Below, piece after piece: positions 1 through 64,000 of a stretch of 64,000 nucleotides of DNA; position 1 is the stretch's first letter, and each line of letters starts with the position of its first letter. The notes below the pieces were generated by a model that worked only from the letters and a program-made list of their open reading frames with translations, had not been told where the DNA came from and made no database searches. Made by a program: the position numbers and the translations under genes. The DNA lies in assembly GCF_030055435.1 (NCBI RefSeq), contig NZ_JASFYG010000002.1:83224-147223 (forward strand), written 5' to 3'. The stretch comes from Methanothermobacter sp. GTDB taxonomy: Archaea > Methanobacteriota > Methanobacteria > Methanobacteriales > Methanothermobacteraceae.

Positions 1-177
1 TTTATCAGAAATTAAGAAAGTTTTAATACTATTTTACTCAATAATCAGTTTAATATCTCACTTTCATAGAATTGTAATAGTTTATTCACATATTCTGGAG
101 ATCATGATTATTTTTTCAAGGTTTTTCAGTACTTTACCAAACTACTTATGGCATCATGGACATAAAGAGACTCACTC

Positions 178-198
178 CTCAAACTTTATAAATTTGAG
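178..198 (+). promoter_or_regulatory. TATA box inside an inverted repeat, surface protein promoter
   Basis: A TTTATAAAT box near 186-194 lies about 50 bases before the surface-protein start. It is flanked by inverted arms CTCAAA (178-183) and TTTGAG (193-198). A purine-rich ribosome binding site (AGGAGGGGGGATGA, about 227-240) directly precedes the ATG at 241. Function as an operator is inference. Confidence 0.5.
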
Positions 199-240
199 GG
201 GTATGAATAAATATTTTCTCTGAAAAAGGAGGGGGGATGA

Positions 241-2127
241 ATGAATAGGAAATTCAGGGCCTCCCGGTCAACTGGACCGGTAGGTCTTGGGCTGGTGGCA
301 CTTCTTTTAGTGTTAGTCCTAACAGGCACATCCTCTGCGGAAAGCGGAGGTCAGGCCGGGACAACACTCACAGCAAGTGTCACTGCAAACACAAGCTATG
401 TGAAGGAATACACATGGCAGATCCACAAGAACGTCACACCCGACAGCTGGGACATCTTTAAGGGAGACTCAGCCACTTCAGAGTACACAGTAGGTGTTGA
501 GAGGGAAAACCCGACAGAGAGGGCATGGATTGAGGGCAACGTGACTGTACACAATGGTGGGGGTGTTTCTACAGAGAATCTCTCAGTTATACTGGAGCTG
601 AGGGATGGTATACCACCACCAAATGACCTTATAGGGGTTTATCCACTGGATATATCATCGAATCCTGTTCTTGATCCAGGAGAAACGGGGACATACCCAT
701 ACAGGATTTACCTCACCCCTGAACAGGCACACCCAGGGGGTAACTACAAGGTGACTGCGAATGTTACAATTACAAACCATTCCGGGCGCCTCGGAACACC
801 CTTTGGACCGGGACCATCAGCAACGGCAACACTCCCTGCATCACCGGTGACGCTGAATGAGTGCATACATGTTGATGACACAAGTGGAGAGTCATGGCTC
901 TTTAACGACTCCGGATCAGTTACATACACCAGGCGGTTCACCGGGGCCGGAACCTACAACAACACGGCCACGATAAGGGAAACCGGTCAGAGTGCCAGTG
1001 CATCTGTCCAAGTTAACGTATATGAGCTGATGGTCTCCAAGAATGCCACAACGTCCTACACCAGGACCTACAAATGGAACATCAGCAAGGAGGCCGACTT
1101 AACAGAGGTTACAGTGAACATGGGGGACACGGTAACGGTGAACTACACGGTGAACATTTCAGCTGATACCGGAACAGACAGTGACTGGATGGTGGGAGGC
1201 ACCATCACAGTGTTCAACCCTGCACCCATTGCCGCTGTAATAAGCTCCGTCTCTGATACCGTATCACCAGGAGTTTCGATGAATTTAACCGGCGCAGCGT
1301 TCCCATGTGTACTTGAACCAGGCGGTACACTTGTCCTCAACTACATGGGAAGTCTGCCTGATGGTTCTTCAAGGGTTAACACTGCAACGGTGGTTCAGCA
1401 GAACCATGACCACTACCTGGACAGTTCAGATACGGCTGGATCTACAGAGTACACCGCAATGGCTGATGTGAAATTCGGTAAACCTTCAGAACTTGTTGAT
1501 GAATCTGTAACTGTATCCGACGACAGATGGGGCTACCTGGGAGTCATCAATGTGGGCAGTGACATAATGCCCGGAGAAACCTACACATTCAACTATTCTG
1601 TGGTCTATGGACCCTACAATGCACCTGGACTTTACACAGAGGTTAATGAGGCATCATTTGTAACATGTGATACCAGCACGGGGGGATCAGACTCATGGCT
1701 GGTTGATGTATATGTGAGGAGCCCTTACGGTACACTGACAATAGGCTACTGGAAGACACACGCCGGTTTCAATGGAAACAACCAGGATGCTGTAACACCA
1801 CTCCTTGGCACGGGTTTATGGCTTGGAACTGCCGGTGGAGATAGGAGTGTACTTGTCACCACCCCTGAACAGGCTGTGAGAATCCTAAGCTTCAATGGCT
1901 CAGCATCCAATGGAATAAACAAGCTATATGCACAGCTACTTGCAGCAAAACTGAATATACTCAACGGAGCCTATGCTTCCCCACAGGTTCTCAGCGTGAT
2001 TGCCCAGGTAGATGCTTTCCTAGCAACCCATGATGCGTCCAGCTGGAGCAGTCTCAGCAAAAAGGATCAGCAGAAGGTCCTTCAGTGGATGAGTATGCTG
2101 GATAAATACAACAATGGAATGCTCTAG
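241..2127 (+). CDS. Secreted cell-surface glycoprotein-like protein
   Basis: The 628-residue protein begins with a signal peptide (basic residues, then a Leu/Val-rich core at about 14-30, ending near SSA-E). The body is Thr/Ser/Asn rich with many N-x-S/T sequons, as expected of an exported archaeal glycoprotein. A beta-rich domain appears to occur twice, marked by YTWQIHK (about 57) and YKWNISK (about 278). The last 125 residues are different: a GYWKTHAGF motif (about 502) opens a region with tryptophans and predicted helices. There is no C-terminal membrane anchor. The start has a very strong ribosome binding site. The gene stands alone before a T-rich stretch at about 2139. It probably belongs to the cell envelope; the exact role is unknown. 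Confidence 0.8.
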   Translation: MNRKFRASRSTGPVGLGLVALLLVLVLTGTSSAESGGQAGTTLTASVTANTSYVKEYTWQIHKNVTPDSWDIFKGDSATSEYTVGVERENPTERAWIEGNVTVHNGGGVSTENLSVILELRDGIPPPNDLIGVYPLDISSNPVLDPGETGTYPYRIYLTPEQAHPGGNYKVTANVTITNHSGRLGTPFGPGPSATATLPASPVTLNECIHVDDTSGESWLFNDSGSVTYTRRFTGAGTYNNTATIRETGQSASASVQVNVYELMVSKNATTSYTRTYKWNISKEADLTEVTVNMGDTVTVNYTVNISADTGTDSDWMVGGTITVFNPAPIAAVISSVSDTVSPGVSMNLTGAAFPCVLEPGGTLVLNYMGSLPDGSSRVNTATVVQQNHDHYLDSSDTAGSTEYTAMADVKFGKPSELVDESVTVSDDRWGYLGVINVGSDIMPGETYTFNYSVVYGPYNAPGLYTEVNEASFVTCDTSTGGSDSWLVDVYVRSPYGTLTIGYWKTHAGFNGNNQDAVTPLLGTGLWLGTAGGDRSVLVTTPEQAVRILSFNGSASNGINKLYAQLLAAKLNILNGAYASPQVLSVIAQVDAFLATHDASSWSSLSKKDQQKVLQWMSMLDKYNNGML

Positions 2128-2184
2128 GCATTCCATAAAACTTTTTTTAGAGTTTAGCATAATTCTAGGATTTCATAAAAATTT

Positions 2185-3129
2185 TTAGACCTTCTCTTTA
2201 AACCAGAGTACATTTTTTGCGGCTGCTGAGACCTCACTGAACCTGCTGTTAAGGAACTCCACCTTATGGATTGAGATCCTTATGACGTTCATATCCACGG
2301 GGAGATTCCTCATGGCCTCAGTATCTAGGCCCCTTAGATTATAGATCCTTTCTGATTCCTCTTCATCCAGTATCTCCACGGCACCGGTTATCTGCATCCC
2401 AGCCAGGTTACTCATGGATGTGTAGTCCTCGTAAACTGCAACAGAGGCGTTACCGTTCTCAAGGATACCGGCGAATTTCTCCCCACCCTCACTGATCACG
2501 TATATGGACTCACCGTCATACACGTATTCAAGGGGTGTTGCCCTTGGGCGGCTGTCATGGCAGGTTGCAAGGACACATGTGTTATGGGACCTCAGAAACT
2601 CATCAATGGATTCACGGAGTTCATTCTCATCAATGTCAGTCATAAGCGAGTCCCTGATCTCTTTAAGTTCAAGGGCAACCTCAATCACCTCTGAGATATC
2701 AAAGAGGTCATAATCCTTAATTTCAATTCCAGCAACCTCTGAGAATCTCCTGAGATCCTCAAGATCCCCATCAGAGAGTCTTTCAAGGATCATGCGCCCA
2801 CCAAGTGTGGCTGAATGGACAGCACCCCCAAGAAGTTTTTCAGCCTCACTGAGGGCCCTTCTACCATCATCCGGACTCAGGGAAACCGAGAAGATCGCCA
2901 CGGGTTTATCACGAAGCCAGGGATTTTTCTTTATAAAATCGGTTATCCTGTCGTGTAAACGGCCCCTGTAAACCCCTGAACCGATAACGAAGAAGTCAAA
3001 TTCCCTGCCGTCTTCCGGAAACTCGCCTGTGGTGCAGCACCTTGAGGGCCCGAGTATTCTCCCGATGGCTGATGCAGCCTCCTCTGTGGAGCCGTAGGTG
3101 CTCTCATAGATTATGAGTGTCCTGAACAT
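2185..3129 (-). CDS. Flavodoxin / pyridoxamine-phosphate-oxidase-like fusion flavoprotein
   Basis: Residues 1-150 are flavodoxin-like: a beta strand leading to the phosphate-binding loop ESTYGSTEE and later the GSGVYRGRLHD segment, typical of HemG/flavodoxin-type FMN domains. Residues 170-314 resemble the split-barrel PNPOx/FMN-binding fold (TCVLATCHDSRPRATPLEYVYDGESIY). The protein may therefore carry two FMN sites, suggesting electron transfer or flavin reduction; the substrate is unknown. The start has the ribosome binding site GAAGGTGAAGGT. It is the last gene of the minus-strand unit led by the PadR regulator, 35 bases after the beta-propeller gene. Confidence 0.75.
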   Translation of the reverse strand: MFRTLIIYESTYGSTEEAASAIGRILGPSRCCTTGEFPEDGREFDFFVIGSGVYRGRLHDRITDFIKKNPWLRDKPVAIFSVSLSPDDGRRALSEAEKLLGGAVHSATLGGRMILERLSDGDLEDLRRFSEVAGIEIKDYDLFDISEVIEVALELKEIRDSLMTDIDENELRESIDEFLRSHNTCVLATCHDSRPRATPLEYVYDGESIYVISEGGEKFAGILENGNASVAVYEDYTSMSNLAGMQITGAVEILDEEESERIYNLRGLDTEAMRNLPVDMNVIRISIHKVEFLNSRFSEVSAAAKNVLWFKEKV

Positions 3130-3164
3130 ACCTTCACCTTCAGCTTTTTAAATAAAATAAGGGT

Positions 3165-4373
3165 TTATTTCCTCACAACCCTTCTTATCACAGCACCAGC
3201 CCCTATGATGGCTATTATTATCACCACCACATAGTATGCGAATGGTGAGGTGGGACCCTCCTTCTTCTTGGAGTCAAGGGCGTAGATGTAGCCGTTTTCG
3301 GTTGCAAAGTAGATGGTCTTGCCGTAGACTACGGGCGATGAACTTGCCGGTGAGCTGAAAAGATAGTAACCCGGTGAGTAGCTCCACTCCTCCTTCCCTG
3401 TGTACTTGTTGAGGATGTAGAGTGTCCCGTCATCTGAGCCCACAGCCACCATGTTCTCGAAGAGGGCTGGCGTTGATCTCACGGCCCCACCTGTTTTGAA
3501 TGACCATTTCAGGGTACCCGTCCTTGTGTCAAGTGAAGTCACGTTGCCATCATCGCATCCAGCAAAGAGGCTGTTCTCCTCTGTGTCAATGGCGGGTGTT
3601 GACCTGACCCTCTCACCTAGGCTGTACCTCCAGACCGTGCTTCCATCGGACTCTGATAGGGCATAAATGTTCCCGTCATCTGACCCCACGTAGATGGTTC
3701 CGTTCCAGAAGGCCGGTGATGAAATGACCTGGTCACCGGTTGTGTAGCTCCACTTCTCCTTCCCGTCGGACTCTGATAGGGCATAGACATTACCGTTGCA
3801 TGATCCAAAGTAGACGGTTCCGTTCACCACAAGTGGTGATGATTTAACAGCCTCCCCGGCATAGAACTCCCACTTTTTTGAGCCATCATCTGCGTCAACT
3901 GCGTAGAGCCTGCAGTCATCTGACCCCACATATACGGTGCCTCCGCTAACTGCAGGGGATGACTCTATCCTGTTTCCTGTTTTAAATTTCCATTGGAGGT
4001 CACCGGTGTCTGTGTCTATGGCGTAGAGGTATCCGTCTCCTGAACCCACATAAAGGGTGCCGTTGACCACCGCAGGGGATGATACAACCGCACCGCCTGT
4101 CCGGTAGCTCCAGACAACTGAACCGGTCTCGAGGTTCACCGCATAAACCTTTCCGTCGACTGAGCCGATGTAGGCAACTTTGTTGAATATTGCGGGTGAT
4201 GACTTTATCCCACCTATGGAGATATACCATGTCCTTGCTGAGAAGTCACTTGGCTCCTCAGAGAAACCTGTGCGCTGCTGGTCCCCATGGAAGAGGGGCC
4301 AGTCTGCAGCTGATACAGGACTTAAAACCATCCCAATGATTATAAGTGCCGCAATTAAACCTTTTCTCATCAT
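3165..4373 (-). CDS. Membrane-anchored PQQ-type beta-propeller protein
   Basis: The 402-residue protein has a signal peptide (about 1-22, ending SAADW), then repeated units of about 40 residues of the form SSPAVxNGTxYVGSxDGxxYAxDxxTGxxxWxYxTG, as in PQQ-like/BamB-type propellers; I count roughly eight. A C-terminal helix (YYVVVIIIAIIGAGAVI) followed by RRVVRK anchors it, so the propeller faces outside. Binding of real PQQ is not shown; archaeal members are usually thought to be scaffolds. It lies 26 bases after the ABC permease in the same transcription unit, which suggests a link with the transporter. The start follows AGGTGGT. Confidence 0.85.
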   Translation of the reverse strand: MMRKGLIAALIIIGMVLSPVSAADWPLFHGDQQRTGFSEEPSDFSARTWYISIGGIKSSPAIFNKVAYIGSVDGKVYAVNLETGSVVWSYRTGGAVVSSPAVVNGTLYVGSGDGYLYAIDTDTGDLQWKFKTGNRIESSPAVSGGTVYVGSDDCRLYAVDADDGSKKWEFYAGEAVKSSPLVVNGTVYFGSCNGNVYALSESDGKEKWSYTTGDQVISSPAFWNGTIYVGSDDGNIYALSESDGSTVWRYSLGERVRSTPAIDTEENSLFAGCDDGNVTSLDTRTGTLKWSFKTGGAVRSTPALFENMVAVGSDDGTLYILNKYTGKEEWSYSPGYYLFSSPASSSPVVYGKTIYFATENGYIYALDSKKKEGPTSPFAYYVVVIIIAIIGAGAVIRRVVRK

Positions 4374-4399
4374 ATTACCACCTGAAATTTAGTATTAAC

Positions 4400-5557
4400 C
4401 TAAATGTCCCTGTTAAACCTGGTAACCCCCATTGCAAAGAACAGGAGTGTGAATCCCACAAGCACGGCCAGGTCAAGCCAGATGTCCCCGACACCCGCAC
4501 CCTTCAGCATCACTGACCTCAGAGCGTCGTTGGCATAGGTGAGGGGCACCAAGTAGGCCAGCTTCTGGAACACCCATGGCATGGTCTCGATGGGGTAGAA
4601 GACCCCTGATACAAACATCATGGGCATTGCAAAGGGCATAACCATCTGCATATAGTCCTCCTGGGTCCCCACCCTCGCTGATATCATTATTCCGAATCCC
4701 ACAAAGCACAGTGCTGTGAGTACAAGTAGAAGGACTGTAAGGAGCATGCCGCCGTTGATCTTTATTCCAAAGAGCATTATGGCCACACAGAGTAGTAAAA
4801 ATGCTCTTCCACTTTCTATAACCAGTTTTGAGATTATTTTACCCCCAACAACTGTTGAAACGCTTGTAGGGGTCATGAAGAGACGTGCGAGTTCTCCCCT
4901 CTCCCTTTCACCTGCAATTGACTGTCCCATACCGAACATGCAGGAGAACATTATGGTCATTGCAAGTACCGCGGGCACCAGGAAATCCATGTACTTGACG
5001 TCCCCGTAGATCCTGTCAACCTGGAAGTTTATCGTGTTTACGATGCTCTGAAAGCCCGTTTCCATGGGGGTTGAATTCTGGTTCTGAATATTCACAGAGG
5101 GGCTCTGCATCTTCTGAACCGCAATTTCACCTGAAAGCCTGCTGAAAAGCGCCTGGGTTGCAGGTACCAGGGCCTGACTTGCCAGCTGGTCAGATGAGTC
5201 AAGGTACATGACCACTGTTGGCTCGTCTGTGAGGTTGTCATAGTTTGGGGGCAGTATTATTGCCGCCTTGACCTCCCCTGCATCCACCATGTCCCTTGCG
5301 GTTTCAGGGTCCTTCATGATATCCTTAATATCGTAGAGGCTCATGTTCCTCATTTCAGCGACGGTCTGGTCTGTGAGGGGCCCGCTGCTCTGTTCAACTA
5401 TAACCACCGGTATGTTTTCCAGTGTACCGCCCATACCGTAACCGAAGAGGGTTATCATGAGTATTGGGAACAGTATGATTGATATGAGGCGGGGTTTGTG
5501 CCTCCAGAGGACTATGAGGTCCTTCTTGAGCATCCACATTATCTTCTTCATTTCCAT
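4400..5557 (-). CDS. ABC-2 type transporter permease
   Basis: The 385-residue protein has one N-terminal membrane helix (LISIILFPILMITLFGYGMGG), an external domain of about 150 residues, then five to six C-terminal helices. This is the layout of ABC-2/YhgE-YbhR-type permeases. The segment IAGERERGELARLFMTPTS is the usual cytoplasmic coupling loop, and the GVFYPIETMP stretch is also typical. It starts after a strong GGAGGTAACC site, five bases downstream of the ATPase gene, with which it must form the exporter. The substrate (drug, lipid or peptide) cannot be read from sequence. Confidence 0.9.
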   Translation of the reverse strand: MEMKKIMWMLKKDLIVLWRHKPRLISIILFPILMITLFGYGMGGTLENIPVVIVEQSSGPLTDQTVAEMRNMSLYDIKDIMKDPETARDMVDAGEVKAAIILPPNYDNLTDEPTVVMYLDSSDQLASQALVPATQALFSRLSGEIAVQKMQSPSVNIQNQNSTPMETGFQSIVNTINFQVDRIYGDVKYMDFLVPAVLAMTIMFSCMFGMGQSIAGERERGELARLFMTPTSVSTVVGGKIISKLVIESGRAFLLLCVAIMLFGIKINGGMLLTVLLLVLTALCFVGFGIMISARVGTQEDYMQMVMPFAMPMMFVSGVFYPIETMPWVFQKLAYLVPLTYANDALRSVMLKGAGVGDIWLDLAVLVGFTLLFFAMGVTRFNRDI

Positions 5558-5562
5558 AACGG

Positions 5563-6612
5563 TTACCTCCCTGTAACCTTCATAAAGACATCCTCAAGTG
5601 AGGGGTCCCTAGTTGAAATTGAGCTTATCCTGGCATTGTTCCTTATAACTGCCCCGAGGACATCATTTATGGCAGTGTCACACCTCTCATCCAGTTCAAG
5701 TATTATCCTGCCGGTGTGGTGCCTTTTAACCTCCAGTGTAACCGGCAGGGATTCAAGTTCAGCTATGAGTTCATCACTGAGGTCGGTGATCAGCATGCTG
5801 AGCTCCTTACCGGCGCAGGTCCCGGCTTTTTTCATTTCCTCAATGACCCTTTTTTCGGATTCAGGGGTCTCCTCCTGTATCCTGTCAAGTATGGTACCAG
5901 TCTCCCGTGCCCTTAGGGATTCCTCTTCCCTTATAACGGTGTCCTTGAGGTCCTGGGGTGTGTCAAAGGCTGCAAGCAGCCCCTGATTTATTATACCCAC
6001 GTAGTCACAGAGGAGTTCAACCTCGTACATGTCATGGGAGCAGAGTATGATAGTGTGGCCGCTGCTGTTCAGTTCCTCAATGAGGTCCCACAGCACCCTC
6101 TTTGTTGTCGGGTCCAGTCCTATGGTTGGTTCGTCGAGGAAGAGTATGTCTGGCTGGTGTATCAGGCTTGCAACCAGTGAAACCTTCTGCTGCTGTCCCC
6201 CTGACATCTGTCCAACGGGTTTATCTGCCGCGTACTTTATGTCAACCAGCTCCATGAGTTCATCGATCCTTGTTTCCTTGAGGTCCTCTGGCATCCCGTA
6301 GAAGTCTGCGCACAGTTCCACGTTCTCCCTTGCTGTGAGGTCCTCGTAGAGGCTGACCTTCTGGGGGACCATACCTATATGCTGTCTCACCTCGTCGGGG
6401 TTCTCCAGTATATCGTATCCGGCGACACGGGCCGTGCCTGAGGTGGGGGGTATGAGACAGGTGAGCATCTTTATTGTTGTGGTCTTACCTGCCCCGTTGG
6501 GTCCCAGGAACCCGAAGATGGAGTTCTTCTCTATCTTCATGTTGAGGCTGTCAACTGCTTTGAAGTCCCCGTAGACCTTTGTGAGGTCGTAGGTCTCTAT
6601 GGCGTATTTCAT
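5563..6612 (-). CDS. ABC transporter ATP-binding protein
   Basis: The 349-residue ATPase has Walker A GPNGAGKTT (about 38-46), Q-loop, signature MSGGQQQKV, Walker B ILFLDEPTIGLD and switch His (CSHD), all intact. A C-terminal extension of about 100 residues beyond the NBD core is common in ABC-2 drug/lipid export ATPases (DrrA/CcmA-like). Its ATG overlaps the stop codon of the PadR gene by four bases, so translation is probably coupled. It energises the permease encoded next. Confidence 0.92.
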   Translation of the reverse strand: MKYAIETYDLTKVYGDFKAVDSLNMKIEKNSIFGFLGPNGAGKTTTIKMLTCLIPPTSGTARVAGYDILENPDEVRQHIGMVPQKVSLYEDLTARENVELCADFYGMPEDLKETRIDELMELVDIKYAADKPVGQMSGGQQQKVSLVASLIHQPDILFLDEPTIGLDPTTKRVLWDLIEELNSSGHTIILCSHDMYEVELLCDYVGIINQGLLAAFDTPQDLKDTVIREEESLRARETGTILDRIQEETPESEKRVIEEMKKAGTCAGKELSMLITDLSDELIAELESLPVTLEVKRHHTGRIILELDERCDTAINDVLGAVIRNNARISSISTRDPSLEDVFMKVTGR

Positions 6613-7031
6613 TCTTCCTCCTCCCTCTCACATGGGAACATGTCGTTCCAGAACTCCTCCCATATCCTTGAGATGTGGTTTTTCATTATATCACGGATTC
6701 TCTCTATTGTTTCATTGCCCAGTGGGGTTATCTCGTAGTACTTGACCCTCTTCTCCCCGTGCATCTCCCATGAACCCCTTATGAGCCCCTTCTTCTCCAG
6801 GTCGTGGAGTACTGGGTAGATGACGCTTGGACCTGGCGGTTTGATCTCCTGGCAGTGCATCCCCTTGATTGAATAGAACTTCTCAAGTCGTCGCATTATC
6901 TCGTATCCATGGATCTTTTCCCTGCTTATCATCCAGAGGATCATTGTTTTTCCGAATCCCCTCATGAAACTCTTTATTATTTTCTCGTCAAACTGTCCCC
7001 CCTCTCCAGGGGAGCCATTTTCTGCACACAT
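6609..7031 (-). CDS. PadR-family transcriptional regulator
   Basis: The winged-helix core is clear: ILWMISREKIHGYEIMRRLEKF, then PSVIYPVLHDLEKKGLIRGSWE and KYYEITPLGNE, typical of PadR/PhaR-type repressors. The open frame extends to 7076, but I start at ATG 7031. It has a GGAG site just upstream, and the TATA box at about 7078-7088 leaves no room for a start at 7076. It overlaps the ABC ATPase by four bases. PadR proteins often control adjacent exporters, and the twin palindrome at 7050-7075 is the natural operator, implying autoregulation of the whole unit. Confidence 0.88.
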   Translation of the reverse strand: MCAENGSPGEGGQFDEKIIKSFMRGFGKTMILWMISREKIHGYEIMRRLEKFYSIKGMHCQEIKPPGPSVIYPVLHDLEKKGLIRGSWEMHGEKRVKYYEITPLGNETIERIRDIMKNHISRIWEEFWNDMFPCEREEEE

Positions 7032-7049
7032 CAGGACATCTCCAGAAAG

Positions 7050-7075
7050 TGATATATCAATTTTCTGATATATCA
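7050..7075 (-). promoter_or_regulatory. Twin palindromic operator of the padR-ABC operon
   Basis: The self-complementary 10-mer TGATATATCA occurs twice, at 7050-7059 and 7066-7075, with a 6-base gap (16-base period). On the minus strand the TATA-like AGTATATATAAAAC lies just upstream (about 7077-7090), so the palindromes cover the expected transcription start. Assignment to PadR is inference from position. Confidence 0.7.
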
Positions 7076-7103
7076 TGTTTTATATATACTTTTTGGTGGT
7101 AAG

Positions 7104-7300
7104 ATGAAGGTAAAGTTGAGTTAGCACTGAAACAGCTGATCACCACACACTATCAGGTGAAGAGGAATGCCCTTCACATCCAGCCAATGTTCAGGTTCAC
7201 TGTAGACGCCTTAACACCGCAGGACCCTGCAGATCCAGGCACCTATAAGTATCTTTCATTTTCAGAGGGAATGGAAACACTCATAAGGCCGGCTGAATAG
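7104..7300 (+). pseudogene. Frameshifted small gene divergent from padR
   Basis: A forward TATA (TTTTATATATAC, about 7078-7089) and GGTGGT site precede ATG 7104, but that frame stops after six codons (MKVKLS). A second frame is open to TAG 7300 and reads LALKQLITTHYQVKRNALHI, followed by PMFRFTVDALTPQDPADPG and YKYLSFSEGMETLIRPAE. One lost base near 7120 would give a 65-residue protein. I do not recognise the family. It could be a decaying gene or an unrelated open stretch; the promoter and ribosome site favour a former gene. Confidence 0.45.
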
Positions 7301-7319
7301 AAAACCAACCGGGATCTAT

Positions 7320-8066
7320 ATGAGGCTCGGATTTTCAACCCTGGCACTTTTCATGGAACCAATGGAGAACATCCTGGAGAAAGCAGAGGAGGACGGCTTT
7401 CAACTTCTTGAAATACTCTGCGAAGGACCCTACTGGCCCCGGAGGCTCCTTCAAGATGGGGCAGCACTGGAGGTATTTGAATCCTTCGACCTTGAGATAC
7501 TCCTCCACGCCCCCACAATAGACCTGAACCCCGGCAGCATGAACCAGGGCGTAAGGGAGGAGACAGAAAGACAGATGATTGAGACGGTGGAACTCGCATC
7601 AAGGATAGGGGCAACGACCGTAACAACCCACCCGGGTCTTGTGCACAGGAGAGAAGAGAGGATAAGGAACACGGCCCTTAAATTCGCAGCTGAAACACTT
7701 AAAAACTGCGTGGCCCATGCAGAGGATTCATCGGTAAAGTTCTCAGTTGAGAACATGCCTGGCAGGTTCTCATACCTCTGCAACAGCCCCCGTGAGCTTG
7801 CAGAATTTTCAGAGGAATGCGGATCATATGTGACTGTGGATGTGGGCCATGCAAACACCACAGATTTCCTTGAGGATTTCCTCAGGATGGAGAGAATAGC
7901 CCACCACCACCTGAGCGACAACAACGGTGAAAGGGACCAGCACCTCCCCCTGGGGGAGGGTACCGTTGACCTTGAACTCCTCCGGGGGATAAAACGTGGG
8001 GTGATAGAACTGAATAACTATGAGGGAGTCATAAAGAGCAGGATAATCCTGGAATCCTTTTATTGA
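7320..8066 (+). CDS. TIM-barrel sugar phosphate isomerase/epimerase family protein
   Basis: The 248-residue protein fits the AP-endonuclease-2/xylose-isomerase-like TIM barrel. Candidate metal ligands are conserved: HAP (strand 3), THPG, SVENMP (Glu), DVGHA (Asp/His), HHHLSDN and the ERDQHLPLGEGT strand near the C-terminus. The family contains sugar isomerases, epimerases and endonuclease IV; the substrate is unknown. The start ATG at 7320 is the only good one (GFSTLALF is the first strand), with a weak ribosome site. It lies between two decayed genes. Confidence 0.75.
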   Translation: MRLGFSTLALFMEPMENILEKAEEDGFQLLEILCEGPYWPRRLLQDGAALEVFESFDLEILLHAPTIDLNPGSMNQGVREETERQMIETVELASRIGATTVTTHPGLVHRREERIRNTALKFAAETLKNCVAHAEDSSVKFSVENMPGRFSYLCNSPRELAEFSEECGSYVTVDVGHANTTDFLEDFLRMERIAHHHLSDNNGERDQHLPLGEGTVDLELLRGIKRGVIELNNYEGVIKSRIILESFY

Positions 8067-8076
8067 GGCGTGAAGC

Positions 8077-8625
8077 ATGAGGAAGAACAGAATGGAGGGC
8101 CTCGTGGATGAATATTCGTCATTGCAATGACACTCCTTCTCGGCATTAAAGTACCAGAGGGGATCATAACAGAGTCCTCAATGGCTTCATACCTCACACT
8201 CCTCGCCCAGGATCTACATCTACTGCCTCAGCTTCCTCCTCCTCGGGATTTTCTGCGGGTTAACCACATGCAATTTGAAAATCTGAAGGGGGTTGACACG
8301 GTTTTTCCTGCGGATAAACATATTCTGCTGATGTTCGTGGCCATGGTGCCCTATCAACGGAACTCACAGGAGACTATGGAGGACTTGTGACATCCAGTGT
8401 CATATTCCATGTTAATATGCTGATGATAGCCTCCACTATCTGCAAGCTGGTTCTACGACTATAAAAATGGGCTCATGGATCTTGAAAGGGAACAGTACCT
8501 GAGGGCACTTGAGAGGAACCTTCTGATGCCATTTGCAGCAAATCGTGGCGCTCCTGCTAACACCATTCACCCCCGAGTACAGCTCCATTGCCTATACAAT
8601 CATGTTCCTCAAAAGATTCCTCTAG
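8077..8625 (+). pseudogene. Decayed TMEM175 (DUF1211)-type membrane channel gene
   Basis: No frame is open throughout, but joining frames gives a continuous membrane protein. Frame of 8077: RMEGLVD. Then IFVIAMTLLLGIKVPEGIITE (about 8113-8214); YIYCLSFLLLGIF (from 8215); VNHMQFENLKGVDTVF (from about 8254); ILLMFVAMVPY; STELTGDYGGLVTSSVIFH and VNMLMIAS; WFYDYKNGLMDLEREQYLRA; IVALLLTPFTPEYSSIAYT and IMFLKRFL, ending at TAG 8623-8625. The opening R-x3-LVD-x-IFxIAMTLL and the following helices match prokaryotic TMEM175 K+ channel homologues (family signature RxxxFSD). At least six small indels are needed, while neighbours are intact, so this is true decay rather than base-calling error. Confidence 0.8.
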
Positions 8626-8686
8626 ATGGGTCTAGGCATGAAATCGGTGAGGCGCAGCACGGCGATATTTGAGTTCCTTTAGGTTA

Positions 8687-9037
8687 TCATGGCCTTATAT
8701 AGGCCCATCCATCGCACTGTTTTCTGACAATCTCACCTACACCCGAGGATACGGTATCAACACCATCAACAAGTTTCCCTGAGGTTATACCCAATGCCTT
8801 CAGGGTGTTGGAACAGGCAGCGAATCTGACACCATCATCAATGAGCTCATAGATCATATCTGAGTACTCCGAGTCCCTCATGAGGGCATTGACACCCTTT
8901 GAGTACGCCACAACCTCAATCTCAACATTCTGAATGTCTGCCATCAGGTTCCTCACATTGGCAAAAAGCAGCAAAACCCTCTCATCGTCATCCTCATCTA
9001 GGTGGAAGACTGCACGGTAAACCCTCTCATCATCCAT
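8687..9037 (-). CDS. DsrE-family sulfur-relay-like protein
   Basis: The protein (about 116 residues) has the DsrE/DsrF/YchN-like alpha/beta pattern: YRAVFHLDEDDDERVLLLFANVRN, VEIEVVAYSKGVNAL, then GVRFAACSNTLKALGI with one Cys at the position that carries persulfide in this family. The open frame begins at GTG 9046, but GGTGAT overlaps that codon and points to ATG 9037 or 9040. It lies 22 bases downstream of the SoxB-like gene on the same strand. A role in handling bound sulfur is inference from family and neighbour. Confidence 0.75.
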   Translation of the reverse strand: MDDERVYRAVFHLDEDDDERVLLLFANVRNLMADIQNVEIEVVAYSKGVNALMRDSEYSDMIYELIDDGVRFAACSNTLKALGITSGKLVDGVDTVSSGVGEIVRKQCDGWAYIRP

Positions 9038-9068
9038 CATGATCACCAGAGCTTTTGCTTGAAGACAA

Positions 9069-10493
9069 TCATACTGGTGTTATCCTCCCATCGAGTTCGG
9101 CATCAACAGGGCTGTTCTTCTCAACGTACTCCCTGAGGGCCTCAACGGCCCTTATGTCCATCTCCTCATGGTTGTCACCGTAACGTGATGGCACACCCTG
9201 ACTGGTTACATAGACTGCAGTGTAGGTTCTATCTGGATCAAGGGGTTTCCCATTCACGAATATCTTCTGTATCCGGCTACCGGGCGGGTTCTCTATCTTG
9301 AAGTAGATCTCAAGGCCCATGCACCTCTTGAGGTAGCCCCCCATCTGCCTGTAGGGGTCCCTGGAGAATGTGAGCTCAATGTTCTCCTCCATCATCTCCA
9401 GGATTTCCCTCCCCAGAAGTTCAACACGGGATACCGGGGGATTAACAGGGATCATGTTCCAGAGGTCCTCAACCCTGATATCCCCCGGGGGTACCGGGGC
9501 ACCGTAGCGCCATCCATTGGAGAATGCAAGTTCAGATTCACCAACACCCATTATCGCCTTGAGTAGAAGGTTGTCCATGGTTGACTCAAGTATGGTGTAC
9601 CTGTTGAGATGCGTCCTTGTTGAACCCACGGTGGCCTCAAGGTAGTCCCTGTCCACATCAGACGCCCTCATGACCAGCTCCTCAACATCCTCATTTGACG
9701 GACCTCTGACCCTTACAAGTTCGTGTTTGAATTTCCGGACACCACCATCAACCTCAAGGTCAAGGCGACCAATGAATGAGCCATGGCACCCTGACTGTAT
9801 TATGATGGTGTCATTGACAATGAAGGGCCTCTCGAGTCTGTTGTGGGTGTGGGCGCTAAGAAGCACGTCTATACCATCAACATCCGCTGCCAGCTGGCAC
9901 TCCTGGGGGAAACCCAGATGTGATATGACCACCACGAGGTCCACCCTCTCATCATCACGGAGCACCTCTATCCAGTAGGGGAGTTCATCACGTCCAAGGG
10001 TGAACTCAAGGCCCTCACTGAAGCGTGGGGGCATCACCTTATCCACTATATTGGATGCTATCCCCACAACCCCCACCTGGAGGTCACCCCTCTCCACTAT
10101 CTCATATGGTCTAAAGGCAAGGCGTTCTGTCCCCTCATGGTAGCAGTTTATTGCAAGAACAGGATGATTCAGTTTTTCCGCTACTTCCATGAATCTTTTG
10201 GGTCCATAGGCGAACTCCCAATGGGCAGTCATGGCATCAAAGCGCATTTCATTGAGTATGGGAACGAGGGCCGCACCCTCGCTCTTCACGGCATGGTATG
10301 TGCCGTGTATGGTGTCACCACAGTCAAATAGTAGTGTTGGTCCCTCTTCACGTATACCAGCCACAAGGCCCGCTATGTGGTGGTAGCCCCCCAGGGTCTC
10401 ATACCTTATATTTCTGCCCTCCCAGAAGAGTTCCGGGTGGGGTTTCAGGTATCCGTGGGTGTCATTCACCTGCACGATGCACAGTTCACTCAA
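9069..10493 (-). CDS. SoxB/5'-nucleotidase-like metallophosphoesterase
   Basis: The 474-residue protein has the two-domain 5'-nucleotidase layout. N-terminal metal motifs: VNDTHGY (Asp/His), DCGDT, AHWEFAYG, VVISHLGFP and SAHTH. The HWEFxYG form replaces the common GNHEFD and is, as I recall, characteristic of SoxB-like members. The C-terminal nucleotidase domain includes NGWRYGAP and DLWNMIPVNPP. No signal peptide, unlike secreted nucleotidases or SoxB, so it should be cytoplasmic. The start is TTG 10493 after a GGGGGG stretch. It is co-oriented with HAD and DsrE-like genes. It could be a nucleotidase, UDP-sugar hydrolase or a thiol-S-sulfonate hydrolase. Confidence 0.8.
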   Translation of the reverse strand: MSELCIVQVNDTHGYLKPHPELFWEGRNIRYETLGGYHHIAGLVAGIREEGPTLLFDCGDTIHGTYHAVKSEGAALVPILNEMRFDAMTAHWEFAYGPKRFMEVAEKLNHPVLAINCYHEGTERLAFRPYEIVERGDLQVGVVGIASNIVDKVMPPRFSEGLEFTLGRDELPYWIEVLRDDERVDLVVVISHLGFPQECQLAADVDGIDVLLSAHTHNRLERPFIVNDTIIIQSGCHGSFIGRLDLEVDGGVRKFKHELVRVRGPSNEDVEELVMRASDVDRDYLEATVGSTRTHLNRYTILESTMDNLLLKAIMGVGESELAFSNGWRYGAPVPPGDIRVEDLWNMIPVNPPVSRVELLGREILEMMEENIELTFSRDPYRQMGGYLKRCMGLEIYFKIENPPGSRIQKIFVNGKPLDPDRTYTAVYVTSQGVPSRYGDNHEEMDIRAVEALREYVEKNSPVDAELDGRITPV

Positions 10494-10511
10494 TATAAAC
10501 CCCCCATATTT

Positions 10512-10562
10512 CAGAATTCTATATTCGGAACCTAGAACCTTAGAATTCTATATCCAGAACCT
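10512..10562. repeat. Tandem 21-bp imperfect repeat at the HAD gene end
   Basis: AGAATTCTATAT-(T/C)-C-(G/A)-GAACCT occurs at about 10513-10533 and 10542-10562, period 29, with two mismatches. The second copy contains the stop codon and last codons of the HAD gene; the first lies in the spacer before the SoxB-like gene. It looks like a local duplication. Confidence 0.7.
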
Positions 10563-11331
10563 CCCTTATGTTATCAACAACGTAGTCGGCAGCCTCAATC
10601 AGTCTCTGAGGCACAGGTTCCCTCTGCTGGAGTGTTAAAACTCCCACATCAGCTTCCCTCAATGCAAGGATATCGTTGAGGCCGTTACCCACCATCATGA
10701 CGCTGCTGTACCTTCTCTTCAGCTCCTGGATTATCTCTGCCTTCCTCTCGGTGTCGGCGGTGTCAAAGACGTTCTCCTGGGGTATCCTGATGATCCTTGC
10801 AAGTTCCCTCAGTGATCCCCGGCGGTCTCCAGATGCAATGTACATGTGGATGTTTCTCTTCCTGAGTTCATCCACAACATCCGGGACCTCAGGGAAGAGC
10901 TTTCCACCTGCGGTTATTGTGAAGTCAACCATGTTCCTGTCAATGTTGACTATGAAGCCGGATCCACTGCATATCTGTATGTTGTAGTCCTTCCTGGAAA
11001 CGGCATCTATGGTGTCCTGTATGTCCCTGACAGTTGCAGGGTCATCCCTGAGTATATCCATGATCTCATCGGAGGTAACCGCGGTATTGGCGTAGCTGAC
11101 ATCGAAGTCTATGCGGTTCCTCTTTATGAACTCATATATGGTCTGCTGGGGTTTTGCGTTTACAATACAGGTTGCGGGATCGGTCTGAAGCACAACGAGA
11201 GCCCTTCTATCCCTGTAATCCACTATATCAAGTGAATTCATCCTGTCACATATTTTACCGGTTTTAAGATTCTTAAGGGCCCTGTACCTTCTTATAAGTG
11301 TCCCTGAGTTATCAAAAACAGCTGCCTTCAT
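10540..11331 (-). CDS. HAD-superfamily phosphatase, soluble P-type-ATPase-like
   Basis: It starts with the HAD motif KAAVFDNSGTLI (nucleophile Asp, with Ser in the place of the second motif position as DxSGT). Later motifs are IASGDRR (motif II Ser), Lys in RKAEIIQELK, and VGNGLNDILALREADVGV (motif IV), arranged as in the P-domain of P-type ATPases but with no membrane segments. Methanogens encode such soluble relatives (MJ0968-like). The frame opens at 11352; I prefer ATG 11331 because the catalytic strand then begins immediately, although neither start has a clear ribosome site. The substrate is unknown. Confidence 0.78.
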   Translation of the reverse strand: MKAAVFDNSGTLIRRYRALKNLKTGKICDRMNSLDIVDYRDRRALVVLQTDPATCIVNAKPQQTIYEFIKRNRIDFDVSYANTAVTSDEIMDILRDDPATVRDIQDTIDAVSRKDYNIQICSGSGFIVNIDRNMVDFTITAGGKLFPEVPDVVDELRKRNIHMYIASGDRRGSLRELARIIRIPQENVFDTADTERKAEIIQELKRRYSSVMMVGNGLNDILALREADVGVLTLQQREPVPQRLIEAADYVVDNIREVLDIEF

Positions 11332-11380
11332 CAATACTACTATGCATTTCATGGTATTAATGATTTGATGCGTGATTGTA

Positions 11381-11998
11381 TTATATCCCAGTTAAAACAT
11401 TCACAAGGAAGTAGGCTCCCACCATAATCAGAAATCCGTTACATACTACCATAACGGCCCTGTAGACCTTTCCAGACGTATCGAATGCCCCTCTGGATGA
11501 TAGAAATGATACCAGGCTGTACCAGGCCAGATCGGATGACCAGTGACCCACAAGAAAACCTGCAAGTCCAGCAGCACCTGCGAGTTCAAGTCCACTGTAC
11601 ATGAGGGCGGCCCCAACAGCACCCCACCATATAAAGAAGTAGGGGTTGGAAAAACTTATCACTGCTCCCCTTAGGACAGATCCCCCTGCTGGAATATTCC
11701 TGGATGAATTGTCCCCGGACCTCAGACCCCTTATACCGGTCCAGATGAGGACGGAGCCACCTGCAATCCCAATGAATGAGGATGCGGACTCTGATGAGAG
11801 AAGGTAGCCCATACCCATGAATATTAGGACAACCAGGATTACCTCACCCAGGATGTGGCCGGTGACAAGGAGGGGCCCTGCCCTGAAACCCCCCTGAATG
11901 GAGTCCGAGACCGTGACAGTGAGAAGGGGGCCCGGGGCCATTGCCCCTGAGAGGCCTATGATGAAGGATGTTACGGTAAATAGGATGACACTGAGCAT
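11381..11998 (-). CDS. LysE-family exporter
   Basis: The 205-residue membrane protein has about six hydrophobic helices. The N-terminal segment FIIGLSGAMAPGPLLTVTVSD is the LysE/RhtB hallmark (A-x-x-PGP), and ISFSNPYFFIWWGAVG matches the second family signature. It should export an amino acid or similar small molecule; the substrate cannot be told. It precedes the HAD gene and follows a small gene in a minus-strand run. Confidence 0.85.
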   Translation of the reverse strand: MLSVILFTVTSFIIGLSGAMAPGPLLTVTVSDSIQGGFRAGPLLVTGHILGEVILVVLIFMGMGYLLSSESASSFIGIAGGSVLIWTGIRGLRSGDNSSRNIPAGGSVLRGAVISFSNPYFFIWWGAVGAALMYSGLELAGAAGLAGFLVGHWSSDLAWYSLVSFLSSRGAFDTSGKVYRAVMVVCNGFLIMVGAYFLVNVLTGI

Positions 11999-12007
11999 TC
12001 TTCCAGC

Positions 12008-12172
12008 CTAATTGTACCTGTTAAGTATCTTCATGATCTCAGTGAGGTGACGGTCAATCTCCTCTATCTCATCCTTCCTGAGGGCCCGGGTCCTCCCGAG
12101 TATCCTTATCCTCTCGAACACATGGTCCATCCTTACGAGGAGTTCATGCATTGATGTCCTGGTGGGGTACAT
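12008..12172 (-). CDS. Small helical hypothetical protein
   Basis: A 54-residue protein if it starts at ATG 12172 (GGAG site upstream); the frame opens at 12220, but a CTATATA box there (about 12213-12219) suggests the promoter lies inside the longer frame. The sequence is charged and helical (ELLVRMDHVFERIRILGRTR followed by KDEIEEIDRHLTEIMKILNR), perhaps a short coiled coil. No family recognised. It lies 9 bases before the LysE gene on the same strand. Confidence 0.55.
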   Translation of the reverse strand: MYPTRTSMHELLVRMDHVFERIRILGRTRALRKDEIEEIDRHLTEIMKILNRYN

Positions 12173-12281
12173 GATATCACAGCTCCGGTAACTAACTGTG
12201 TTCACCATCCTATATAGCATCTTTTCCTGGGGACAGTGAATTGGACTAAACCCTGCGGATCAGAATTTTATACCATCGTCT

Positions 12282-13274
12282 TCAACCCTGCAGGTCAACC
12301 TCCAGGCCCTTACCTGACTCAGCGGCCCTCTCATAGACCATCCATGCGGTTGTAACGTCCTGCAGTGAGAGTCCGGTTGAATCAAATACTGTTATATCCT
12401 CAACTGATCTTCTGCCCTCAATTTTACCTGTTATCACATCCCCTATTGTTCCCTGGAGGTCCTCCTCTGTGATAAGGCCCTCACCGAGGGGTACGTTTAT
12501 CTCTCCACTGTGGGATGCCTGTTCCCAGTTGTCATAGAAGACCCGCCCCCTTTTGAGTATGAGGGGGTCCAGTTCCTGCTTTCCAGGGGCATCCGCCCCC
12601 ATGGCACATATGTGTGTCCCTGGTGTTATCCAGTCAGCCTTCACCAGGGGCTTCCTTGAGGGGGTGGCAGTTACAACTATGTCCCTCCCCTCCACAGCCT
12701 CCCTGATATCCCGGGCAGGTTTGACCCTGAACCCATAGACCTCAGAGGCTTTCCTTGCGAATTTCTCTCGCTGGGATGGTGTCCTGCAGTAAACATAGGC
12801 CTCCTCAAGGTCTGCTACCCTGCTGATGGCCATGAGCTGTGTCCAGGCCTGTCTCCCGGCACCCACCATCCCCAGTGTTGAGGCCTCCCGATCTGCAAGG
12901 TACTTCACGGAGACCCCGCCGGCTGCCCCGGTCCTCATATCGGTTATATATGTTCCATCCATGAGTGCAAGGGGGAACCCGGTCCTTGGATCGACAAGCT
13001 CTATGACAGCCATGACCGTCGGGAGGGAATGTTCACGGGGATTTGAGGGGTGGACATTCACGCACTTAACACCCGCCATTTCAAGTTCCTCAAGGTAGGA
13101 GGGCATCACCCTGAGGTCCCCATCGTATTTCCTGAAGAATAGGTACATCTTGGGGGGCATCTGGACACGGCCAAGGGCATCCTGGACAAAGGCGTTCTCA
13201 ACGGCCTTCAGGCAGTCATCCATGGTCAGAAGACTCTCAACATCACTTTTTTTGAGTATAATGGTTTTCTCCAT
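12282..13274 (-). CDS. ala: Alanine dehydrogenase / ornithine cyclodeaminase family
   Basis: About 330 residues, usual length for the mu-crystallin family. Visible features: MPPKMYLFFRKYDGDLRVMPSY with substrate-binding Arg/Lys, DGTYITDMRTGAAGGVSVKYL, and the Rossmann loop LGMVGAGRQAWTQL. The HPSNP stretch after GVKCVNVH resembles archaeal alanine dehydrogenase more than ornithine cyclodeaminase. It would interconvert alanine and pyruvate with NAD(H) and ammonia. The frame opens at 13295, but AGGGTGAAGTG puts the start at ATG 13274. It is transcribed divergently from gatA across a spacer of about 180 bases. Confidence 0.75.
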   Translation of the reverse strand: MEKTIILKKSDVESLLTMDDCLKAVENAFVQDALGRVQMPPKMYLFFRKYDGDLRVMPSYLEELEMAGVKCVNVHPSNPREHSLPTVMAVIELVDPRTGFPLALMDGTYITDMRTGAAGGVSVKYLADREASTLGMVGAGRQAWTQLMAISRVADLEEAYVYCRTPSQREKFARKASEVYGFRVKPARDIREAVEGRDIVVTATPSRKPLVKADWITPGTHICAMGADAPGKQELDPLILKRGRVFYDNWEQASHSGEINVPLGEGLITEEDLQGTIGDVITGKIEGRRSVEDITVFDSTGLSLQDVTTAWMVYERAAESGKGLEVDLQG

Positions 13275-13479
13275 CACTTCACCCTTTCCATCCATTCCAT
13301 ATTCTAGATCTTGGTCATCTTCACATTTATTAATGTTGAAAATGAAATTAAACCCAGATAGGAGGGTGACCAGGCACCTGCAGATACCTCAGGATAACCA
13401 TCATGGGAAGCCAGGGGCCCTCACATGCAGGTCTTCAGGATAACCGGTTTACTCAATGATAGGATACGGGTGTTTGGAA

Positions 13480-14835
13480 ATGGAAATCATGGATAAGGTT
13501 GAAATGATTAAGGATCATGGCATGACCGCATCAGAGAACCTTGAAAGGTTCATCAGGACAATAAGGGCAAAAAATGATGACATAAACGCATTTATAGAGG
13601 TCAGGGAGGAGGAGGCCTTCCAGAGGGCTGAGGAGATAGACTCAAGGATAGCCTCCGGCGAGAGGACAGGTAGACTCGCGGGCCTGGTTATAGGTGTTAA
13701 GAGCAACATCAACGTGGAGGGATTCACGGTATCCGCAGCGTCCAGGACCCTTGAGAACTACACTGGAAGCTACGATGCAACCGTCATAAGGCGCATAAAG
13801 GAAGAGGACGGGATAATAGTCGGCATGACCAATATGGACGAATTCGCAGCAGGGAGTTCAACAGAGACCTCATTCTTTGGCCCCACAGACAACCCCTCTG
13901 CACCTGGAAGGATACCCGGTGGTTCCAGTGGGGGAAGCGCCGCTGCCGTTGCAGCCGGGATGTGCGACATTGCACTGGGATCAGATACCGGGGGATCCAT
14001 AAGGAACCCGGCCTCCCACTGTGGGGTCATGGGGTTCAAGCCAACCTATGGGTTGGTTTCAAGGCAGGGGCTCCTTGACCTTGCCATGAGCTTCGACCAG
14101 ATAGGGCCCCTTGCAGCTGACGTATCCGGCCTTCAGCTGACCCTTGAGGTGATATCAGGCCATGACCCCACCGACCCAACAACCATTTCAGAGGACCAGG
14201 AACTCAGCGTGGATCGGGAACTGAAGGATATGCGCTTCGGTGTTGTGAAGGAGTTTCTTGAGGTCACCGATGACTCGATAGATGCTGCCATCCAGGGGAA
14301 ACTTGACCTGATAGGGGATGAGGGGGCTGAGATAGTGGAACTTGATTTCAGTTATATTGACCTCTGCCTCCCAACCTATTACCTCATAAACTATGTTGAA
14401 TTCTTCTCAGCCACGAGGAAGTACGATGGCAGGAAGTATGGCCACAGGATAGAGGATGTATGCGGCCCTGAGGTGCTCAGGAGGATACACATGGGCTCCT
14501 ACATCAGCCAGAAGGAACTATCTGGTAAATACTACAGGAGGGCCCTCCAGGCAAGGTCACTCATAAGGAGGGAGATAGAGGGGCTCCTGAAGAACGTGGA
14601 CATAATACTGGGCCCTACAGTTCCGAAACTACCCCACAGGCTTGGAGAGGAACTTGAACCAATGGAGATGTATGCATACGATGTCCTCACGGTCATAGCC
14701 AACCTTGCAGGTATCCCCGCTGCAAGCATGCCTGCGGGTGACGTGGATGGGGTTCCTGTGGGTCTGCAGCTACAGGCAAAGCCAGGGGATGATGGAATGA
14801 TACTCTCTGCAATGAGGGGTATAGCCTCCCTTTAG
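13480..14835 (+). CDS. gatA: Asp-tRNA(Asn)/Glu-tRNA(Gln) amidotransferase subunit A
   Basis: An amidase-signature protein with the full Ser-cisSer-Lys triad: Lys in VIGVKSNINVEG, GGSSGGSAAAVAAG, and the nucleophile region GSDTGGSIRNPAS. Length (about 451) is slightly short for GatA but normal in archaea. It releases ammonia from glutamine for the GatCAB complex; in archaea that use GatDE for Gln, GatCAB mainly makes Asn-tRNA. gatB and gatC are not in the window. Starts at 13456 and 13480 are both possible; neither has a strong ribosome site. Confidence 0.9.
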   Translation: MEIMDKVEMIKDHGMTASENLERFIRTIRAKNDDINAFIEVREEEAFQRAEEIDSRIASGERTGRLAGLVIGVKSNINVEGFTVSAASRTLENYTGSYDATVIRRIKEEDGIIVGMTNMDEFAAGSSTETSFFGPTDNPSAPGRIPGGSSGGSAAAVAAGMCDIALGSDTGGSIRNPASHCGVMGFKPTYGLVSRQGLLDLAMSFDQIGPLAADVSGLQLTLEVISGHDPTDPTTISEDQELSVDRELKDMRFGVVKEFLEVTDDSIDAAIQGKLDLIGDEGAEIVELDFSYIDLCLPTYYLINYVEFFSATRKYDGRKYGHRIEDVCGPEVLRRIHMGSYISQKELSGKYYRRALQARSLIRREIEGLLKNVDIILGPTVPKLPHRLGEELEPMEMYAYDVLTVIANLAGIPAASMPAGDVDGVPVGLQLQAKPGDDGMILSAMRGIASL

Positions 14836-14846
14836 AGTGAGTTTAC

Positions 14847-16316
14847 ATGAGGATTGGACTCGCCTACCTGAGGGGCTCTGTACCGGCCTTTGAGGATTTT
14901 GGATTTCTACCCACCGACCTGGTTAAGGAGAATGGCCTCGTGAATGGTGAGAGGGCCCACAGGGTCCTGGATGGCATCATAATACCCGGTGGGAGCATAG
15001 TTGAGTCGGGGAGTCTATCAGAGGACCTTGCATCAGAGATAAGGAGGATGGCGGCTGAGGGAAAATTTGTCCTCGGCATCTGCTCAGGGTTCCAGGCACT
15101 GGCAGAGAGGACGGATATAGGGAGAAAATCGCCCTGCCCCATATACAGGGAGGGGCTGGGGCTCCTGAATGTATCATTCCACCCAATGATAAGTAACGAT
15201 CGTGTGGAGGCCCTTATCACTGGCGAATCGTTTCTCACCTCAGGTTTAACCGGTGAGAGGGTAACCGGTTTTCACTGCCACACCTACGGTGAGATAAGGG
15301 GGGATGCGCCTGAGATAATGCGCTCCATAATAAGGAGGGCTGATTACAGGGACAGGAGGCTTGAGGTAACCTCGGGCGTCTGCAGTGACGATGGAAACGT
15401 CGCAGGCACCATGGTCCACGGGGCACTTGATGAGAACCCCGCCCTTGTGGAGAACATACTGGAGTTTCTGGGCGCCGGTGAGGATGCAAGGGAGAGGATA
15501 CTGGAGAAGAACAGGGAACTCAGAAAAACCCTCAGATCAGAGATTGGCGTGGACACAGGCATAAACGTTGAAGAAAGAGGAAGGGAGACCAGGAAGACCC
15601 CCCTGGCCATCATGATAGCATCCACAGGCTCGGATGCAGGAAAAACCTTCATAGTCACCGGCCTTGCAGGGGCCCTAAGGAGGCGGGGTCTCAGGGTGGG
15701 GGTCATGAAGGTGGGCCCTGATGTGAGGGACATAGTACCGGCCCTCTACCTCATAAAGGAGCCGATGGAGGAACACTCCTCCATAAGGATAGGGCACCTG
15801 GGCTGGATGGACCTTGAGGATGCCCTGGAATCGGTGAGGGGAAGGTATGATATAATACTGATCGAGGGTGTTATGAGCATATTAACAGGGCTCCTCAATG
15901 AAACCGTACCCTACTCAGGGGCCGAAATCGCTCTTGCAGCTGGGATACCTGTCATAATGGTGGCCGGCTGCAGCAGGGGCGGGGTGGAGTCCGCGGCCGT
16001 TGACCTGGAAGCCCATATAAGTGTCCTTGAGAAACTTGGGGTTGAGGTCCCCCATGCCATACTCAACAGGGTCTATGACATGGATATATTTGAGAGGGCC
16101 TCAGGGGGGAGGTACCTGGCTCTGCCCCGGGTTAAGATGAGCATGAGGGGCGGCACACCTGAGGTTGAGATAAAACTTGAGGACTTCTGCATGAGGGCCA
16201 TGGAGGCTGTTGAGGAAAACCTTGATGTGGATCTTCTTATATCTGAAGCAGCAGAACCGGAATTCAGGGGATACACTGACCTTGAGGAGATAATGAGAAG
16301 ATTCAGAAAAAATTAG
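14847..16316 (+). CDS. Glutaminase / P-loop amidotransferase fusion, CobB-CobQ-like
   Basis: Residues 1-200 look like a class I glutaminase: IIPGGSIVESG, the nucleophile elbow GICSGFQAL (Cys about 80) and a terminal His-Gly (TMVHGALDEN). Residues 245-489 look like a dethiobiotin-synthetase/CobQ-type P-loop domain: IASTGSDAGKTFIVTGLAGAL, VGVMKVGPDVRD, and IILIEGVMSIL. Cobyrinate/cobyrate synthases have these domains in the opposite order (P-loop first). The substrate is thus uncertain; an acid in a cofactor pathway amidated with glutamine nitrogen is likely. The gene starts 11 bases after gatA and ends at a shared bidirectional terminator. Confidence 0.75.
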   Translation: MRIGLAYLRGSVPAFEDFGFLPTDLVKENGLVNGERAHRVLDGIIIPGGSIVESGSLSEDLASEIRRMAAEGKFVLGICSGFQALAERTDIGRKSPCPIYREGLGLLNVSFHPMISNDRVEALITGESFLTSGLTGERVTGFHCHTYGEIRGDAPEIMRSIIRRADYRDRRLEVTSGVCSDDGNVAGTMVHGALDENPALVENILEFLGAGEDARERILEKNRELRKTLRSEIGVDTGINVEERGRETRKTPLAIMIASTGSDAGKTFIVTGLAGALRRRGLRVGVMKVGPDVRDIVPALYLIKEPMEEHSSIRIGHLGWMDLEDALESVRGRYDIILIEGVMSILTGLLNETVPYSGAEIALAAGIPVIMVAGCSRGGVESAAVDLEAHISVLEKLGVEVPHAILNRVYDMDIFERASGGRYLALPRVKMSMRGGTPEVEIKLEDFCMRAMEAVEENLDVDLLISEAAEPEFRGYTDLEEIMRRFRKN

Positions 16317-16318
16317 GT

Positions 16319-16341
16319 TATTTTTTAGGTGATAAAAAATA
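16319..16341. terminator. Bidirectional terminator between convergent genes
   Basis: TATTTTTTA and TAAAAAATA form a perfect 9-bp stem around a GGTGA loop. It sits in the 30-base gap between the glutaminase fusion (plus) and the KaiC-like gene (minus) and gives a T run on either strand. Confidence 0.65.
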
Positions 16342-16346
16342 GGGGG

Positions 16347-17075
16347 TTAAATTTCAAGATCCTCCTCAGGGATCTCCTCCCCCTCTGTTATTGTTATACC
16401 CTCCTCTCCACCTATCTCATAGGTGAGGAACTGTAGGGGCGTCTTGGTGCTTCTCATCTTAACTATGTCCATTATACGCTCCCTTCGACCTGTGTAGGGG
16501 TTCTCCCTTCTGCCGAGCTTTATGGCACCATAGACCGAGAAGAGGGCGATTTCATTGAATTCCTTGGAGGTGGCGCTGTCAAGTATGATAACAGAGGTTA
16601 TACCCCTCTGCTTGAGCTCATATACCAGGAGATCAAACTGGTTCCTGAACTCATATGGTGTTAACTTGGCTGTGTAGCCCCCCAGACTGTCTATCACAAC
16701 CACCTCAGCCTCAGGGGGGATGTCATGTATTATCTTGGTGAAGTTGCCCTTCATTGGGTCCATGTCCATGCTGAGCTCGGCCTCTGTTATCCTGGCCCTT
16801 ATACCGGTCAGTTCTATGAAGTTGAGGAGTCCCCTCTCCTCAAGTTCCTGGGTGTTCCAGCCAAAGGAGTTTGCCTGGATGTGGAGGTCGTTGGCGTCCT
16901 CCTCGGCTGTAATATAGACCGTGTTGTATCCCTCCATGCAGCTGCTTATTGCAAAACGCAATCCAAAGATTGTCTTCCCGCATCCAGGCTCCCCGGTTAT
17001 GAGGACGGACCTACCCATGGGGAAGCCGCCTATTGTGTCATCAAGTCCACTGATACCTATCTTCAGCCTCTCCAT
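16347..17075 (-). CDS. KaiC/RadA-like ATPase
   Basis: A single RecA-type domain of about 242 residues: [20 protein letters not shown], Walker A GEPGCGKT, Walker [10 protein letters not shown], and ITSVIILDS. This matches archaeal KaiC-domain (GvpD/RadA-like) proteins, whose roles are mainly regulatory or unknown. The frame opens at 17114, but GAGGTG before ATG 17075 gives the expected start and avoids a long overlap with ribB. The last gene of the sepS-ribK-ribB unit, 10 bases after ribB. Confidence 0.8.
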
Positions 17076-17085
17076 AAGAACACCT

Positions 17086-17760
17086 CTAAGATCTGAATTC
17101 CATGTATGATTCAATTAGATCTGCTCCGCTCATGAATATGAGGTCGTGTTCCTCAGCATATTTCATGGCATCATCCGTTGAAAGCGCATTACCGGTCCTA
17201 TCATCCATCATCTCACAGCAGACCGCAACTCCCTCAAGCCCGGCCATCTCCATGAGTGCTATGCTCATCTCGGTGTGACCCCTCCTCCTGGTCACATGGC
17301 CATCGGCGGCCCTCAGGAGGGTGACATGGCCTGGTGACCTGAAAAGATCCCCAAACTCATGGTGTTTTTTGTTTTTACAGAGCTCTGCAAGCTCTCTTAT
17401 AGTTAGGGCCCTGTCATTGTCAGTTATTCCTGTAAATGTCCTTCGGTGGTTCACTGTTATGGAGAACGCCGACTTTTCATCGTAGGGTATATCGTGGGGT
17501 GATAACCTGCTGAGTACGGGGTAGCGGCCTGAGGCCTCATTCATTATATCGGTCATGTAGGGTATACCGAGACTTTCTGAGTTCTCCCAGGATACCGGTA
17601 CACATATGAGGCCACCTGCATCGTTCCTCATGACCCTGATATGATCAGGGGTTGTTTTTTCAGCAGCAACAATCATATCTGTTTCCCGTTCACGGTTGTC
17701 GGCGTCGAATACAAGGACCATTTCTCCCTTTCTGAGTGCTTTAAGGGCTTCCTGGATCAT
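17086..17760 (-). CDS. ribB: 3,4-dihydroxy-2-butanone-4-phosphate synthase
   Basis: Converts ribulose 5-phosphate to the four-carbon precursor of riboflavin plus formate. Family motifs are intact: [20 protein letters not shown] (acidic active-site loop), [12 protein letters not shown], and [27 protein letters not shown]. Single-domain, without the GTP cyclohydrolase II half found in many bacteria, as usual in archaea. The frame opens at 17784; ATG 17760 follows GTGAT and gives the normal N-terminus ([14 protein letters not shown]). It follows ribK, the next flavin gene, by 28 bases. Confidence 0.92.
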
Positions 17761-17788
17761 ATGATCACGACTCTGTTGTATCACTCAA

Positions 17789-18175
17789 TTAATCTGATGA
17801 TTTATCATCCATTATCTTTAGGCTAACAGTATCTCCATCTCTTAATTTAAGGGTTTTTCTGAGGTTTACAGGGGCAACAAATTCAAGGCACACATCCCTG
17901 TGATGGGTTTTAACAGGGAACAGAATGGCTCCATCAACCTCATCGTTCAGTACAGCCCTCACATAGAGTACATCCCCGAAACCGCCACCACCATGTATTT
18001 TGTCAGCCTTAAGGCGCAGTTTTCTGACGATTTCAGGGTCGTCAGTTTCTATGTTTAGGGTGCCGGGGAATGGCTCGAACCCCAGCTTCTCCCTGAACTG
18101 TTCAAGGTAGACGTCCCTTGTCATGAAGTATGCGCCCTCACCGAAACCTGAACTGACCCTTCCGGTTATGATCAT
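17789..18175 (-). CDS. ribK: CTP-dependent riboflavin kinase
   Basis: A 128-residue protein of the archaeal DUF120/RibK family (MJ0056-like), which makes FMN with CTP as donor. It opens with ITGRVSSGFGEGAYFMTRD, followed by PFPGTLNIET, the small-barrel signature. The next gene is ribB, and the preceding gene sepS ends 4 bases upstream, so the flavin genes share a transcript with a tRNA synthetase. The usual length is about 125-140, so it is complete. Confidence 0.92.
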   Translation of the reverse strand: MIITGRVSSGFGEGAYFMTRDVYLEQFREKLGFEPFPGTLNIETDDPEIVRKLRLKADKIHGGGGFGDVLYVRAVLNDEVDGAILFPVKTHHRDVCLEFVAPVNLRKTLKLRDGDTVSLKIMDDKSSD

Positions 18176-18179
18176 CCTC

Positions 18180-19775
18180 TCACTCCAGCCTGCCCCTTAT
18201 AGTTGAGAAGAGGGGACCCCTCAGGTCTATCTCACGGTTCCTGCCTGTTATGTACCTCATGGCCACATCATCCAGGATTAGGTTCAGGTCAGAAAGGGAC
18301 CTTGCTATCGTGCTCCTCACCTCAACCTCTTCGGCGCCGCTCACAGCCATCTCCTCCACCCTGTAGGCTGCCTCGGCTGCAAGGGCATCCATGTAGGTTA
18401 TCCCTGTGTTGAGGCCATCCCGCCGGGCGCTGGCTATGAGTTCGTTGTCCAGTTCCGTCCCGGGTGGAACACCCAGTATGTTGCCATCGTGGATGTAGAT
18501 GGTGTTCCAGACCGCAGGTCCAAGGAGCCGCGTGTTCTCCTCATCCTCAACCGCTTCCACCCTGATCCTCCTGCCAAGGAATTCTCCACTGTAAACCTCA
18601 AAGCTGCAGGGTGACTCTGCGTCTGCATGGGCCCTCCAGGTTTCAATTATCCTCTCCATGAGCATCCTGCCATCTGAGGTTACAGGGTGGAGGTTTATCC
18701 TGAGCATGCCGGCGATGTCCCTGTCGGTGAGCCTCCAGGGTCCATGGATCTGGGGGTAGACCATCTCCCGGACGTCATCCACCTGGTTGAGTATCATGGC
18801 CACACGTTCAACACCAACCCCAAGGTTCATGACCTCTTTGTCTATGCCGTACATTGAGAGTGCTATGGGGGAGTATAACCCGAAGGTTGCAATTTCAACC
18901 CAGTCCCTGAGGCCTGGGTGGTAGGCGTAGACCTCTGTCTGGGTCCCGGGAATGTAGTACTTGGATTTCTTCTCATCAGGCAGAAACTTGAACCTTGAGA
19001 AGCCGAAGTGCTCAAGCAGGCCCTCGGCCACTGCCTTCCCAACGTCCAGGGGAACCTCATCATCCACAACTACGCATGAGGCTGAGTGATAGGTCATGAG
19101 GTGACTTGAATCCTCCCTCTGCTCCCTCCTGAAGCATCGGTCAATTGAGAAGAGTTTCAGGGGGAGGGGGTATCGGTCATGCATGTTCTGCAGGGATATG
19201 AACCATCCCGAGGTCATATGGGACCTCAGGGTTGTCCTGCCTGCGACGGGTTTGAGGTCCCTTATCTCAGGGAACACCCTCTCGATGATCCTGAGGGCTT
19301 CATGGCTTTCAACCTCAAGGGCCCCGGATACCTCAAGGACGAGGTCGTCCCCGGAGATGTCACCCTTCTTGTAGGACCTGAAGACCTCCTTGAGGCCCTG
19401 GATCCTGTCCTCTGTCACCTCAACTCCCATATCCTCTATCATCTGGATCTTATCAAGGCTCAGGCCTATGTCTGGCCTTGGAAGCCCCCCCAGGTAGAAG
19501 CACCTGTCAAGGACCGCCGGGGCCTCGGGGCCAAACTGCCTGTATATATGCTCCTCGTCTATGAATACAGGGTTCACCATCTCACTGAAACCCAGCCTGA
19601 GGTAGGCCTCCCTTATCATCCAGATGGTGTCATAGAGGACGTGGGATTTTCCCACACCAAACCTCAGGCGTGGATACTGCATGTCATGGTGGGGCTTTTT
19701 AAGGAGCTTCCCGCTCTCAAGCCATGCCCTCTCAAAGTCCCTCCTTGATAGTTTAACTATATCCTTCTTCTTCAA
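18180..19775 (-). CDS. sepS: O-phosphoseryl-tRNA synthetase
   Basis: A class II aminoacyl-tRNA synthetase of 531 residues that charges tRNA-Cys with phosphoserine, the first step of tRNA-dependent cysteine synthesis in methanogens. Motif 2 (CFRREQREDSSHLMTYHSASC) and motif 3 (LGVGVERVAMIL) are visible, and the N-terminal segment HDMQYPRLRFGVGKSHVL is typical. The start is TTG 19775, preceded by GGGGG. It is the first gene of a minus-strand unit with ribK, ribB and the KaiC-like gene. The partner SepCysS is not in the window. Confidence 0.93.
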   Translation of the reverse strand: MKKKDIVKLSRRDFERAWLESGKLLKKPHHDMQYPRLRFGVGKSHVLYDTIWMIREAYLRLGFSEMVNPVFIDEEHIYRQFGPEAPAVLDRCFYLGGLPRPDIGLSLDKIQMIEDMGVEVTEDRIQGLKEVFRSYKKGDISGDDLVLEVSGALEVESHEALRIIERVFPEIRDLKPVAGRTTLRSHMTSGWFISLQNMHDRYPLPLKLFSIDRCFRREQREDSSHLMTYHSASCVVVDDEVPLDVGKAVAEGLLEHFGFSRFKFLPDEKKSKYYIPGTQTEVYAYHPGLRDWVEIATFGLYSPIALSMYGIDKEVMNLGVGVERVAMILNQVDDVREMVYPQIHGPWRLTDRDIAGMLRINLHPVTSDGRMLMERIIETWRAHADAESPCSFEVYSGEFLGRRIRVEAVEDEENTRLLGPAVWNTIYIHDGNILGVPPGTELDNELIASARRDGLNTGITYMDALAAEAAYRVEEMAVSGAEEVEVRSTIARSLSDLNLILDDVAMRYITGRNREIDLRGPLFSTIRGRLE

Positions 19776-19875
19776 ATGGAACCCCCGTGATCTTTATGGT
19801 ATACGTAATAGGGATCATCAAGTGCGATGAGCCGGGTTATCACCCATCATGAGATGCTTCCGTTAAATTAGCCAG

Positions 19876-19912
19876 TTGAAGGTGCCTTCAGTTTTCCCAC
19901 CGTCACCTTCAA
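19876..19912. other. 9-bp inverted repeat upstream of tfrA
   Basis: TTGAAGGTG (19876-19884) and CACCTTCAA (19904-19912) are perfectly complementary around a 19-base loop. It lies in the 225-base spacer between the divergent sepS and tfrA, about 60 bases before the tfrA TATA box. It could be a protein site; it precedes the tfrA promoter, so it is not part of that leader. Confidence 0.4.
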
Positions 19913-19968
19913 GAGAAGGGTGATCTTTCACTTCCCATATTCATCACCTTAACATATTGACTGCCAAA

Positions 19969-20000
19969 CCTTATAATAATGAATGTTGAAAATAATCTCC
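19969..20000 (+). promoter_or_regulatory. tfrA TATA box with near-leaderless spacing
   Basis: CCTTATAATAAT at about 19969-19980 is a good archaeal box A. Counting 25-27 bases downstream places transcription start at about 20000, next to ATG 20001. This argues against the upstream ATG at 19983. Confidence 0.6.
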
Positions 20001-21644
20001 ATGGAAAGCGAGCTTTACGAATGTGATGTTCTCATAATAGGCTCAGGCGGAGCCGGTTGCAGGGCAGCAATTGAGGTTTCTGAACACAAACTGACACCAA
20101 TCATAGTTTCAAAGGGTTTATCATTCAAATCAGGATGCACAGGAATGGCTGAGGGTGGATACAACGCCGCATTCGCATGTGTTGATCCTGATGACAGTCC
20201 TGATGTCCACTTTGAGGATACAATGAGGGGTGGGGGGTTCATCAACGACCCCAGACTTGTCCGTGTACTGGTGGACGAGGCCCCTGACAGACTGAGGGAC
20301 CTTGAAGAATATGGTGCACTCTTTGACCGCCAGGAGTCAGGCCTCCTGGATCAGAGGCCCTTCGGAGGCCAGACCTACAGGAGGACCTGCTACCATGGGG
20401 ACAGGACAGGTCATGAGATTATCATGGCCCTCAAGGAGGAAGTTATAAGGAGGGACATAGAGACCATCGATGAGGTGATGATAACCTCACTCCTTGTTGA
20501 GGATGGCAGCGTCCTTGGCGCCATGGGTGTATCCATCAGGAATTCAGAACCTGTGGCCTTCAGGGCCTCCTCCACCATACTGGCATCAGGCGGAGCAGGC
20601 CACATATATCCTGTAACATCCAATACCATGCAGAAGGGTGGTGATGGCTTTGCACTAGCCTGGAAGGCAGGGGCTGACCTCATAGACATGGAACAGGTCC
20701 AGTTCCACCCCACAGGCATGGTATACCCCGAGTCACGGAGGGGGGTCCTTGTGACGGAGGCCGTGAGAGGTGAAGGCGGTATACTACTAAACATTGAGGG
20801 TGAACGGTTCATGAGCCGCTATGACCCCCGAGGGGAACTTGCAACAAGGGACGTGGTTGCAAGGGCCATCTACACCGAGATAATGGAGGGCCGGGGAACC
20901 GAGAACGGCGGCGTCTACCTAGATGTGAGCCACCTCCCTGATGAGGTTATAGAGGAGAAACTTGAGACCATGCTCCTCCAGTTCCTGGATGTGGGCGTGG
21001 ATATAAGGTCTGAGCCGATGGAGGTTGCACCCACAGCACACCACTTCATGGGGGGTGTCAGGATAGATGAATGGGGCAGGACCAACCTCAGGAACCTCTT
21101 CGCAGCGGGAGAGGTGGCAGGTGGCGTCCACGGGGCCAACAGGCTCGGAGGAAATGCCCTGGCCGATACCCAGGTATTCGGGAGGAGGGCAGGTATATCG
21201 GCTGCAAAAAACGCCATGAATTCATCCAGGAAACAAGTCAGATCACTCATTGAGGAGGAGGAAAAGAGGATAAAGGGCATGGTCCGCGATGGATCCATAA
21301 GGCCGGCTGAGATAAGGGAGGAACTCCATGAGGCGATGTGGAGTGATGTTGCAATTGTGAGGAGCCGGAGGTCACTTGAATCTGCAATGTCCAGGATTTC
21401 CACGCTGATGGATAAACTGGGGGACCTTGATGTCCCTGAGACAGGAGGGTTTAACAGCAACCTCCTGGAGGCCCTTGAACTTGAGAACATGCTCATAACA
21501 GCCTCACTGGTGACCCGCTCAGCCCTTATACGGGAGGAGAGCAGGGGGTCCCACTACCGGGAGGATTTCCCTGAAACACGCCCAGAATGGAAAAGAAGCA
21601 TATTACTAAACAGGAAGATGGAGCCTCAGTTCATAGAGAGATGA
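20001..21644 (+). CDS. tfrA: Thiol:fumarate reductase subunit A (CoM/CoB)
   Basis: A flavoprotein subunit of the enzyme that reduces fumarate with CoM-SH and CoB-SH, giving succinate and the heterodisulfide. The FAD-binding start CDVLIIGSGGAGCRAAIE, the HPTGMVYPES loop, GARGGV-like segments and the catalytic RxxE/His region (FMSRYDPRGELATRD, APTAHHFMGGVRIDE) match the SdhA/FrdA/NadB family. Length about 547 fits TfrA. I choose ATG 20001 over 19983 because of TATA spacing. The iron-sulfur subunit TfrB is not adjacent, consistent with the split genes of Methanothermobacter. Confidence 0.92.
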   Translation: MESELYECDVLIIGSGGAGCRAAIEVSEHKLTPIIVSKGLSFKSGCTGMAEGGYNAAFACVDPDDSPDVHFEDTMRGGGFINDPRLVRVLVDEAPDRLRDLEEYGALFDRQESGLLDQRPFGGQTYRRTCYHGDRTGHEIIMALKEEVIRRDIETIDEVMITSLLVEDGSVLGAMGVSIRNSEPVAFRASSTILASGGAGHIYPVTSNTMQKGGDGFALAWKAGADLIDMEQVQFHPTGMVYPESRRGVLVTEAVRGEGGILLNIEGERFMSRYDPRGELATRDVVARAIYTEIMEGRGTENGGVYLDVSHLPDEVIEEKLETMLLQFLDVGVDIRSEPMEVAPTAHHFMGGVRIDEWGRTNLRNLFAAGEVAGGVHGANRLGGNALADTQVFGRRAGISAAKNAMNSSRKQVRSLIEEEEKRIKGMVRDGSIRPAEIREELHEAMWSDVAIVRSRRSLESAMSRISTLMDKLGDLDVPETGGFNSNLLEALELENMLITASLVTRSALIREESRGSHYREDFPETRPEWKRSILLNRKMEPQFIER

Positions 21645-21685
21645 GCAGTAACTTGATACAAGTAATTGAAGTAGGTTAAAACTGC

Positions 21686-22348
21686 TCAGGGGGTCACTAT
21701 ATCCATTATCTCAGGGCTGCGGTAGTCCCTGAAGACATGGTCAGCCTCCGCCCGTCTGAGCTCTGCCTCCCCATACCTCCCGGCTGCTATTCCAATCTTA
21801 AGGGCACCCACATGGGCCCCGGCCATCATATCGTAGGGTGTGTCACCAAAGAGGACGATTCTTCCCGAGGCCCCCATCTCAAGTCCCCTCTTAACCGCGA
21901 TTTCTGTGAGCTCCTCCCTTATGCTGCTGTCACTCCCAAAGCCCCCGAATGAGAAGTAACCTGCAATTCCAGCCCTCTCAAGCTTCATGAAGGCTATATC
22001 TTCCAGATTACCTGTGACAATTCCCATGCAGGCACTGACGGATCTTAAGGACTCAAGAAACTCCATAACACCATCTATGAGCTTGATATCATCGTACTGG
22101 ATGTTTTTTCCCACATAAACCACGAGTTCATGGAGGAAGTCGTCCATCCCATCATCTATATCCTCTAATTTGAGGCCCATGAGGCTGAGGACCTCCCTGG
22201 CTATTGCCGGGTCTGTTTTTCCATGGTAATCTATGAGGTCAATGGTTGCGTCAACACCGTAGACCTCCCTGAAAGCATAGCTGAATGCCTCCTCATGGAC
22301 CTCTGAGCGGTGTATGAGGGTTTTGTCGATGTCGAATAATGCGATCAT
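21686..22348 (-). CDS. HAD-family phosphatase (phosphoglycolate phosphatase-like)
   Basis: About 220 residues with HAD motif I FDIDKTLIH, a helical cap (EAFSYAFREVYGVDATIDLIDYHG), motif II GIVTGN, and motifs III/IV GRIVLFGDTPYDMMAGAHVGALKIG. The substrate is unknown; related proteins remove phosphate from phosphoglycolate or nucleotides. The frame opens at 22399, but ATG 22348 begins directly at the catalytic strand and lies 10 bases after the deaminase stop. It is probably co-transcribed with the deaminase. Confidence 0.82.
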   Translation of the reverse strand: MIALFDIDKTLIHRSEVHEEAFSYAFREVYGVDATIDLIDYHGKTDPAIAREVLSLMGLKLEDIDDGMDDFLHELVVYVGKNIQYDDIKLIDGVMEFLESLRSVSACMGIVTGNLEDIAFMKLERAGIAGYFSFGGFGSDSSIREELTEIAVKRGLEMGASGRIVLFGDTPYDMMAGAHVGALKIGIAAGRYGEAELRRAEADHVFRDYRSPEIMDIVTP

Positions 22349-22358
22349 CTTCCCAACC

Positions 22359-23648
22359 CTACTGTTTTGATGCAAGCTCCTCTGCAGCACCCTCTGCAAG
22401 TTCCATGACGTATTCCTCGTCCAGCACCTTCAGTTTATCCTCAAGCAGCAGAATCCTCCCGTCACATATCACAGTATCAACATCCGCGCCACTGGCAGAA
22501 TATACGAGGTGTGAGGCCGGGTTCCTCCAGGGTGTGAGGTGGGGCCTGCGGGTGTTCAGGACCACAAGATCCGCCAGCATGCCCTCCTCTATGAGGCCAG
22601 ACTTGATTCCCAGGGCCTCGGCACCATTCACTGTTGCCATACGGAATACATCCATCGCAGGGAGTGCCGTGGGGTCATGGAGTCTGACCTTCTGGAGCAG
22701 TGAGGCTGTCTTCATCTCCTCAAACATATCCAGGTTATTGTTTGAGGCGGCCCCGTCTGTCCCGATGGAGACGTTGACGCCCCGCTCCATGAGTTCAGGT
22801 ACAGGTGAGGTGCCTGATGCCAGTTTCATATTGCTTGAGGGGTTGTGTGAGACCTTCACTCCTCGCTCTGAGAGGATCTCCATTTCATTTTCGCTCAGCC
22901 AGACGCAGTGGGCTGCCACGGTCTCCGGTCCAAGGACGCCTGTAGAATCCAGGTACTCAACAGGGGACATTCCATGGGCTTCTGATACCTCCCTGACCTC
23001 ATTTTCTGTTTCAGATACGTGGATATGGATACCAAGACCGTGTTCATCTGCCAGCCGAGCGGTTTCTCGGAGGAGTTCCTCTGAGCAGGTGTAGGGGCTG
23101 TGGGGTCCAAGGGCAACCTTTATGCGTCCATCTGCCATTCCATGGCATTCACGGATTATCCTGAGGCTCTCCCTGATTTCAGCCCGCCTTTTATCATCAT
23201 CCCCCAGGTCTATCATCCCGTGACTTAGAACGCATCTCAGTCCCGCCTCATCCACTGCACGGGCCACGTCATCCATGTAGAAGTACATGTCATTGAAGGT
23301 GGTTGTACCTGACCTTATCATCTCCACACATCCAAGGAGGGCCCCAGCATGGCAGTATTCCCCGTTGAGGTGGGCCTCGGCTGGCCAGATATGTTCATTC
23401 AGCCACCTGTCAAGGGGGAGGTCATCTGCCATCCCCCTGAACAGTGTCATTGAGAGGTGGGTGTGTGTATTCACAAGACCCGGGACGAGGAGTTTCCCGT
23501 GGCCATCAATGACGGTGTCAGCGTCACCGGGACTCAGGTTGTCTGAAACCTCCTCTATGGTGTTACCCTCAATCAGAACCGATCCCCTGCGCGGGCCTGC
23601 TGCGTCAAGGATCTGGGCGCCATGTATCAGTATGCTCTCATTCTCCAT
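22359..23648 (-). CDS. dadD: 5'-deoxyadenosine / SAH / MTA deaminase
   Basis: An amidohydrolase of 429 residues in the MtaD/SsnA-like group. Metal ligands: VNTHTHLSM (HxH), GIHIHVSE, VAAHCVWLSE and SIGTDGAASNN (Asp). In methanogens the family member DadD deaminates 5'-deoxyadenosine, S-adenosylhomocysteine and methylthioadenosine to inosine derivatives, recycling products of SAM enzymes. The start at 23648 follows AAGGTGATCCG. The adjoining HAD gene and the divergent hisG do not refine the substrate. Confidence 0.85.
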   Translation of the reverse strand: MENESILIHGAQILDAAGPRRGSVLIEGNTIEEVSDNLSPGDADTVIDGHGKLLVPGLVNTHTHLSMTLFRGMADDLPLDRWLNEHIWPAEAHLNGEYCHAGALLGCVEMIRSGTTTFNDMYFYMDDVARAVDEAGLRCVLSHGMIDLGDDDKRRAEIRESLRIIRECHGMADGRIKVALGPHSPYTCSEELLRETARLADEHGLGIHIHVSETENEVREVSEAHGMSPVEYLDSTGVLGPETVAAHCVWLSENEMEILSERGVKVSHNPSSNMKLASGTSPVPELMERGVNVSIGTDGAASNNNLDMFEEMKTASLLQKVRLHDPTALPAMDVFRMATVNGAEALGIKSGLIEEGMLADLVVLNTRRPHLTPWRNPASHLVYSASGADVDTVICDGRILLLEDKLKVLDEEYVMELAEGAAEELASKQ

Positions 23649-23661
23649 CGGATCACCTTAT

Positions 23662-23673
23662 AACTTATAAGTT
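23662..23673. promoter_or_regulatory. Palindrome in the dadD leader
   Basis: AACTTATAAGTT is a perfect 12-bp palindrome about 14 bases before the dadD start. A minus-strand TATA-like CTATATAAT lies further upstream (about 23703-23711). Operator function is inference. Confidence 0.35.
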
Positions 23674-23807
23674 TTAACTTGTAATCTGGGATGAATCTAA
23701 AGCTATTATATAGGTTCCTTAAAAAGAGATATAAGTGATGTGATTCTGCAGATGAGATACTGCTGTGTACGGCATTCACAGTAAAATTTGAGTCATCGAG
23801 GGATTGA

Positions 23808-24671
23808 ATGAAGATAAGAATAGCAGTTCCCTCAAAGGGAAGGATAAGCGAACCTGCAATAAGGCTACTTGAAAACGCAGGTGTGGGGCTGAAGGATACA
23901 ATTAACAGGAAGCTATTTTCAAAGACACAGCACCCCCAGATCGATGTCATGTTCAGCAGGGCAGCCGATATACCCGAATTCGTTGCAGATGGGGCGGCTG
24001 ACCTTGGTATCACAGGATACGACCTCATAGTGGAGAGGGGGAGTGAGGTTGAAATTCTCGAGGACCTCAACTATGGGAGGGCCAGCCTTGTCCTGGCAGC
24101 CCCCGAGGACTCCCCCATCGAGAAACCAGAGGACATACCCGACGGTGCTGTCATAGCAACAGAGTTTCCCAGGATAACACGGGATTATATCAGGAAAAGG
24201 AATATAGGGGCCGAGATAGTTGAACTCACAGGCTCCACAGAGATAGCACCATTCATCGGGGTGGCGGACCTCATAACCGACCTCAGCAGCACCGGCACCA
24301 CACTCAGGATGAACCACCTCAAGGTCATTGACACACTCCTTGAGAGTTCAGTGAAACTCATAGCAAACCCCGAAAGCTACAGAAGCAAGGGGCAGCTGAT
24401 AGAGGAACTCAGAACAGGTATACGGGGAGTTATAGATGCAGAGGGTCGCAGACTCGTAATGCTGAACATAGACAGGAAAAACCTGGATCGTGTGAGGGCA
24501 CTCATGCCAGGGATGACCGGACCCACTGTCTCTGAGGTGCTCTCAGATAATGGGGTTGTGGCTGTCCACGCGGTTGTGGATGAGAAGGATGTCTTCAACC
24601 TGGTGAACAGGCTCAAGGCTGTGGGGGCAAGGGACATACTGGTTGTGCCAATTGAGAGGATAATCCCCTGA
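23808..24671 (+). CDS. hisG: ATP phosphoribosyltransferase, long form
   Basis: First enzyme of histidine biosynthesis: ATP plus PRPP gives phosphoribosyl-ATP. N-terminal IRIAVPSKGRISEPAIRLLENAG, then DLGITGYDLIVE and the PRPP loop DLITDLSSTGTTLR are typical. At 287 residues it is the long type, with a C-terminal regulatory (ACT-like) domain after about residue 210, so it needs no HisZ and is probably inhibited by histidine. The start follows GAGGGATTGA. A TATA-like GATATAAG lies at about 23729. Confidence 0.93.
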   Translation: MKIRIAVPSKGRISEPAIRLLENAGVGLKDTINRKLFSKTQHPQIDVMFSRAADIPEFVADGAADLGITGYDLIVERGSEVEILEDLNYGRASLVLAAPEDSPIEKPEDIPDGAVIATEFPRITRDYIRKRNIGAEIVELTGSTEIAPFIGVADLITDLSSTGTTLRMNHLKVIDTLLESSVKLIANPESYRSKGQLIEELRTGIRGVIDAEGRRLVMLNIDRKNLDRVRALMPGMTGPTVSEVLSDNGVVAVHAVVDEKDVFNLVNRLKAVGARDILVVPIERIIP

Positions 24672-24680
24672 GGTGTATCA

Positions 24681-25454
24681 ATGAAGTTCCTCCGGTTTTC
24701 ACATGATGGAAGGGTTCTCTGCGGCTTTACAGATGGAGAAAGGGTATTTCAGGTTGAAAGTGATCACTACCTCCTTGAAGACCCTGAGGTTATCTCGGAA
24801 CATAATATGGGGGACGTTAGGATCCTCCCACCGGTTTCACCCTCAAAGGTCATATGTGTGGGTCTCAACTACAGGGACCACGCAGCTGAACTTGGAATGG
24901 ACATCCCTGATGAACCCGTCATATTCCTCAAGCCACCAACAGCGGTCATAGGCCATGGCGATGCAATAGTCTACCCTACAATGTCCTCGGAGGTTGACCA
25001 TGAGGTTGAACTTGCAGTGGTTATATCAGAAAGGGCGAGGTGCGTTGATTCAGAGGAGGCGGATGAATTCATAGCAGGCTACACGGTCCTCAATGATGTA
25101 ACTGCAAGGGACCTCCAGAGGCGTGACGGCCAGTGGACCCGTGCAAAGAGCTTTGACACATTCTGCCCCATAGGACCATTCATAGAAACTGATATCAGAC
25201 CCAGCAACCTTGATATATCCCTTGAACTCAATGGGGTACTCAGGCAGTCATCCAGCACATCAAACATGATATTCACCGTCCAGGAACTGGTTGAGTTCAT
25301 ATCAGAGATCATGACACTGGAGCCCGGCGATATCATTGCAACCGGCACACCACCAGGAGTTGGAGAGATGAAACCGGGTGACACCGTCAGGGCCACCGTT
25401 GAGGGTGTGGGAACACTTGAAAACAGGGTTGAATCTTCAGATAACATCCAATGA
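24681..25454 (+). CDS. Fumarylacetoacetate hydrolase family protein
   Basis: 257 residues with the FAH core: VICVGLNYRDHAAELG, PVIFLKPPTAVIGHGDAIVYP, VDHEVELAVVI (acidic metal ligands E-x-E), AGYTVLNDVTARDLQ, KSFDTFCPIGP and GDIIATGTPPGVG. The family includes acylpyruvate hydrolases and oxaloacetate decarboxylases/tautomerases; the substrate in methanogens is not established. It starts 9 bases after hisG and is probably co-transcribed with it. Confidence 0.85.
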   Translation: MKFLRFSHDGRVLCGFTDGERVFQVESDHYLLEDPEVISEHNMGDVRILPPVSPSKVICVGLNYRDHAAELGMDIPDEPVIFLKPPTAVIGHGDAIVYPTMSSEVDHEVELAVVISERARCVDSEEADEFIAGYTVLNDVTARDLQRRDGQWTRAKSFDTFCPIGPFIETDIRPSNLDISLELNGVLRQSSSTSNMIFTVQELVEFISEIMTLEPGDIIATGTPPGVGEMKPGDTVRATVEGVGTLENRVESSDNIQ

Positions 25455-25562
25455 AAAACATCATCTGAAAATAAGCTTTATTTAATCCCCAAGCCAGCAT
25501 ATTATTTTTTAAATAAAAGGGTCAGGCAATGAATAAATAAAAAAATGAATGTCCCTTTAACC

Positions 25563-28379
25563 TCATGTCTCAAGATATATTGCAGGTTTAAGGGGAACAG
25601 CATTTTTGGCCTTGTTTTCAGGGTCGTAGTCTGCATCACGGTGGATCACCACATCGGCCCCCACCTCTGATTTTATGTAGTCACTGGCATCAACCAGCAC
25701 ACTGTACTCATCCACCTCAACAACCTCGGATTTACCTGCATCCCGGAGGATCCTCCTCACAAATTCTGAGACCTCCTTCATGTTGCTATGGACTTTTGAG
25801 GCTGAAACCCTCCCCATTATGGCACCCATATCCGGTTTTCCAACCTCAGATGCTATTCTCAGGACATCCCATTTCCAGGGCGGTGATATGTAGAGGTGCA
25901 CCCTCTCAGGCCGGGCGTCCAGTATTTTCATGATCTCCTGGATATCCCTGACGGTGTTCTGGATCATCTCCTCTGCAACCTGGACCTCCCTGCTTATGGC
26001 TTCCTCCCTGAAAGCGGGCCAGGGGGCCTCTGATACGAAACCTTCACCACCGTACCTCTCCCACATCTCCTCGGCTGTGTAGGGAGTGAAGGGTGCCATG
26101 AGCCTTATCCAGGCGCTCAGAACATGTGCAAGCACCATTTTAACCTCCATGTCGATAAGGCCATCAACACGGGCCATGTAGTGGTCCACATCCTTTTTGA
26201 GAAGATAAAGAGCCTCCTGCACGGCTTTACGGGTCTGGAATGACTCAAGGGCCTCTGTGGCCTCTCTTATCCTGTGGTTAAGCTGGCACATCATCCATTT
26301 ACCCGCGAAACTTTCAGGCTCAAATTCAGGAAGTTCAGATAGGGCCAGTTTGCCGTCCCAGATCTCAGAGACCCTTTCACAGAATTCCCTGAACCACTCG
26401 ATGCGCCTCCTGGTCCCTATAACCTCCTTCTCCCTCCAGTCAAAGTCCTGCCAGGGCTCTGCAGATGACATTAGGAATAGGCGCACAACATCTGCTCCAT
26501 GCCTCTCTATCGCATCCCTTAGTAGTATCACGTTGCCCTTGGATGAGGACATCTTGTTACCCTCAAGGAGGCCCATTCCAAATACAACAACACCACGGGG
26601 CCAGCGGGATTCAGGGAATATGGCGGAGTGATGGAATATGTGGAATGTGAGGTGGTTGCCTATGAGGTCCTTGGCAGATAGTCTCCAGTCAAGGGGGTAC
26701 CAGTAGTTGAATTCCTCCCTGAGTTCATCATCCCCTCCGCTTTCACCAAGGAATACACTGTCAAAGAACTCATCATCCAGTTTCTCGGGCTCCATCTCCC
26801 TCAGCTTATGGGCGATGGTGTAGTAGGCCATGTAGATGGTTGAATCAGTTAGGGGCTCTATTATCCACCTCTCATCCCAGGGGAGCCTTGTACCTAGACC
26901 TATCCTCCTTGAACATGCCCAGTCATTCAGCCAGTCAATGTAGTACTGGAAGTTGGCCCTTACCTCCTCAGGTATTATATTCATCCTGGAGAGGCATCTG
27001 TGGGCCAGTTCCTTCCACTCCTCATCGGAGTACTTCATAAACCACTGGTCCTCCATGAGCCTCACAACGCACCTTCCACCACAGCGGCATATTACAGGGC
27101 GCTCTGCAAACTCGTACATCTCATCAGCGAGGCCTTCAGATTTCAGTTCATCTGCTATGACTTCACGGGCCTCTGAAACCTTCATTCCAGCATATACAGG
27201 GATGTGGCTGCTCATCACACCCTTGGCATGTTCGACCTTGTAGAGTTCCCCTGTGGCGTCTTCAAGGCGTTCATCTTTCTGACTCTCAACCCCGAATTTC
27301 TGGATCACCTCTGCAGCGGGGAACATTCCGTAACCCTCAACTGTGATCACATTTATGGGTTCGAGGCCCTCAATCACATCACCGAGGCCATACCTTTCAA
27401 GCAGTTCAGAGTTCTTCCTGAGGTCCTCAAGGGCTATGAAGTCTGCAGGGGCATGGGCAGGTACAGAGAATACTACTCCAGTGGCGTACTCAGGGTCAAC
27501 GAATGAGGCTGGAAGTATGGGGTGCATTTCTCCGGTCACAGGGTTTTCAACTTCCCTTCCAATGAGTTCCTCAGGGTCCACGTCACCCTCAACCTCAAGG
27601 TCCAGCTTCTGATGGGACAGGTTATTAATGGAGGCGCGGCTTACTATCCACTCTTCACCGCCCGTCCGTACCCTCATGTACTCCTCATCCGGGTTCAACC
27701 AGAGGTTGGTTGCACCGTAAATTGTTTCAGGCCTGAAGGTTGCCGCAACAAGGTATGAATCATCCAGTCTGAACTTGAGGAGTGTGAGCTGGTTTATGGC
27801 CACACCCTCCCCCTCAAGGAGGTCATGGTCACCCACAGGGTTTTCACAGTCAGGGCAGTACTTCACTGGATGGGCACCCTTCCTTACAAGGCCCATCTCA
27901 CGGAGCTTCCCTATCTGCCACTGTATAAATCTGCTGTAGCTGGGGTCCGTGGTCTTGAATTCACGCCTCCAGTCTATGGAGTAACCCATATCCTCCATCA
28001 CAGAACGGTACTCCCTGCTGAAGTATTCAACTATGTATTCAGGGTCACTGAAGCGTTCAAGTTCCTCCTCGGGTACCTTGTGGACCTCCCTGTAGATCTT
28101 GAGGGTCCAGGGGTCCTTTCTCTGTATCCTCCTGGCTATACCTATTACCGGGGCCCCTGTGACATGCCAGGCCATTGGAAATAGGACGTTGTATCCCTGC
28201 ATCCTCTTGAAACGTGCATAGACATCCGGGACAGTGTAGGTCCTTCCGTGGCCTATGTGCATGGCACCGCTGGGGTAGGGATAGGCAACTGTCAGGAAGA
28301 TCTTTTTTCTGTCATCGGGGTCAGCATGAAATATTCCTGCATCTCTCCACTTATCGCGCCATTTACTCTCAATATCCAC
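25563..28379 (-). CDS. leuS: Leucyl-tRNA synthetase
   Basis: A class I synthetase (about 938 residues) with HIGH-type [15 protein letters not shown] near residue 30 and KMSSSKGN about two-thirds along, plus an inserted CP1 editing domain ([14 protein letters not shown]). Archaeal/eukaryal type. The frame opens at 28412, but the true start is most likely GTG 28379 ([17 protein letters not shown]), preceded by GGTGAT, matching the N-terminus I recall for the Delta-H protein. It follows cutA by 13 bases. Confidence 0.93.
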
Positions 28380-28392
28380 TGAATCACCGCCA

Positions 28393-28710
28393 TCATGGCT
28401 TTTTGACTTCATTATTTAACCATTCAAGGTAATCACGGGATCCCCCTGTTATGGGAATTGAAATTATGCATGGATTATCATAACTATGTAGTTCCCTAAC
28501 TCTTTTAATTATTTGCTGGGTTAATTCACTGGTTGTTTTAACAATAAGGACCGACTCCTCATCCTCCTCAAGGGAGCCCTCCCAGTGGTAGAATGATTTT
28601 ATGGAGGGTATGATGTTCACGCAGGCTGCGAGTCTATCCTCAACAAGTCTACGCCCGATCCTTGCGGATTCCTCCTGGCCTGAGGTTGTTATGTATATCA
28701 GTGTGAACAT
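28393..28710 (-). CDS. cutA: Divalent-cation tolerance protein CutA
   Basis: A 105-residue member of the CutA1 family, a very stable trimer of PII-like fold. Features: [40 protein letters not shown] and [11 protein letters not shown]. The physiological role is uncertain despite the copper-tolerance name. Its ATG overlaps the nadE stop by one base; leuS follows. Confidence 0.92.
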
Positions 28711-29495
28711 CAGATCACCTCAAGATCAGGTATTTCAGGGGGTCTGAGCTTGTGTCCTGCCGCATTTATCATACCCTGTATCCTCTTAACCTCTTCAGCA
28801 GGCACTTCAAGTTCAGATGCGACTTCAGGAACCCCCATTTTTTTATCAACCAGCAGAAAGAGGATCTCATCCAGGACATTGTAGCTTATCCCTAGTTCCT
28901 TCTCATCGGTCTGGCCGGGCCAGAGGCCGGCTGATGGGGCCTTGGATATTATCTCGGATGGAACACCAAGCTCCTCTGCAAGCATACGGACCTGTTTCTT
29001 GTAGAGGCCCCCAATTGGAAGTATGTCGACTCCCCCATCACCGTATTTGGTGAAGTAACCCACAAGGAGCTCCGTACGGTTACCGGTACCAGCCACAAGC
29101 CGGTTCATGGAATTTGCATGGTAGTAGAGGACCATCATCCTTGCCCTTGGCTTGAGGTTCGCCACAGCAAGTCTGCTGGGCCGGTGACCGCATATACCAC
29201 TGAAGGCCTCCAAAATGGGTTCAATGTCCACCATCTCATATTCTATCCCGGTTTCCACTGCAACCATCTCTGCATGTTTGAGGTCCTCAGGGGGTGTTGT
29301 GGCAGACGGCATGATTATGCCAAGAACCCTATCCGGGCCAAGGGCATCCGCTGCAAGGTAGGCGACAGTTGAAGAGTCCACACCCCCACTGAGACCCAGT
29401 ACAACGCCATCTGTCCCGCTATCGGCCACCCTGGCCTTTATGAAATCCTCTATCTTCTCCCTCATATGGGGACCAAGCCCTGGAACATGTCTCAT
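28710..29495 (-). CDS. nadE: NH3-dependent NAD+ synthetase
   Basis: Adenylates and amidates nicotinic acid adenine dinucleotide. The PP-loop [17 protein letters not shown], the [19 protein letters not shown] segment and [18 protein letters not shown] are diagnostic; there is no glutaminase domain, so ammonia is the donor. The frame opens at 29579; the start at ATG 29495 is supported by GGAGAGGGTGG. First gene of nadE-cutA-leuS; the long leader region is AT rich and divergent to the ArsA-like gene. Confidence 0.93.
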
Positions 29496-29576
29496 GGAAC
29501 CACCCTCTCCAAAGTAGCAATGGTTAAAAGTAAGTAGGGTATATTTTATATAACCATATAAATCAATGTAAGGTAA

Positions 29577-30608
<1,032 letters not shown>

Positions 30609-30610
30609 TA

Positions 30611-30664
30611 CGTTTGGGGTTTATAATATTAAAAATTAATTAACCTCAAACGCCATTATTTTTA
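30611..30664 (+). terminator. Stem-loop after the ArsA-like gene
   Basis: CGTTTGGGGTT (30611-30621) pairs with AACCTCAAACG (30642-30652) with one G-T pair; a T-rich stretch follows. Located directly behind the ArsA-like stop, it resembles an intrinsic terminator, though a role in the hmd-paralogue upstream region cannot be excluded. Confidence 0.55.
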
Positions 30665-30801
30665 CATAAAACTGCTTTTATGGGTTTAAAAATTATTAAA
30701 ATTTTTAATTCATTATATATCCGATTTTAAGGCAATATTAATGTCTTAAATTCGTTTTGGAATGATATAATGCCTTATTTTTTTTAAAAAATCAAATGCC
30801 A

Positions 30802-30852
30802 AAATTTATAATATTCCTTCAAATTACTTAACAATATATTAATGTTAGGTGA
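30802..30852 (+). promoter_or_regulatory. Promoter and ribosome site of the hmd paralogue
   Basis: The spacer 30609-30857 is extremely AT rich with no gene. ATTTATAAT (about 30804-30812) is a likely TATA box and AGGTGA (30847-30852) precedes ATG 30858, giving a leader of roughly 25 bases. Confidence 0.5.
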
Positions 30853-30857
30853 GCACT

Positions 30858-31883
30858 ATGAAAGTTGCAGTTTATGGCGCGGGTAATCAGAAACTTTATG
30901 TGGACCAGCTGAATTTGCCTGAAAAATACGGGGGCGAGGCACCCTACGGTGGAAGCAGGATGGCAATTGAATTTGCAGAGGCAGGTCATGATGTTGTGCT
31001 AGCAGAGCCAGCAAGGGAGATGCTGGATGATGCACACTGGAAGGTTGTTGAAGATGCAGGTGTAACAGTGACAGATAACGATGCTGAGGCAGCCAGTGAA
31101 GCAGAAATAGCAGTTCTATTCACGCCATTCGGTAAAAAAACATTTGATATAGCCAAGGATATAACAAAGCACCTTCCAGAGGGTGCTGTGATAGCAAACA
31201 CCTGTACAGTATCCCCAGTGGTCCTATACTACGTCCTTGAAAGGGAACTTCGAAGAGACCGTCAGGATCTGGGTATAGCATCAATGCACCCTGCAGCTGT
31301 CCCTGGAACACCACAGCACGGCCACTACGTCATAGGCGGACACTCAAGCAGTGAGCTGGACATAGCCACCGATGAACAGATCTCAAGATGCGTTGAACTC
31401 GCAGAAAGCTGTGGTAAGACACCCTACGTTGTACCTGCAGACGTATCAAGCGCAGTTGCTGATATGGGGTCCCTTGTAACTGCCGTAACACTGTCAGGTG
31501 TCCTTGACTACTACTACGTCGGTACCCAGATAATCAAGGCACCTGTGGAGATGGTTGAGAAGCAGATCCTCATGACACTCCAGACAATAGCATCCCTTGT
31601 TGAAACATCAGGTGTTAATGGAATGCTCAAGGCAATGAATCCTGAGCTCCTTGTGAGAAGTGCAAGGTCAATGCACCTCCTTGAGGAGCAGGAGGAACTG
31701 GATGCTGCAATTAACACACTCTCTGACCTTGATGATGAGGTTATCCAGTGGATAAATAAGGGTGAGATCAAGCACACGGATCTCGTTGCAGCCCAGGCCC
31801 TTGCAAAGGAACTCAAGAACCTCATGGGTGGAAAGGCGGCAGAGGGTACCATAAGAAGATGTATGAGGAAGATGTTCGAATAA
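30858..31883 (+). CDS. hmdIII: Hmd paralogue (HmdII/HmdIII type)
   Basis: Related to the [Fe]-hydrogenase that reduces methenyl- to methylene-tetrahydromethanopterin with H2. The cysteine that binds the FeGP cofactor is kept (ANTCTVSP, Cys about 116, equivalent to Cys176 of HmdI). The segment GAGNQKLYVDQLNLP has Tyr at position 14, where HmdI has the catalytic His (GAGCYRTH). That pattern and the shorter middle region mark the HmdII/III group, which is thought not to work as a normal hydrogenase. Sensing or regulatory roles have been proposed. The symbol is by recalled synteny in Methanothermobacter. ATG 30858 is preferred to GTG 30849. Confidence 0.85.
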   Translation: MKVAVYGAGNQKLYVDQLNLPEKYGGEAPYGGSRMAIEFAEAGHDVVLAEPAREMLDDAHWKVVEDAGVTVTDNDAEAASEAEIAVLFTPFGKKTFDIAKDITKHLPEGAVIANTCTVSPVVLYYVLERELRRDRQDLGIASMHPAAVPGTPQHGHYVIGGHSSSELDIATDEQISRCVELAESCGKTPYVVPADVSSAVADMGSLVTAVTLSGVLDYYYVGTQIIKAPVEMVEKQILMTLQTIASLVETSGVNGMLKAMNPELLVRSARSMHLLEEQEELDAAINTLSDLDDEVIQWINKGEIKHTDLVAAQALAKELKNLMGGKAAEGTIRRCMRKMFE

Positions 31884-31986
31884 AACCTTTATTTTTAACT
31901 ATTTTAATAGATAAGCGCTTTTTCTATTAATCAGCACGGTTATTCATATAGAAGTAATTGCTTTTCAAAAAAAAATAAAATAAAAA

Positions 31987-34900
31987 TCAGGTTACGGTTA
32001 TTCGCGTATCAACCGTCCTGAATGTCCTGGTTATGTAGACGTAACTGTAACCCCTGATTGTCTTTGTGTGGCTGAGGGTTGCTGAAAGTGTATCCGCCCT
32101 GAAGGTCTCAGATAACCTTATGGTCCTTGTGTACCTGCTTGGGTTGTAGATCTTCCTTGTTGTAACGATTCTTGCATCATAGGGGTAGTAGCCGATGGTT
32201 GCAGTGTAGGATCCTCCGGGTTTCAGTGTAAATTTGTAGGTTTTGTATGCAAGTTTTGAACCGTCTGATGAGTAAACTGTGGCATAGTAGGTCACCGTTG
32301 TAGTGTAACTTCCTGTGTTTTTGAATGTGAATCTGTAGGTCCTTTTTGGGGGGTTCACGTAAACGGTTGCGGTTTTCAGGTTGTTGATGCTGAATGTGTA
32401 TACACCTGGAGATGAGATGTACCTCTGGAATCTCAGCACCGCACCCTCATGAGGCCCCACCCTCACCGTGTAAGTACCTATGAGGTTGCCGTTGAGGTAC
32501 ACTGGAATTGTAAAGCTACCTTCAACGTCACCGGTGTTCTGGATTTCTGCCTCAACCTCCACAGTGGCTGATCCCACGGCACTGGATGGTGTTACATTGA
32601 GGGACCCTATTTCAAGTGTGGCAGGTTTCAGTGCATTGATGTTTGCAGCGGGTAGCGTGTCAATGGTAACGGTATGGTTGCCCCGCTGTGTTATGGTGTA
32701 TCTGAACGTTACGGTGGTCTCTCCAGAGGCAGCCACGTTCACGGTCCTTGATGCAACCGGTACCCCGTCTATGTAAAGCCTTGCGGTGTAGTTGCCTGGA
32801 ACGTCACCCACATTGAAGATCCTTGCAGATGCCTCAATGCTTAGGGGAAGAACCCCCTCGTGTGGTGAAACCATCAGCTTGTCCACTATGAATGTGGCGG
32901 GTCTCAGGACCCTCACAGTCACCGGTGCAAGGCCATTAACTGTGACGTCATGGGTTCCAGGTTCACCGAGCTCCACCCTGAAGATCACCGTGGAGGAGCC
33001 GGGGCCGCTAAGCTGCACTGTCTTATTCTGAACATTCACTCCGTCTATGTAGAGCCTTGCGGTGTAGTTGCCGCTTCCAGCCTCATTGGTGCTGATTTTC
33101 GCTGTCACGTTGAATATGAGCGGTGAAACACCTGAACTTGGAGTTACGTTGAGGTTTGAGACTAATGGTTCATTGAGTACCCTCACGGTTACAGGTGCAA
33201 GTGCCCCTATGCCAGTAAGGTATGTCCCTGGAGCATTAAGGGTGTGGTTGAACCTGACCTGAGATGTTCCGCCTGCGGGAACTGTCACGGTTCTTGTATC
33301 AACAGCTGCACCATTTATGTAGAGGGTTGCGGTGTACTCTCCATCAACCTCCCCAGTATTTCTGAGTTTAGCGGATGCTGCAAGGTCAAGGGGACTGAAT
33401 CCTGATGTGGGGGTGACGATTAAATCTGAGGCGGTTATATTCGCCGGTTTAAGAACCCTGACATTCCTTGCGAATCCGTTGATTCCAACACTGTAGTTTC
33501 CGGGTAACAGTGTTGTTTTCATTGAGATTTCCCTTGTCTCACCGGGGCTGAGGCTTACTGTGTTCTCCTGCACAGTTTGGTTGTTGACATGAAGCCTTGC
33601 TGTGAAACCTATGACCATATCATAGGGGTTTGTAACATTAAGGAGTGCTGTGACGTTCAGTGCACCAACTCCTGTTACGGGAGTAACACTGAAGCCTCCA
33701 AATACAGGGTCAGGGTCAAGCACCCTGATTTTGATCTCTTCACCCGAGTTAACACGGATGTTGTACTCACCAGGGACAATGATCTGGTTCTTAATTGAAA
33801 CCTTAACACTTGACCTTCCCGGGACGGTAACCGTCCTGCTGTCCCATGCGACACCGTCAAGGTAGACGGTGACGGTGAAATCACCTGGAAGGTCTCCCTG
33901 GTTCCTTACTGTGGCGTTCACGGTGACATTCAGGGGTGACTTACCCTCAAGTGGCGTTACTGTTACATTGGTGAGGGTGAAGCTGGCTGCACTGAGGACC
34001 CTGACTGTACCTGAAGTGGCGTTGTTGAGTGATATTGTATAGATTCCACTTTCTGGAAGTGTTACCATGGTGGAGAATGGTAGTGTACTTCCGCCTGGAA
34101 CATTTAAGGTGTGTGAACTGACCTCCTCTCCGTTGACATATATTATAGCCGTGTAACTCCTCGTCCTTGAATCTATGTTGGTGATATTCGCAGTGACCAT
34201 CACACTCAGTGGTGCAAGACCACTTTCCGGTGTCAGCCTGAAACCGTCTACAAGGAACTTTTCACCTTCCATCACATTGACGGTGAGGGGTTCAAGGTCA
34301 TTGATGGTTATTTCATGCACACCGGCGCCAAGGATGCTGTTGAAGGATACTCTGACCCTTGATTTTGCATCAACAGTCACAACCGTGCTATTAATGAGGA
34401 TTCCATCGATGTAGAGGCCAGCTGTGTATGTGTCAGGTAGATCACCGTAGTTCACAATATCAGCAGTCACGTTAACCCTGAGGGGTTCTGTGCCGGCCCG
34501 TGGCAGTACTGTGAGATTTTCAGGGATTATGAGCGGCCCGCTGAATGCCCTTACAGTGAATGGCTGGAAGTTGTTCACGGTAACAGAATATGTCCTGCTG
34601 CTCCTGAGAAGGTATTCGAAGCTGAAGTCCCTTGTTGCTTTTGAGGCCACCTCTATCCACTGCCATAAGACCTCGTATCCGTTAACGTAGAGCCCGAGGC
34701 GGTACCATCCGCTGGCATCCCCGTAGTTGGTGATTTTACCGTTAACTGTAATTGATAGGGGTGCTGTTCCATTTACCGGTGTTACACTGAGGTTACTTAT
34801 GAAGAAGGGTGTGAACCTTGTGAGGAAACCATCTGATAGTCCTGTGAGTTTCATTTTGATGGCATCCGATGTTACAGGGAAATTGTTTGACCAGGTCTTT

Positions 34901-36159
34901 CCTGCAACATAGACATTCTGGTAGGGGTCAACAGCAACAGCATAACCCTGATCCGCTTCTATACCCCCGAGATAGGAGCTGTAGAGGACACTTCGCGGGG
35001 TGCTGAATTTTGTGATAAAGGCATCCACACCATTCAGTGACCTGTCAAATGCTCCATCTGTGAGGGGGAAGTCAGATGAGGATGTTGTACCTGTCAGGTA
35101 AAGGTTCCCATACTTGTCTGCTGCAATTCCATATACTGCGTCATCACCGCTTCCACCGAAGTAGGTTGAGTATGTCACTTCCTCACCATCGAATGCAGCG
35201 ATGAATCCATCAGAAAGACCCTTCTTTGTCCTCTGGTATGCACTCACAGGGGTTATGGGGAAGTCCGTGGAGTTTGTTTTACCTGCAACGTATATGAGAC
35301 CACCATAGGAGGTAATGGCGTGGCACATGTCCTGTCCTGAGCCTCCAAGGTAGGTTGAGTAGTCAAAGCTCATCTGTGGTGTGAATCTTGATATGAAGAT
35401 ATCATTCGTACCCCTCTTATACTGTAAAACCGCATCGAAGGTTACTGGAAAATCATCAGAGTAGGTGTACCCTGCAAAGTAGATGTTCCCGTTCTTGTCA
35501 AGGGCAAGTCCCTGGCAGTAGTCGTCCCAGGACCCTCCAAGGTAGCTGAGGTAGGTAACGGTGAGGTTCTGGTCAAGTTTGGCGATGAATGCATCATAAC
35601 CACCCTTATTGTTTTTCTGGTAAGCGTCATCTGTCACCTGAAGGTCCTCTGAGATGGTGTAGCCACTCACATAGAGGTTTCCCAAGCCGTCCATTGCAAG
35701 ACCCTTTGCAACGTCATACTTAGATCCACCGATATATTTGATCCCTTCGAGTTTACCGAGGGGGTCTATTCGTGCCAAGAACGCATCCTTACTCTCGACA
35801 CCATCTCTACTTATTTCGCCCGCAACATAGGCGTATCCATCTGCATCTGCTATTATCCTGTGTCCCCAGTCGTCCCCAGGTCCGCCGAAGTTCATGTAGT
35901 ATATGATCTGTCTTGATGTGTTGAATCTGGCCACGAAGACGTTCTTGGATCCACTGACATGCGTTGAACCGGTTACATAGATGTATCCGGATTCATCAAC
36001 GTAAACGTCACGTGCCTCATCAACCACATCACCACCGAGGTAGGTTGAGTAGTCCATGGTGTAATTTGATTCAGCAAAGGCTGAGCCCTGAAGGACGAGC
36101 ATGAGAAGGAAGCCGCAGATCAGAGCAGAAAACTTTTTATATGGATCAATGATTATCAC
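31987..36159 (-). CDS. Giant surface protein: SBBP propeller plus nine Ig-like repeats
   Basis: About 1390 residues. Signal peptide near 8-30 (FSALICGFLLMLVLQGSAFA). Residues 35-450 hold seven repeats like YSTYLGGSGDDxxxGIAxDxxGNxYxxGxTxSxDFP, typical of SBBP beta-propellers. Residues 455-1250 hold nine repeats of about 88 residues: VTPxxGxxPLxVTVxAxxxNxGDxxGxYTxxLYxDGxxVxxxTVxV...TVRVL, resembling CARDB-type Ig domains. The last 140 residues are rich in Tyr, Thr, Arg and Lys, with no hydrophobic anchor, perhaps binding pseudomurein or another anionic partner. Likely an adhesin. The start codon is uncertain (see findings). Confidence 0.85.
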   Translation of the reverse strand: MIIIDPYKKFSALICGFLLMLVLQGSAFAESNYTMDYSTYLGGDVVDEARDVYVDESGYIYVTGSTHVSGSKNVFVARFNTSRQIIYYMNFGGPGDDWGHRIIADADGYAYVAGEISRDGVESKDAFLARIDPLGKLEGIKYIGGSKYDVAKGLAMDGLGNLYVSGYTISEDLQVTDDAYQKNNKGGYDAFIAKLDQNLTVTYLSYLGGSWDDYCQGLALDKNGNIYFAGYTYSDDFPVTFDAVLQYKRGTNDIFISRFTPQMSFDYSTYLGGSGQDMCHAITSYGGLIYVAGKTNSTDFPITPVSAYQRTKKGLSDGFIAAFDGEEVTYSTYFGGSGDDAVYGIAADKYGNLYLTGTTSSSDFPLTDGAFDRSLNGVDAFITKFSTPRSVLYSSYLGGIEADQGYAVAVDPYQNVYVAGKTWSNNFPVTSDAIKMKLTGLSDGFLTRFTPFFISNLSVTPVNGTAPLSITVNGKITNYGDASGWYRLGLYVNGYEVLWQWIEVASKATRDFSFEYLLRSSRTYSVTVNNFQPFTVRAFSGPLIIPENLTVLPRAGTEPLRVNVTADIVNYGDLPDTYTAGLYIDGILINSTVVTVDAKSRVRVSFNSILGAGVHEITINDLEPLTVNVMEGEKFLVDGFRLTPESGLAPLSVMVTANITNIDSRTRSYTAIIYVNGEEVSSHTLNVPGGSTLPFSTMVTLPESGIYTISLNNATSGTVRVLSAASFTLTNVTVTPLEGKSPLNVTVNATVRNQGDLPGDFTVTVYLDGVAWDSRTVTVPGRSSVKVSIKNQIIVPGEYNIRVNSGEEIKIRVLDPDPVFGGFSVTPVTGVGALNVTALLNVTNPYDMVIGFTARLHVNNQTVQENTVSLSPGETREISMKTTLLPGNYSVGINGFARNVRVLKPANITASDLIVTPTSGFSPLDLAASAKLRNTGEVDGEYTATLYINGAAVDTRTVTVPAGGTSQVRFNHTLNAPGTYLTGIGALAPVTVRVLNEPLVSNLNVTPSSGVSPLIFNVTAKISTNEAGSGNYTARLYIDGVNVQNKTVQLSGPGSSTVIFRVELGEPGTHDVTVNGLAPVTVRVLRPATFIVDKLMVSPHEGVLPLSIEASARIFNVGDVPGNYTARLYIDGVPVASRTVNVAASGETTVTFRYTITQRGNHTVTIDTLPAANINALKPATLEIGSLNVTPSSAVGSATVEVEAEIQNTGDVEGSFTIPVYLNGNLIGTYTVRVGPHEGAVLRFQRYISSPGVYTFSINNLKTATVYVNPPKRTYRFTFKNTGSYTTTVTYYATVYSSDGSKLAYKTYKFTLKPGGSYTATIGYYPYDARIVTTRKIYNPSRYTRTIRLSETFRADTLSATLSHTKTIRGYSYVYITRTFRTVDTRITVT

Positions 36160-36505
36160 CTCCCAAAAACATTACATTTTATATTTTACTTATAATGAAT
36201 ATAGTTTACGTTTTAATTTTGATAATAACATTTAAATTTTGCTTTGTTCATTTAGAAAAACACGGGGAATGTGTGGATTTTGCCTTGTTCATTTAGAAAA
36301 ACACGGGGAATTTATATAAGAATCAAAAAGCGACGATAAGGCCGATTATTATTAAAATAATCATTTTTTATATTATTAAATTATTTTTGAATTAGATAAC
36401 TCTTACTCACCTTTCATTCTAATTTATCTAACGTTTAGCTGCATATTCACGAAAAATATAAATTTATCCATGTCTATTATTAAATAGTGAATAAGGGGTG
36501 TTGTC
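36160..36505. other. Divergent AT-rich promoter spacer
   Basis: This 346-base spacer holds no gene. It separates the giant surface gene (minus) from the zinc-ribbon gene (plus). It contains minus-strand TATA candidates near 36190, a 35-bp direct repeat (36236-36311), a TTTATATAAG box (36311-36320), and a plus-strand TATA-like AAAATATAAATTTATCC at about 36455. Confidence 0.6.
36236..36311. repeat. 35-bp direct repeat, two copies
   Basis: Copies at 36236-36270 and 36277-36311 differ at one base (T/C at repeat position 7) and are separated by GTGTGG. Core: TTGTTCATTTAGAAAAACAC followed by GGGGAAT. The second copy runs into a TATA-like TTTATATAAG. With only two copies and a 6-base spacer it is not a CRISPR. 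Confidence 0.85.
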
Positions 36506-37075
36506 ATGAAGGCTCGTTGCACTGAATGTGGCAGGACATATGAATTCGAACTTCAAGCCGGGGAAAGGCTTGATGAATATGAATGTAAGTGTGGCGGCTC
36601 CCTCAGGAGAATCGGTGGTTCCCTATCAGATAAAATAACTAAAAACAGAAATTTACAGATCGCAGGGATTTGTTGCATTTCATTTATTCTAATAGTTCTT
36701 GCAGGGTTTTCTTCACCCGAATATGACCCCACAGAAATCAAAGAAAAGGCGATTGAAGTTTCAGCCGCTGAACTATACAGTAACTCTATAAAAGAGGGGA
36801 CTCCAGTGAGGATAAGGGCTTATGTTATTGATTCGCAGGATGGAACAATGAGGATCTGCCAGACGACCCGGGATGAATTTGGAGAGACACTAGATTATGA
36901 CAGAGATATAATGGTTGAAGGCGATTTCCAGGCCTTCTATGAAAATGAGGAGGTTATTGTGTGGGGTATATTCAGAGGTCCCTCTTCATATGTAACTGTT
37001 CTTGGCTCTGAGAGAACAGTACCCCTAATCGATAACGCAATAGTTGAGAAGACAGGCAACAGATATCATATGTGA
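36506..37075 (+). CDS. Zinc-ribbon membrane protein, hypothetical
   Basis: 189 residues in three parts: an N-terminal zinc ribbon (CTECGRTYEF ... CKCGGSLRRI, four Cys), one membrane helix (about 53-70, IAGICCISFILIVLAGF), and an external domain of about 110 residues with beta pattern (TPVRIRAYVIDSQDGTMRIC, VEGDFQAFYENEEVIVWGIF) that may be OB-like. The ribbon would face the cytoplasm. No specific family recognised. The start has GGGGTG upstream. Transcribed divergently from the giant surface gene. Confidence 0.65.
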   Translation: MKARCTECGRTYEFELQAGERLDEYECKCGGSLRRIGGSLSDKITKNRNLQIAGICCISFILIVLAGFSSPEYDPTEIKEKAIEVSAAELYSNSIKEGTPVRIRAYVIDSQDGTMRICQTTRDEFGETLDYDRDIMVEGDFQAFYENEEVIVWGIFRGPSSYVTVLGSERTVPLIDNAIVEKTGNRYHM

Positions 37076-37121
37076 AAAAATTTGTATGGATTAAAACTTT
37101 GACGTAGTTCAGAAGTTTTCG

Positions 37122-37745
37122 CTAAATTAAGACTATTATTGACATGTAACTGAATTCAGATTCCAGCAGTTCCCTTAGTTTCACTTCAACAACCCTTTCA
37201 TCAGGGTAGCTGAGTCTTTCACAGACAGCAACACACCTTTCTGGATTCACACCACTTTCAATAAGGAACCTGGCGGTCTCAGAGGGTGTCCTTGATGGGA
37301 GAATTATTGTCGGCCTTCCGTTATTAATGATATCCACCATGTCCTCCTCGTCGCGCCCGTGAAACGTGACTATGTCAGCATCATCCCAGGGTATAAGTAG
37401 CCTTGCAGCGCAGAGCTGCACGGAACTCACACCGGGGATAACCTGGACTTCAACATCAAGCTTCTTTTCTGATATTATCCTCTTAATTGGTTTCAGAACA
37501 CCTGAAAACCCGGGGTCACCTGTTGAGAGCACCGACACCTTACGTGAAATTGCAAGCCCGGCTGCCATTTCAAGCTTTTCATTCATATCCCCAGCACCCA
37601 GCACGATAGCTTCATTCACATCAGGAAACAGTTCAAGGGCCCTTTTACTCCCAAATACAGTATCAGAATTCTTCACAGCGACAGCTGCGGCAGGTGTGAT
37701 ATAATCAGATGAACCGGGACCTATCCCCACTATATAGAGCACCAT
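37122..37745 (-). CDS. cbiE: Cobalt-precorrin-7 (C5)-methyltransferase
   Basis: An SAM-dependent tetrapyrrole methylase of about 207 residues: YIVGIGPGSSDYITPAA at the N-terminus, VSVLSTGDPGFSGVLKPI in the middle and IPGVSSVQLCAARL, all CbiE-like. It methylates C5 of the corrin ring in anaerobic cobamide synthesis, needed for methyltransferase cofactors. Decarboxylating CbiT is separate here. Several ATGs are close (37775, 37751, 37745); 37745 places the first strand at the start. Confidence 0.88.
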   Translation of the reverse strand: MVLYIVGIGPGSSDYITPAAAVAVKNSDTVFGSKRALELFPDVNEAIVLGAGDMNEKLEMAAGLAISRKVSVLSTGDPGFSGVLKPIKRIISEKKLDVEVQVIPGVSSVQLCAARLLIPWDDADIVTFHGRDEEDMVDIINNGRPTIILPSRTPSETARFLIESGVNPERCVAVCERLSYPDERVVEVKLRELLESEFSYMSIIVLI

Positions 37746-37836
37746 GACCATCCAAACCTGTGAATTCAGTTTCACTGGATCTTATTCAGGACCAACATAT
37801 ATAATTGTTTCATGACCATTTATTAATGTGGTAACA

Positions 37837-39027
37837 ATGATTCAGATTGCAGTCACAGGAAAACCCAATGTTGGAAAATCATCCTTCTTCAATGCAGCCA
37901 CACTTTCTGAAGCGGAGGTGGCATCATACCCCTTCACCACAATCGACGCCAATCATGCAGTTGCCTATGCATCCTGCAGATGTCCCTGTCAGGAGCTTGG
38001 AGTTCAGTGCAACCCCAAAAACTCACGATGCATTGATGGCACCAGACTGATCCCGGTGGAACTCATCGACGTGGCGGGTCTTGTCCCGGGGGCCCATGAG
38101 GGAAGAGGTCTTGGAAATAAGTTCCTGGATGACCTCAGACAGGCCAGGGCATTTCTGCATGTAATAGATGCATCAGGTTCGACAGATGAGGAGGGAAGGC
38201 CTGTTGAGCCAGGGAGCCATGACCCTCTGGAGGATGTGCAGTTCCTTGAGGATGAAATAACCATGTGGCTCTATGGCATCCTTGAGAAGAACTGGGACCG
38301 ACTTTTAAGGAAGGCAGCATCAGAGAAGCTTGATATGAATCGCATAATCCATGAACAACTCTCAGGTACAGGGATAACTCCAGAGGATATCATCGAGGCC
38401 TCAAGGAAGGTGGAGGCAGATATCTACTCCTGGGGTAAGGATGAACTCCTGGAATTTCTCGATGAACTCCTCAGGATAGCGAAGCCAATGCTGATAGTTG
38501 CAAACAAGGCAGACATTCCAGAGGCGCGGAAAAACATTGAACGCCTCATGGATTCCTACCCATACGTGGTGCCGGCATCTGCAGAGGCTGAAATTGCCCT
38601 AAGGAGGGCATCAGAGGCCGGACTTATTAATTACACACCGGGAGCAGGGGACTTTGAGATCATTGATGGATCAGGGCTCAACGACAGGCAGAGAGCGGCC
38701 CTTGATTATATCCGTGAAAACGTCCTTGAGGTCTATGGAAGCACCGGTGTCCAGGAGGCAATCAACAGGGCGGTATTTGATCTCCTGGACATGATAGTTG
38801 TCTTCCCGGTTGAGGACGAACACCACTACACTGACCAGAGGGGTAACGTTCTCCCCGACGCACTCCTGGTGCCCCGTGGTTCAGGCCCCAGGGACCTCGC
38901 CTACATGATACACACCGAGATCGGGGACTCCTTCATGCACGCCGTGGATGCAAGGAGGGGGATGAGGGTTGCTGCGGACCATGAACTTGAGGACGGGGAC
39001 ATAATAAGCATAATATGCGGCAGATAG
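37837..39027 (+). CDS. ychF: YchF/Ola1-family ATP/GTP-binding protein
   Basis: About 396 residues. G1 is [14 protein letters not shown], switch/G3 [28 protein letters not shown], and G4-like VANKAD, then a C-terminal TGS domain ([27 protein letters not shown]). Members bind ribosomes and usually prefer ATP. An archaeal insertion with Cys-rich [21 protein letters not shown] is present after the first strand, a possible metal site. ATG 37837 is preferred over GTG 37828. Confidence 0.9.
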
Positions 39028-39059
39028 TATTACATAAAGTTAATAACATGGGTGGTCAG

Positions 39060-39163
39060 TTTCAAGTGTAAGTGTCGTGGTATTTGCTGCGCGAATAAAT
39101 ATGTGGCTGGAAACCATGATATTACTGAAATTTATTAAATTGAGTGGTACATTTCAAGTGTAA
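39060..39163. repeat. Two copies of a 12-mer before the P-type ATPase
   Basis: TTTCAAGTGTAA occurs at 39060-39071 and 39152-39163, 92 bases apart, with a similar GTGGT stretch just before each. Both lie in the spacer upstream of the pump gene; the second nearly abuts its ribosome binding site. Confidence 0.55.
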
Positions 39164-39178
39164 TTGATGGTGAGGACG

Positions 39179-41902
39179 ATGGGGGGTATACACGAGCTTC
39201 ATGAGGAAGAGGTTTTCAGGAGGCTTGAGACGTCACCCTCTGGCCTTGACCCCCCTGAGGCTGAAAGGCGCCTTAAGAAATATGGTCCCAACGAACTTGA
39301 GGAGGTCAGGGGTAAACCACACATACTTGTCTTTCTATCCAACCTTTACAATGTACTGGCGATCCTCCTCTGGGTATCAGCTGCCCTGTCGCTCATCACA
39401 GGCAACACCCAGCTTGCAGTTGCGATTGTACTTGTAATAATCATAAACGCGGTTTTCAGTTTCTGGCAGGAATATGAGGCCGAGAAGGCTGCAGAGGCCC
39501 TGAAGGATATTCTGCCGGTTATGGTTAAGGTTCTGAGGGGCTCAAATGAAACTGTTATCCCTGCGGCTGAGGTGGTTCCTGGGGATCTGATCCTTCTTGA
39601 GGAGGGTGACACGGTTCCGGCAGATGCAAGGCTTGTTGAATCAAGCCAGCTCAAGATTGACGCATCCACCCTTACAGGCGAATCAAAACCTGTCAGAAAG
39701 GTGTCGCATCCAGTTGAAAAATTCGATAATTACATAGATATCGATAACATCGTATTTGCAGGTACACAGGTGGTATCAGGGACAGGAAGGGCCATAGTAT
39801 TTGCAACAGGAGGGGATACAGAATTCAGCAGGATAGCATCCCTTACACAGGAAGTGCGAGAGGAGCCAAGCCCACTTCAGAGGCAGATATCCCGGGCTGC
39901 CAGTATCATAAGCATTCTCGCAGTTTCAATGGGCATTGTTCTTTTTGCAGTCAACCTCTACATTGTTAAACTCCCCCTCGAGACTGCGCTCATCTTTGCA
40001 ATAGGGCTCATGGTTGCAAATGTACCTGAGGGCCTTCTACCAAGCGTAACACTGGCGCTTGCAGCATCAGCAAGGAAGATGGCCAGGGAGAACGCCCTTG
40101 TGAAGAGACTCTCCAGTGTGGAGACACTGGGATCCACAACAATAATCTGCACAGATAAGACCGGGACCCTCACAAGGGGTGAGATGACAGTAAGGAAGAT
40201 CTGGATACCCTACAGGGTCGTGGAGGTCACAGGTTCAGGCTACAGGCCAGAGGGGGAATTCCTCTGCAACGGAAACCCCGTAACCCACCGGGAGGTAAGG
40301 GAGATAAGACTCTTAATGAGGGCGGCGTCATTCTGCAACGATGCAAAACTTGTTAGAGACGAAAAGGGCTGGCACGTGATTGGGGACACAACAGAGGGCG
40401 CACTACTTGTGGCTGCAGAGAAGATAGGCTTTGACCTTGAGGGTGAACTTGAGAGGATGCCCAGGGTAATGGAGCTTCCCTTTGATTCAAAGCGAAAGTC
40501 GATGACCTCAATCCATCAAAAATCAGGTAAAAGGGTGGCCTACGTAAAGGGAGCCCCGAAAAAGATAATAGATTTATCAGAGAGGATATCAGTTGATGGG
40601 AGACCCAGACCACTGGATGATGATGAAAAAAGGAAGATCATAGAAATACATGACAGAATGGCCTCTGAGGGTCTCAGGGTACTTGCATTCGCTTACAGGG
40701 AACTCCCGGAGGACCTTGAGGATTACACACCGGAGAATGTTGAAAGGGAACTGACACTGGTTGGAATGGCTGCAATGCATGACCCGCCTAGGGAGGGTGT
40801 GAAGGAGGCTGTGAGGCAGTGCAGAACTGCAGGTATAAGGATAATAATGATAACCGGGGATTACGGTCTAACAGCCGCAGCCATAGCAAAGGAACTTGGA
40901 ATAATAGAGGGCGATAGCTACAGGGTGATAAAGGGAAGGGAACTGGATGAAATGGAAGACCCTGAACTTTTAAGGATACTTTCTGAGGAGGAGAACATAA
41001 TATTTGCCCGGGCAGTCCCTGAACACAAGATGAGGATAGCATCGGTCCTTGAGGGCGCCGAGGAGATAGTTGCAATGACAGGTGATGGGGTAAATGATGC
41101 CCCTGCCCTCAGGAAGGCGGATATTGGCGTTGCAATGGGTAGCGGCACCGACGTTGCAAAGGAGGCCGCTGACATAGTACTCGCCGATGACAACTTTGCA
41201 AGCATTGTAACTGCGGTGAGGGAGGGCAGGACGGTATATGAGAACATAAGAAAATTCATAACCTACATATTTTCACATGAAACCGCAGAGATAGTTCCCT
41301 TCGTCCTCATGGTGCTCTTTGGAATACCCCTACCCATAACAATAATGCAGATACTTGCAATAGACCTCGGTACCGATACACTGCCTGCCCTTGCTCTGGG
41401 AAGATCCCCACCTGAATCTGATGTGATGCAGAGGCCGCCAAGACCGGTTAAGGAGAGACTACTTAACCTCGAGGTCCTCCTCAGGGGGTACCTGTTCACA
41501 GGATCCATTGAGGCATTCCTTGTGATGATGGCATACTTCCTTGTGCTCTCAGGGGGAGGATGGGTGCCAGGCCAGAGCCTCCCTGCAGATGACCCCCTCT
41601 ACCTAAGGGCCACAACTGTGGTCTTTGCAGGTATAGTGATGGCCCAGATGGGCAATCTCCTCTCATCACAGACCACCCGCTCCTCAGCACTGAAAGTGGG
41701 GCTTCTGAGGAACAGGTGGGTACCCGCTGGCATGATATTCGCAGTCATTGTGATGCTGATGGTCATATACCTGCCCCCACTGCAGCCGGTTTTCGGGACA
41801 CAGCCACTGAAACCGGTTGAATGGCTGATGATCATCCTATTTGCTCCACTGGTTTTCCTTACAGATGAGGCGAGGAAGTTAATTCAGAGAAGGCTTGGTT
41901 GA
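39179..41902 (+). CDS. Cation-transporting P-type ATPase, Na,K-ATPase-like (P2)
   Basis: About 907 residues with full P2 architecture: N-terminal cytoplasmic segment (DPPEAERRLKKYGPNEL), TGES, phosphorylation site ICTDKTGTLTRGEMT (Asp about 326), TGDYGLTA and TGDGVNDAPAL hinge, and C-terminal helices. Helix M4 reads VANVPEGLLPSVTLAL and the following ARENALVKRLSSVETLGST stretch resembles Na,K-/H,K-ATPases (P2C) more than SERCA (which has VAAIPEGLP). It may move Na+, K+, H+ or Ca2+. The start at 39179 follows GGTGAGG. It lies 111 bases before a one-helix protein and MthK. Confidence 0.88.
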   Translation: MGGIHELHEEEVFRRLETSPSGLDPPEAERRLKKYGPNELEEVRGKPHILVFLSNLYNVLAILLWVSAALSLITGNTQLAVAIVLVIIINAVFSFWQEYEAEKAAEALKDILPVMVKVLRGSNETVIPAAEVVPGDLILLEEGDTVPADARLVESSQLKIDASTLTGESKPVRKVSHPVEKFDNYIDIDNIVFAGTQVVSGTGRAIVFATGGDTEFSRIASLTQEVREEPSPLQRQISRAASIISILAVSMGIVLFAVNLYIVKLPLETALIFAIGLMVANVPEGLLPSVTLALAASARKMARENALVKRLSSVETLGSTTIICTDKTGTLTRGEMTVRKIWIPYRVVEVTGSGYRPEGEFLCNGNPVTHREVREIRLLMRAASFCNDAKLVRDEKGWHVIGDTTEGALLVAAEKIGFDLEGELERMPRVMELPFDSKRKSMTSIHQKSGKRVAYVKGAPKKIIDLSERISVDGRPRPLDDDEKRKIIEIHDRMASEGLRVLAFAYRELPEDLEDYTPENVERELTLVGMAAMHDPPREGVKEAVRQCRTAGIRIIMITGDYGLTAAAIAKELGIIEGDSYRVIKGRELDEMEDPELLRILSEEENIIFARAVPEHKMRIASVLEGAEEIVAMTGDGVNDAPALRKADIGVAMGSGTDVAKEAADIVLADDNFASIVTAVREGRTVYENIRKFITYIFSHETAEIVPFVLMVLFGIPLPITIMQILAIDLGTDTLPALALGRSPPESDVMQRPPRPVKERLLNLEVLLRGYLFTGSIEAFLVMMAYFLVLSGGGWVPGQSLPADDPLYLRATTVVFAGIVMAQMGNLLSSQTTRSSALKVGLLRNRWVPAGMIFAVIVMLMVIYLPPLQPVFGTQPLKPVEWLMIILFAPLVFLTDEARKLIQRRLG

Positions 41903-42013
41903 TCAGATATTTTCAGACATGGGACCGGGAACTTAATCCTCATCTGGTATCAGAATCTTTCAGAAATTTTTTAATAATGCAAATTAGAAACGTATTGCAG
42001 AGGAGGTGCCTTA

Positions 42014-42286
42014 ATGAGATGGATTGCACTTTTGCTTTTAATGGTATTTATTGCCGGCGCCATTGAAGCATGCGCTGCACAAGACTCAGATCCCATGAAA
42101 CCCAAAATCAAGAGGGGTGGATTCAGCGGATTTAAGGGTTCATCAAAGAAGCTCAAAACAGATCTTGACGATGATGACGATGATGGGGGCTCCGGTAGCT
42201 GGTGGCTTCTTGCAGCTATTGTGATTGTTCTGATTGTTGGGATGGTCCTGGCCTACATATTCTTCACAAGGCGTGGAACCCCATAA
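42014..42286 (+). CDS. Small exported one-helix protein with an Asp-6 motif
   Basis: A 90-residue protein with cleavable-looking signal peptide ([21 protein letters not shown]), a basic Gly/Lys-rich segment ([20 protein letters not shown]), six consecutive Asp ([13 protein letters not shown]) and one C-terminal helix ([22 protein letters not shown]) ending TRRGTP. Topology would place the acidic patch outside against the membrane. The ribosome site AGGAGGTG is strong. It ends 13 bases before mthK, so the two are almost surely co-transcribed. No family recognised; an ion-channel or pump accessory role is inference. Confidence 0.75.
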
Positions 42287-42299
42287 AGGGCAGGGTAAT

Positions 42300-43310
42300 A
42301 TGGTGCTCATAGTTGAGATAATAAGGAAACACCTACCACGGGTTATGAGGGTACCTGCTGCACGGATATTCCTCCTTGCAGCGGGGGTCATCACCTATGG
42401 AACCCTTGGATTCCACTTCATTGAGGGTGAATCATGGACGGTCTCATTCTACTGGACCTTTGTAACCATAGGGACCGTGGGTTATGGAGACTACAGCCCA
42501 TCAACACCACTGGGGATGTACTTCACCGTGACCCTCATAGTCCTGGGTATAGGGACATTTGCCATTGCAGTTGAGACACTCCTTGAATTCCTGATAAAGA
42601 GACAGCAGATGAGGCTTATGGGGCTGATAGACGTGGTTAAATCAAAACATGTGGTTATATGTGGGTGGAGTGAGAGCACACTGGAGTGCCTGAGGGAACT
42701 CGGTGGAAGCGAGGTCTTTGTGCTCGCTGATGATGAGGGTGTCAGGAAGACTGTCCTCAAGAATGGTGCCAACTTTGTGCATGGAGACCCAACAAGGATA
42801 TCTGACCTTGAAAAGGCCAATGTAAAGGGTGCAAGGGCAGTTATAGTTGACATGGAGTCTGATTCAGAGACAATACACTGTATACTGGGGATAAGGAAAA
42901 TTGACTCCAGTGTGAGGATAATAGCCGAGGCCGAACGCTATGAGAACATCGAGCAGATCCGGATGGCCGGCGCCGACCAGGTAATCTCACCATTTGTTAT
43001 ATCAGGCAGGCTTATGTCAAAGAGTATCGATGATGGCTATGAGGCAATGTTTGTACAGGACGTTCTTGCAGAGGAATCTACACGGAGAATGGTTGAAGTT
43101 CCAGTACCCCCTGAAAGTCCCATTGAGGGCATTTCGGTCCTTGAAGCGGACATCCATGAGAGGACTGGTGTGATAGTAATCGGTGTGGGACGGGGTAATG
43201 AACTCATAATAGACCCACCCAGGGATTATGTATTCAAAGAGGGTGATATAATCCTTGGTATAGGGAAAAATCATGAGATAGATCGTCTGATGGAATACAT
43301 CGGGTCATGA
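42300..43310 (+). CDS. mthK: Calcium-gated potassium channel MthK
   Basis: About 336 residues, aligned from memory over its whole length with the MthK protein. Two pore helices flank the filter TVGYGD (residues 59-64), preceded here by Gly58 instead of Ala. The RCK domain begins at Met107 ([21 protein letters not shown]). Residues for the known Ca2+ site appear intact (Asp184 in IVDMESDSE; Glu210 and Glu212 in AEAERYE). It forms a tetramer gated by Ca2+ through an octameric RCK ring. The frame opens upstream inside the preceding gene; ATG 42300 is the start. Confidence 0.96.
42611..42620 (+). promoter_or_regulatory. Internal ribosome binding site for free RCK
   Basis: GAGG (42611-42614) precedes ATG 42618-42620, codon 107 of mthK. 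MthK is known to be made also as a soluble RCK fragment from this Met; the site is preserved here. Confidence 0.65.
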
Positions 43311-43319
43311 TAACTGGAA

Positions 43320-44018
43320 TCACGGCCATATAACAGGTATCCGCCTTAGGGGCTCAACACGCACAGAATCATCAAGAAGTGTGCGGAAGGAATATGCTAT
43401 CACATTCACACCTTTACCATGGGCTTCTTTCAGTGCATATGAAAATTCAGGGTCCATATCAGTATTTGGAGAGAAATAACGTGCATTTTCACCAAAAACC
43501 AGAAAAAGGACGCTGCTTTTATAGCCCATGGAGAGCGCAGATGCAAGCTCCTCAACATGCCTCCTTCCCCTCACTGTGGGGGCATCAGGGAAGAGTGCCA
43601 TCTCACCATTTACAAGGGTACAGCCCTTAACCTCAACAAGCATTTCTTCAGTTCCCGATGAGAGAAGGAAATCAATTCTGCTTCTTCCAAATCTGCACTC
43701 TCTTTTTTTCACCCTGAAACCACGGAATTCGTCAACAAGCTCTGATTCTATAAGGCTGGCTGCGATGTCACTGTGGAAACCGGAATTCACAAGGACCCAC
43801 TCATCCCCCCTTCTGAGTGCTATGACATCAAATTTGGTTTTCCTTTCTTTTCCAGCGGCTTTCCTAACAATGACCTCATTTCCAGGTATAAGAAGCTCCC
43901 TGAGCCTACCGGGATCCTTGAGGTGGGCCAGACTCCTTTCACCACCCACATCAACAACCATGGTGAACCTGTTGGGTCTTTCAAGGTATCTTCCCATAAG
44001 GGGATTATCTATGATCAT
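43320..44018 (-). CDS. sfsA: SfsA family nuclease-like protein
   Basis: About 232 residues, typical SfsA length. Features: RYLERPNRFTMVVDVGGE, then HLKDPGRLRELLIPG, the SRIDFLLSSGTEEMLVEVKGCTL region with acidic and Lys residues similar to PD-(D/E)xK nucleases, and FPDAPTVRGRRHVEEL. Named for maltose effects in E. coli, but DNA binding/nuclease activity is more plausible. GGATGG before ATG 44018 sets the start. It ends next to mthK, convergent to it. Confidence 0.88.
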   Translation of the reverse strand: MIIDNPLMGRYLERPNRFTMVVDVGGERSLAHLKDPGRLRELLIPGNEVIVRKAAGKERKTKFDVIALRRGDEWVLVNSGFHSDIAASLIESELVDEFRGFRVKKRECRFGRSRIDFLLSSGTEEMLVEVKGCTLVNGEMALFPDAPTVRGRRHVEELASALSMGYKSSVLFLVFGENARYFSPNTDMDPEFSYALKEAHGKGVNVIAYSFRTLLDDSVRVEPLRRIPVIWP

Positions 44019-44050
44019 GGTAACCATCCTTATATACTAATTTGACTTAA

Positions 44051-44158
44051 ATGAATATCAATCAGTCCATGGATATGAACTGTGGGGTTAGTGAATTCGT
44101 GTGTTGATGGATATCAATCACTCCCCGATATGAACTATGAGGTGAGAGAATTTGCATC
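44051..44158 (+). repeat. Imperfect tandem duplication covering the cfbD start region
   Basis: A unit of about 48 bases starting ATGAATATCAATCA (44051) recurs as ATGGATATCAATCA (44107). Both copies continue with GATATGAACT-TG-GG and GAATT-G, with one indel and about 12 mismatches; period 56. The second copy contains the cfbD ribosome site and TTG start. Confidence 0.6.
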
Positions 44159-45231
44159 CAAGACCCAGCCCAATAGCAGCATCACTCTACACACTCAGAG
44201 ACCTCGATGCTGATGTTATAATCCTCCATGGCCCCCATGGGTGCTGCTTCAGAACAGGAAGGCTCCTTGAAACCGACGGGGTCAGGGTGCTGACCACTGC
44301 AATGTCAGAGCAGGACTTCATATTCGGGGCCTCAGATAAACTGGCAGAGACACTCAGAAAGGCCTATGAAATGTTTTCACCTGAACTTGTGGGTGTTGTT
44401 GGAACCTGTGCCAGTATGATAATAGGCGAGGACCTCAGGGAGGCGGTCCAGAGGGCAGACATACCTGCAAGGGTCCTGACGGTTGAATCCCATGGGGGAT
44501 TCGGTGAGGGTGACAACACAGAGGGGGCAATAATAGTCCTTGAAGCGGCTGCAGAACAGGGAATAATCCCCCATGAGGAGGCCGAAAGGCAGATAGAGAT
44601 GCTCAAACTTGCAACCGAGATTGAGAAGACGAGGGGAATGGCACAGGGCGACTACATACGCCCATCCCATGGTGATGATAAGAATGAGGTGGCATTAAGG
44701 GTCCTCGAGGCCATAAAAGATGATGAAAAAGTTGCATTTGTGCTTAACGCCAAGAAAGAGACATCATACCTCTTTGCAGATCCCCTGACACTTCCATTTC
44801 ACTCAATAAACCCTGATAACCCTCCTCTTATAATCGCGAATCTTGACAGGAACACAGGTCTTCCAAGGATACGCAGACATGCAGCGAACATACTCGCAGA
44901 AATAGAGGGGGCAGGCAACCGTGTTGATTACATAACAGGGGGCCTAGACGAATACCCTGTAACAGGTGAAAGGGCAGCGGAGATACTGAGGGATGAGGAG
45001 ATAAAATTTGCAGTCGTATCAGGTGTCCCCCATGCCCTGCCGGTTGAGGAACTTGAACTTGAGTCCGTCGCCGTTACAGACGGGCCAAGGCTCGTGGAAC
45101 CACTCCATAAACTTGGATACACCCATGTGGTGGCTGAACTGGATGCACATGCAAGGACGCTGGGGCAGAGCACCATTGTTTCATCAGACTTTGGAGATGC
45201 CCTTAGGCGAAACATTGAGAAGGTGATTTAA
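44152..45231 (+). CDS. cfbD: Ni-sirohydrochlorin a,c-diamide reductive cyclase, catalytic subunit
   Basis: A NifD-like protein of 359 residues that, with the NifH-like CfbC, reduces and cyclises Ni-sirohydrochlorin a,c-diamide on the way to F430, the methyl-CoM reductase cofactor. Conserved Cys are in [11 protein letters not shown] and [14 protein letters not shown]. The start is TTG 44152 with GAGGTGAGAG upstream; no ATG is usable. It abuts the next gene without a gap and leads a five-gene unit. Partner CfbC is not in the window. Confidence 0.9.
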
Positions 45232-46236
45232 TTGGCTGAAACCGTTGGAATGATACTTTGCGGAGGATTTGGAAAGAGACTGAGACCCCTAACCGAGAAG
45301 ATACCCAAACCACTCATAGAAATAAAAGAGGGCTACACAATCCTGGATAAACAGCTCTTTGACCTCAAAAATGCAGGTATAAAGAAGACCTACCTCCTCA
45401 CAGGATTCCTTGGGGATAAGATAGAGGAGAGATATGGTGATGAGTACAAGGGTCTTAAACTGGAATATGTGAGGGAGGAGAAACCCCTGGGGACACTAAA
45501 CGCAATAAGGCTGGGTATGGAGGCCATCGATGGAGATAAACAGTGCCTAATACGTAACGGGGATGTGGTGGCGGACCTGAACATAAGGAAGATGATACAC
45601 CTTGGGGAGATGTCTGATTATCCCCTCACAATCTTCATAACCAAGATGCAGTCACCCTACGGTATAGTGGAACTCAGCGGGGACAAGATAATCAGCTTCA
45701 GGGAGAAACCCCTCCTTGACTATTACATAAATGCAGGTGTGTACTTCTCCAAGGGGCAGCTGGACTTCGGGGACTTCGAGTCAGGTGATATTGAGAAAAC
45801 ACTCTTCCCGCTCATGGCCAGTGAAAACAAACTCGGCTACTACCGGGAGGACGGCCTCTTCTGGATGGCAATAGACACCTCCAAGGAGCTGGAGGAGATA
45901 CGTAAGGAGTACCGTAACAGGGAGGACAAGCCGTGGGGCTATGAGAAGGTGCTCATAAATACGGAGAAGTACCTCACAAAGGAGCTGTTCATAAGGGAGG
46001 GGTACAGGACATCCTTCCACTACCATGAGAAGAAGGATGAGACCATGTACATAATATCAGGGTCAGGGTACATTGAATTCCAGGACAGGAAGGAGTACTT
46101 CAGCAAGAATGACACCATCAGAATTGAGCCCGGTGAGAAGCACTCCATCGTGGCAATGGAGAACACGGTACTCCATGAGGTATCAACGCCCCACCTCGAT
46201 GACACCGTCAGGGTGAAGGACTACTACGCCAGGTGA
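45232..46236 (+). CDS. Sugar nucleotidyltransferase-cupin fusion
   Basis: Residues 1-230 are a nucleotidyltransferase: [35 protein letters not shown], and NGDVVADL; residues 235-334 are a cupin ([22 protein letters not shown] with metal-type His/Glu, and PGEKHSIVA). The order resembles mannose-1-phosphate guanylyltransferase/mannose-6-phosphate isomerase fusions, but the cupin is small. It probably makes an activated sugar for surface glycans. The start is TTG 45232 after AAGGTGATTTAA. Co-transcribed with cfbD and hisH. Confidence 0.85.
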
Positions 46237-46240
46237 TCCA

Positions 46241-46837
46241 TTGATAGCCATCATAGACTATGGAAGCGGGAACATCCGGAGCATATCCAACGCCTTCAGG
46301 AAGATAGGAGCTGAGGTTCAGGTAACATCAAGTCCAGAATCCCTCAATGACTCAGAAGCCCTCGTGCTTCCAGGGGTAGGGGCATTTGGAAGTGCAATGG
46401 ATAAACTTGAGAATTTAAGGGACCCAATAATCAGGAACATAGAGGATGGTAAACCCTTCCTGGGCATATGCCTGGGACTCCAGGTCCTCCTATCCGAGAG
46501 CCAGGAATCACCTGGCGTCAGGGGACTTGATGTGATACCCGGCAGGGTTGTGAGGATACCCCCCGGAAACAAGGTGCCACATATGGGATGGAACCAGCTG
46601 GTTCCCAGGAGGGACTCCCCGCTCCTTGAAGGCGTCGAGAATGAGTACTTCTACTTCGTCCACTCATACCATGCAGAACCGGCAGAGGACGTTGTGGCGG
46701 CAACAACCGAGTATGGTATTGAGATGACAGCGGCCATTGAGTCAGATAACGTATATGCAACCCAGTTCCACCCTGAAAAGAGCGGTGAGGCGGGACTTGA
46801 TATCCTGAGAAACTTCAGGGAAATAATCAGGGGGTAA
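46241..46837 (+). CDS. hisH: Imidazole glycerol phosphate synthase glutaminase subunit
   Basis: 198 residues. Class I glutaminase: AIIDYGSGNIRSISNAF, VLPGVGAFGSAM, nucleophile GICLGLQVL, and the His/Glu pair ATQFHPEKSG. It feeds ammonia to HisF in histidine and purine-linked metabolism. HisF is not adjacent. The start is TTG 46241 after AGGTGAT, four bases after the previous stop. Confidence 0.93.
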   Translation: MIAIIDYGSGNIRSISNAFRKIGAEVQVTSSPESLNDSEALVLPGVGAFGSAMDKLENLRDPIIRNIEDGKPFLGICLGLQVLLSESQESPGVRGLDVIPGRVVRIPPGNKVPHMGWNQLVPRRDSPLLEGVENEYFYFVHSYHAEPAEDVVAATTEYGIEMTAAIESDNVYATQFHPEKSGEAGLDILRNFREIIRG

Positions 46838-46843
46838 ATTTTA

Positions 46844-48199
46844 ATGGACATAGAGGGATTTGTAAGGCGCAACATAGACCAGATGGACGAGGAATCCCTG
46901 CGAAGCATCCTGGCAGATAGGATACGGGAATTCAAGAATATCGACACCGAGAGGTCCCTGAGGATGGCAGATGCCGTGATATATGAGGTTAAAAATACAC
47001 TTGGGACGGATGGTCTGGACGATGGATTGAGGGAGATAATATCATATCCCCTCGCCGGTGTTGGAATGGGCGAGATGGGGGTGGGATCCCGTGGAGAGGG
47101 GGACTTCTTTGTCCACAGAAAAATCGCCGATATAGTATCAAGCACAGAAACCGGGGCATTCATAAATCCCGAGGCCCAGGATGATGGTGGGGTTGTAAGG
47201 ACTGACACCGCTAAGGGAGAGGTCTACATAACAACCGCAGTTGACGGAATCCACTCCAGGCTCAGCGAGTACCCCTTCCTGGGGGGCTTCCATGTTACAA
47301 GGGCCGCCCTCAGGGATGTCTGCGTCATGGGATCCAGGCCAGTTGCACTCATAAGCGACCTGCACCTTGCAGATGATGGGGATGTTGGCAAACTCTTTGA
47401 CTTCACAGCAGGTGTCGCGGCGGTCTCGGAACTAGTTAATGTACCCGTGGTTGCAGGAAGCACATTGAGGGTCGGTGGCGACATGGTCCTCGGTGACAGG
47501 CTCGTGAGCGCGGTGGGCGCCATTGGGGTTTCAGGGACACCACCAACGGCCAGGAAGAGGGCCGAGCCAGGCGATATTATACTCCTCACAGAGGGCTCAG
47601 GAGGGGGCACCATCACCACAGCGGCCATCTACCATGGACTCTTTGATGTTGTATGGGAGACCCTTGATGTGAACTTCATAAGGGCATCTGGGGCCATAAT
47701 GGAGGCAGGGCTCCTTGAGGTGATCCATGCAATGACCGACGTCACAAATGGCGGGCTCAGGGGCGATGCCCATGAGATATCATCAACCACAGGGGTGGGC
47801 CTTGAATTCGATGCCGAGGCTGTGAGGTCAATGGTAAACCCAAGGGTACTTGAAATGCTTGAAGAACTTGAAATTGATCCCCTGGGGGTTTCAATTGACT
47901 CCCTCATGATAATAGCACCTGAGGATGCCTCCAATGATATCATAAGGGCAGTTGAAGGTGCAGGTGTCCCCATAGCAGAGGTCGGAAGGGTCACCGATTC
48001 AGGTGTTCCCCTTCTAATAAGGGATGGTGAGATGGAGGAGCTCAGACCCCTCTTCCGTGAGGCCGCCTACACACAGATAAAGAAGATGGTTGGCGATGAA
48101 ACACCCCAGGACTTTGAGGAGATGAAGAGGAAGGTTGAGGAGGCCGCAAGGAGGGCCATAGAGAAGAAGGATATGATTGTTAAACTCATAGGGAAGTGA
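46844..48199 (+). CDS. PurM/HypE-like AIR synthase-related protein
   Basis: 451 residues. A helical N-terminal part of about 100 residues precedes an AIR-synthase-like core: GEGDFFVHRKIADIV, ITTAVDGIHSRLSEYPFLGG, AALRDVCVMGSRPVAL and LTEGSGGGTITTAA with a later VTNGGLRGDAHEI, the PurM/ThiL/HypE ATP-binding pattern. Members form phosphorylated or carbamoylated intermediates, but this methanogen branch has no assigned reaction. It is the fourth gene of the cfbD unit and overlaps no neighbour. Confidence 0.78.
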   Translation: MDIEGFVRRNIDQMDEESLRSILADRIREFKNIDTERSLRMADAVIYEVKNTLGTDGLDDGLREIISYPLAGVGMGEMGVGSRGEGDFFVHRKIADIVSSTETGAFINPEAQDDGGVVRTDTAKGEVYITTAVDGIHSRLSEYPFLGGFHVTRAALRDVCVMGSRPVALISDLHLADDGDVGKLFDFTAGVAAVSELVNVPVVAGSTLRVGGDMVLGDRLVSAVGAIGVSGTPPTARKRAEPGDIILLTEGSGGGTITTAAIYHGLFDVVWETLDVNFIRASGAIMEAGLLEVIHAMTDVTNGGLRGDAHEISSTTGVGLEFDAEAVRSMVNPRVLEMLEELEIDPLGVSIDSLMIIAPEDASNDIIRAVEGAGVPIAEVGRVTDSGVPLLIRDGEMEELRPLFREAAYTQIKKMVGDETPQDFEEMKRKVEEAARRAIEKKDMIVKLIGK

Positions 48200-48210
48200 A
48201 TGGTGTCCAT

Positions 48211-48588
48211 ATGGATGATGGGGGCTACATATCAACCCTGGACGCGGTCCTTGGACTTGCAGTGGTCTTCATACTTACGGCATCATTTATTAACACCGGC
48301 ACAGCTCCTGTGGATGACACCCTGGAAGCTTCAGATGTCCTTGATGCAATGGCATCCTATCCCGCAGATAAACCGCTACTCGAGGAACTTGCAGAGTCCC
48401 CGAATTCTACACTGGCATCAGGATTCCTCAACGGAACCCTTGAGGGGATGAACTACAATCTGACCATGGATAATGGTTCAGGGGAGGTTACAGTTGCCTC
48501 CCGCGGTTCAATGGGGGATGCAGAAAACATAGATACCTCTGTGGCCTGCTGGGGCACTGTGATCTTCAGGCTTTATGTGTGGAGATGA
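48211..48588 (+). CDS. Small pilin-like membrane protein, hypothetical
   Basis: About 125 residues. The start MDDGGYISTLDAVLGLAVVFILTASF has a short polar leader, Gly, then a hydrophobic helix, resembling archaeal type IV pilin-like or pseudopilin N-termini, although it lacks a clear Q-x-S-x-E. The rest is an external domain with several N-x-S/T sequons and one Cys. The frame opens at GTG 48196; ATG 48211 gives the better leader. It follows the PurM-like gene by 11 bases. Confidence 0.6.
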   Translation: MDDGGYISTLDAVLGLAVVFILTASFINTGTAPVDDTLEASDVLDAMASYPADKPLLEELAESPNSTLASGFLNGTLEGMNYNLTMDNGSGEVTVASRGSMGDAENIDTSVACWGTVIFRLYVWR

Positions 48589-48646
48589 ATGCTGGTATGG
48601 AAAAATATTAATAGTTGATTTTCCAATCTTTTATTGATCTCATTTT

Positions 48647-48718
48647 GCCCTGATAGTGTAGCGGATATCACGTAGGACTGCGGATCCTATTACCCGGGTT
48701 CAAGTCCCGGTCAGGGCA
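48647..48718 (+). tRNA. tRNA-Arg (anticodon GCG)
   Basis: A 72-nt cloverleaf. Acceptor GCCCTGA pairs with TCAGGGC; discriminator A; no encoded CCA. Anticodon stem TAGGA/TCCTA encloses loop CTGCGGA, anticodon GCG, reading CGC/CGU. T arm CCGGG-TTCAAGT-CCCGG is intact. A TATA-like AATATTAAT lies about 38 bases upstream. No intron. Confidence 0.93.
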
Positions 48719-48854
48719 TCTATTTTAAGTTTTTTTTCAAATGAATTCTGATGACTCCTTTCACCTCCGCATGACTTTTTCATGGTTCATCATCATGCAC
48801 CCCATTAAAACTTTATTCCATGCACTCCAATCTATAACTTGAGGTGTGGTTGTC

Positions 48855-50204
48855 ATGGGGAACTACTTCAACCCTGAAATAGAGACCATGGAACGGGAGG
48901 ACCTGGATGCCCTCGTGGAGGAGAGGATAAGGTATACAGTGAACTATGCCTACGAAAACTCCCCATTCTACAGTAAATGGTTCAGGAAAAACAGTATCAA
49001 ACCCTCAGATATAAGGAGCCATGAGGACCTCAGGGAACTCCCGATAATAACCGGTGAAACCGTTAGGGAGAACCAGCCCCCTGAAAAGGATGACTTCGAA
49101 TTCAGATGCGCCCCCTGGGAGGACATATACACAATACATGAGACCAGCGGTACAAGCGGAAGACCGAAGTCCTTCTTCCTCACATGGGGGGACTGGCAGA
49201 GATACGCAGAGAAGTACGCAAGGTCATTCGTATCCCAGGGATTTGAGAGGGGTGACAGGGTTGTGGTCTGCGCCTCCTATGGCATGAATGTGGGTGCAAA
49301 TACCATGACCCTGGCAGCACAGAAGATAGGGATGACCATAATCCCCGAGGGCAAATGCACCTTTCCAGTGAGGATAATAGAGAGCTACCGTCCCACAGGT
49401 ATAGTTGCAAGCATATTCAAACTCCTGAGACTTGCGAGACGCATGAAGGAGCATGGGCTTGATCCCAGAGAGTCAAGTATAAGGAGACTGGTTGTGGGTG
49501 GTGAAAGCTTCGCACCTGAATCAAGGGAGTATGTGGAGGAAATATGGGGTGTGGAAGTCTACAACACCTATGGGAGCACCGAGGGGACAATGTGTGGAGA
49601 ATGCCACATCAAGGAGGGCCTGCATGTCCCTGAGGACCTGGTGCACCTGGACGTCTATGATCCAACCATGAGGGACTTTGTTGATGATGGGGAGTGCGGC
49701 AGAATAGTCCTCACAACACTCCTGCCCGTGGGTGAGAAAACAGGGACCCTCCTCCTCAACTATGACACCGAGGACACCACGGTTGTAATCTCAAGGGAGA
49801 AGTGCAAATGTGGAAGGACCCACATGAGGATAATGAACCCTGAAAGGGAGGCTGAGACCTTCTGGGTGGCAGGGCACCCCTTCAACAGGGTAGATGTTGA
49901 GGCCGCAGTGTTCCAGAGGGAGAACATGGATTATCTAACAGGTGAATACGAGGCCTTCCTCTATGGTGACGAGGATGAGGGGCCAATAACAATGAGGGTC
50001 TCACTGGAGTGTGAGGACCCTGAAAACTGTGCCGTGGACATAATAAAGGAGAACTTTATAAAGGCATTCTTCAAATATAAGAGGGAACTCTACGAAGCAT
50101 ATGCAGAGGGTCTTTTTGAGATACTTTTCAACTTCACAGGTCCAGGGGAGCTTGAATTCTACAAGGTCAAGGGAAGACCAAAACGCATCGTTGATAGAAG
50201 ATAA
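48855..50204 (+). CDS. ftsA: Coenzyme F390 synthetase / PaaK-like ligase
   Basis: About 449 residues of the adenylate-forming PaaK family. Adenylate-binding loop HETSGTSGRPKSF, then VYNTYGSTEGTMCGE and later CGRTHMRI. In Methanothermobacter this family contains coenzyme F390 synthetase, which adenylates F420 (F390-A) under oxygen stress; several paralogues exist, so phenylacetate-CoA-like ligase activity cannot be excluded. GAGGTGTGGTTGTC before ATG 48855 sets the start. Confidence 0.75.
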   Translation: MGNYFNPEIETMEREDLDALVEERIRYTVNYAYENSPFYSKWFRKNSIKPSDIRSHEDLRELPIITGETVRENQPPEKDDFEFRCAPWEDIYTIHETSGTSGRPKSFFLTWGDWQRYAEKYARSFVSQGFERGDRVVVCASYGMNVGANTMTLAAQKIGMTIIPEGKCTFPVRIIESYRPTGIVASIFKLLRLARRMKEHGLDPRESSIRRLVVGGESFAPESREYVEEIWGVEVYNTYGSTEGTMCGECHIKEGLHVPEDLVHLDVYDPTMRDFVDDGECGRIVLTTLLPVGEKTGTLLLNYDTEDTTVVISREKCKCGRTHMRIMNPEREAETFWVAGHPFNRVDVEAAVFQRENMDYLTGEYEAFLYGDEDEGPITMRVSLECEDPENCAVDIIKENFIKAFFKYKRELYEAYAEGLFEILFNFTGPGELEFYKVKGRPKRIVDRR

Positions 50205-50244
50205 CTGGATAGAACTCAATTAGCCTCCAGCTTGGGGTACAACC

Positions 50245-51492
50245 ATGCTTAACGCAGAAACCTACGTCACATCAACAGAGGGAATTGGCGGAAGGATCCG
50301 TGTACATAACAGGGATTTCCAGGTTGAGGAATTACCCCTCACAGAGCCAAGCGGAAGCGGACCCAACACGTGGATATGGATGGAGAAGGAGGACAGAACA
50401 ACCCTGGATGTCCTCCTGGACATTGCAAGGGAACTGCACCTTGACCGGAGGAGAATGGGATTCGCAGGGATGAAGGACAGGAACGCAGTCACAAGGCAGT
50501 GGATATGCATCAGCAACACAGACCCCGAGGATGTTAAGAGAATAGAGGATCGAATAAAGAATGTCAGGTTCCTGAAGGTCACATCCAATGAAAAAAAGCT
50601 CAGAATGGGTCAGCTAAGAGGTAACAGATTCAGGATTCTCATAAGGGATCCTGAAGCTGATGACCCTCTCGAGAAGACAAGGGAGACCCTGGATGAGCTC
50701 CAGGAGAAGGGTGTTCCAAATTACTACGGATGGCAACGATTCGGAAGCCCCAGGGCGATCACACACCTCGTTGGGAAGGCACTGGTGCATGGTGATGTGA
50801 AGGGCGCAGTTGACATCTACATTGGAAACCCAATTGAGGGGGAATCCGAGCTTGTATCCCTGGCTAGACGGGCATATGATAAGGGGGACCTTGAGGGTGC
50901 CTATGAACTCATGCCGGCCTCTCTAAGGTATGAGAGGATGATGCTCAGAGTCCTCATCAAGGATCTTAGAAAGGGAGAACTCTCTGAAAAATCCTATATA
51001 AATGCAGTGCATGCACTCCCCAAGCCCCTCAAGAGGATGTTCGTCCATGCCTACCAGTCCTACCTCTTTAACCGTGCGGTTAGTGAAAGGGCGGCCCTTG
51101 GCATAAACAGGTATCTGGAAGGGGACATCATAGTAGACAATGATCAGCACATAATCCATGATCCGGATCCAGGGGAAGTGGAGGAGATGATCCTCAACTT
51201 TGAGGCACACCCCACAGCACCACTATACGGTAGCAAGGTGCCACTGGCAGATGGAAAAGCCGGTGAGATCGAGAGAAGAATACTGGAGGAGGAGGGGGTT
51301 TCACCCACAGACTTTAACTCCATAAAGGTTCCTAAACTTGGGAGCCACGGCATGCGGAGGTCCATAAGGTTCATGATATGGGATGTTTCAGCCAGCAGTA
51401 GCCCTGAGGGGATCACAGTTGAGTTTTCAATACCGAAGGGATGCTATGCAACCTCTGTTTTAAGGGAAATAATGAAAAAGGACGTTGTCTGA
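50245..51492 (+). CDS. truD: tRNA pseudouridine(13) synthase TruD
   Basis: 415 residues. The active-site segment [14 protein letters not shown] (Asp nucleophile in KDR) and the N-terminal FQVEELPL are diagnostic; [12 protein letters not shown] and [16 protein letters not shown] are further TruD signatures. The archaeal TRUD insertion is present. It forms pseudouridine 13 in tRNA. The downstream gene begins at or just after its end. Confidence 0.93.
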
Positions 51493-51511
51493 ACTGTTAG
51501 ATCTTATGGAG

Positions 51512-51916
51512 ATGATTAATTTGGAGATCAGCTGCAGAATCATTTCAAGGGGAAAGGGGAAGGGTCCTGTGATAATTTCAGATAAGCCCCTGAGTTTCCT
51601 TGGCGGTGTTGACCCAGGGACAGGTATCGTTATTGACCCCAGGCATCCACTCCATGGGAGGAGCATGAGAGGGAAAGTCCTTGTGATACCGGGTGGTAAG
51701 GGTTCAACGGTTGGATCCTATGTTATATTCCAGATGTCAAAGAATGAAACGGCGCCAGCAGCCATAATATGTTCAAATGCAGAGCCAATAATTGCAACTG
51801 GAGCCATAATGGCAGGCATACCAATGGTTGACAGGCCAGAGGTTGATCTTTATGAGATACTAGAGGATTCAGTGGAGGTTGAGGTGGACGCAGTGGAGGG
51901 AAAAATCAGGGTTTAG
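51512..51916 (+). CDS. Phosphomevalonate dehydratase small subunit
   Basis: A DUF126/aconitase-X small-subunit protein (about 134 residues): [44 protein letters not shown] and the swivelling-domain site [14 protein letters not shown] with [19 protein letters not shown]. With the DUF521 large subunit it dehydrates mevalonate 5-phosphate in the archaeal mevalonate route to membrane lipids. Starts TTG 51485, ATG 51506 and ATG 51512 are possible; the last has GGAG-like bases upstream. The large subunit is not here. Confidence 0.87.
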
Positions 51917-51988
51917 GTTTTTCCACATTGACATTATTGAGAAGCTGTAAATTGCGTGATGGAAAAAATCAGAATCCTTGTGTTTCAC

Positions 51989-52348
51989 CTAGAAGGATTT
52001 TGATTCAAGGGCGGATCTCAGGACACTACCTGAAGCTCCCCCAAGTATTCCGAGACTCACATCCCCTGCAAGGGCGTAGAGGAGTATTGAGAGGATAGCC
52101 GCATTCATTGACCCAGTTTTAAGGTAAACAATCAGGATATTTATCAATCCTACAGTAGCTCCCATCATAGCCCCATTGAGGGCACCCCCAGGATATTCAG
52201 TATCTGCAATGTAGCCACATACCAATGCCGCCACGATTATTGATAGGATACCTGTAAATGATGGAATCACAAATCTGAATACGGGTCCAAGGACTGCTGT
52301 GAGTACTATGCCTGCAGCAACTGCTTTCCAGCTGAATCTCAATTCCAT
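51989..52348 (-). CDS. DUF5518-like membrane protein
   Basis: 119 residues with three to four hydrophobic helices (AVAAGIVLTAVLGPVFRFV, ILSIIVAALVCGYIAD, GAMMGATVGLINILIVYL, SILLYALAGDVSLGILGG) rich in Gly/Ala, the pattern of small DUF5518 proteins common in Methanobacteriales. Function unknown. Transcribed away from the frameshifted membrane gene. Confidence 0.7.
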   Translation of the reverse strand: MELRFSWKAVAAGIVLTAVLGPVFRFVIPSFTGILSIIVAALVCGYIADTEYPGGALNGAMMGATVGLINILIVYLKTGSMNAAILSILLYALAGDVSLGILGGASGSVLRSALESKSF

Positions 52349-52442
52349 TACTAATCACCCAGAGATAATAAATTTACGGCTATATATAATCTTTGGCATG
52401 AAAGGAGATGTATCTCTGTTATTCAGGACTTAGGAGATTCAA

Positions 52443-52981
52443 ATGGGCAGAAAATACTTCTCAATTTTCCTTGCGGTGTGGATGGCAGTATTTCTAATTG
52501 CAGGGGCGGTGCCCTACCTCAGATTTAAACTCATGCCGGCCTTATCATATTCCTCTTTATTTCAGGATTCGCTAAAAGATCCCCTAAAAAAGAAGCACTT
52601 TATATTGCTGCGATACTCTACCCTCCAGCTGAGCTTGCACTGAAATTTTCAGTGACCCTTATCGACTCTGTAGCAGTTAATATGGCTGAACACTTCATTG
52701 CAGGGGTTCTGGCTGCTCTTGCAGCATCCGTGGTTCTTGAGAGAGCACTTGAGAAGCTGGATGGGTGGGATGAACTTGCATTCATGGTATCAGCAGCGGC
52801 TCTCTTCTGTCTCTTATATGAGATCACTGGCTATGCGGTCTACTATGAGCCATCCGCCATCCTCTACTCTGATACCATGAGGGATCTTTCCATGAACATT
52901 GCAGGGGCGGTAATGACAGCATCTATCACCACATGGTATGATAGCAGATCAGGGGACCGATGGCGGCACAGGCGGCTCTGA
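52443..52981 (+). pseudogene. Membrane protein gene with one frameshift
   Basis: ATG 52443 (GGAGATTCAA upstream) opens a membrane protein (FSIFLAVWMAVFLIAGAVPYL) whose frame ends at 52643 with non-membrane residues. The neighbouring frame, open from 52529, continues plausibly: GLIIFLFISGFAKRSPKKEA, LYIAAILYPPAELALKFSVT, then HFIAGVLAALAASVVLERAL and LAFMVSAAALFCLLYEITGY to 52981. One shift near 52530-52550 would restore about 179 residues with five helices. It may be a recent mutation, a sequencing error or recoding. Family not recognised. Confidence 0.7.
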
Positions 52982-53186
52982 ACTGTTGTTTTACAGGTGG
53001 AGCACCACCCCCTCCAGTGTCACCGGTGTCAGTATTATTTCGAACCTCAGCGGTATCCTGTGCAGAGTTCAGGGTGCTTCTCTGGAAGTATGACCTGTAA
53101 ACAAGCGTCAGGATAGCAACCACTATTATGGCCCCAAATAGAAGTATATATTCTGATGATGACTGTCCTGCTTTATCCTTAATCAA
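52926..53186 (-). CDS. Class III signal peptide pilin-like protein B
   Basis: 86 residues. KDKAG-QSSSEYILLFGAIIVVAILTLVYRSYF is a class III signal peptide (cleavage before Q-x-S-x-E by EppA-type peptidase) followed by the pilin helix. The mature part shares [15 protein letters not shown] with the upstream paralogue. The start is TTG 53186 after AGGTG. The C-terminus (RAACAAIGPLICYHTMW) runs 56 bases into the convergent frameshifted gene, so its 3' end may be altered. Confidence 0.75.
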   Translation of the reverse strand: MIKDKAGQSSSEYILLFGAIIVVAILTLVYRSYFQRSTLNSAQDTAEVRNNTDTGDTGGGGAPPVKQQFRAACAAIGPLICYHTMW

Positions 53187-53194
53187 TTTAACAC

Positions 53195-53530
53195 CTATAT
53201 CGTTGGGTTAGGTTCAACAGGAGGAACCACTGGAGGTTTTATGGGTTTGACCGGTGGTTCTATGGGTTTTGGTTCGGGAACAGGTTTCGGGGATGTTGAA
53301 TTATTTGCACTGGCATTTTTAGCGGCATCTGAGCCATTAATATTTTTTCTGACATCCTGAATATCCTGTGCAGAGTTCAGAGTGCTTCTCTGGAAGTATG
53401 ACCTGTAAATCAGTATCGCCACAATTGAAATGACAATCACACCCCCCAAGAGGAGGATGTACTCGGCTGCACCCTGCCCTTCTTCATCAACAACTAATGA
53501 GGCAAGACCCGTAACATCACCCCCTGTCAT
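53195..53530 (-). CDS. Class III signal peptide pilin-like protein A
   Basis: 111 residues. [32 protein letters not shown] is a class III signal peptide with Q and E at the usual positions and a hydrophobic helix. After the shared [15 protein letters not shown] it carries an Asn/Ala linker with sequons and a Pro-rich tail ([18 protein letters not shown]), suggesting an extended surface-exposed end. Eight bases separate it from paralogue B, forming a pilin pair. Exact start uncertain. Confidence 0.78.
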
Positions 53531-53607
53531 ATCCTGTCATATATTAATAAGCTCCAATCAAAATATATAATTTTTCCGAGGTTCATATTATTCTAACAGG
53601 TGTTTCA

Positions 53608-54816
53608 ATGAGGTTCGCGGTAAAGGGGGAACTTGTAGACCTTGAATCAGGGGATCATGAGAGAAGATACATTCTGATCGACAACGGAAAAATAGCGTCT
53701 GTTGAGAGGCACATAAAAGGCGTTGATTTGGTTGATGCCTCAGACAGATTCATTCTACCAGGCTTCATAGACCTCCATGTGCATATCATGGAGGATGGAT
53801 TCAGGGTGGAGAGCAAACTTGAGGATCCCCTCTCACTATACTTCTACAGGGCACTTGAGAACATGAGGAGAACACTCCATGCGGGTGTTACAACGGTAAG
53901 GGATGCAGGGCTGGCTGACCTGGGTGTTAGAATGGCCTCTGAAGCCCACCTGATCCAGTCACCCCGAATGCAGATAAGCGTTACACCCCTATCAGTGACC
54001 GGAGGACACTTTGACTTTCACACCCCCTCAGGACTGAACATTGAGCGAACATACCCTGGCCTTCCCTCAGGTATCTGCGATGGAGTTCCTGAGGTGAGGA
54101 GGAAGACCCGGGAGGTCCTCAGGGCAGGGGCAGATGTTGTTAAGGTCATGGCAACTGGCGGTGTTATGAGCAGCACCGACTCCCCATCTGACACACAGTT
54201 CACGGTTAAAGAACTTGCCGCAGTGGTGGAGGAGGCATCATTCAGAGGGAAAAGGGTGATGGTACATGCACATGGACTTCAGGGGATAAGGAATTCCCTG
54301 AGGGCAGGGGTGCATTCTGTTGAACATGGTACATACATCGATGGAAGAACAGCAGCTGAGATGGCTGAAAGGGGTGTCTACCTTGTACCAACATTCCTTG
54401 TGACCCGCCTTAACTGCAGAAGGGCAATACGCGGTGAACTCCCGGAATACAGCAGAAAGGACGCCATTGAAGTCGCCAGAGTCCACAGGGACAACATGGA
54501 AACAGCCCATGAAAAGGGGGTTAGGATGGTCATGGGAACCGATTCAGGGGTTATTGAACACGGTAGGAATCTCATGGAACTCTCTTATCTGACAGAAATC
54601 GGAATGGAGCCACTGGAAGCATTGAGGGCTGGAAATGTGCATGCAGCAGAGTGTATGGGTTGGGAAGACCGTATAGGGACTTTGGATAGGGGTAAGATCG
54701 CGGATATTGTTATAACCGGTGTCGATCCGGTTGAGGAGATTGAAAAACTTTCAGACCCGGGGAATATTCAGTGGGTTATACGGGATGGTGTAATCTACAG
54801 GTCCCCGGACGACTGA
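53608..54816 (+). CDS. Amidohydrolase family protein (imidazolonepropionase/prolidase-like)
   Basis: 402 residues. Metal-ligand motifs: GFIDLHVHIMED (HxH), Lys in DVVKVMATGGVMSS, RVMVHAHG, SVEHGTYID and VMGTDSG (Asp); GKIADIVI near the C-terminus. This matches the Zn-dependent amidohydrolases related to imidazolonepropionase and Xaa-Pro dipeptidases. The substrate is unknown. Start ATG 53608 begins the small beta domain (RFAVKGELVDLESG) with the ribosome site weak. Confidence 0.82.
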   Translation: MRFAVKGELVDLESGDHERRYILIDNGKIASVERHIKGVDLVDASDRFILPGFIDLHVHIMEDGFRVESKLEDPLSLYFYRALENMRRTLHAGVTTVRDAGLADLGVRMASEAHLIQSPRMQISVTPLSVTGGHFDFHTPSGLNIERTYPGLPSGICDGVPEVRRKTREVLRAGADVVKVMATGGVMSSTDSPSDTQFTVKELAAVVEEASFRGKRVMVHAHGLQGIRNSLRAGVHSVEHGTYIDGRTAAEMAERGVYLVPTFLVTRLNCRRAIRGELPEYSRKDAIEVARVHRDNMETAHEKGVRMVMGTDSGVIEHGRNLMELSYLTEIGMEPLEALRAGNVHAAECMGWEDRIGTLDRGKIADIVITGVDPVEEIEKLSDPGNIQWVIRDGVIYRSPDD

Positions 54817-54888
54817 TATCTTCTTAATGTGGGGGAGGTGCTTGACCACCCTGCGGTGTCACCCACCGGCGACTGATATCTGCTTACT
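54811..54888. repeat. Direct repeat with 60-bp period upstream of copA
   Basis: GACTGATATCT-(T/G)-CTTA occurs at 54811 and 54871, each preceded by CCGG(A)C. The first contains the stop codon of the amidohydrolase gene; the second lies about 15 bases before the P-ATPase ribosome site. It is either an operator pair or a small duplication. Confidence 0.65.
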
Positions 54889-54903
54889 TTGAAGGTGTCC
54901 TGG

Positions 54904-57276
54904 ATGAAGAGGATAACGATACGTATAGGTGGAATGGGGTGCGCAGCATGCGCCCTCAAGATAGAGGACTCACTTAAAAAGCTTGAGGGAGTATCCGATG
55001 CCGTGGTTAACCTTGTGGAGGGCACGGTCTCTGTTGAATATGACCCTGAAACTGTGGGGCTCCCCTCAATGGAGGCCGCCATAGAGGAGGCAGGCTACAG
55101 TGTAATCAATGAACACCTGACTGTTCTAGTAGGGGGTATGAGCTGTGCAATGTGCGCACAGAGGATAGAATCAGCCCTGAAGGAACTTGAGGGTGTGAGT
55201 GATGCAGCGGTCAACCTTGCAGCTGAAAAGGCATACATATCCTACAACCCATCCCTTGCATCAGCAGAGGATTTCAAAAGGACCATTGAGGACCTCGGCT
55301 ATAAATTCATGGGAACAGAGGGTGATGAGGAGATTCAGGAGGACCAGGGCCCAAAGCTGAGAAGAATAGCTGTGGGTTTTGGTGTTTCACTGCCACTCAT
55401 GGCCATGATGTACCTTGGTATACAGCCACCGGTAAATGCGGGCCTCTTCATGCTCCTGATCTCTGTGATACCATTTGCATATGTATCAGAACCGATATTC
55501 AGGGGTGCAATGCGGTCCCTGAGATCAGGAACACTTGACATGGATGTTATGTACTCCATGGGTATAGGGGTGGCTTTCCTTTCAAGTTTACTTGGCACTG
55601 TGGGGGTTCTTCCATCGAGTTTCATGTTCTATGAGACAGCCCTGATGCTGGCATCCTTCCTGACACTTGGAAGGTACCTTGAGGCAAGGGCCAAGGGAAA
55701 GACATCACAGGCGATAAGGAGGCTCATGGAACTCCAGCCCGACACCGCCACCATCCTCAGGGAAGGGAAGGAGGTTGAGATCAGGGCTGATGACCTGGCT
55801 GAGGGTGACGAGGTTGTTTTGAGGCCTGGTGACAGGATACCCGCGGATGGCAGGGTTCTGGATGGAGAATCCTATGTTGATGAATCCATGATCACGGGGG
55901 AACCGCTCCCCGTCCTTAAAACCAGGGGATCTGAGGTTATCGCAGGGACCATAAACACCGATGGGGTTCTTAGGTTCAGGGTTGAGCGAACAGGAGATGA
56001 TACTTTCCTTTCCAGGATCATAGGGCTGGTTGATGAAGCCCAGGCATCAAAGCCACCGGTTCAGAGGATCGCCGACAGGGCGGTGTCCTATTTCATTCCA
56101 GCTGTTCTTACAGTTGCACTGGCAGCATTTCTATTCTGGTACCTTGTTGAGGGGGCCGGTCTTCTAATATCGGTCACAGTACTGATCTCGGTACTAGTCG
56201 TGGCCTGCCCCTGCGCCCTTGGACTTGCAACACCAACTGCGGTGACTGTTGGTATAGGAAGGGGGGCTGAACTTGGAATACTCATAAAGAAGGGCGAGGC
56301 ACTTGAGGTTGCAGATAGGATATCCTGCGTACTCTTTGATAAGACAGGCACACTTACAGAGGGGAAACCCGAGGTCACAGACATCGTTGGGGAGGTGCTG
56401 GAGTATGCAGCTGCCCTTGAGGTCAGATCAAGGCACCCCATAGCAGTTGCTGTCACAGAGAGGGTCATGATGGAGGGCCTGGAGATACCAGAGGTTGAAG
56501 ATTTCAGGGCCATCCCGGGAAGGGGTCTTGAAGGTAAAATCAACTCCCAGCATGTGATTGCAGGTAACAGGGCCCTCATGGATGAATTCGGCGTGGAGAT
56601 TCCAGGGGATGCCGATGAATTAGAATCAGAGGGAAAGACTGTGGTCATGGTTGCAGTTGACGGCGAGTTTAAGGGAGTTATAGCGGTCTCTGACAGGATA
56701 AAACCTGGCGCAGCAGCCGCTGTAGGGGAACTTGAGAGGATGGGAATCAGAACGGCAATGATCACTGGGGATAACAGGAGGACGGCTGAGAAGGTGGCAG
56801 GGGAAGTGGGAATCAGCACCGTCATCGCGGAGGTCCTGCCGGAGGATAAGGCATCAAGGGTCTCTGAGCTCAGATCACGTGGTTTGGGAGTTGCCTTTGT
56901 GGGTGATGGTATAAATGATGCACCCGCCCTCTCAGAGGCAGATCTCGGGATTGCACTGGGAGGGGGAACTGATATAGCAAAGGAGGCCGGTGAGGTGGTC
57001 CTTGTTGGTGATGACCCCCTTGATACCGCAGCCGCCCTTCAGCTTGCAGGTAAAGTCATATCAAGGATAAAGCAGAACCTCTTCTGGGCCTTCGCCTACA
57101 ACGTGATACTCATCCCTGTGGCTGCCGGCGCCCTTTACCCGTTTGGGGTGGTGTTCAGGCCAGAGTACGCTGGCCTTGCAATGGCCCTAAGTTCAGTCAC
57201 CGTGGTTTCACTTTCACTTTCACTCAGGGGATACACCCCACCTGCAAGAAGGTTGAGGGAGATTAAAAAAAATTAG
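54904..57276 (+). CDS. copA: Copper-type heavy-metal P1B-ATPase with two metal domains
   Basis: About 790 residues. Two N-terminal HMA domains each with a C-x-x-C site (GMGCAACAL and GMSCAMCAQ), eight helices, transmembrane CPC (VVACPCALGLATPTAV), TGEP, DKTGTLTEGKPEV, an HP locus (RSRHPIAVAV) and GDGINDAPALSEAD. The CPC plus C-x-x-C sites suggest a Cu+ exporter. ATG 54904 is preferred (GAAGGTG upstream) over the in-frame TTG 54889. It overlaps the end of polC by four bases (convergent). Confidence 0.92.
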   Translation: MKRITIRIGGMGCAACALKIEDSLKKLEGVSDAVVNLVEGTVSVEYDPETVGLPSMEAAIEEAGYSVINEHLTVLVGGMSCAMCAQRIESALKELEGVSDAAVNLAAEKAYISYNPSLASAEDFKRTIEDLGYKFMGTEGDEEIQEDQGPKLRRIAVGFGVSLPLMAMMYLGIQPPVNAGLFMLLISVIPFAYVSEPIFRGAMRSLRSGTLDMDVMYSMGIGVAFLSSLLGTVGVLPSSFMFYETALMLASFLTLGRYLEARAKGKTSQAIRRLMELQPDTATILREGKEVEIRADDLAEGDEVVLRPGDRIPADGRVLDGESYVDESMITGEPLPVLKTRGSEVIAGTINTDGVLRFRVERTGDDTFLSRIIGLVDEAQASKPPVQRIADRAVSYFIPAVLTVALAAFLFWYLVEGAGLLISVTVLISVLVVACPCALGLATPTAVTVGIGRGAELGILIKKGEALEVADRISCVLFDKTGTLTEGKPEVTDIVGEVLEYAAALEVRSRHPIAVAVTERVMMEGLEIPEVEDFRAIPGRGLEGKINSQHVIAGNRALMDEFGVEIPGDADELESEGKTVVMVAVDGEFKGVIAVSDRIKPGAAAAVGELERMGIRTAMITGDNRRTAEKVAGEVGISTVIAEVLPEDKASRVSELRSRGLGVAFVGDGINDAPALSEADLGIALGGGTDIAKEAGEVVLVGDDPLDTAAALQLAGKVISRIKQNLFWAFAYNVILIPVAAGALYPFGVVFRPEYAGLAMALSSVTVVSLSLSLRGYTPPARRLREIKKN

Positions 57277-60200
57277 AGGAATACGTCTAGGGAACTCTGC
57301 CTTGACCTGTCACTCTCAAAGAGGGAGTTCACACCGTACTCCAGTATTTCTATCCTCTGCATGAGGTAGGGGTCTATGGGGTACCTCGATGCGAGGTTCT
57401 TTGATATTTCAAGGTACTTTATAACCGAACCCTTTGAAACGGTGAGGACGAGGTTACCACCGCAACGGCACTCCCCGCTGAGGGGTATGCGGCGGTACTT
57501 GCGGTTACACTTGGTGCACCTCACCTTCTGCCTGGAGAATGCCCTGATGTTACCCATTATATCGGGGAGGAAGTGGGACATGAGGACCCCCTCAACCACA
57601 GCCCTCTGGTCCACGGCCCTTATCTTCTCTGCGAGGCTTATCTGGGATTCCACCTTCTCCTTCATGGTGGGGAGTAACTTGTAGAGGCACACCTTGGGAC
57701 CTGCATGTATGCTGGAGGTGTTATGGGAGAACATGAGTCCACTGTACTGTTCAGGCTTTCCGAGGCGCTTTTCAACGTTATCTATAACATCAAGCACATC
57801 TGTTGGTTTAGCATGCTCAAAGCTTTTCTCATAGACCTCAAGGGGTATCATCTCCATTGTATCTATGTTGTGGGACTCATCGTCGATCTCCTCAGGGTCT
57901 ATCCTTGTTGAGAGAACAAGGGGGGCATCCATGCTACCCCCCCGGGTGCTCGGGAGGTAGGACTTTGAGAAGTTGAGGAGGGCATCCAGGAGGAGCATGA
58001 CCGAGTCCTCGTCGCTGTCACAGTTCCTCCTCTTGGCTGAATGGAAGTAGGGGTGGGCGTAGCATGCAGAGGCCTCTGTGAATCCTATGATCCTTCCAAG
58101 AACAGCCGCGGATGTATGGGGGGCGAGCCCAGCTATGAGGTGCCCCACAAGGTCATCCCTTGTTTTAACGTTGTAGAATCTTTCAAGGCCATAGAACCTT
58201 TCAAGGAGGTCATCGACGAAACCCGCGACCCTTACAAGGTAATCGGCGCAGTTCTCTGATATGACCACGTCCTGGACCTTGAGTTCAAGTATCTGGTCCT
58301 CCCTCTCAAGTTCCTCCCCCTTGTAGTCATGGGTGTATCCGAGCTCACGCAACTTGCTGACAGGTACACCAACCTCCCTGGGGGTGAAGTGTGTGAGGGG
58401 AAGATCAGTGGAGTCATGGCGGATTGTCGCATCCTTGAATGTGTATACGTCGTTCTTGGCCCTCAGTATACCCTTCTCAAGGGGTTCAGGGAATTTATCA
58501 GCGGATATCATCCCCTCAACCCCCTTTATCTCATCCATCTTACGGACGGATACATTTTCACCGGCCCTTTTAAGGAGGGATGCAAGGTTGATCTTCCTCT
58601 TCCCGGGTTCACCTATCACCGTCCTTGAACCACAGCTGGGACATATGGACTGCATTGAACTGACCCTGCATGATGGACAGGTGGCCCTCCCCACCTCAAC
58701 CACAATGGAACCCCTTTTTGCTGCATCAGGTATGTTACGCCGGCTTCCACCGTACTTTCCTATTGGGAAGAGTACATGGGGTGCGGGCCTCATCTTGCGT
58801 TCCTTGGTCTTCTCTGGCCGACCAACACGTGTACCTATGTAGGTGGGGGCCTTCTTCATTATCCTGACACCCGAGACCCTGTTAAGGGCCTCCAGGGTGT
58901 CATCTGAATCTTCAAGGGACCCCCTGAGGGTGTTGAGGAGTGCGAAGGCATCATCGTATCCAATGATAACCCCTGATTCCTCCTGCCTGTGGGGCACACC
59001 AAGGATCTCCAGTATTCGCTTCTCAGGTTTAAGGTCCAGAACCAGTTCATCCTCTAATCTGCCAGTGTTTAACCATTCCCTGAGTCTGTTGAGTTCCTCA
59101 ACAGTCACGTCATGGTAGAAGTAGGTGTAGCGTGGATGGAGGGGCACACCGTACTCCTCTGAAATCCTGAAGGCCTCCTCAGCCCCCACCCGGAGGTCAT
59201 TCCAGCTGTGTCTGTGGCGGGCGAGGTTCAGGGGGTCGCTCTCAGGGTACTCCTCTGATGAGAGCAGGGTCTGGATCCACCACTCCTCACACCAGCCTGC
59301 GGGCATGAGGACGTGGTTGTTCCTGAGGAACTCCCCGAAGGCAACCAGCATATCCCCGAGGAAGAGTATCTCCTCAACCTCGGGTCGCACCCGCCTGGCG
59401 GTCTCAACATCCTCAATCCTGATGACGTCACCGTTTCTGAGTTTAACTATGGGGCCCTCTATTGTGTCCACAGGGACAACGCAGTTTCCCTTACCTGGCC
59501 TTTCGATTTTCATCTGTGTCCCCACCGCCAGGAACTCCAGCAGCTCCATGGTGGCGGGGTGAACCCCCATGGCTGCAAGCCCCGTGTTCCGTGATCTCCC
59601 ATACCTTAACCTGAATGCCCCCTTCCGTGAGGGGTAAGCCAGAACGGGCCTGCCGCCGATTATATCCTCCACGTATTTGCTGTCGGCATTCACAACAACC
59701 TTATCTTCACCTTCATCCTTCTTGGGGGCCTTTGAGAATTTCTCAAGCCAGTCCCAGCCCTCAAGTTTTAATTGTCTGGCATATTTGAGGACCTTTGGGG
59801 CCTTCTGTATGACCCCCTCAACCATGGCGAGGAGGGCCCCTCCCCGTATGTTGTTTGTCTCAACCCTCTCAAGGTCCCTGTGGGATACCTCCACCTTGTC
59901 TGTTGGTTCCCCCGTAACCTCCACAGGGATGTTGCTGGCTGCAAGGCGCACCTCGTCGGGTTTGGGGCTGTACTGGAGGTTTGTAACCTCTGATTCGTAG
60001 AGTTCAACCTCCTCCACGTATCTCTCTATCTCCCTATCGATGGGTTTGTACCTGTCAAGGTTTATGGCGAGGCGTATGTAATCGGCTATGAGGACTGAAA
60101 GGGCTGCTGCGGTACCCCCGGCACTCCTTATGGGTCCTGCAAAGTAGACTGCGAGGTACCTTGAACGGTCGAAGTTCTCTTTTATCCTGACCTTCGCTAT

Positions 60201-60551
60201 ACCCTCAAGGGGGGCTGCCACCACACCCTCTGTCAGTATTGCAAGGGCGGTTCTGAGGGCCTGATCTGCAAGCCTCTCCCTTTCAGCAGGCTCATCATCA
60301 GGGACTGGCTGGGATGCTATCTCTGCAGCTATCTGGAACGCAACCTCTTCACGACCCCTGTCCCTTTCAAGTTCTTTTATCCTCTCAGCTATACCTTCAG
60401 GGCCCACGAGCCCCTCAACACGTTCAGCAAGGTCCTTGGCCAGGGGTATCTCAGGTTTGGTTCTCACATCAAGGCCCTTGGCCCTGGCTTTTCCTGCAAT
60501 TTCATATAGGCGTTCGGTCTCCCTTTCAAGCTCATTGAAGTAATCAATCAT
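57273..60551 (-). CDS. polC: DNA polymerase D (family D) large subunit
   Basis: 1092 residues, the catalytic DP2 subunit of the archaeal replicative polymerase D. Visible: AVYFAGPIRSAGGTAAALSV, catalytic acids in KRRNCDSDEDSVMLLLDALL, two zinc sites (CPSCRVSSMQSICPSCGSR and CTKCNRKYRRI...CRCGG), and a C-terminal PIP-like QSSLDVFL for PCNA contact. The NCDxDED site, where some archaea have an intein, is uninterrupted. ATG 60551 follows GTGATTGACC. The DP1 small subunit is not here. Confidence 0.95.
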   Translation of the reverse strand: MIDYFNELERETERLYEIAGKARAKGLDVRTKPEIPLAKDLAERVEGLVGPEGIAERIKELERDRGREEVAFQIAAEIASQPVPDDEPAERERLADQALRTALAILTEGVVAAPLEGIAKVRIKENFDRSRYLAVYFAGPIRSAGGTAAALSVLIADYIRLAINLDRYKPIDREIERYVEEVELYESEVTNLQYSPKPDEVRLAASNIPVEVTGEPTDKVEVSHRDLERVETNNIRGGALLAMVEGVIQKAPKVLKYARQLKLEGWDWLEKFSKAPKKDEGEDKVVVNADSKYVEDIIGGRPVLAYPSRKGAFRLRYGRSRNTGLAAMGVHPATMELLEFLAVGTQMKIERPGKGNCVVPVDTIEGPIVKLRNGDVIRIEDVETARRVRPEVEEILFLGDMLVAFGEFLRNNHVLMPAGWCEEWWIQTLLSSEEYPESDPLNLARHRHSWNDLRVGAEEAFRISEEYGVPLHPRYTYFYHDVTVEELNRLREWLNTGRLEDELVLDLKPEKRILEILGVPHRQEESGVIIGYDDAFALLNTLRGSLEDSDDTLEALNRVSGVRIMKKAPTYIGTRVGRPEKTKERKMRPAPHVLFPIGKYGGSRRNIPDAAKRGSIVVEVGRATCPSCRVSSMQSICPSCGSRTVIGEPGKRKINLASLLKRAGENVSVRKMDEIKGVEGMISADKFPEPLEKGILRAKNDVYTFKDATIRHDSTDLPLTHFTPREVGVPVSKLRELGYTHDYKGEELEREDQILELKVQDVVISENCADYLVRVAGFVDDLLERFYGLERFYNVKTRDDLVGHLIAGLAPHTSAAVLGRIIGFTEASACYAHPYFHSAKRRNCDSDEDSVMLLLDALLNFSKSYLPSTRGGSMDAPLVLSTRIDPEEIDDESHNIDTMEMIPLEVYEKSFEHAKPTDVLDVIDNVEKRLGKPEQYSGLMFSHNTSSIHAGPKVCLYKLLPTMKEKVESQISLAEKIRAVDQRAVVEGVLMSHFLPDIMGNIRAFSRQKVRCTKCNRKYRRIPLSGECRCGGNLVLTVSKGSVIKYLEISKNLASRYPIDPYLMQRIEILEYGVNSLFESDRSRQSSLDVFL

Positions 60552-60673
60552 GGTCAATCACGCATCCACAGGGGTGCAGTTCCTCCTTATCATCAGGCGG
60601 TAAACTTAAACTTATATTATATGGTACTGTCAGAGATATAATAGATATCTATCGGTACTCATGGTGATTTTTC

Positions 60674-60832
60674 ATGGCAAAGAAGGATAAAAAGACACTT
60701 CCACCAAGCGGAGCAGGTCTTGTAAGGTACTTTGAAGAGGAAACGAAGGGACCAAAACTCACACCTGAACAGGTCGTCGTGATGAGCATAATACTGGCTG
60801 TATTCTGCCTGGTGCTCAGGTTCTCTGGTTGA
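60674..60832 (+). CDS. secG: Preprotein translocase subunit Sec61-beta
   Basis: A 52-residue protein, complete for this family: charged cytoplasmic N-terminus (AKKDKKTLPPSGAGLVRYF, EEETKGPKLTPEQVVV) and one C-terminal helix (MSIILAVFCLVLRF). It is the beta subunit of the SecYEG/Sec61 channel. The site GGTGAT lies 9 bases before ATG 60674; a TATA-like ACTTATATTATAT is at about 60610. It precedes purB by 11 bases. Confidence 0.93.
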   Translation: MAKKDKKTLPPSGAGLVRYFEEETKGPKLTPEQVVVMSIILAVFCLVLRFSG

Positions 60833-60843
60833 GGAGTGTTAAA

Positions 60844-62193
60844 ATGGCCATTCATCCTGTTGAGTTCAGGTACGGGACCCCTGAAATGAAGGCTATCTGG
60901 GAGGCCGAAAACAAACTCCAGCGGATGCTCGATGTGGAGGCCGCCCTTGCAAGGGCAGAGGGTGAACTGGGAATCATACCAGAGGAGGCTGCAACCGAGA
61001 TCGCAAGGAAGGCCAGCACCAAGTTCGTTACCCCTGAAAGGGTTAACGAAATCGAAAGGGAGACAAAACACGATATAGCCTCCATTGTGAAGGCACTGGC
61101 AGAGCAGTGCGAGGGAGATGCAGGGGAATACGTGCACTTCGGCGCAACATCCAATGATATTGTTGACACCTCCAACTCCCTCCTCCTGAGGGAATCCATA
61201 GATGTTCTGAGGGATAAACTGGTTAAGGTTTTAAGGGTACTCCTGAAACTGGCAGATGAGAACAGGGACCTGGTGTGCATGGGGAGAACCCATGGCCAGC
61301 ATGCCCTCCCAACAACCTATGGCATGAAATTCGCCCTGTGGGCGGATGAGATACACAGACAGATTGAAAGACTTGACGCCTGCAGAAAAAGGCTCTGCGT
61401 GGGGATGATGACCGGTGCTGTTGGTACAACAGCCGCCCTGGGCGAGGATGGCCTCGAGGTCCATGAGAGGGTATCTGAGATCCTTGGACTAGAACCTGTC
61501 CTCATATCCAACCAGGTTGTCCAGCGGGACAACCATGCAGAGTTCATAATGGTCCTTGCAAACATAGCCACAACCCTCGATAAGATAGCCCTGGAGATAA
61601 GGAACCTCCAGCGGACGGAGATAATGGAAGTGGGTGAAAAATTCGATCCTGAGAAACAGGTGGGAAGCAGTACAATGCCTCATAAGATGAACCCCATAAC
61701 AGCCGAGAGGATCTGCGGTATAGCAAGGGTTATAAGGTCCTACGTTGTGGCTGCACTTGAGAACAATCCCCTCTGGCATGAAAGGGACCTCACAAATTCG
61801 TCCTCTGAGAGGATAATCCTCCCTGAGGCCTGCATACTCACAGATTACATACTTAAACTGACACTTGACGTGCTCAATAACCTGGTATTCTACCCTGAAA
61901 ACATAAAAAGAAACCTTGAGCTCACAGGTGGTCTTATAATGGCTGAAAGGTTAATGGCGGAGCTCACAAGGAGGGGAATGGGTAGGCAGACAGCATACGC
62001 CGCTGTACGCCAGTGCGCCATCGAGGCAAACCAGAAGGGAATGAACCTAAAGGATGTGGTCCTTGAAAGGAAAGATATCATGGAGCACCTTACAGAGGAT
62101 GACCTTGAGGAGATAATGAACCCTGAAACCTACACTGGTTCGGCCTCAAGGATAGTTCAGCGGGTCCTTGAGGAGTCAGAGAACTGGCTCTGA
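60844..62193 (+). CDS. purB: Adenylosuccinate lyase
   Basis: About 449 residues of the fumarase/aspartase superfamily. The signature GSSTMPHKMNPITAERICG, the TSNDIVDTSNSLLLRES loop and HGQHALPTTYG (catalytic His) are intact. It acts twice in purine synthesis, releasing fumarate from SAICAR and adenylosuccinate. GAGGAGTG before ATG 60844 sets the start; the frame opens at 60829 inside secG. Probably co-transcribed with secG. Confidence 0.94.
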   Translation: MAIHPVEFRYGTPEMKAIWEAENKLQRMLDVEAALARAEGELGIIPEEAATEIARKASTKFVTPERVNEIERETKHDIASIVKALAEQCEGDAGEYVHFGATSNDIVDTSNSLLLRESIDVLRDKLVKVLRVLLKLADENRDLVCMGRTHGQHALPTTYGMKFALWADEIHRQIERLDACRKRLCVGMMTGAVGTTAALGEDGLEVHERVSEILGLEPVLISNQVVQRDNHAEFIMVLANIATTLDKIALEIRNLQRTEIMEVGEKFDPEKQVGSSTMPHKMNPITAERICGIARVIRSYVVAALENNPLWHERDLTNSSSERIILPEACILTDYILKLTLDVLNNLVFYPENIKRNLELTGGLIMAERLMAELTRRGMGRQTAYAAVRQCAIEANQKGMNLKDVVLERKDIMEHLTEDDLEEIMNPETYTGSASRIVQRVLEESENWL

Positions 62194-62295
62194 ACCATTC
62201 ATGGACCATAGAGATATAAAATGTTTAATATGGCGGAATGAAGTTTTCATAAGTTTTATATGTTCAATAACCATATAGATATGGCTGGTGATAAT

Positions 62296-63198
62296 ATGCA
62301 GCCAAAGGAAATAAAATCTGTAAGGGTTGTCCCCTACACCATTATGAACTCATCGATAGGGGCAGTATGGGCATTCCTCTTCGCCCTCCTGATTCTGATA
62401 TTTGCCGGTGCAATAGGGTCAGCACTTCCAGCTGAGATGAAAGTGTTGAAGGGGTTGATCACTGGAATATCAGTTGTTGGACTGGTTGTTTTACCTGTTG
62501 GAGTGTTCCTGCTTAGCATAGTCGAATCATTCCTGAGGGCATTCATTTACAACGGCCTCACGCCCCGGCTTGGCGGTATCAGGCTCAGCTTCATTGACAT
62601 GGAGCAGATAGAATCATTTGACATCGTGAACACAGCACTCATACTCTCAGCCGTCAGCGCAATTCTCACATTCATATACCAGCTCCTGGTATCCCCCCTT
62701 CAGTGGGTATTCTTCAATGCAATCCTCAGCATTGCAAGGACGGTTGAACCCTCAGCAGTATCAAGCATGGCCGCGGTAGGCTCTGCAACGGCACTCGGCA
62801 CCGTCGTCAACATCGTCATAACACCTATAATGACATTCATAGTTACCTTCATATTAACGGCCATTGTACTGCTCCTCTACAACTTCCTCTCAGGGAAGAT
62901 CACAATGATAAAACTGAAACTCACAGAGACCGGCGATGGCTTTATGAGCATAGACAGGATCGAGGCAATACCCCTTGGACTCATAACAGGGTCAATTTTC
63001 GCGGTTGTAGGTCTCATCATAGGTATCATAGCATTCATAGTTTCAGCTATCGGCGGAGAATACAGTGTTGGGCTCATCTTACTGGTGATTGTAACCATTG
63101 GGGCATTCCTTTATGCCTTCATAGTCTATGCACTGACAGCACTGTTCTACAATGTCCTGGCACCAAGGATAGGTGCCGTGCAGATAAGAATGGAGTAG
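62296..63198 (+). CDS. Polytopic membrane protein with threefold internal repeat
   Basis: About 300 residues with six to seven hydrophobic helices. Three segments end similarly: YNGLTPRLGGIRL (about 92), YNFLSGKITMIKLKL (about 199) and YNVLAPRIGAVQIRM (about 287, C-terminus), suggesting three copies of a two-helix unit. No family recognised with confidence. The frame opens at 62260, but GGTGATAAT before ATG 62296 sets the start (QPKEIKSVRVVPYTIMNS). Confidence 0.7.
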   Translation: MQPKEIKSVRVVPYTIMNSSIGAVWAFLFALLILIFAGAIGSALPAEMKVLKGLITGISVVGLVVLPVGVFLLSIVESFLRAFIYNGLTPRLGGIRLSFIDMEQIESFDIVNTALILSAVSAILTFIYQLLVSPLQWVFFNAILSIARTVEPSAVSSMAAVGSATALGTVVNIVITPIMTFIVTFILTAIVLLLYNFLSGKITMIKLKLTETGDGFMSIDRIEAIPLGLITGSIFAVVGLIIGIIAFIVSAIGGEYSVGLILLVIVTIGAFLYAFIVYALTALFYNVLAPRIGAVQIRME

Positions 63199-63387
63199 AA
63201 ACAACCATTCCTTTTTCTTTCATACGAACAGTTTCAAAATTTAAAGGCTTTAATACTTTAATTGAGTACTTTAGAGTATCTAATATCGGAAAAAACCATT
63301 TTTTAGCTCTAATGACACTTTTTTATATGATGAGAAACATAATAAATAACCATCTGATTACTTCAAAAGGAGCTATATGGTGATCCT

Positions 63388-64000
63388 GTGATTGATGATT
63401 CACGTCTTCTGGCTGCCATACCAACAAAGGCAGAAACATGCGTACTGAAAAATAATGGTATAAGGGAAAAATTCAGCCATGAAAAACTTGTAAAATCCCT
63501 CCTGAACCTGGGGGCCAGCCTATGGACCTCCGAAAATGTGGCCTCAGAGGTTGCAAGGTCAGTCTATAATGGAATAACCACTAAGGAGATAAAGATCCTG
63601 GTTTATGATGCCCTCAAGAAGGTTGATGAGGAACTGGCAGACAGGTACCTTGCAGCCAACAGAATGAGGGTGAGAACATCCAGGGACAGGATAGAAACCT
63701 TTGACCAGAAAAAGATTGAGGAGAACCTTGTAAGGGAGGCCGGGGCCTCTAAGGAGGTTGCAAGGGAAATAGCATCTGATGTCTGGAGGGAACTCAAGAA
63801 ACTCAACGTGGAGTACCTCACAGCCCCGATGATAAGGGAGGTCGTGAACACCAAACTCATAGAACACGGCCTTGAAACCCTCCGGAGGAGGTACACACGT
63901 CTCGGTATCCCCGTCTACAACATAACAAACCTCATAGAGAATGGCTCCAGGGACAACGCCAACATGATCCACAACCCCGAGACCGTCCATAAGTACGTGG
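63388..64000 (+). CDS. nrdD: Anaerobic ribonucleoside-triphosphate reductase, N-terminal part
   Basis: Runs off the window end (about 204 codons). The first 170 residues look like two ATP-cone-type modules (VLKNNGIREKFSHEKLVKSL; RIETFDQKKIEENLVREAGA), the allosteric nucleotide site of NrdD, then the core begins with VYNITNLIENGSRDNANMIH followed by NPETVHKYV, which matches archaeal NrdD. It makes dNTPs with a glycyl radical. The start is GTG 63388 with GGTGAT upstream; a TATA-like TTTTTTATATGA is at about 63321. Confidence 0.88.
   Translation, partial: MIDDSRLLAAIPTKAETCVLKNNGIREKFSHEKLVKSLLNLGASLWTSENVASEVARSVYNGITTKEIKILVYDALKKVDEELADRYLAANRMRVRTSRDRIETFDQKKIEENLVREAGASKEVAREIASDVWRELKKLNVEYLTAPMIREVVNTKLIEHGLETLRRRYTRLGIPVYNITNLIENGSRDNANMIHNPETVHKYV

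Follow-up and report, generated by a model that had tools for sequence, protein, structure and literature searches.

The mthK locus and its genes

The window, a stretch of 64,000 nucleotides from Methanothermobacter sp., carries a cation pump gene, a gene for a 90-residue protein and mthK in a row on one strand, with 13 bases between the last two. In this arrangement the coordinates agree with the preliminary description. The features are as follows:

39164..41902, + strand: P2-type cation ATPase, Na,K-ATPase-like; a neighbour that we judge to lie outside the unit
41960..42013, + strand: region with the likely promoter and Shine-Dalgarno site for the small gene-mthK pair (AAATTTTTTAATAA and GGAGGTG), found by inspection
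42014..42286, + strand: gene of the small one-helix protein (90 aa, signal-like N-terminus), a candidate accessory subunit of MthK
42287..42299, + strand: gap of 13 nt between the stop codon of the small gene and the ATG of mthK
42300..43310, + strand: mthK, orthologue of the Ca2+-gated K+ channel gene (336 aa)
43320..44027, - strand: sfsA-like gene, a convergent neighbour of mthK that serves as a flank marker outside the unit

Besides its start at 39164, the pump ORF offers ATG codons at 39167 and 39179 as start options, the preliminary description having used 39179. GGAGGTG lies just before the ATG of the small gene at 42014, and both this motif and AAATTTTTTAATAA are kept in the four closest genomes, as judged by eye. 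The 13-nt gap in the window is too short to hold a separate mthK promoter. Small gene and mthK are separated by 13-18 nt in the four closest genomes and by 59-102 nt in seven relatives, where there could be room for a promoter of mthK's own.

The best PDB matches of the window channel are MthK itself (1lnq and others), aligned over residues 1-335. The protein consists of a 2TM K+ pore with TVGYGD at positions 59-64, followed by TrkA_N and TrkA_C domains, and contains D184, E210 and E212, the residues of the Ca2+ site in MthK. On these sequence features the window channel is assigned as the orthologue of MthK of Methanothermobacter thermautotrophicus (PDB 1lnq). Among model K+ channels this is a leading one and has, as far as is known, been studied as a channel alone, made in E. 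coli, which produces it well without the small gene. The purified channel gates alone and needs millimolar Ca2+. Because MthK has been studied in this way, a small helper subunit may have been missed; the largely open-access literature searched reports no partner protein.

The pump had been described as P2C-like. Its best NCBIfam model is indeed the Na,K/H,K subfamily IIC (TIGR01106) and among PDB chains Na,K-ATPase alpha-4 matches it best, so the label is fair. However, the score of 654 bits lies below the curated cut-off of 946, and a PMR1-type Ca model follows with 639 bits; membership among the P2C Na,K-ATPase alpha subunits is therefore not established.

In the small protein of the window, six consecutive Asp precede a single C-terminal hydrophobic segment. 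Its homologues share a common plan: a signal-like N-terminus, a charged stalk with an acidic juxtamembrane part, one helix and a basic end. The six-Asp run as such is not conserved, but 6-9 acidic residues occur within the 22 positions before the helix in 11/11 proteins, and RR or KK follows the helix in all of them. Basic residues at this place also fit the general positive-inside rule. The run had been placed at the outer membrane face; its location outside the cell is probable from the signal-like N-terminus.

No known family was recognised for the small protein, since nothing above chance was found in Pfam, NCBIfam or PDB sequences. Two anchor-type NCBIfam matches (E 0.17 and 0.39) were far below the cut-off and do not make it a sorting or anchoring domain. 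In its own genome no paralogue was detected at E <= 10 with the single sequence or at E <= 1 with an HMM. Of the filtered ORFs in 319,790 bases of the source genome, 3/442 passed a test for the same shape, the small gene included. A single-sequence AF2 model was of low confidence (mean pLDDT 63.7) and predicted the stalk to be without structure.

Distribution and selection of the small gene

We searched 150 genomes of the order Methanobacteriales. An MthK orthologue (67-100% identity) was present in 12 of them, and in 11 of these 12 the small gene lies directly upstream of mthK on the same strand, with a gap of 13-102 nt. An HMM of the small protein gave 11 matches of 100-137 bits, the next match reaching 20.6, and thus no comparable homologue in the 138 genomes that lack mthK. 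The presence of the small gene beside mthK throughout the order had been named as a check. The small gene is not order-wide, because true mthK occurs in only 12/150 genomes, but where mthK is present the link holds in all genomes but one, and the finding that would have spoken against the pairing, a small gene unlinked to mthK elsewhere, was not encountered (11/12 linked; none among the other 138).

On a YchF tree of 43 rows the presence of mthK requires at least three changes, which places the small gene-mthK pair in three lineages. The small gene was never found without MthK, and MthK was found once without the small gene (genome G149), a pattern that fits an accessory subunit. Inheritance together with the channel gene, a trait of auxiliary subunits, is thus seen with this one exception. 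A coevolution analysis would need more than the 11 small-protein sequences available.

Outside the closest group the small proteins are 28-48% identical. The dN/dS of the small gene was 0.10-0.64 and below 1 in 12/12 within-group pairs, the highest value coming from one pair at low dS, and this comparison of codons indicates that the gene is under purifying selection. MthK had values of 0.02-0.08 and thus changes far more slowly than the small protein. The dN/dS values in all 12 pairs, together with the adjacency to mthK in 11/12 genomes, put the observation above chance.

In two sister genomes both genes are missing between conserved neighbours. One of them (G137, beside g19 on the tree) has 23 nt between the pump and sfsA ORFs. 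In the other (G008, beside g17) a phosphoesterase-like ORF and sfsA are 102 nt apart, while in g17 the pair sits between sfsA and a phosphoesterase-like ORF that is 75% identical to that of G008. As evidence, the loss of both genes counts for less than it may seem to, because one deletion can remove adjacent genes. Moreover, the sfsA-like gene adjoins mthK in 12/12 mthK genomes and is an unlikely partner, so gene order alone proves little.

G149, a genome in one contig, encodes an MthK that is 83% identical and has no intact copy of the small gene; our claim is limited to that. Its 426-nt gap was at first read by eye as holding a decayed small gene, a reading that was dropped as the HMM gave no significant match. 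In local DNA alignments of the gap against G148, G144, G147 and G143, 7, 81, 69 and 1 of 300 Markov shuffles, respectively, reached the score, a weak and mixed result. No clear regional signal of relaxation was seen in the G149 MthK, pore included.

Among distant RCK channels, 0/23 loci had a gene of the small-gene shape on the channel strand, some of these loci ending at contig edges, compared to 11/11 loci of the small gene itself. A scan of genome contigs outside the order, in which records close to the window may be missing, yielded five channel loci (L129-L133; 25-36% identical), and the shape filter found no same-strand small gene in these five. The 29 genomes of one other phylum contained three channels of 32-33% identity; loci L064-L066 were outside the shape scan.

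Candidate roles of the small protein

The small gene and mthK may form a two-gene unit, with the small protein serving MthK as a dedicated, modulatory and non-essential membrane subunit. We regard the case for this reading as evenly balanced. That the protein might be an auxiliary subunit of MthK had been proposed before; the linked inheritance (11/12 and 0/138) supports it, and the binding and gating effect stay a proposal. Co-transcription of the two genes, binding to the channel and an effect on gating are all inferred.

The most serious alternative, which we consider quite possible, is an independent surface peptide, perhaps associated with the wall or binding cations, that never touches MthK. 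The two genes would share a transcript and their stress regulation, and would for that reason be retained or lost jointly. A short, charged stalk predicted without structure and the low conservation, with identity of 28-48% beyond the closest group, would suit such a peptide; MthK also persists without the small gene in G149, and a single deletion suffices for the joint loss of neighbours. On the other hand, three lineages have kept the pair through changes at other junctions of the block, the shape is rare (3/442 ORFs in the portion of the genome that was sampled), and no homologue occurs without MthK in 138 genomes.

The small gene could also work at the level of expression, as a translational leader or by helping membrane insertion, and so determine how much MthK is made without providing a stable subunit; we consider this rather unlikely. 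The gaps of 59-102 nt in seven genomes do not suit this role, even though in the four closest genomes the small gene comes first, preceded by GGAGGTG and only 13-18 nt from mthK. Selection acts on the protein sequence beyond the frame alone, and E. coli makes MthK well without the gene.

A subunit of the Na,K-ATPase-like pump, comparable to FXYD, had also been suggested, and in the f1 genomes the small gene does lie next to that of the pump. The distributions of the two genes are nevertheless decoupled. Five genomes (G001-G004 and G137) have a pump orthologue without the small gene, in G138 and G140 the small gene is present and no pump orthologue was found, other ORFs separate the two in G139 and G142, and in G148 the pump gene is broken while the small gene next to it is intact. 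We therefore rejected the pump partnership, which we consider very improbable, and the pump is a bystander of the small gene-mthK unit.

That the small ORF is a chance or annotation artefact is the least credible explanation, as the ORF, though short and fast-evolving with one pair at dN/dS 0.64 at low dS, keeps its frame and an unchanged plan across 11 genomes, even where identity falls to 28%, and dN/dS is below 1 in 12/12 pairs.

Comparison with known channel and pump subunits

As a subunit of MthK, the small protein would be exported with its N-terminus outside, a topology that we infer. Its single helix would pack against the outer pore helices of MthK, with the short charged stalk at the outer mouth and the last basic residues at the inner membrane face. 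The likeliest effect would be a shifted ease of pore opening, for example at less Ca2+, or a change in the concentration of cations around the mouth. With a conserved partner gene lying 13-102 nt upstream, native MthK may be a complex, which could bear on the unexplained Ca2+ sensitivity and the physiological role of this channel. A stronger version, in which MthK is natively two-component and its one-helix partner opens the pore at physiological Ca2+ like a BK gamma subunit, seems doubtful to us. We know of no earlier one-helix accessory subunit dedicated to an RCK channel of archaea, and the small protein would be the first. If confirmed, it would be a new protein family among channel auxiliary subunits.

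FXYD, KdpF and MgtS are small one-helix proteins of P-type pumps. They resemble the small protein in size, in their single helix and in their place by an ion transporter, but the linkage here is to a channel and not to a pump; the small protein lacks the FXYD motif and matches no FXYD family in Pfam at E <= 1. BK beta subunits (KCNMB) have two membrane helices and a long extracellular loop. They are likewise small auxiliary proteins of a Ca2+-gated K+ channel, and the topology would be equal if the N-terminal helix of the small protein stayed uncleaved; the difference is that the small protein has a signal-like N-terminus and one helix. The preliminary description had used BK beta as a one-helix model, a part better filled by the BK gamma subunits (LRRC26 and relatives), which have a signal peptide, an extracellular N-terminal part, one helix and basic residues beside it (PMC4197896). 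The small protein is similar in its signal-like N-terminus, single helix and basic end, and in having a Ca2+-gated RCK K+ channel as putative partner (PMC4197896), while it differs in its short stalk and in showing no LRR family at Pfam E <= 1. BK gamma is thus the better analogy, and the effect on MthK may be akin to the gating shift of BK by its gamma subunits. If true, RCK channels would be tuned by a single helix in archaea as in animals, by convergence.

Locus and architecture of the small protein

The preliminary description had placed a pump, a small gene and mthK in a row on one strand, and the ORF coordinates confirm this arrangement as well as the 13 nt between the small gene and mthK:

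39164-41902, + strand, ORF of the pump
42014-42286, + strand, ORF of the small protein, 90 residues
42300-43310, + strand, ORF of mthK

The source genome comprises 1.67 Mb in 10 contigs. MthK of the window is orthologous to the crystallised channel; it contains TVGYGD as well as D184, E210 and E212, which we take to be the Ca2+ site. The pump is a P2-type ATPase with the Na,K/H,K-ATPases as nearest relatives, scoring under the curated cut-off of that subfamily. A second P-type ATPase (G000:C1:119101-121686) shares 41% identity with it.

No family match was found for the small protein. Its hydrophobic N-terminus resembles a signal peptide on inspection and is followed by a Lys-rich stretch, a run of six Asp, one hydrophobic helix with two Trp near its start, two Arg and the three last residues. 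AF2, run on the single sequence, predicted helices at 2-22 and 61-87 and none between (mean pLDDT 63.7); if the N-terminal helix stays uncleaved, the protein would have two helices. Across 11 members the plan is kept and the residues are not: 6-9 acidic residues occupy the 22 positions before the helix, 3-6 basic residues lie ahead of the acidic part, and RR or KK follows the helix. The part ahead of the acidic stretch is net basic in genome group f1, presumably Methanothermobacter, and roughly balanced between acidic and basic residues in groups g17 and g19. By eye, all 11 relatives have a Cys close to where the signal-like segment ends (window 42014-42079), which may mark a lipid anchor.

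A Shine-Dalgarno-like sequence, judged by eye, precedes the start of the small gene. Nei-Gojobori dN/dS was 0.10-0.64 in all 12 within-group pairs, the top values belonging to pairs in which dS is low and codons are few, compared to 0.02-0.08 for mthK. The small gene is thus under purifying selection, far weaker than that on mthK. In the four closest genomes, dS was lower for the small gene (0.10-0.20; window 42014-42283 and relatives) than for mthK (0.25-0.33), which is possibly noise from 90 codons.

Linkage of the small gene to mthK

When searching 150 genomes of the Methanobacteriales, a channel match at E <= 1e-10 was found in 89. MthK orthologues (67-100% identity) occur in only 12 of these, and the remaining 77 have best matches of 26-34% identity. 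The small-protein profile scored 100-137 bits in 11 genomes, namely the MthK genomes minus G149; at E <= 1 it matched 41 of the 150, and the top score of the other 30 was 20.6 bits. The preliminary description asked for linkage in other genomes, and it extends to them: the small gene is the ORF immediately before mthK, on the same strand, in 11 of the 12 mthK genomes (11/11 carriers), with gaps of 13, 16, 17, 18, 59, 65, 66, 69, 71, 102 and 102 nt. In G149, assembled as one contig, mthK is 83% identical and lies 426 nt from the pump without an intact small gene; a remnant in this gap is suggested by eye, with weak statistics. MthK can therefore persist alone, and the small protein is not obligatory. 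No small protein without MthK was seen among the 150 genomes. This one-way asymmetry is what one would expect if the small protein assists a pore.

The 12 MthK loci and 23 distant-channel loci were screened with a shape filter (hydrophobic N-terminus, polar middle, C-terminal helix) over flanks of up to about 1.5 kb, some ended by contig edges; the 18 distant loci of the order represent the 77 distant-channel genomes. It recovered the small gene in all 11 loci carrying it, with two false matches among the 12 (an antisense ORF in G144 and, in G149, a start inside the pump gene), and gave a single match in the distant loci, antisense within the channel gene of L049. Applied to 319,790 bases of the contig that holds the window, the filter passed 3 of the 442 ORFs having a Shine-Dalgarno-like site: the small gene, a two-helix ORF at the stretch edge and an ORF we assume to be CbiN-like. 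The latter (103 aa, L149, minus strand near 2319) has the overall shape of the small protein; CbiN itself serves a cobalt transporter as a small additional subunit.

Lineages, empty sites and the pump

The whole block is conserved, and a gene that we take to be sfsA-like follows mthK in 12/12 genomes, which makes gene order by itself a modest argument; a tree, the jointly empty sites and the distribution of the pump go beyond it. At least three changes are required to place the mthK genomes on a YchF tree of 43 rows, and this minimum also holds if the count is restricted to well-supported branches. Carriers of the pair fall in f1, g17 and g19, each next to relatives without both genes. Beside g19, G137 lacks the pair and has its pump and sfsA ORFs 23 nt apart. 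Beside g17, G008 also lacks the pair; its sfsA is 102 nt away from a phosphoesterase-like ORF that shares 75% identity with the one flanking the pair in g17. This assembly is fragmented (490 contigs) and the relevant contig spans the junction. In G002 of group f2, a 546-aa ORF replaces the pair between pump and sfsA. One deletion can remove two linked genes, so joint absence demonstrates a cassette rather than a complex.

Upstream of the small gene, g17 genomes carry a divergent phosphoesterase-like ORF (~300 aa) and a membrane ORF of 726-727 aa; by eye, an ORF located between sfsA and cob in G005 is probably related to the latter. In G043, G017 and G013, distant RCK channels (378-417 aa, ~30% identical to MthK) likewise lie one gene from an sfsA-like gene; the intervening ORF (506-534 aa) is presumably NnrD-like, and none of the ORFs labelled at these three loci is of the small-protein kind.

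L074 4756-7858; L075 3121-6178; L076 8502-11559; L168 7311-9515: upstream ORFs of g17 and their likely G005 relative
L169 (G043) 4477-7882; L170 (G017) 6118-10405; L171 (G013) 6329-10099: distant RCK channels near the sfsA-like gene

The suggestion that the small protein serves the pump found no support. Five genomes that lack the pair, G001-G004 and G137, have a pump orthologue (63-69% identity), and the search for one in G138 and G140 (the latter in ~140 contigs), which both carry the pair, found nothing. In G139 and G142, other ORFs lie between the pump and the small gene. In G148 (G148:C4, L070) the pump is broken, with a match to residues 2-724 containing a stop and then a separate 185-aa ORF, beside an intact small gene and mthK.

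A putative subunit of MthK and its analogues

Evidence from genome evolution supports the link between small gene and MthK. The best explanation is that the small protein is a physical subunit of MthK, which we consider about as likely to hold as to fail. The small protein would be a type I one-helix protein made together with MthK and placed beside its pore, with a charged stalk on the outside. The acidic stalk may concentrate cations; a shift in gating or stabilisation is equally possible.

Titles and abstract openings found on MthK report no partner, and no paper was found for MTH1518, MTH1519 and MTH1520 (plus two spellings), which we take to be the Delta-H locus tag numbers; most subscription papers lay outside both searches. 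The MthK passages of PMC4319557, PMC4565861 and PMC6768053 mention no partner, and PMC4565861 explicitly leaves auxiliary subunits out of its coverage.

As to known systems, the nearest working analogue is the BK gamma subunit rather than the BK beta subunits named in the preliminary description, whose helix number differs from that of the one-helix small protein. As described in PMC4197896, BK gamma has a cleaved signal peptide, an ectodomain and one helix followed by basic residues, and it shifts the gating of a Ca2+-gated RCK channel.
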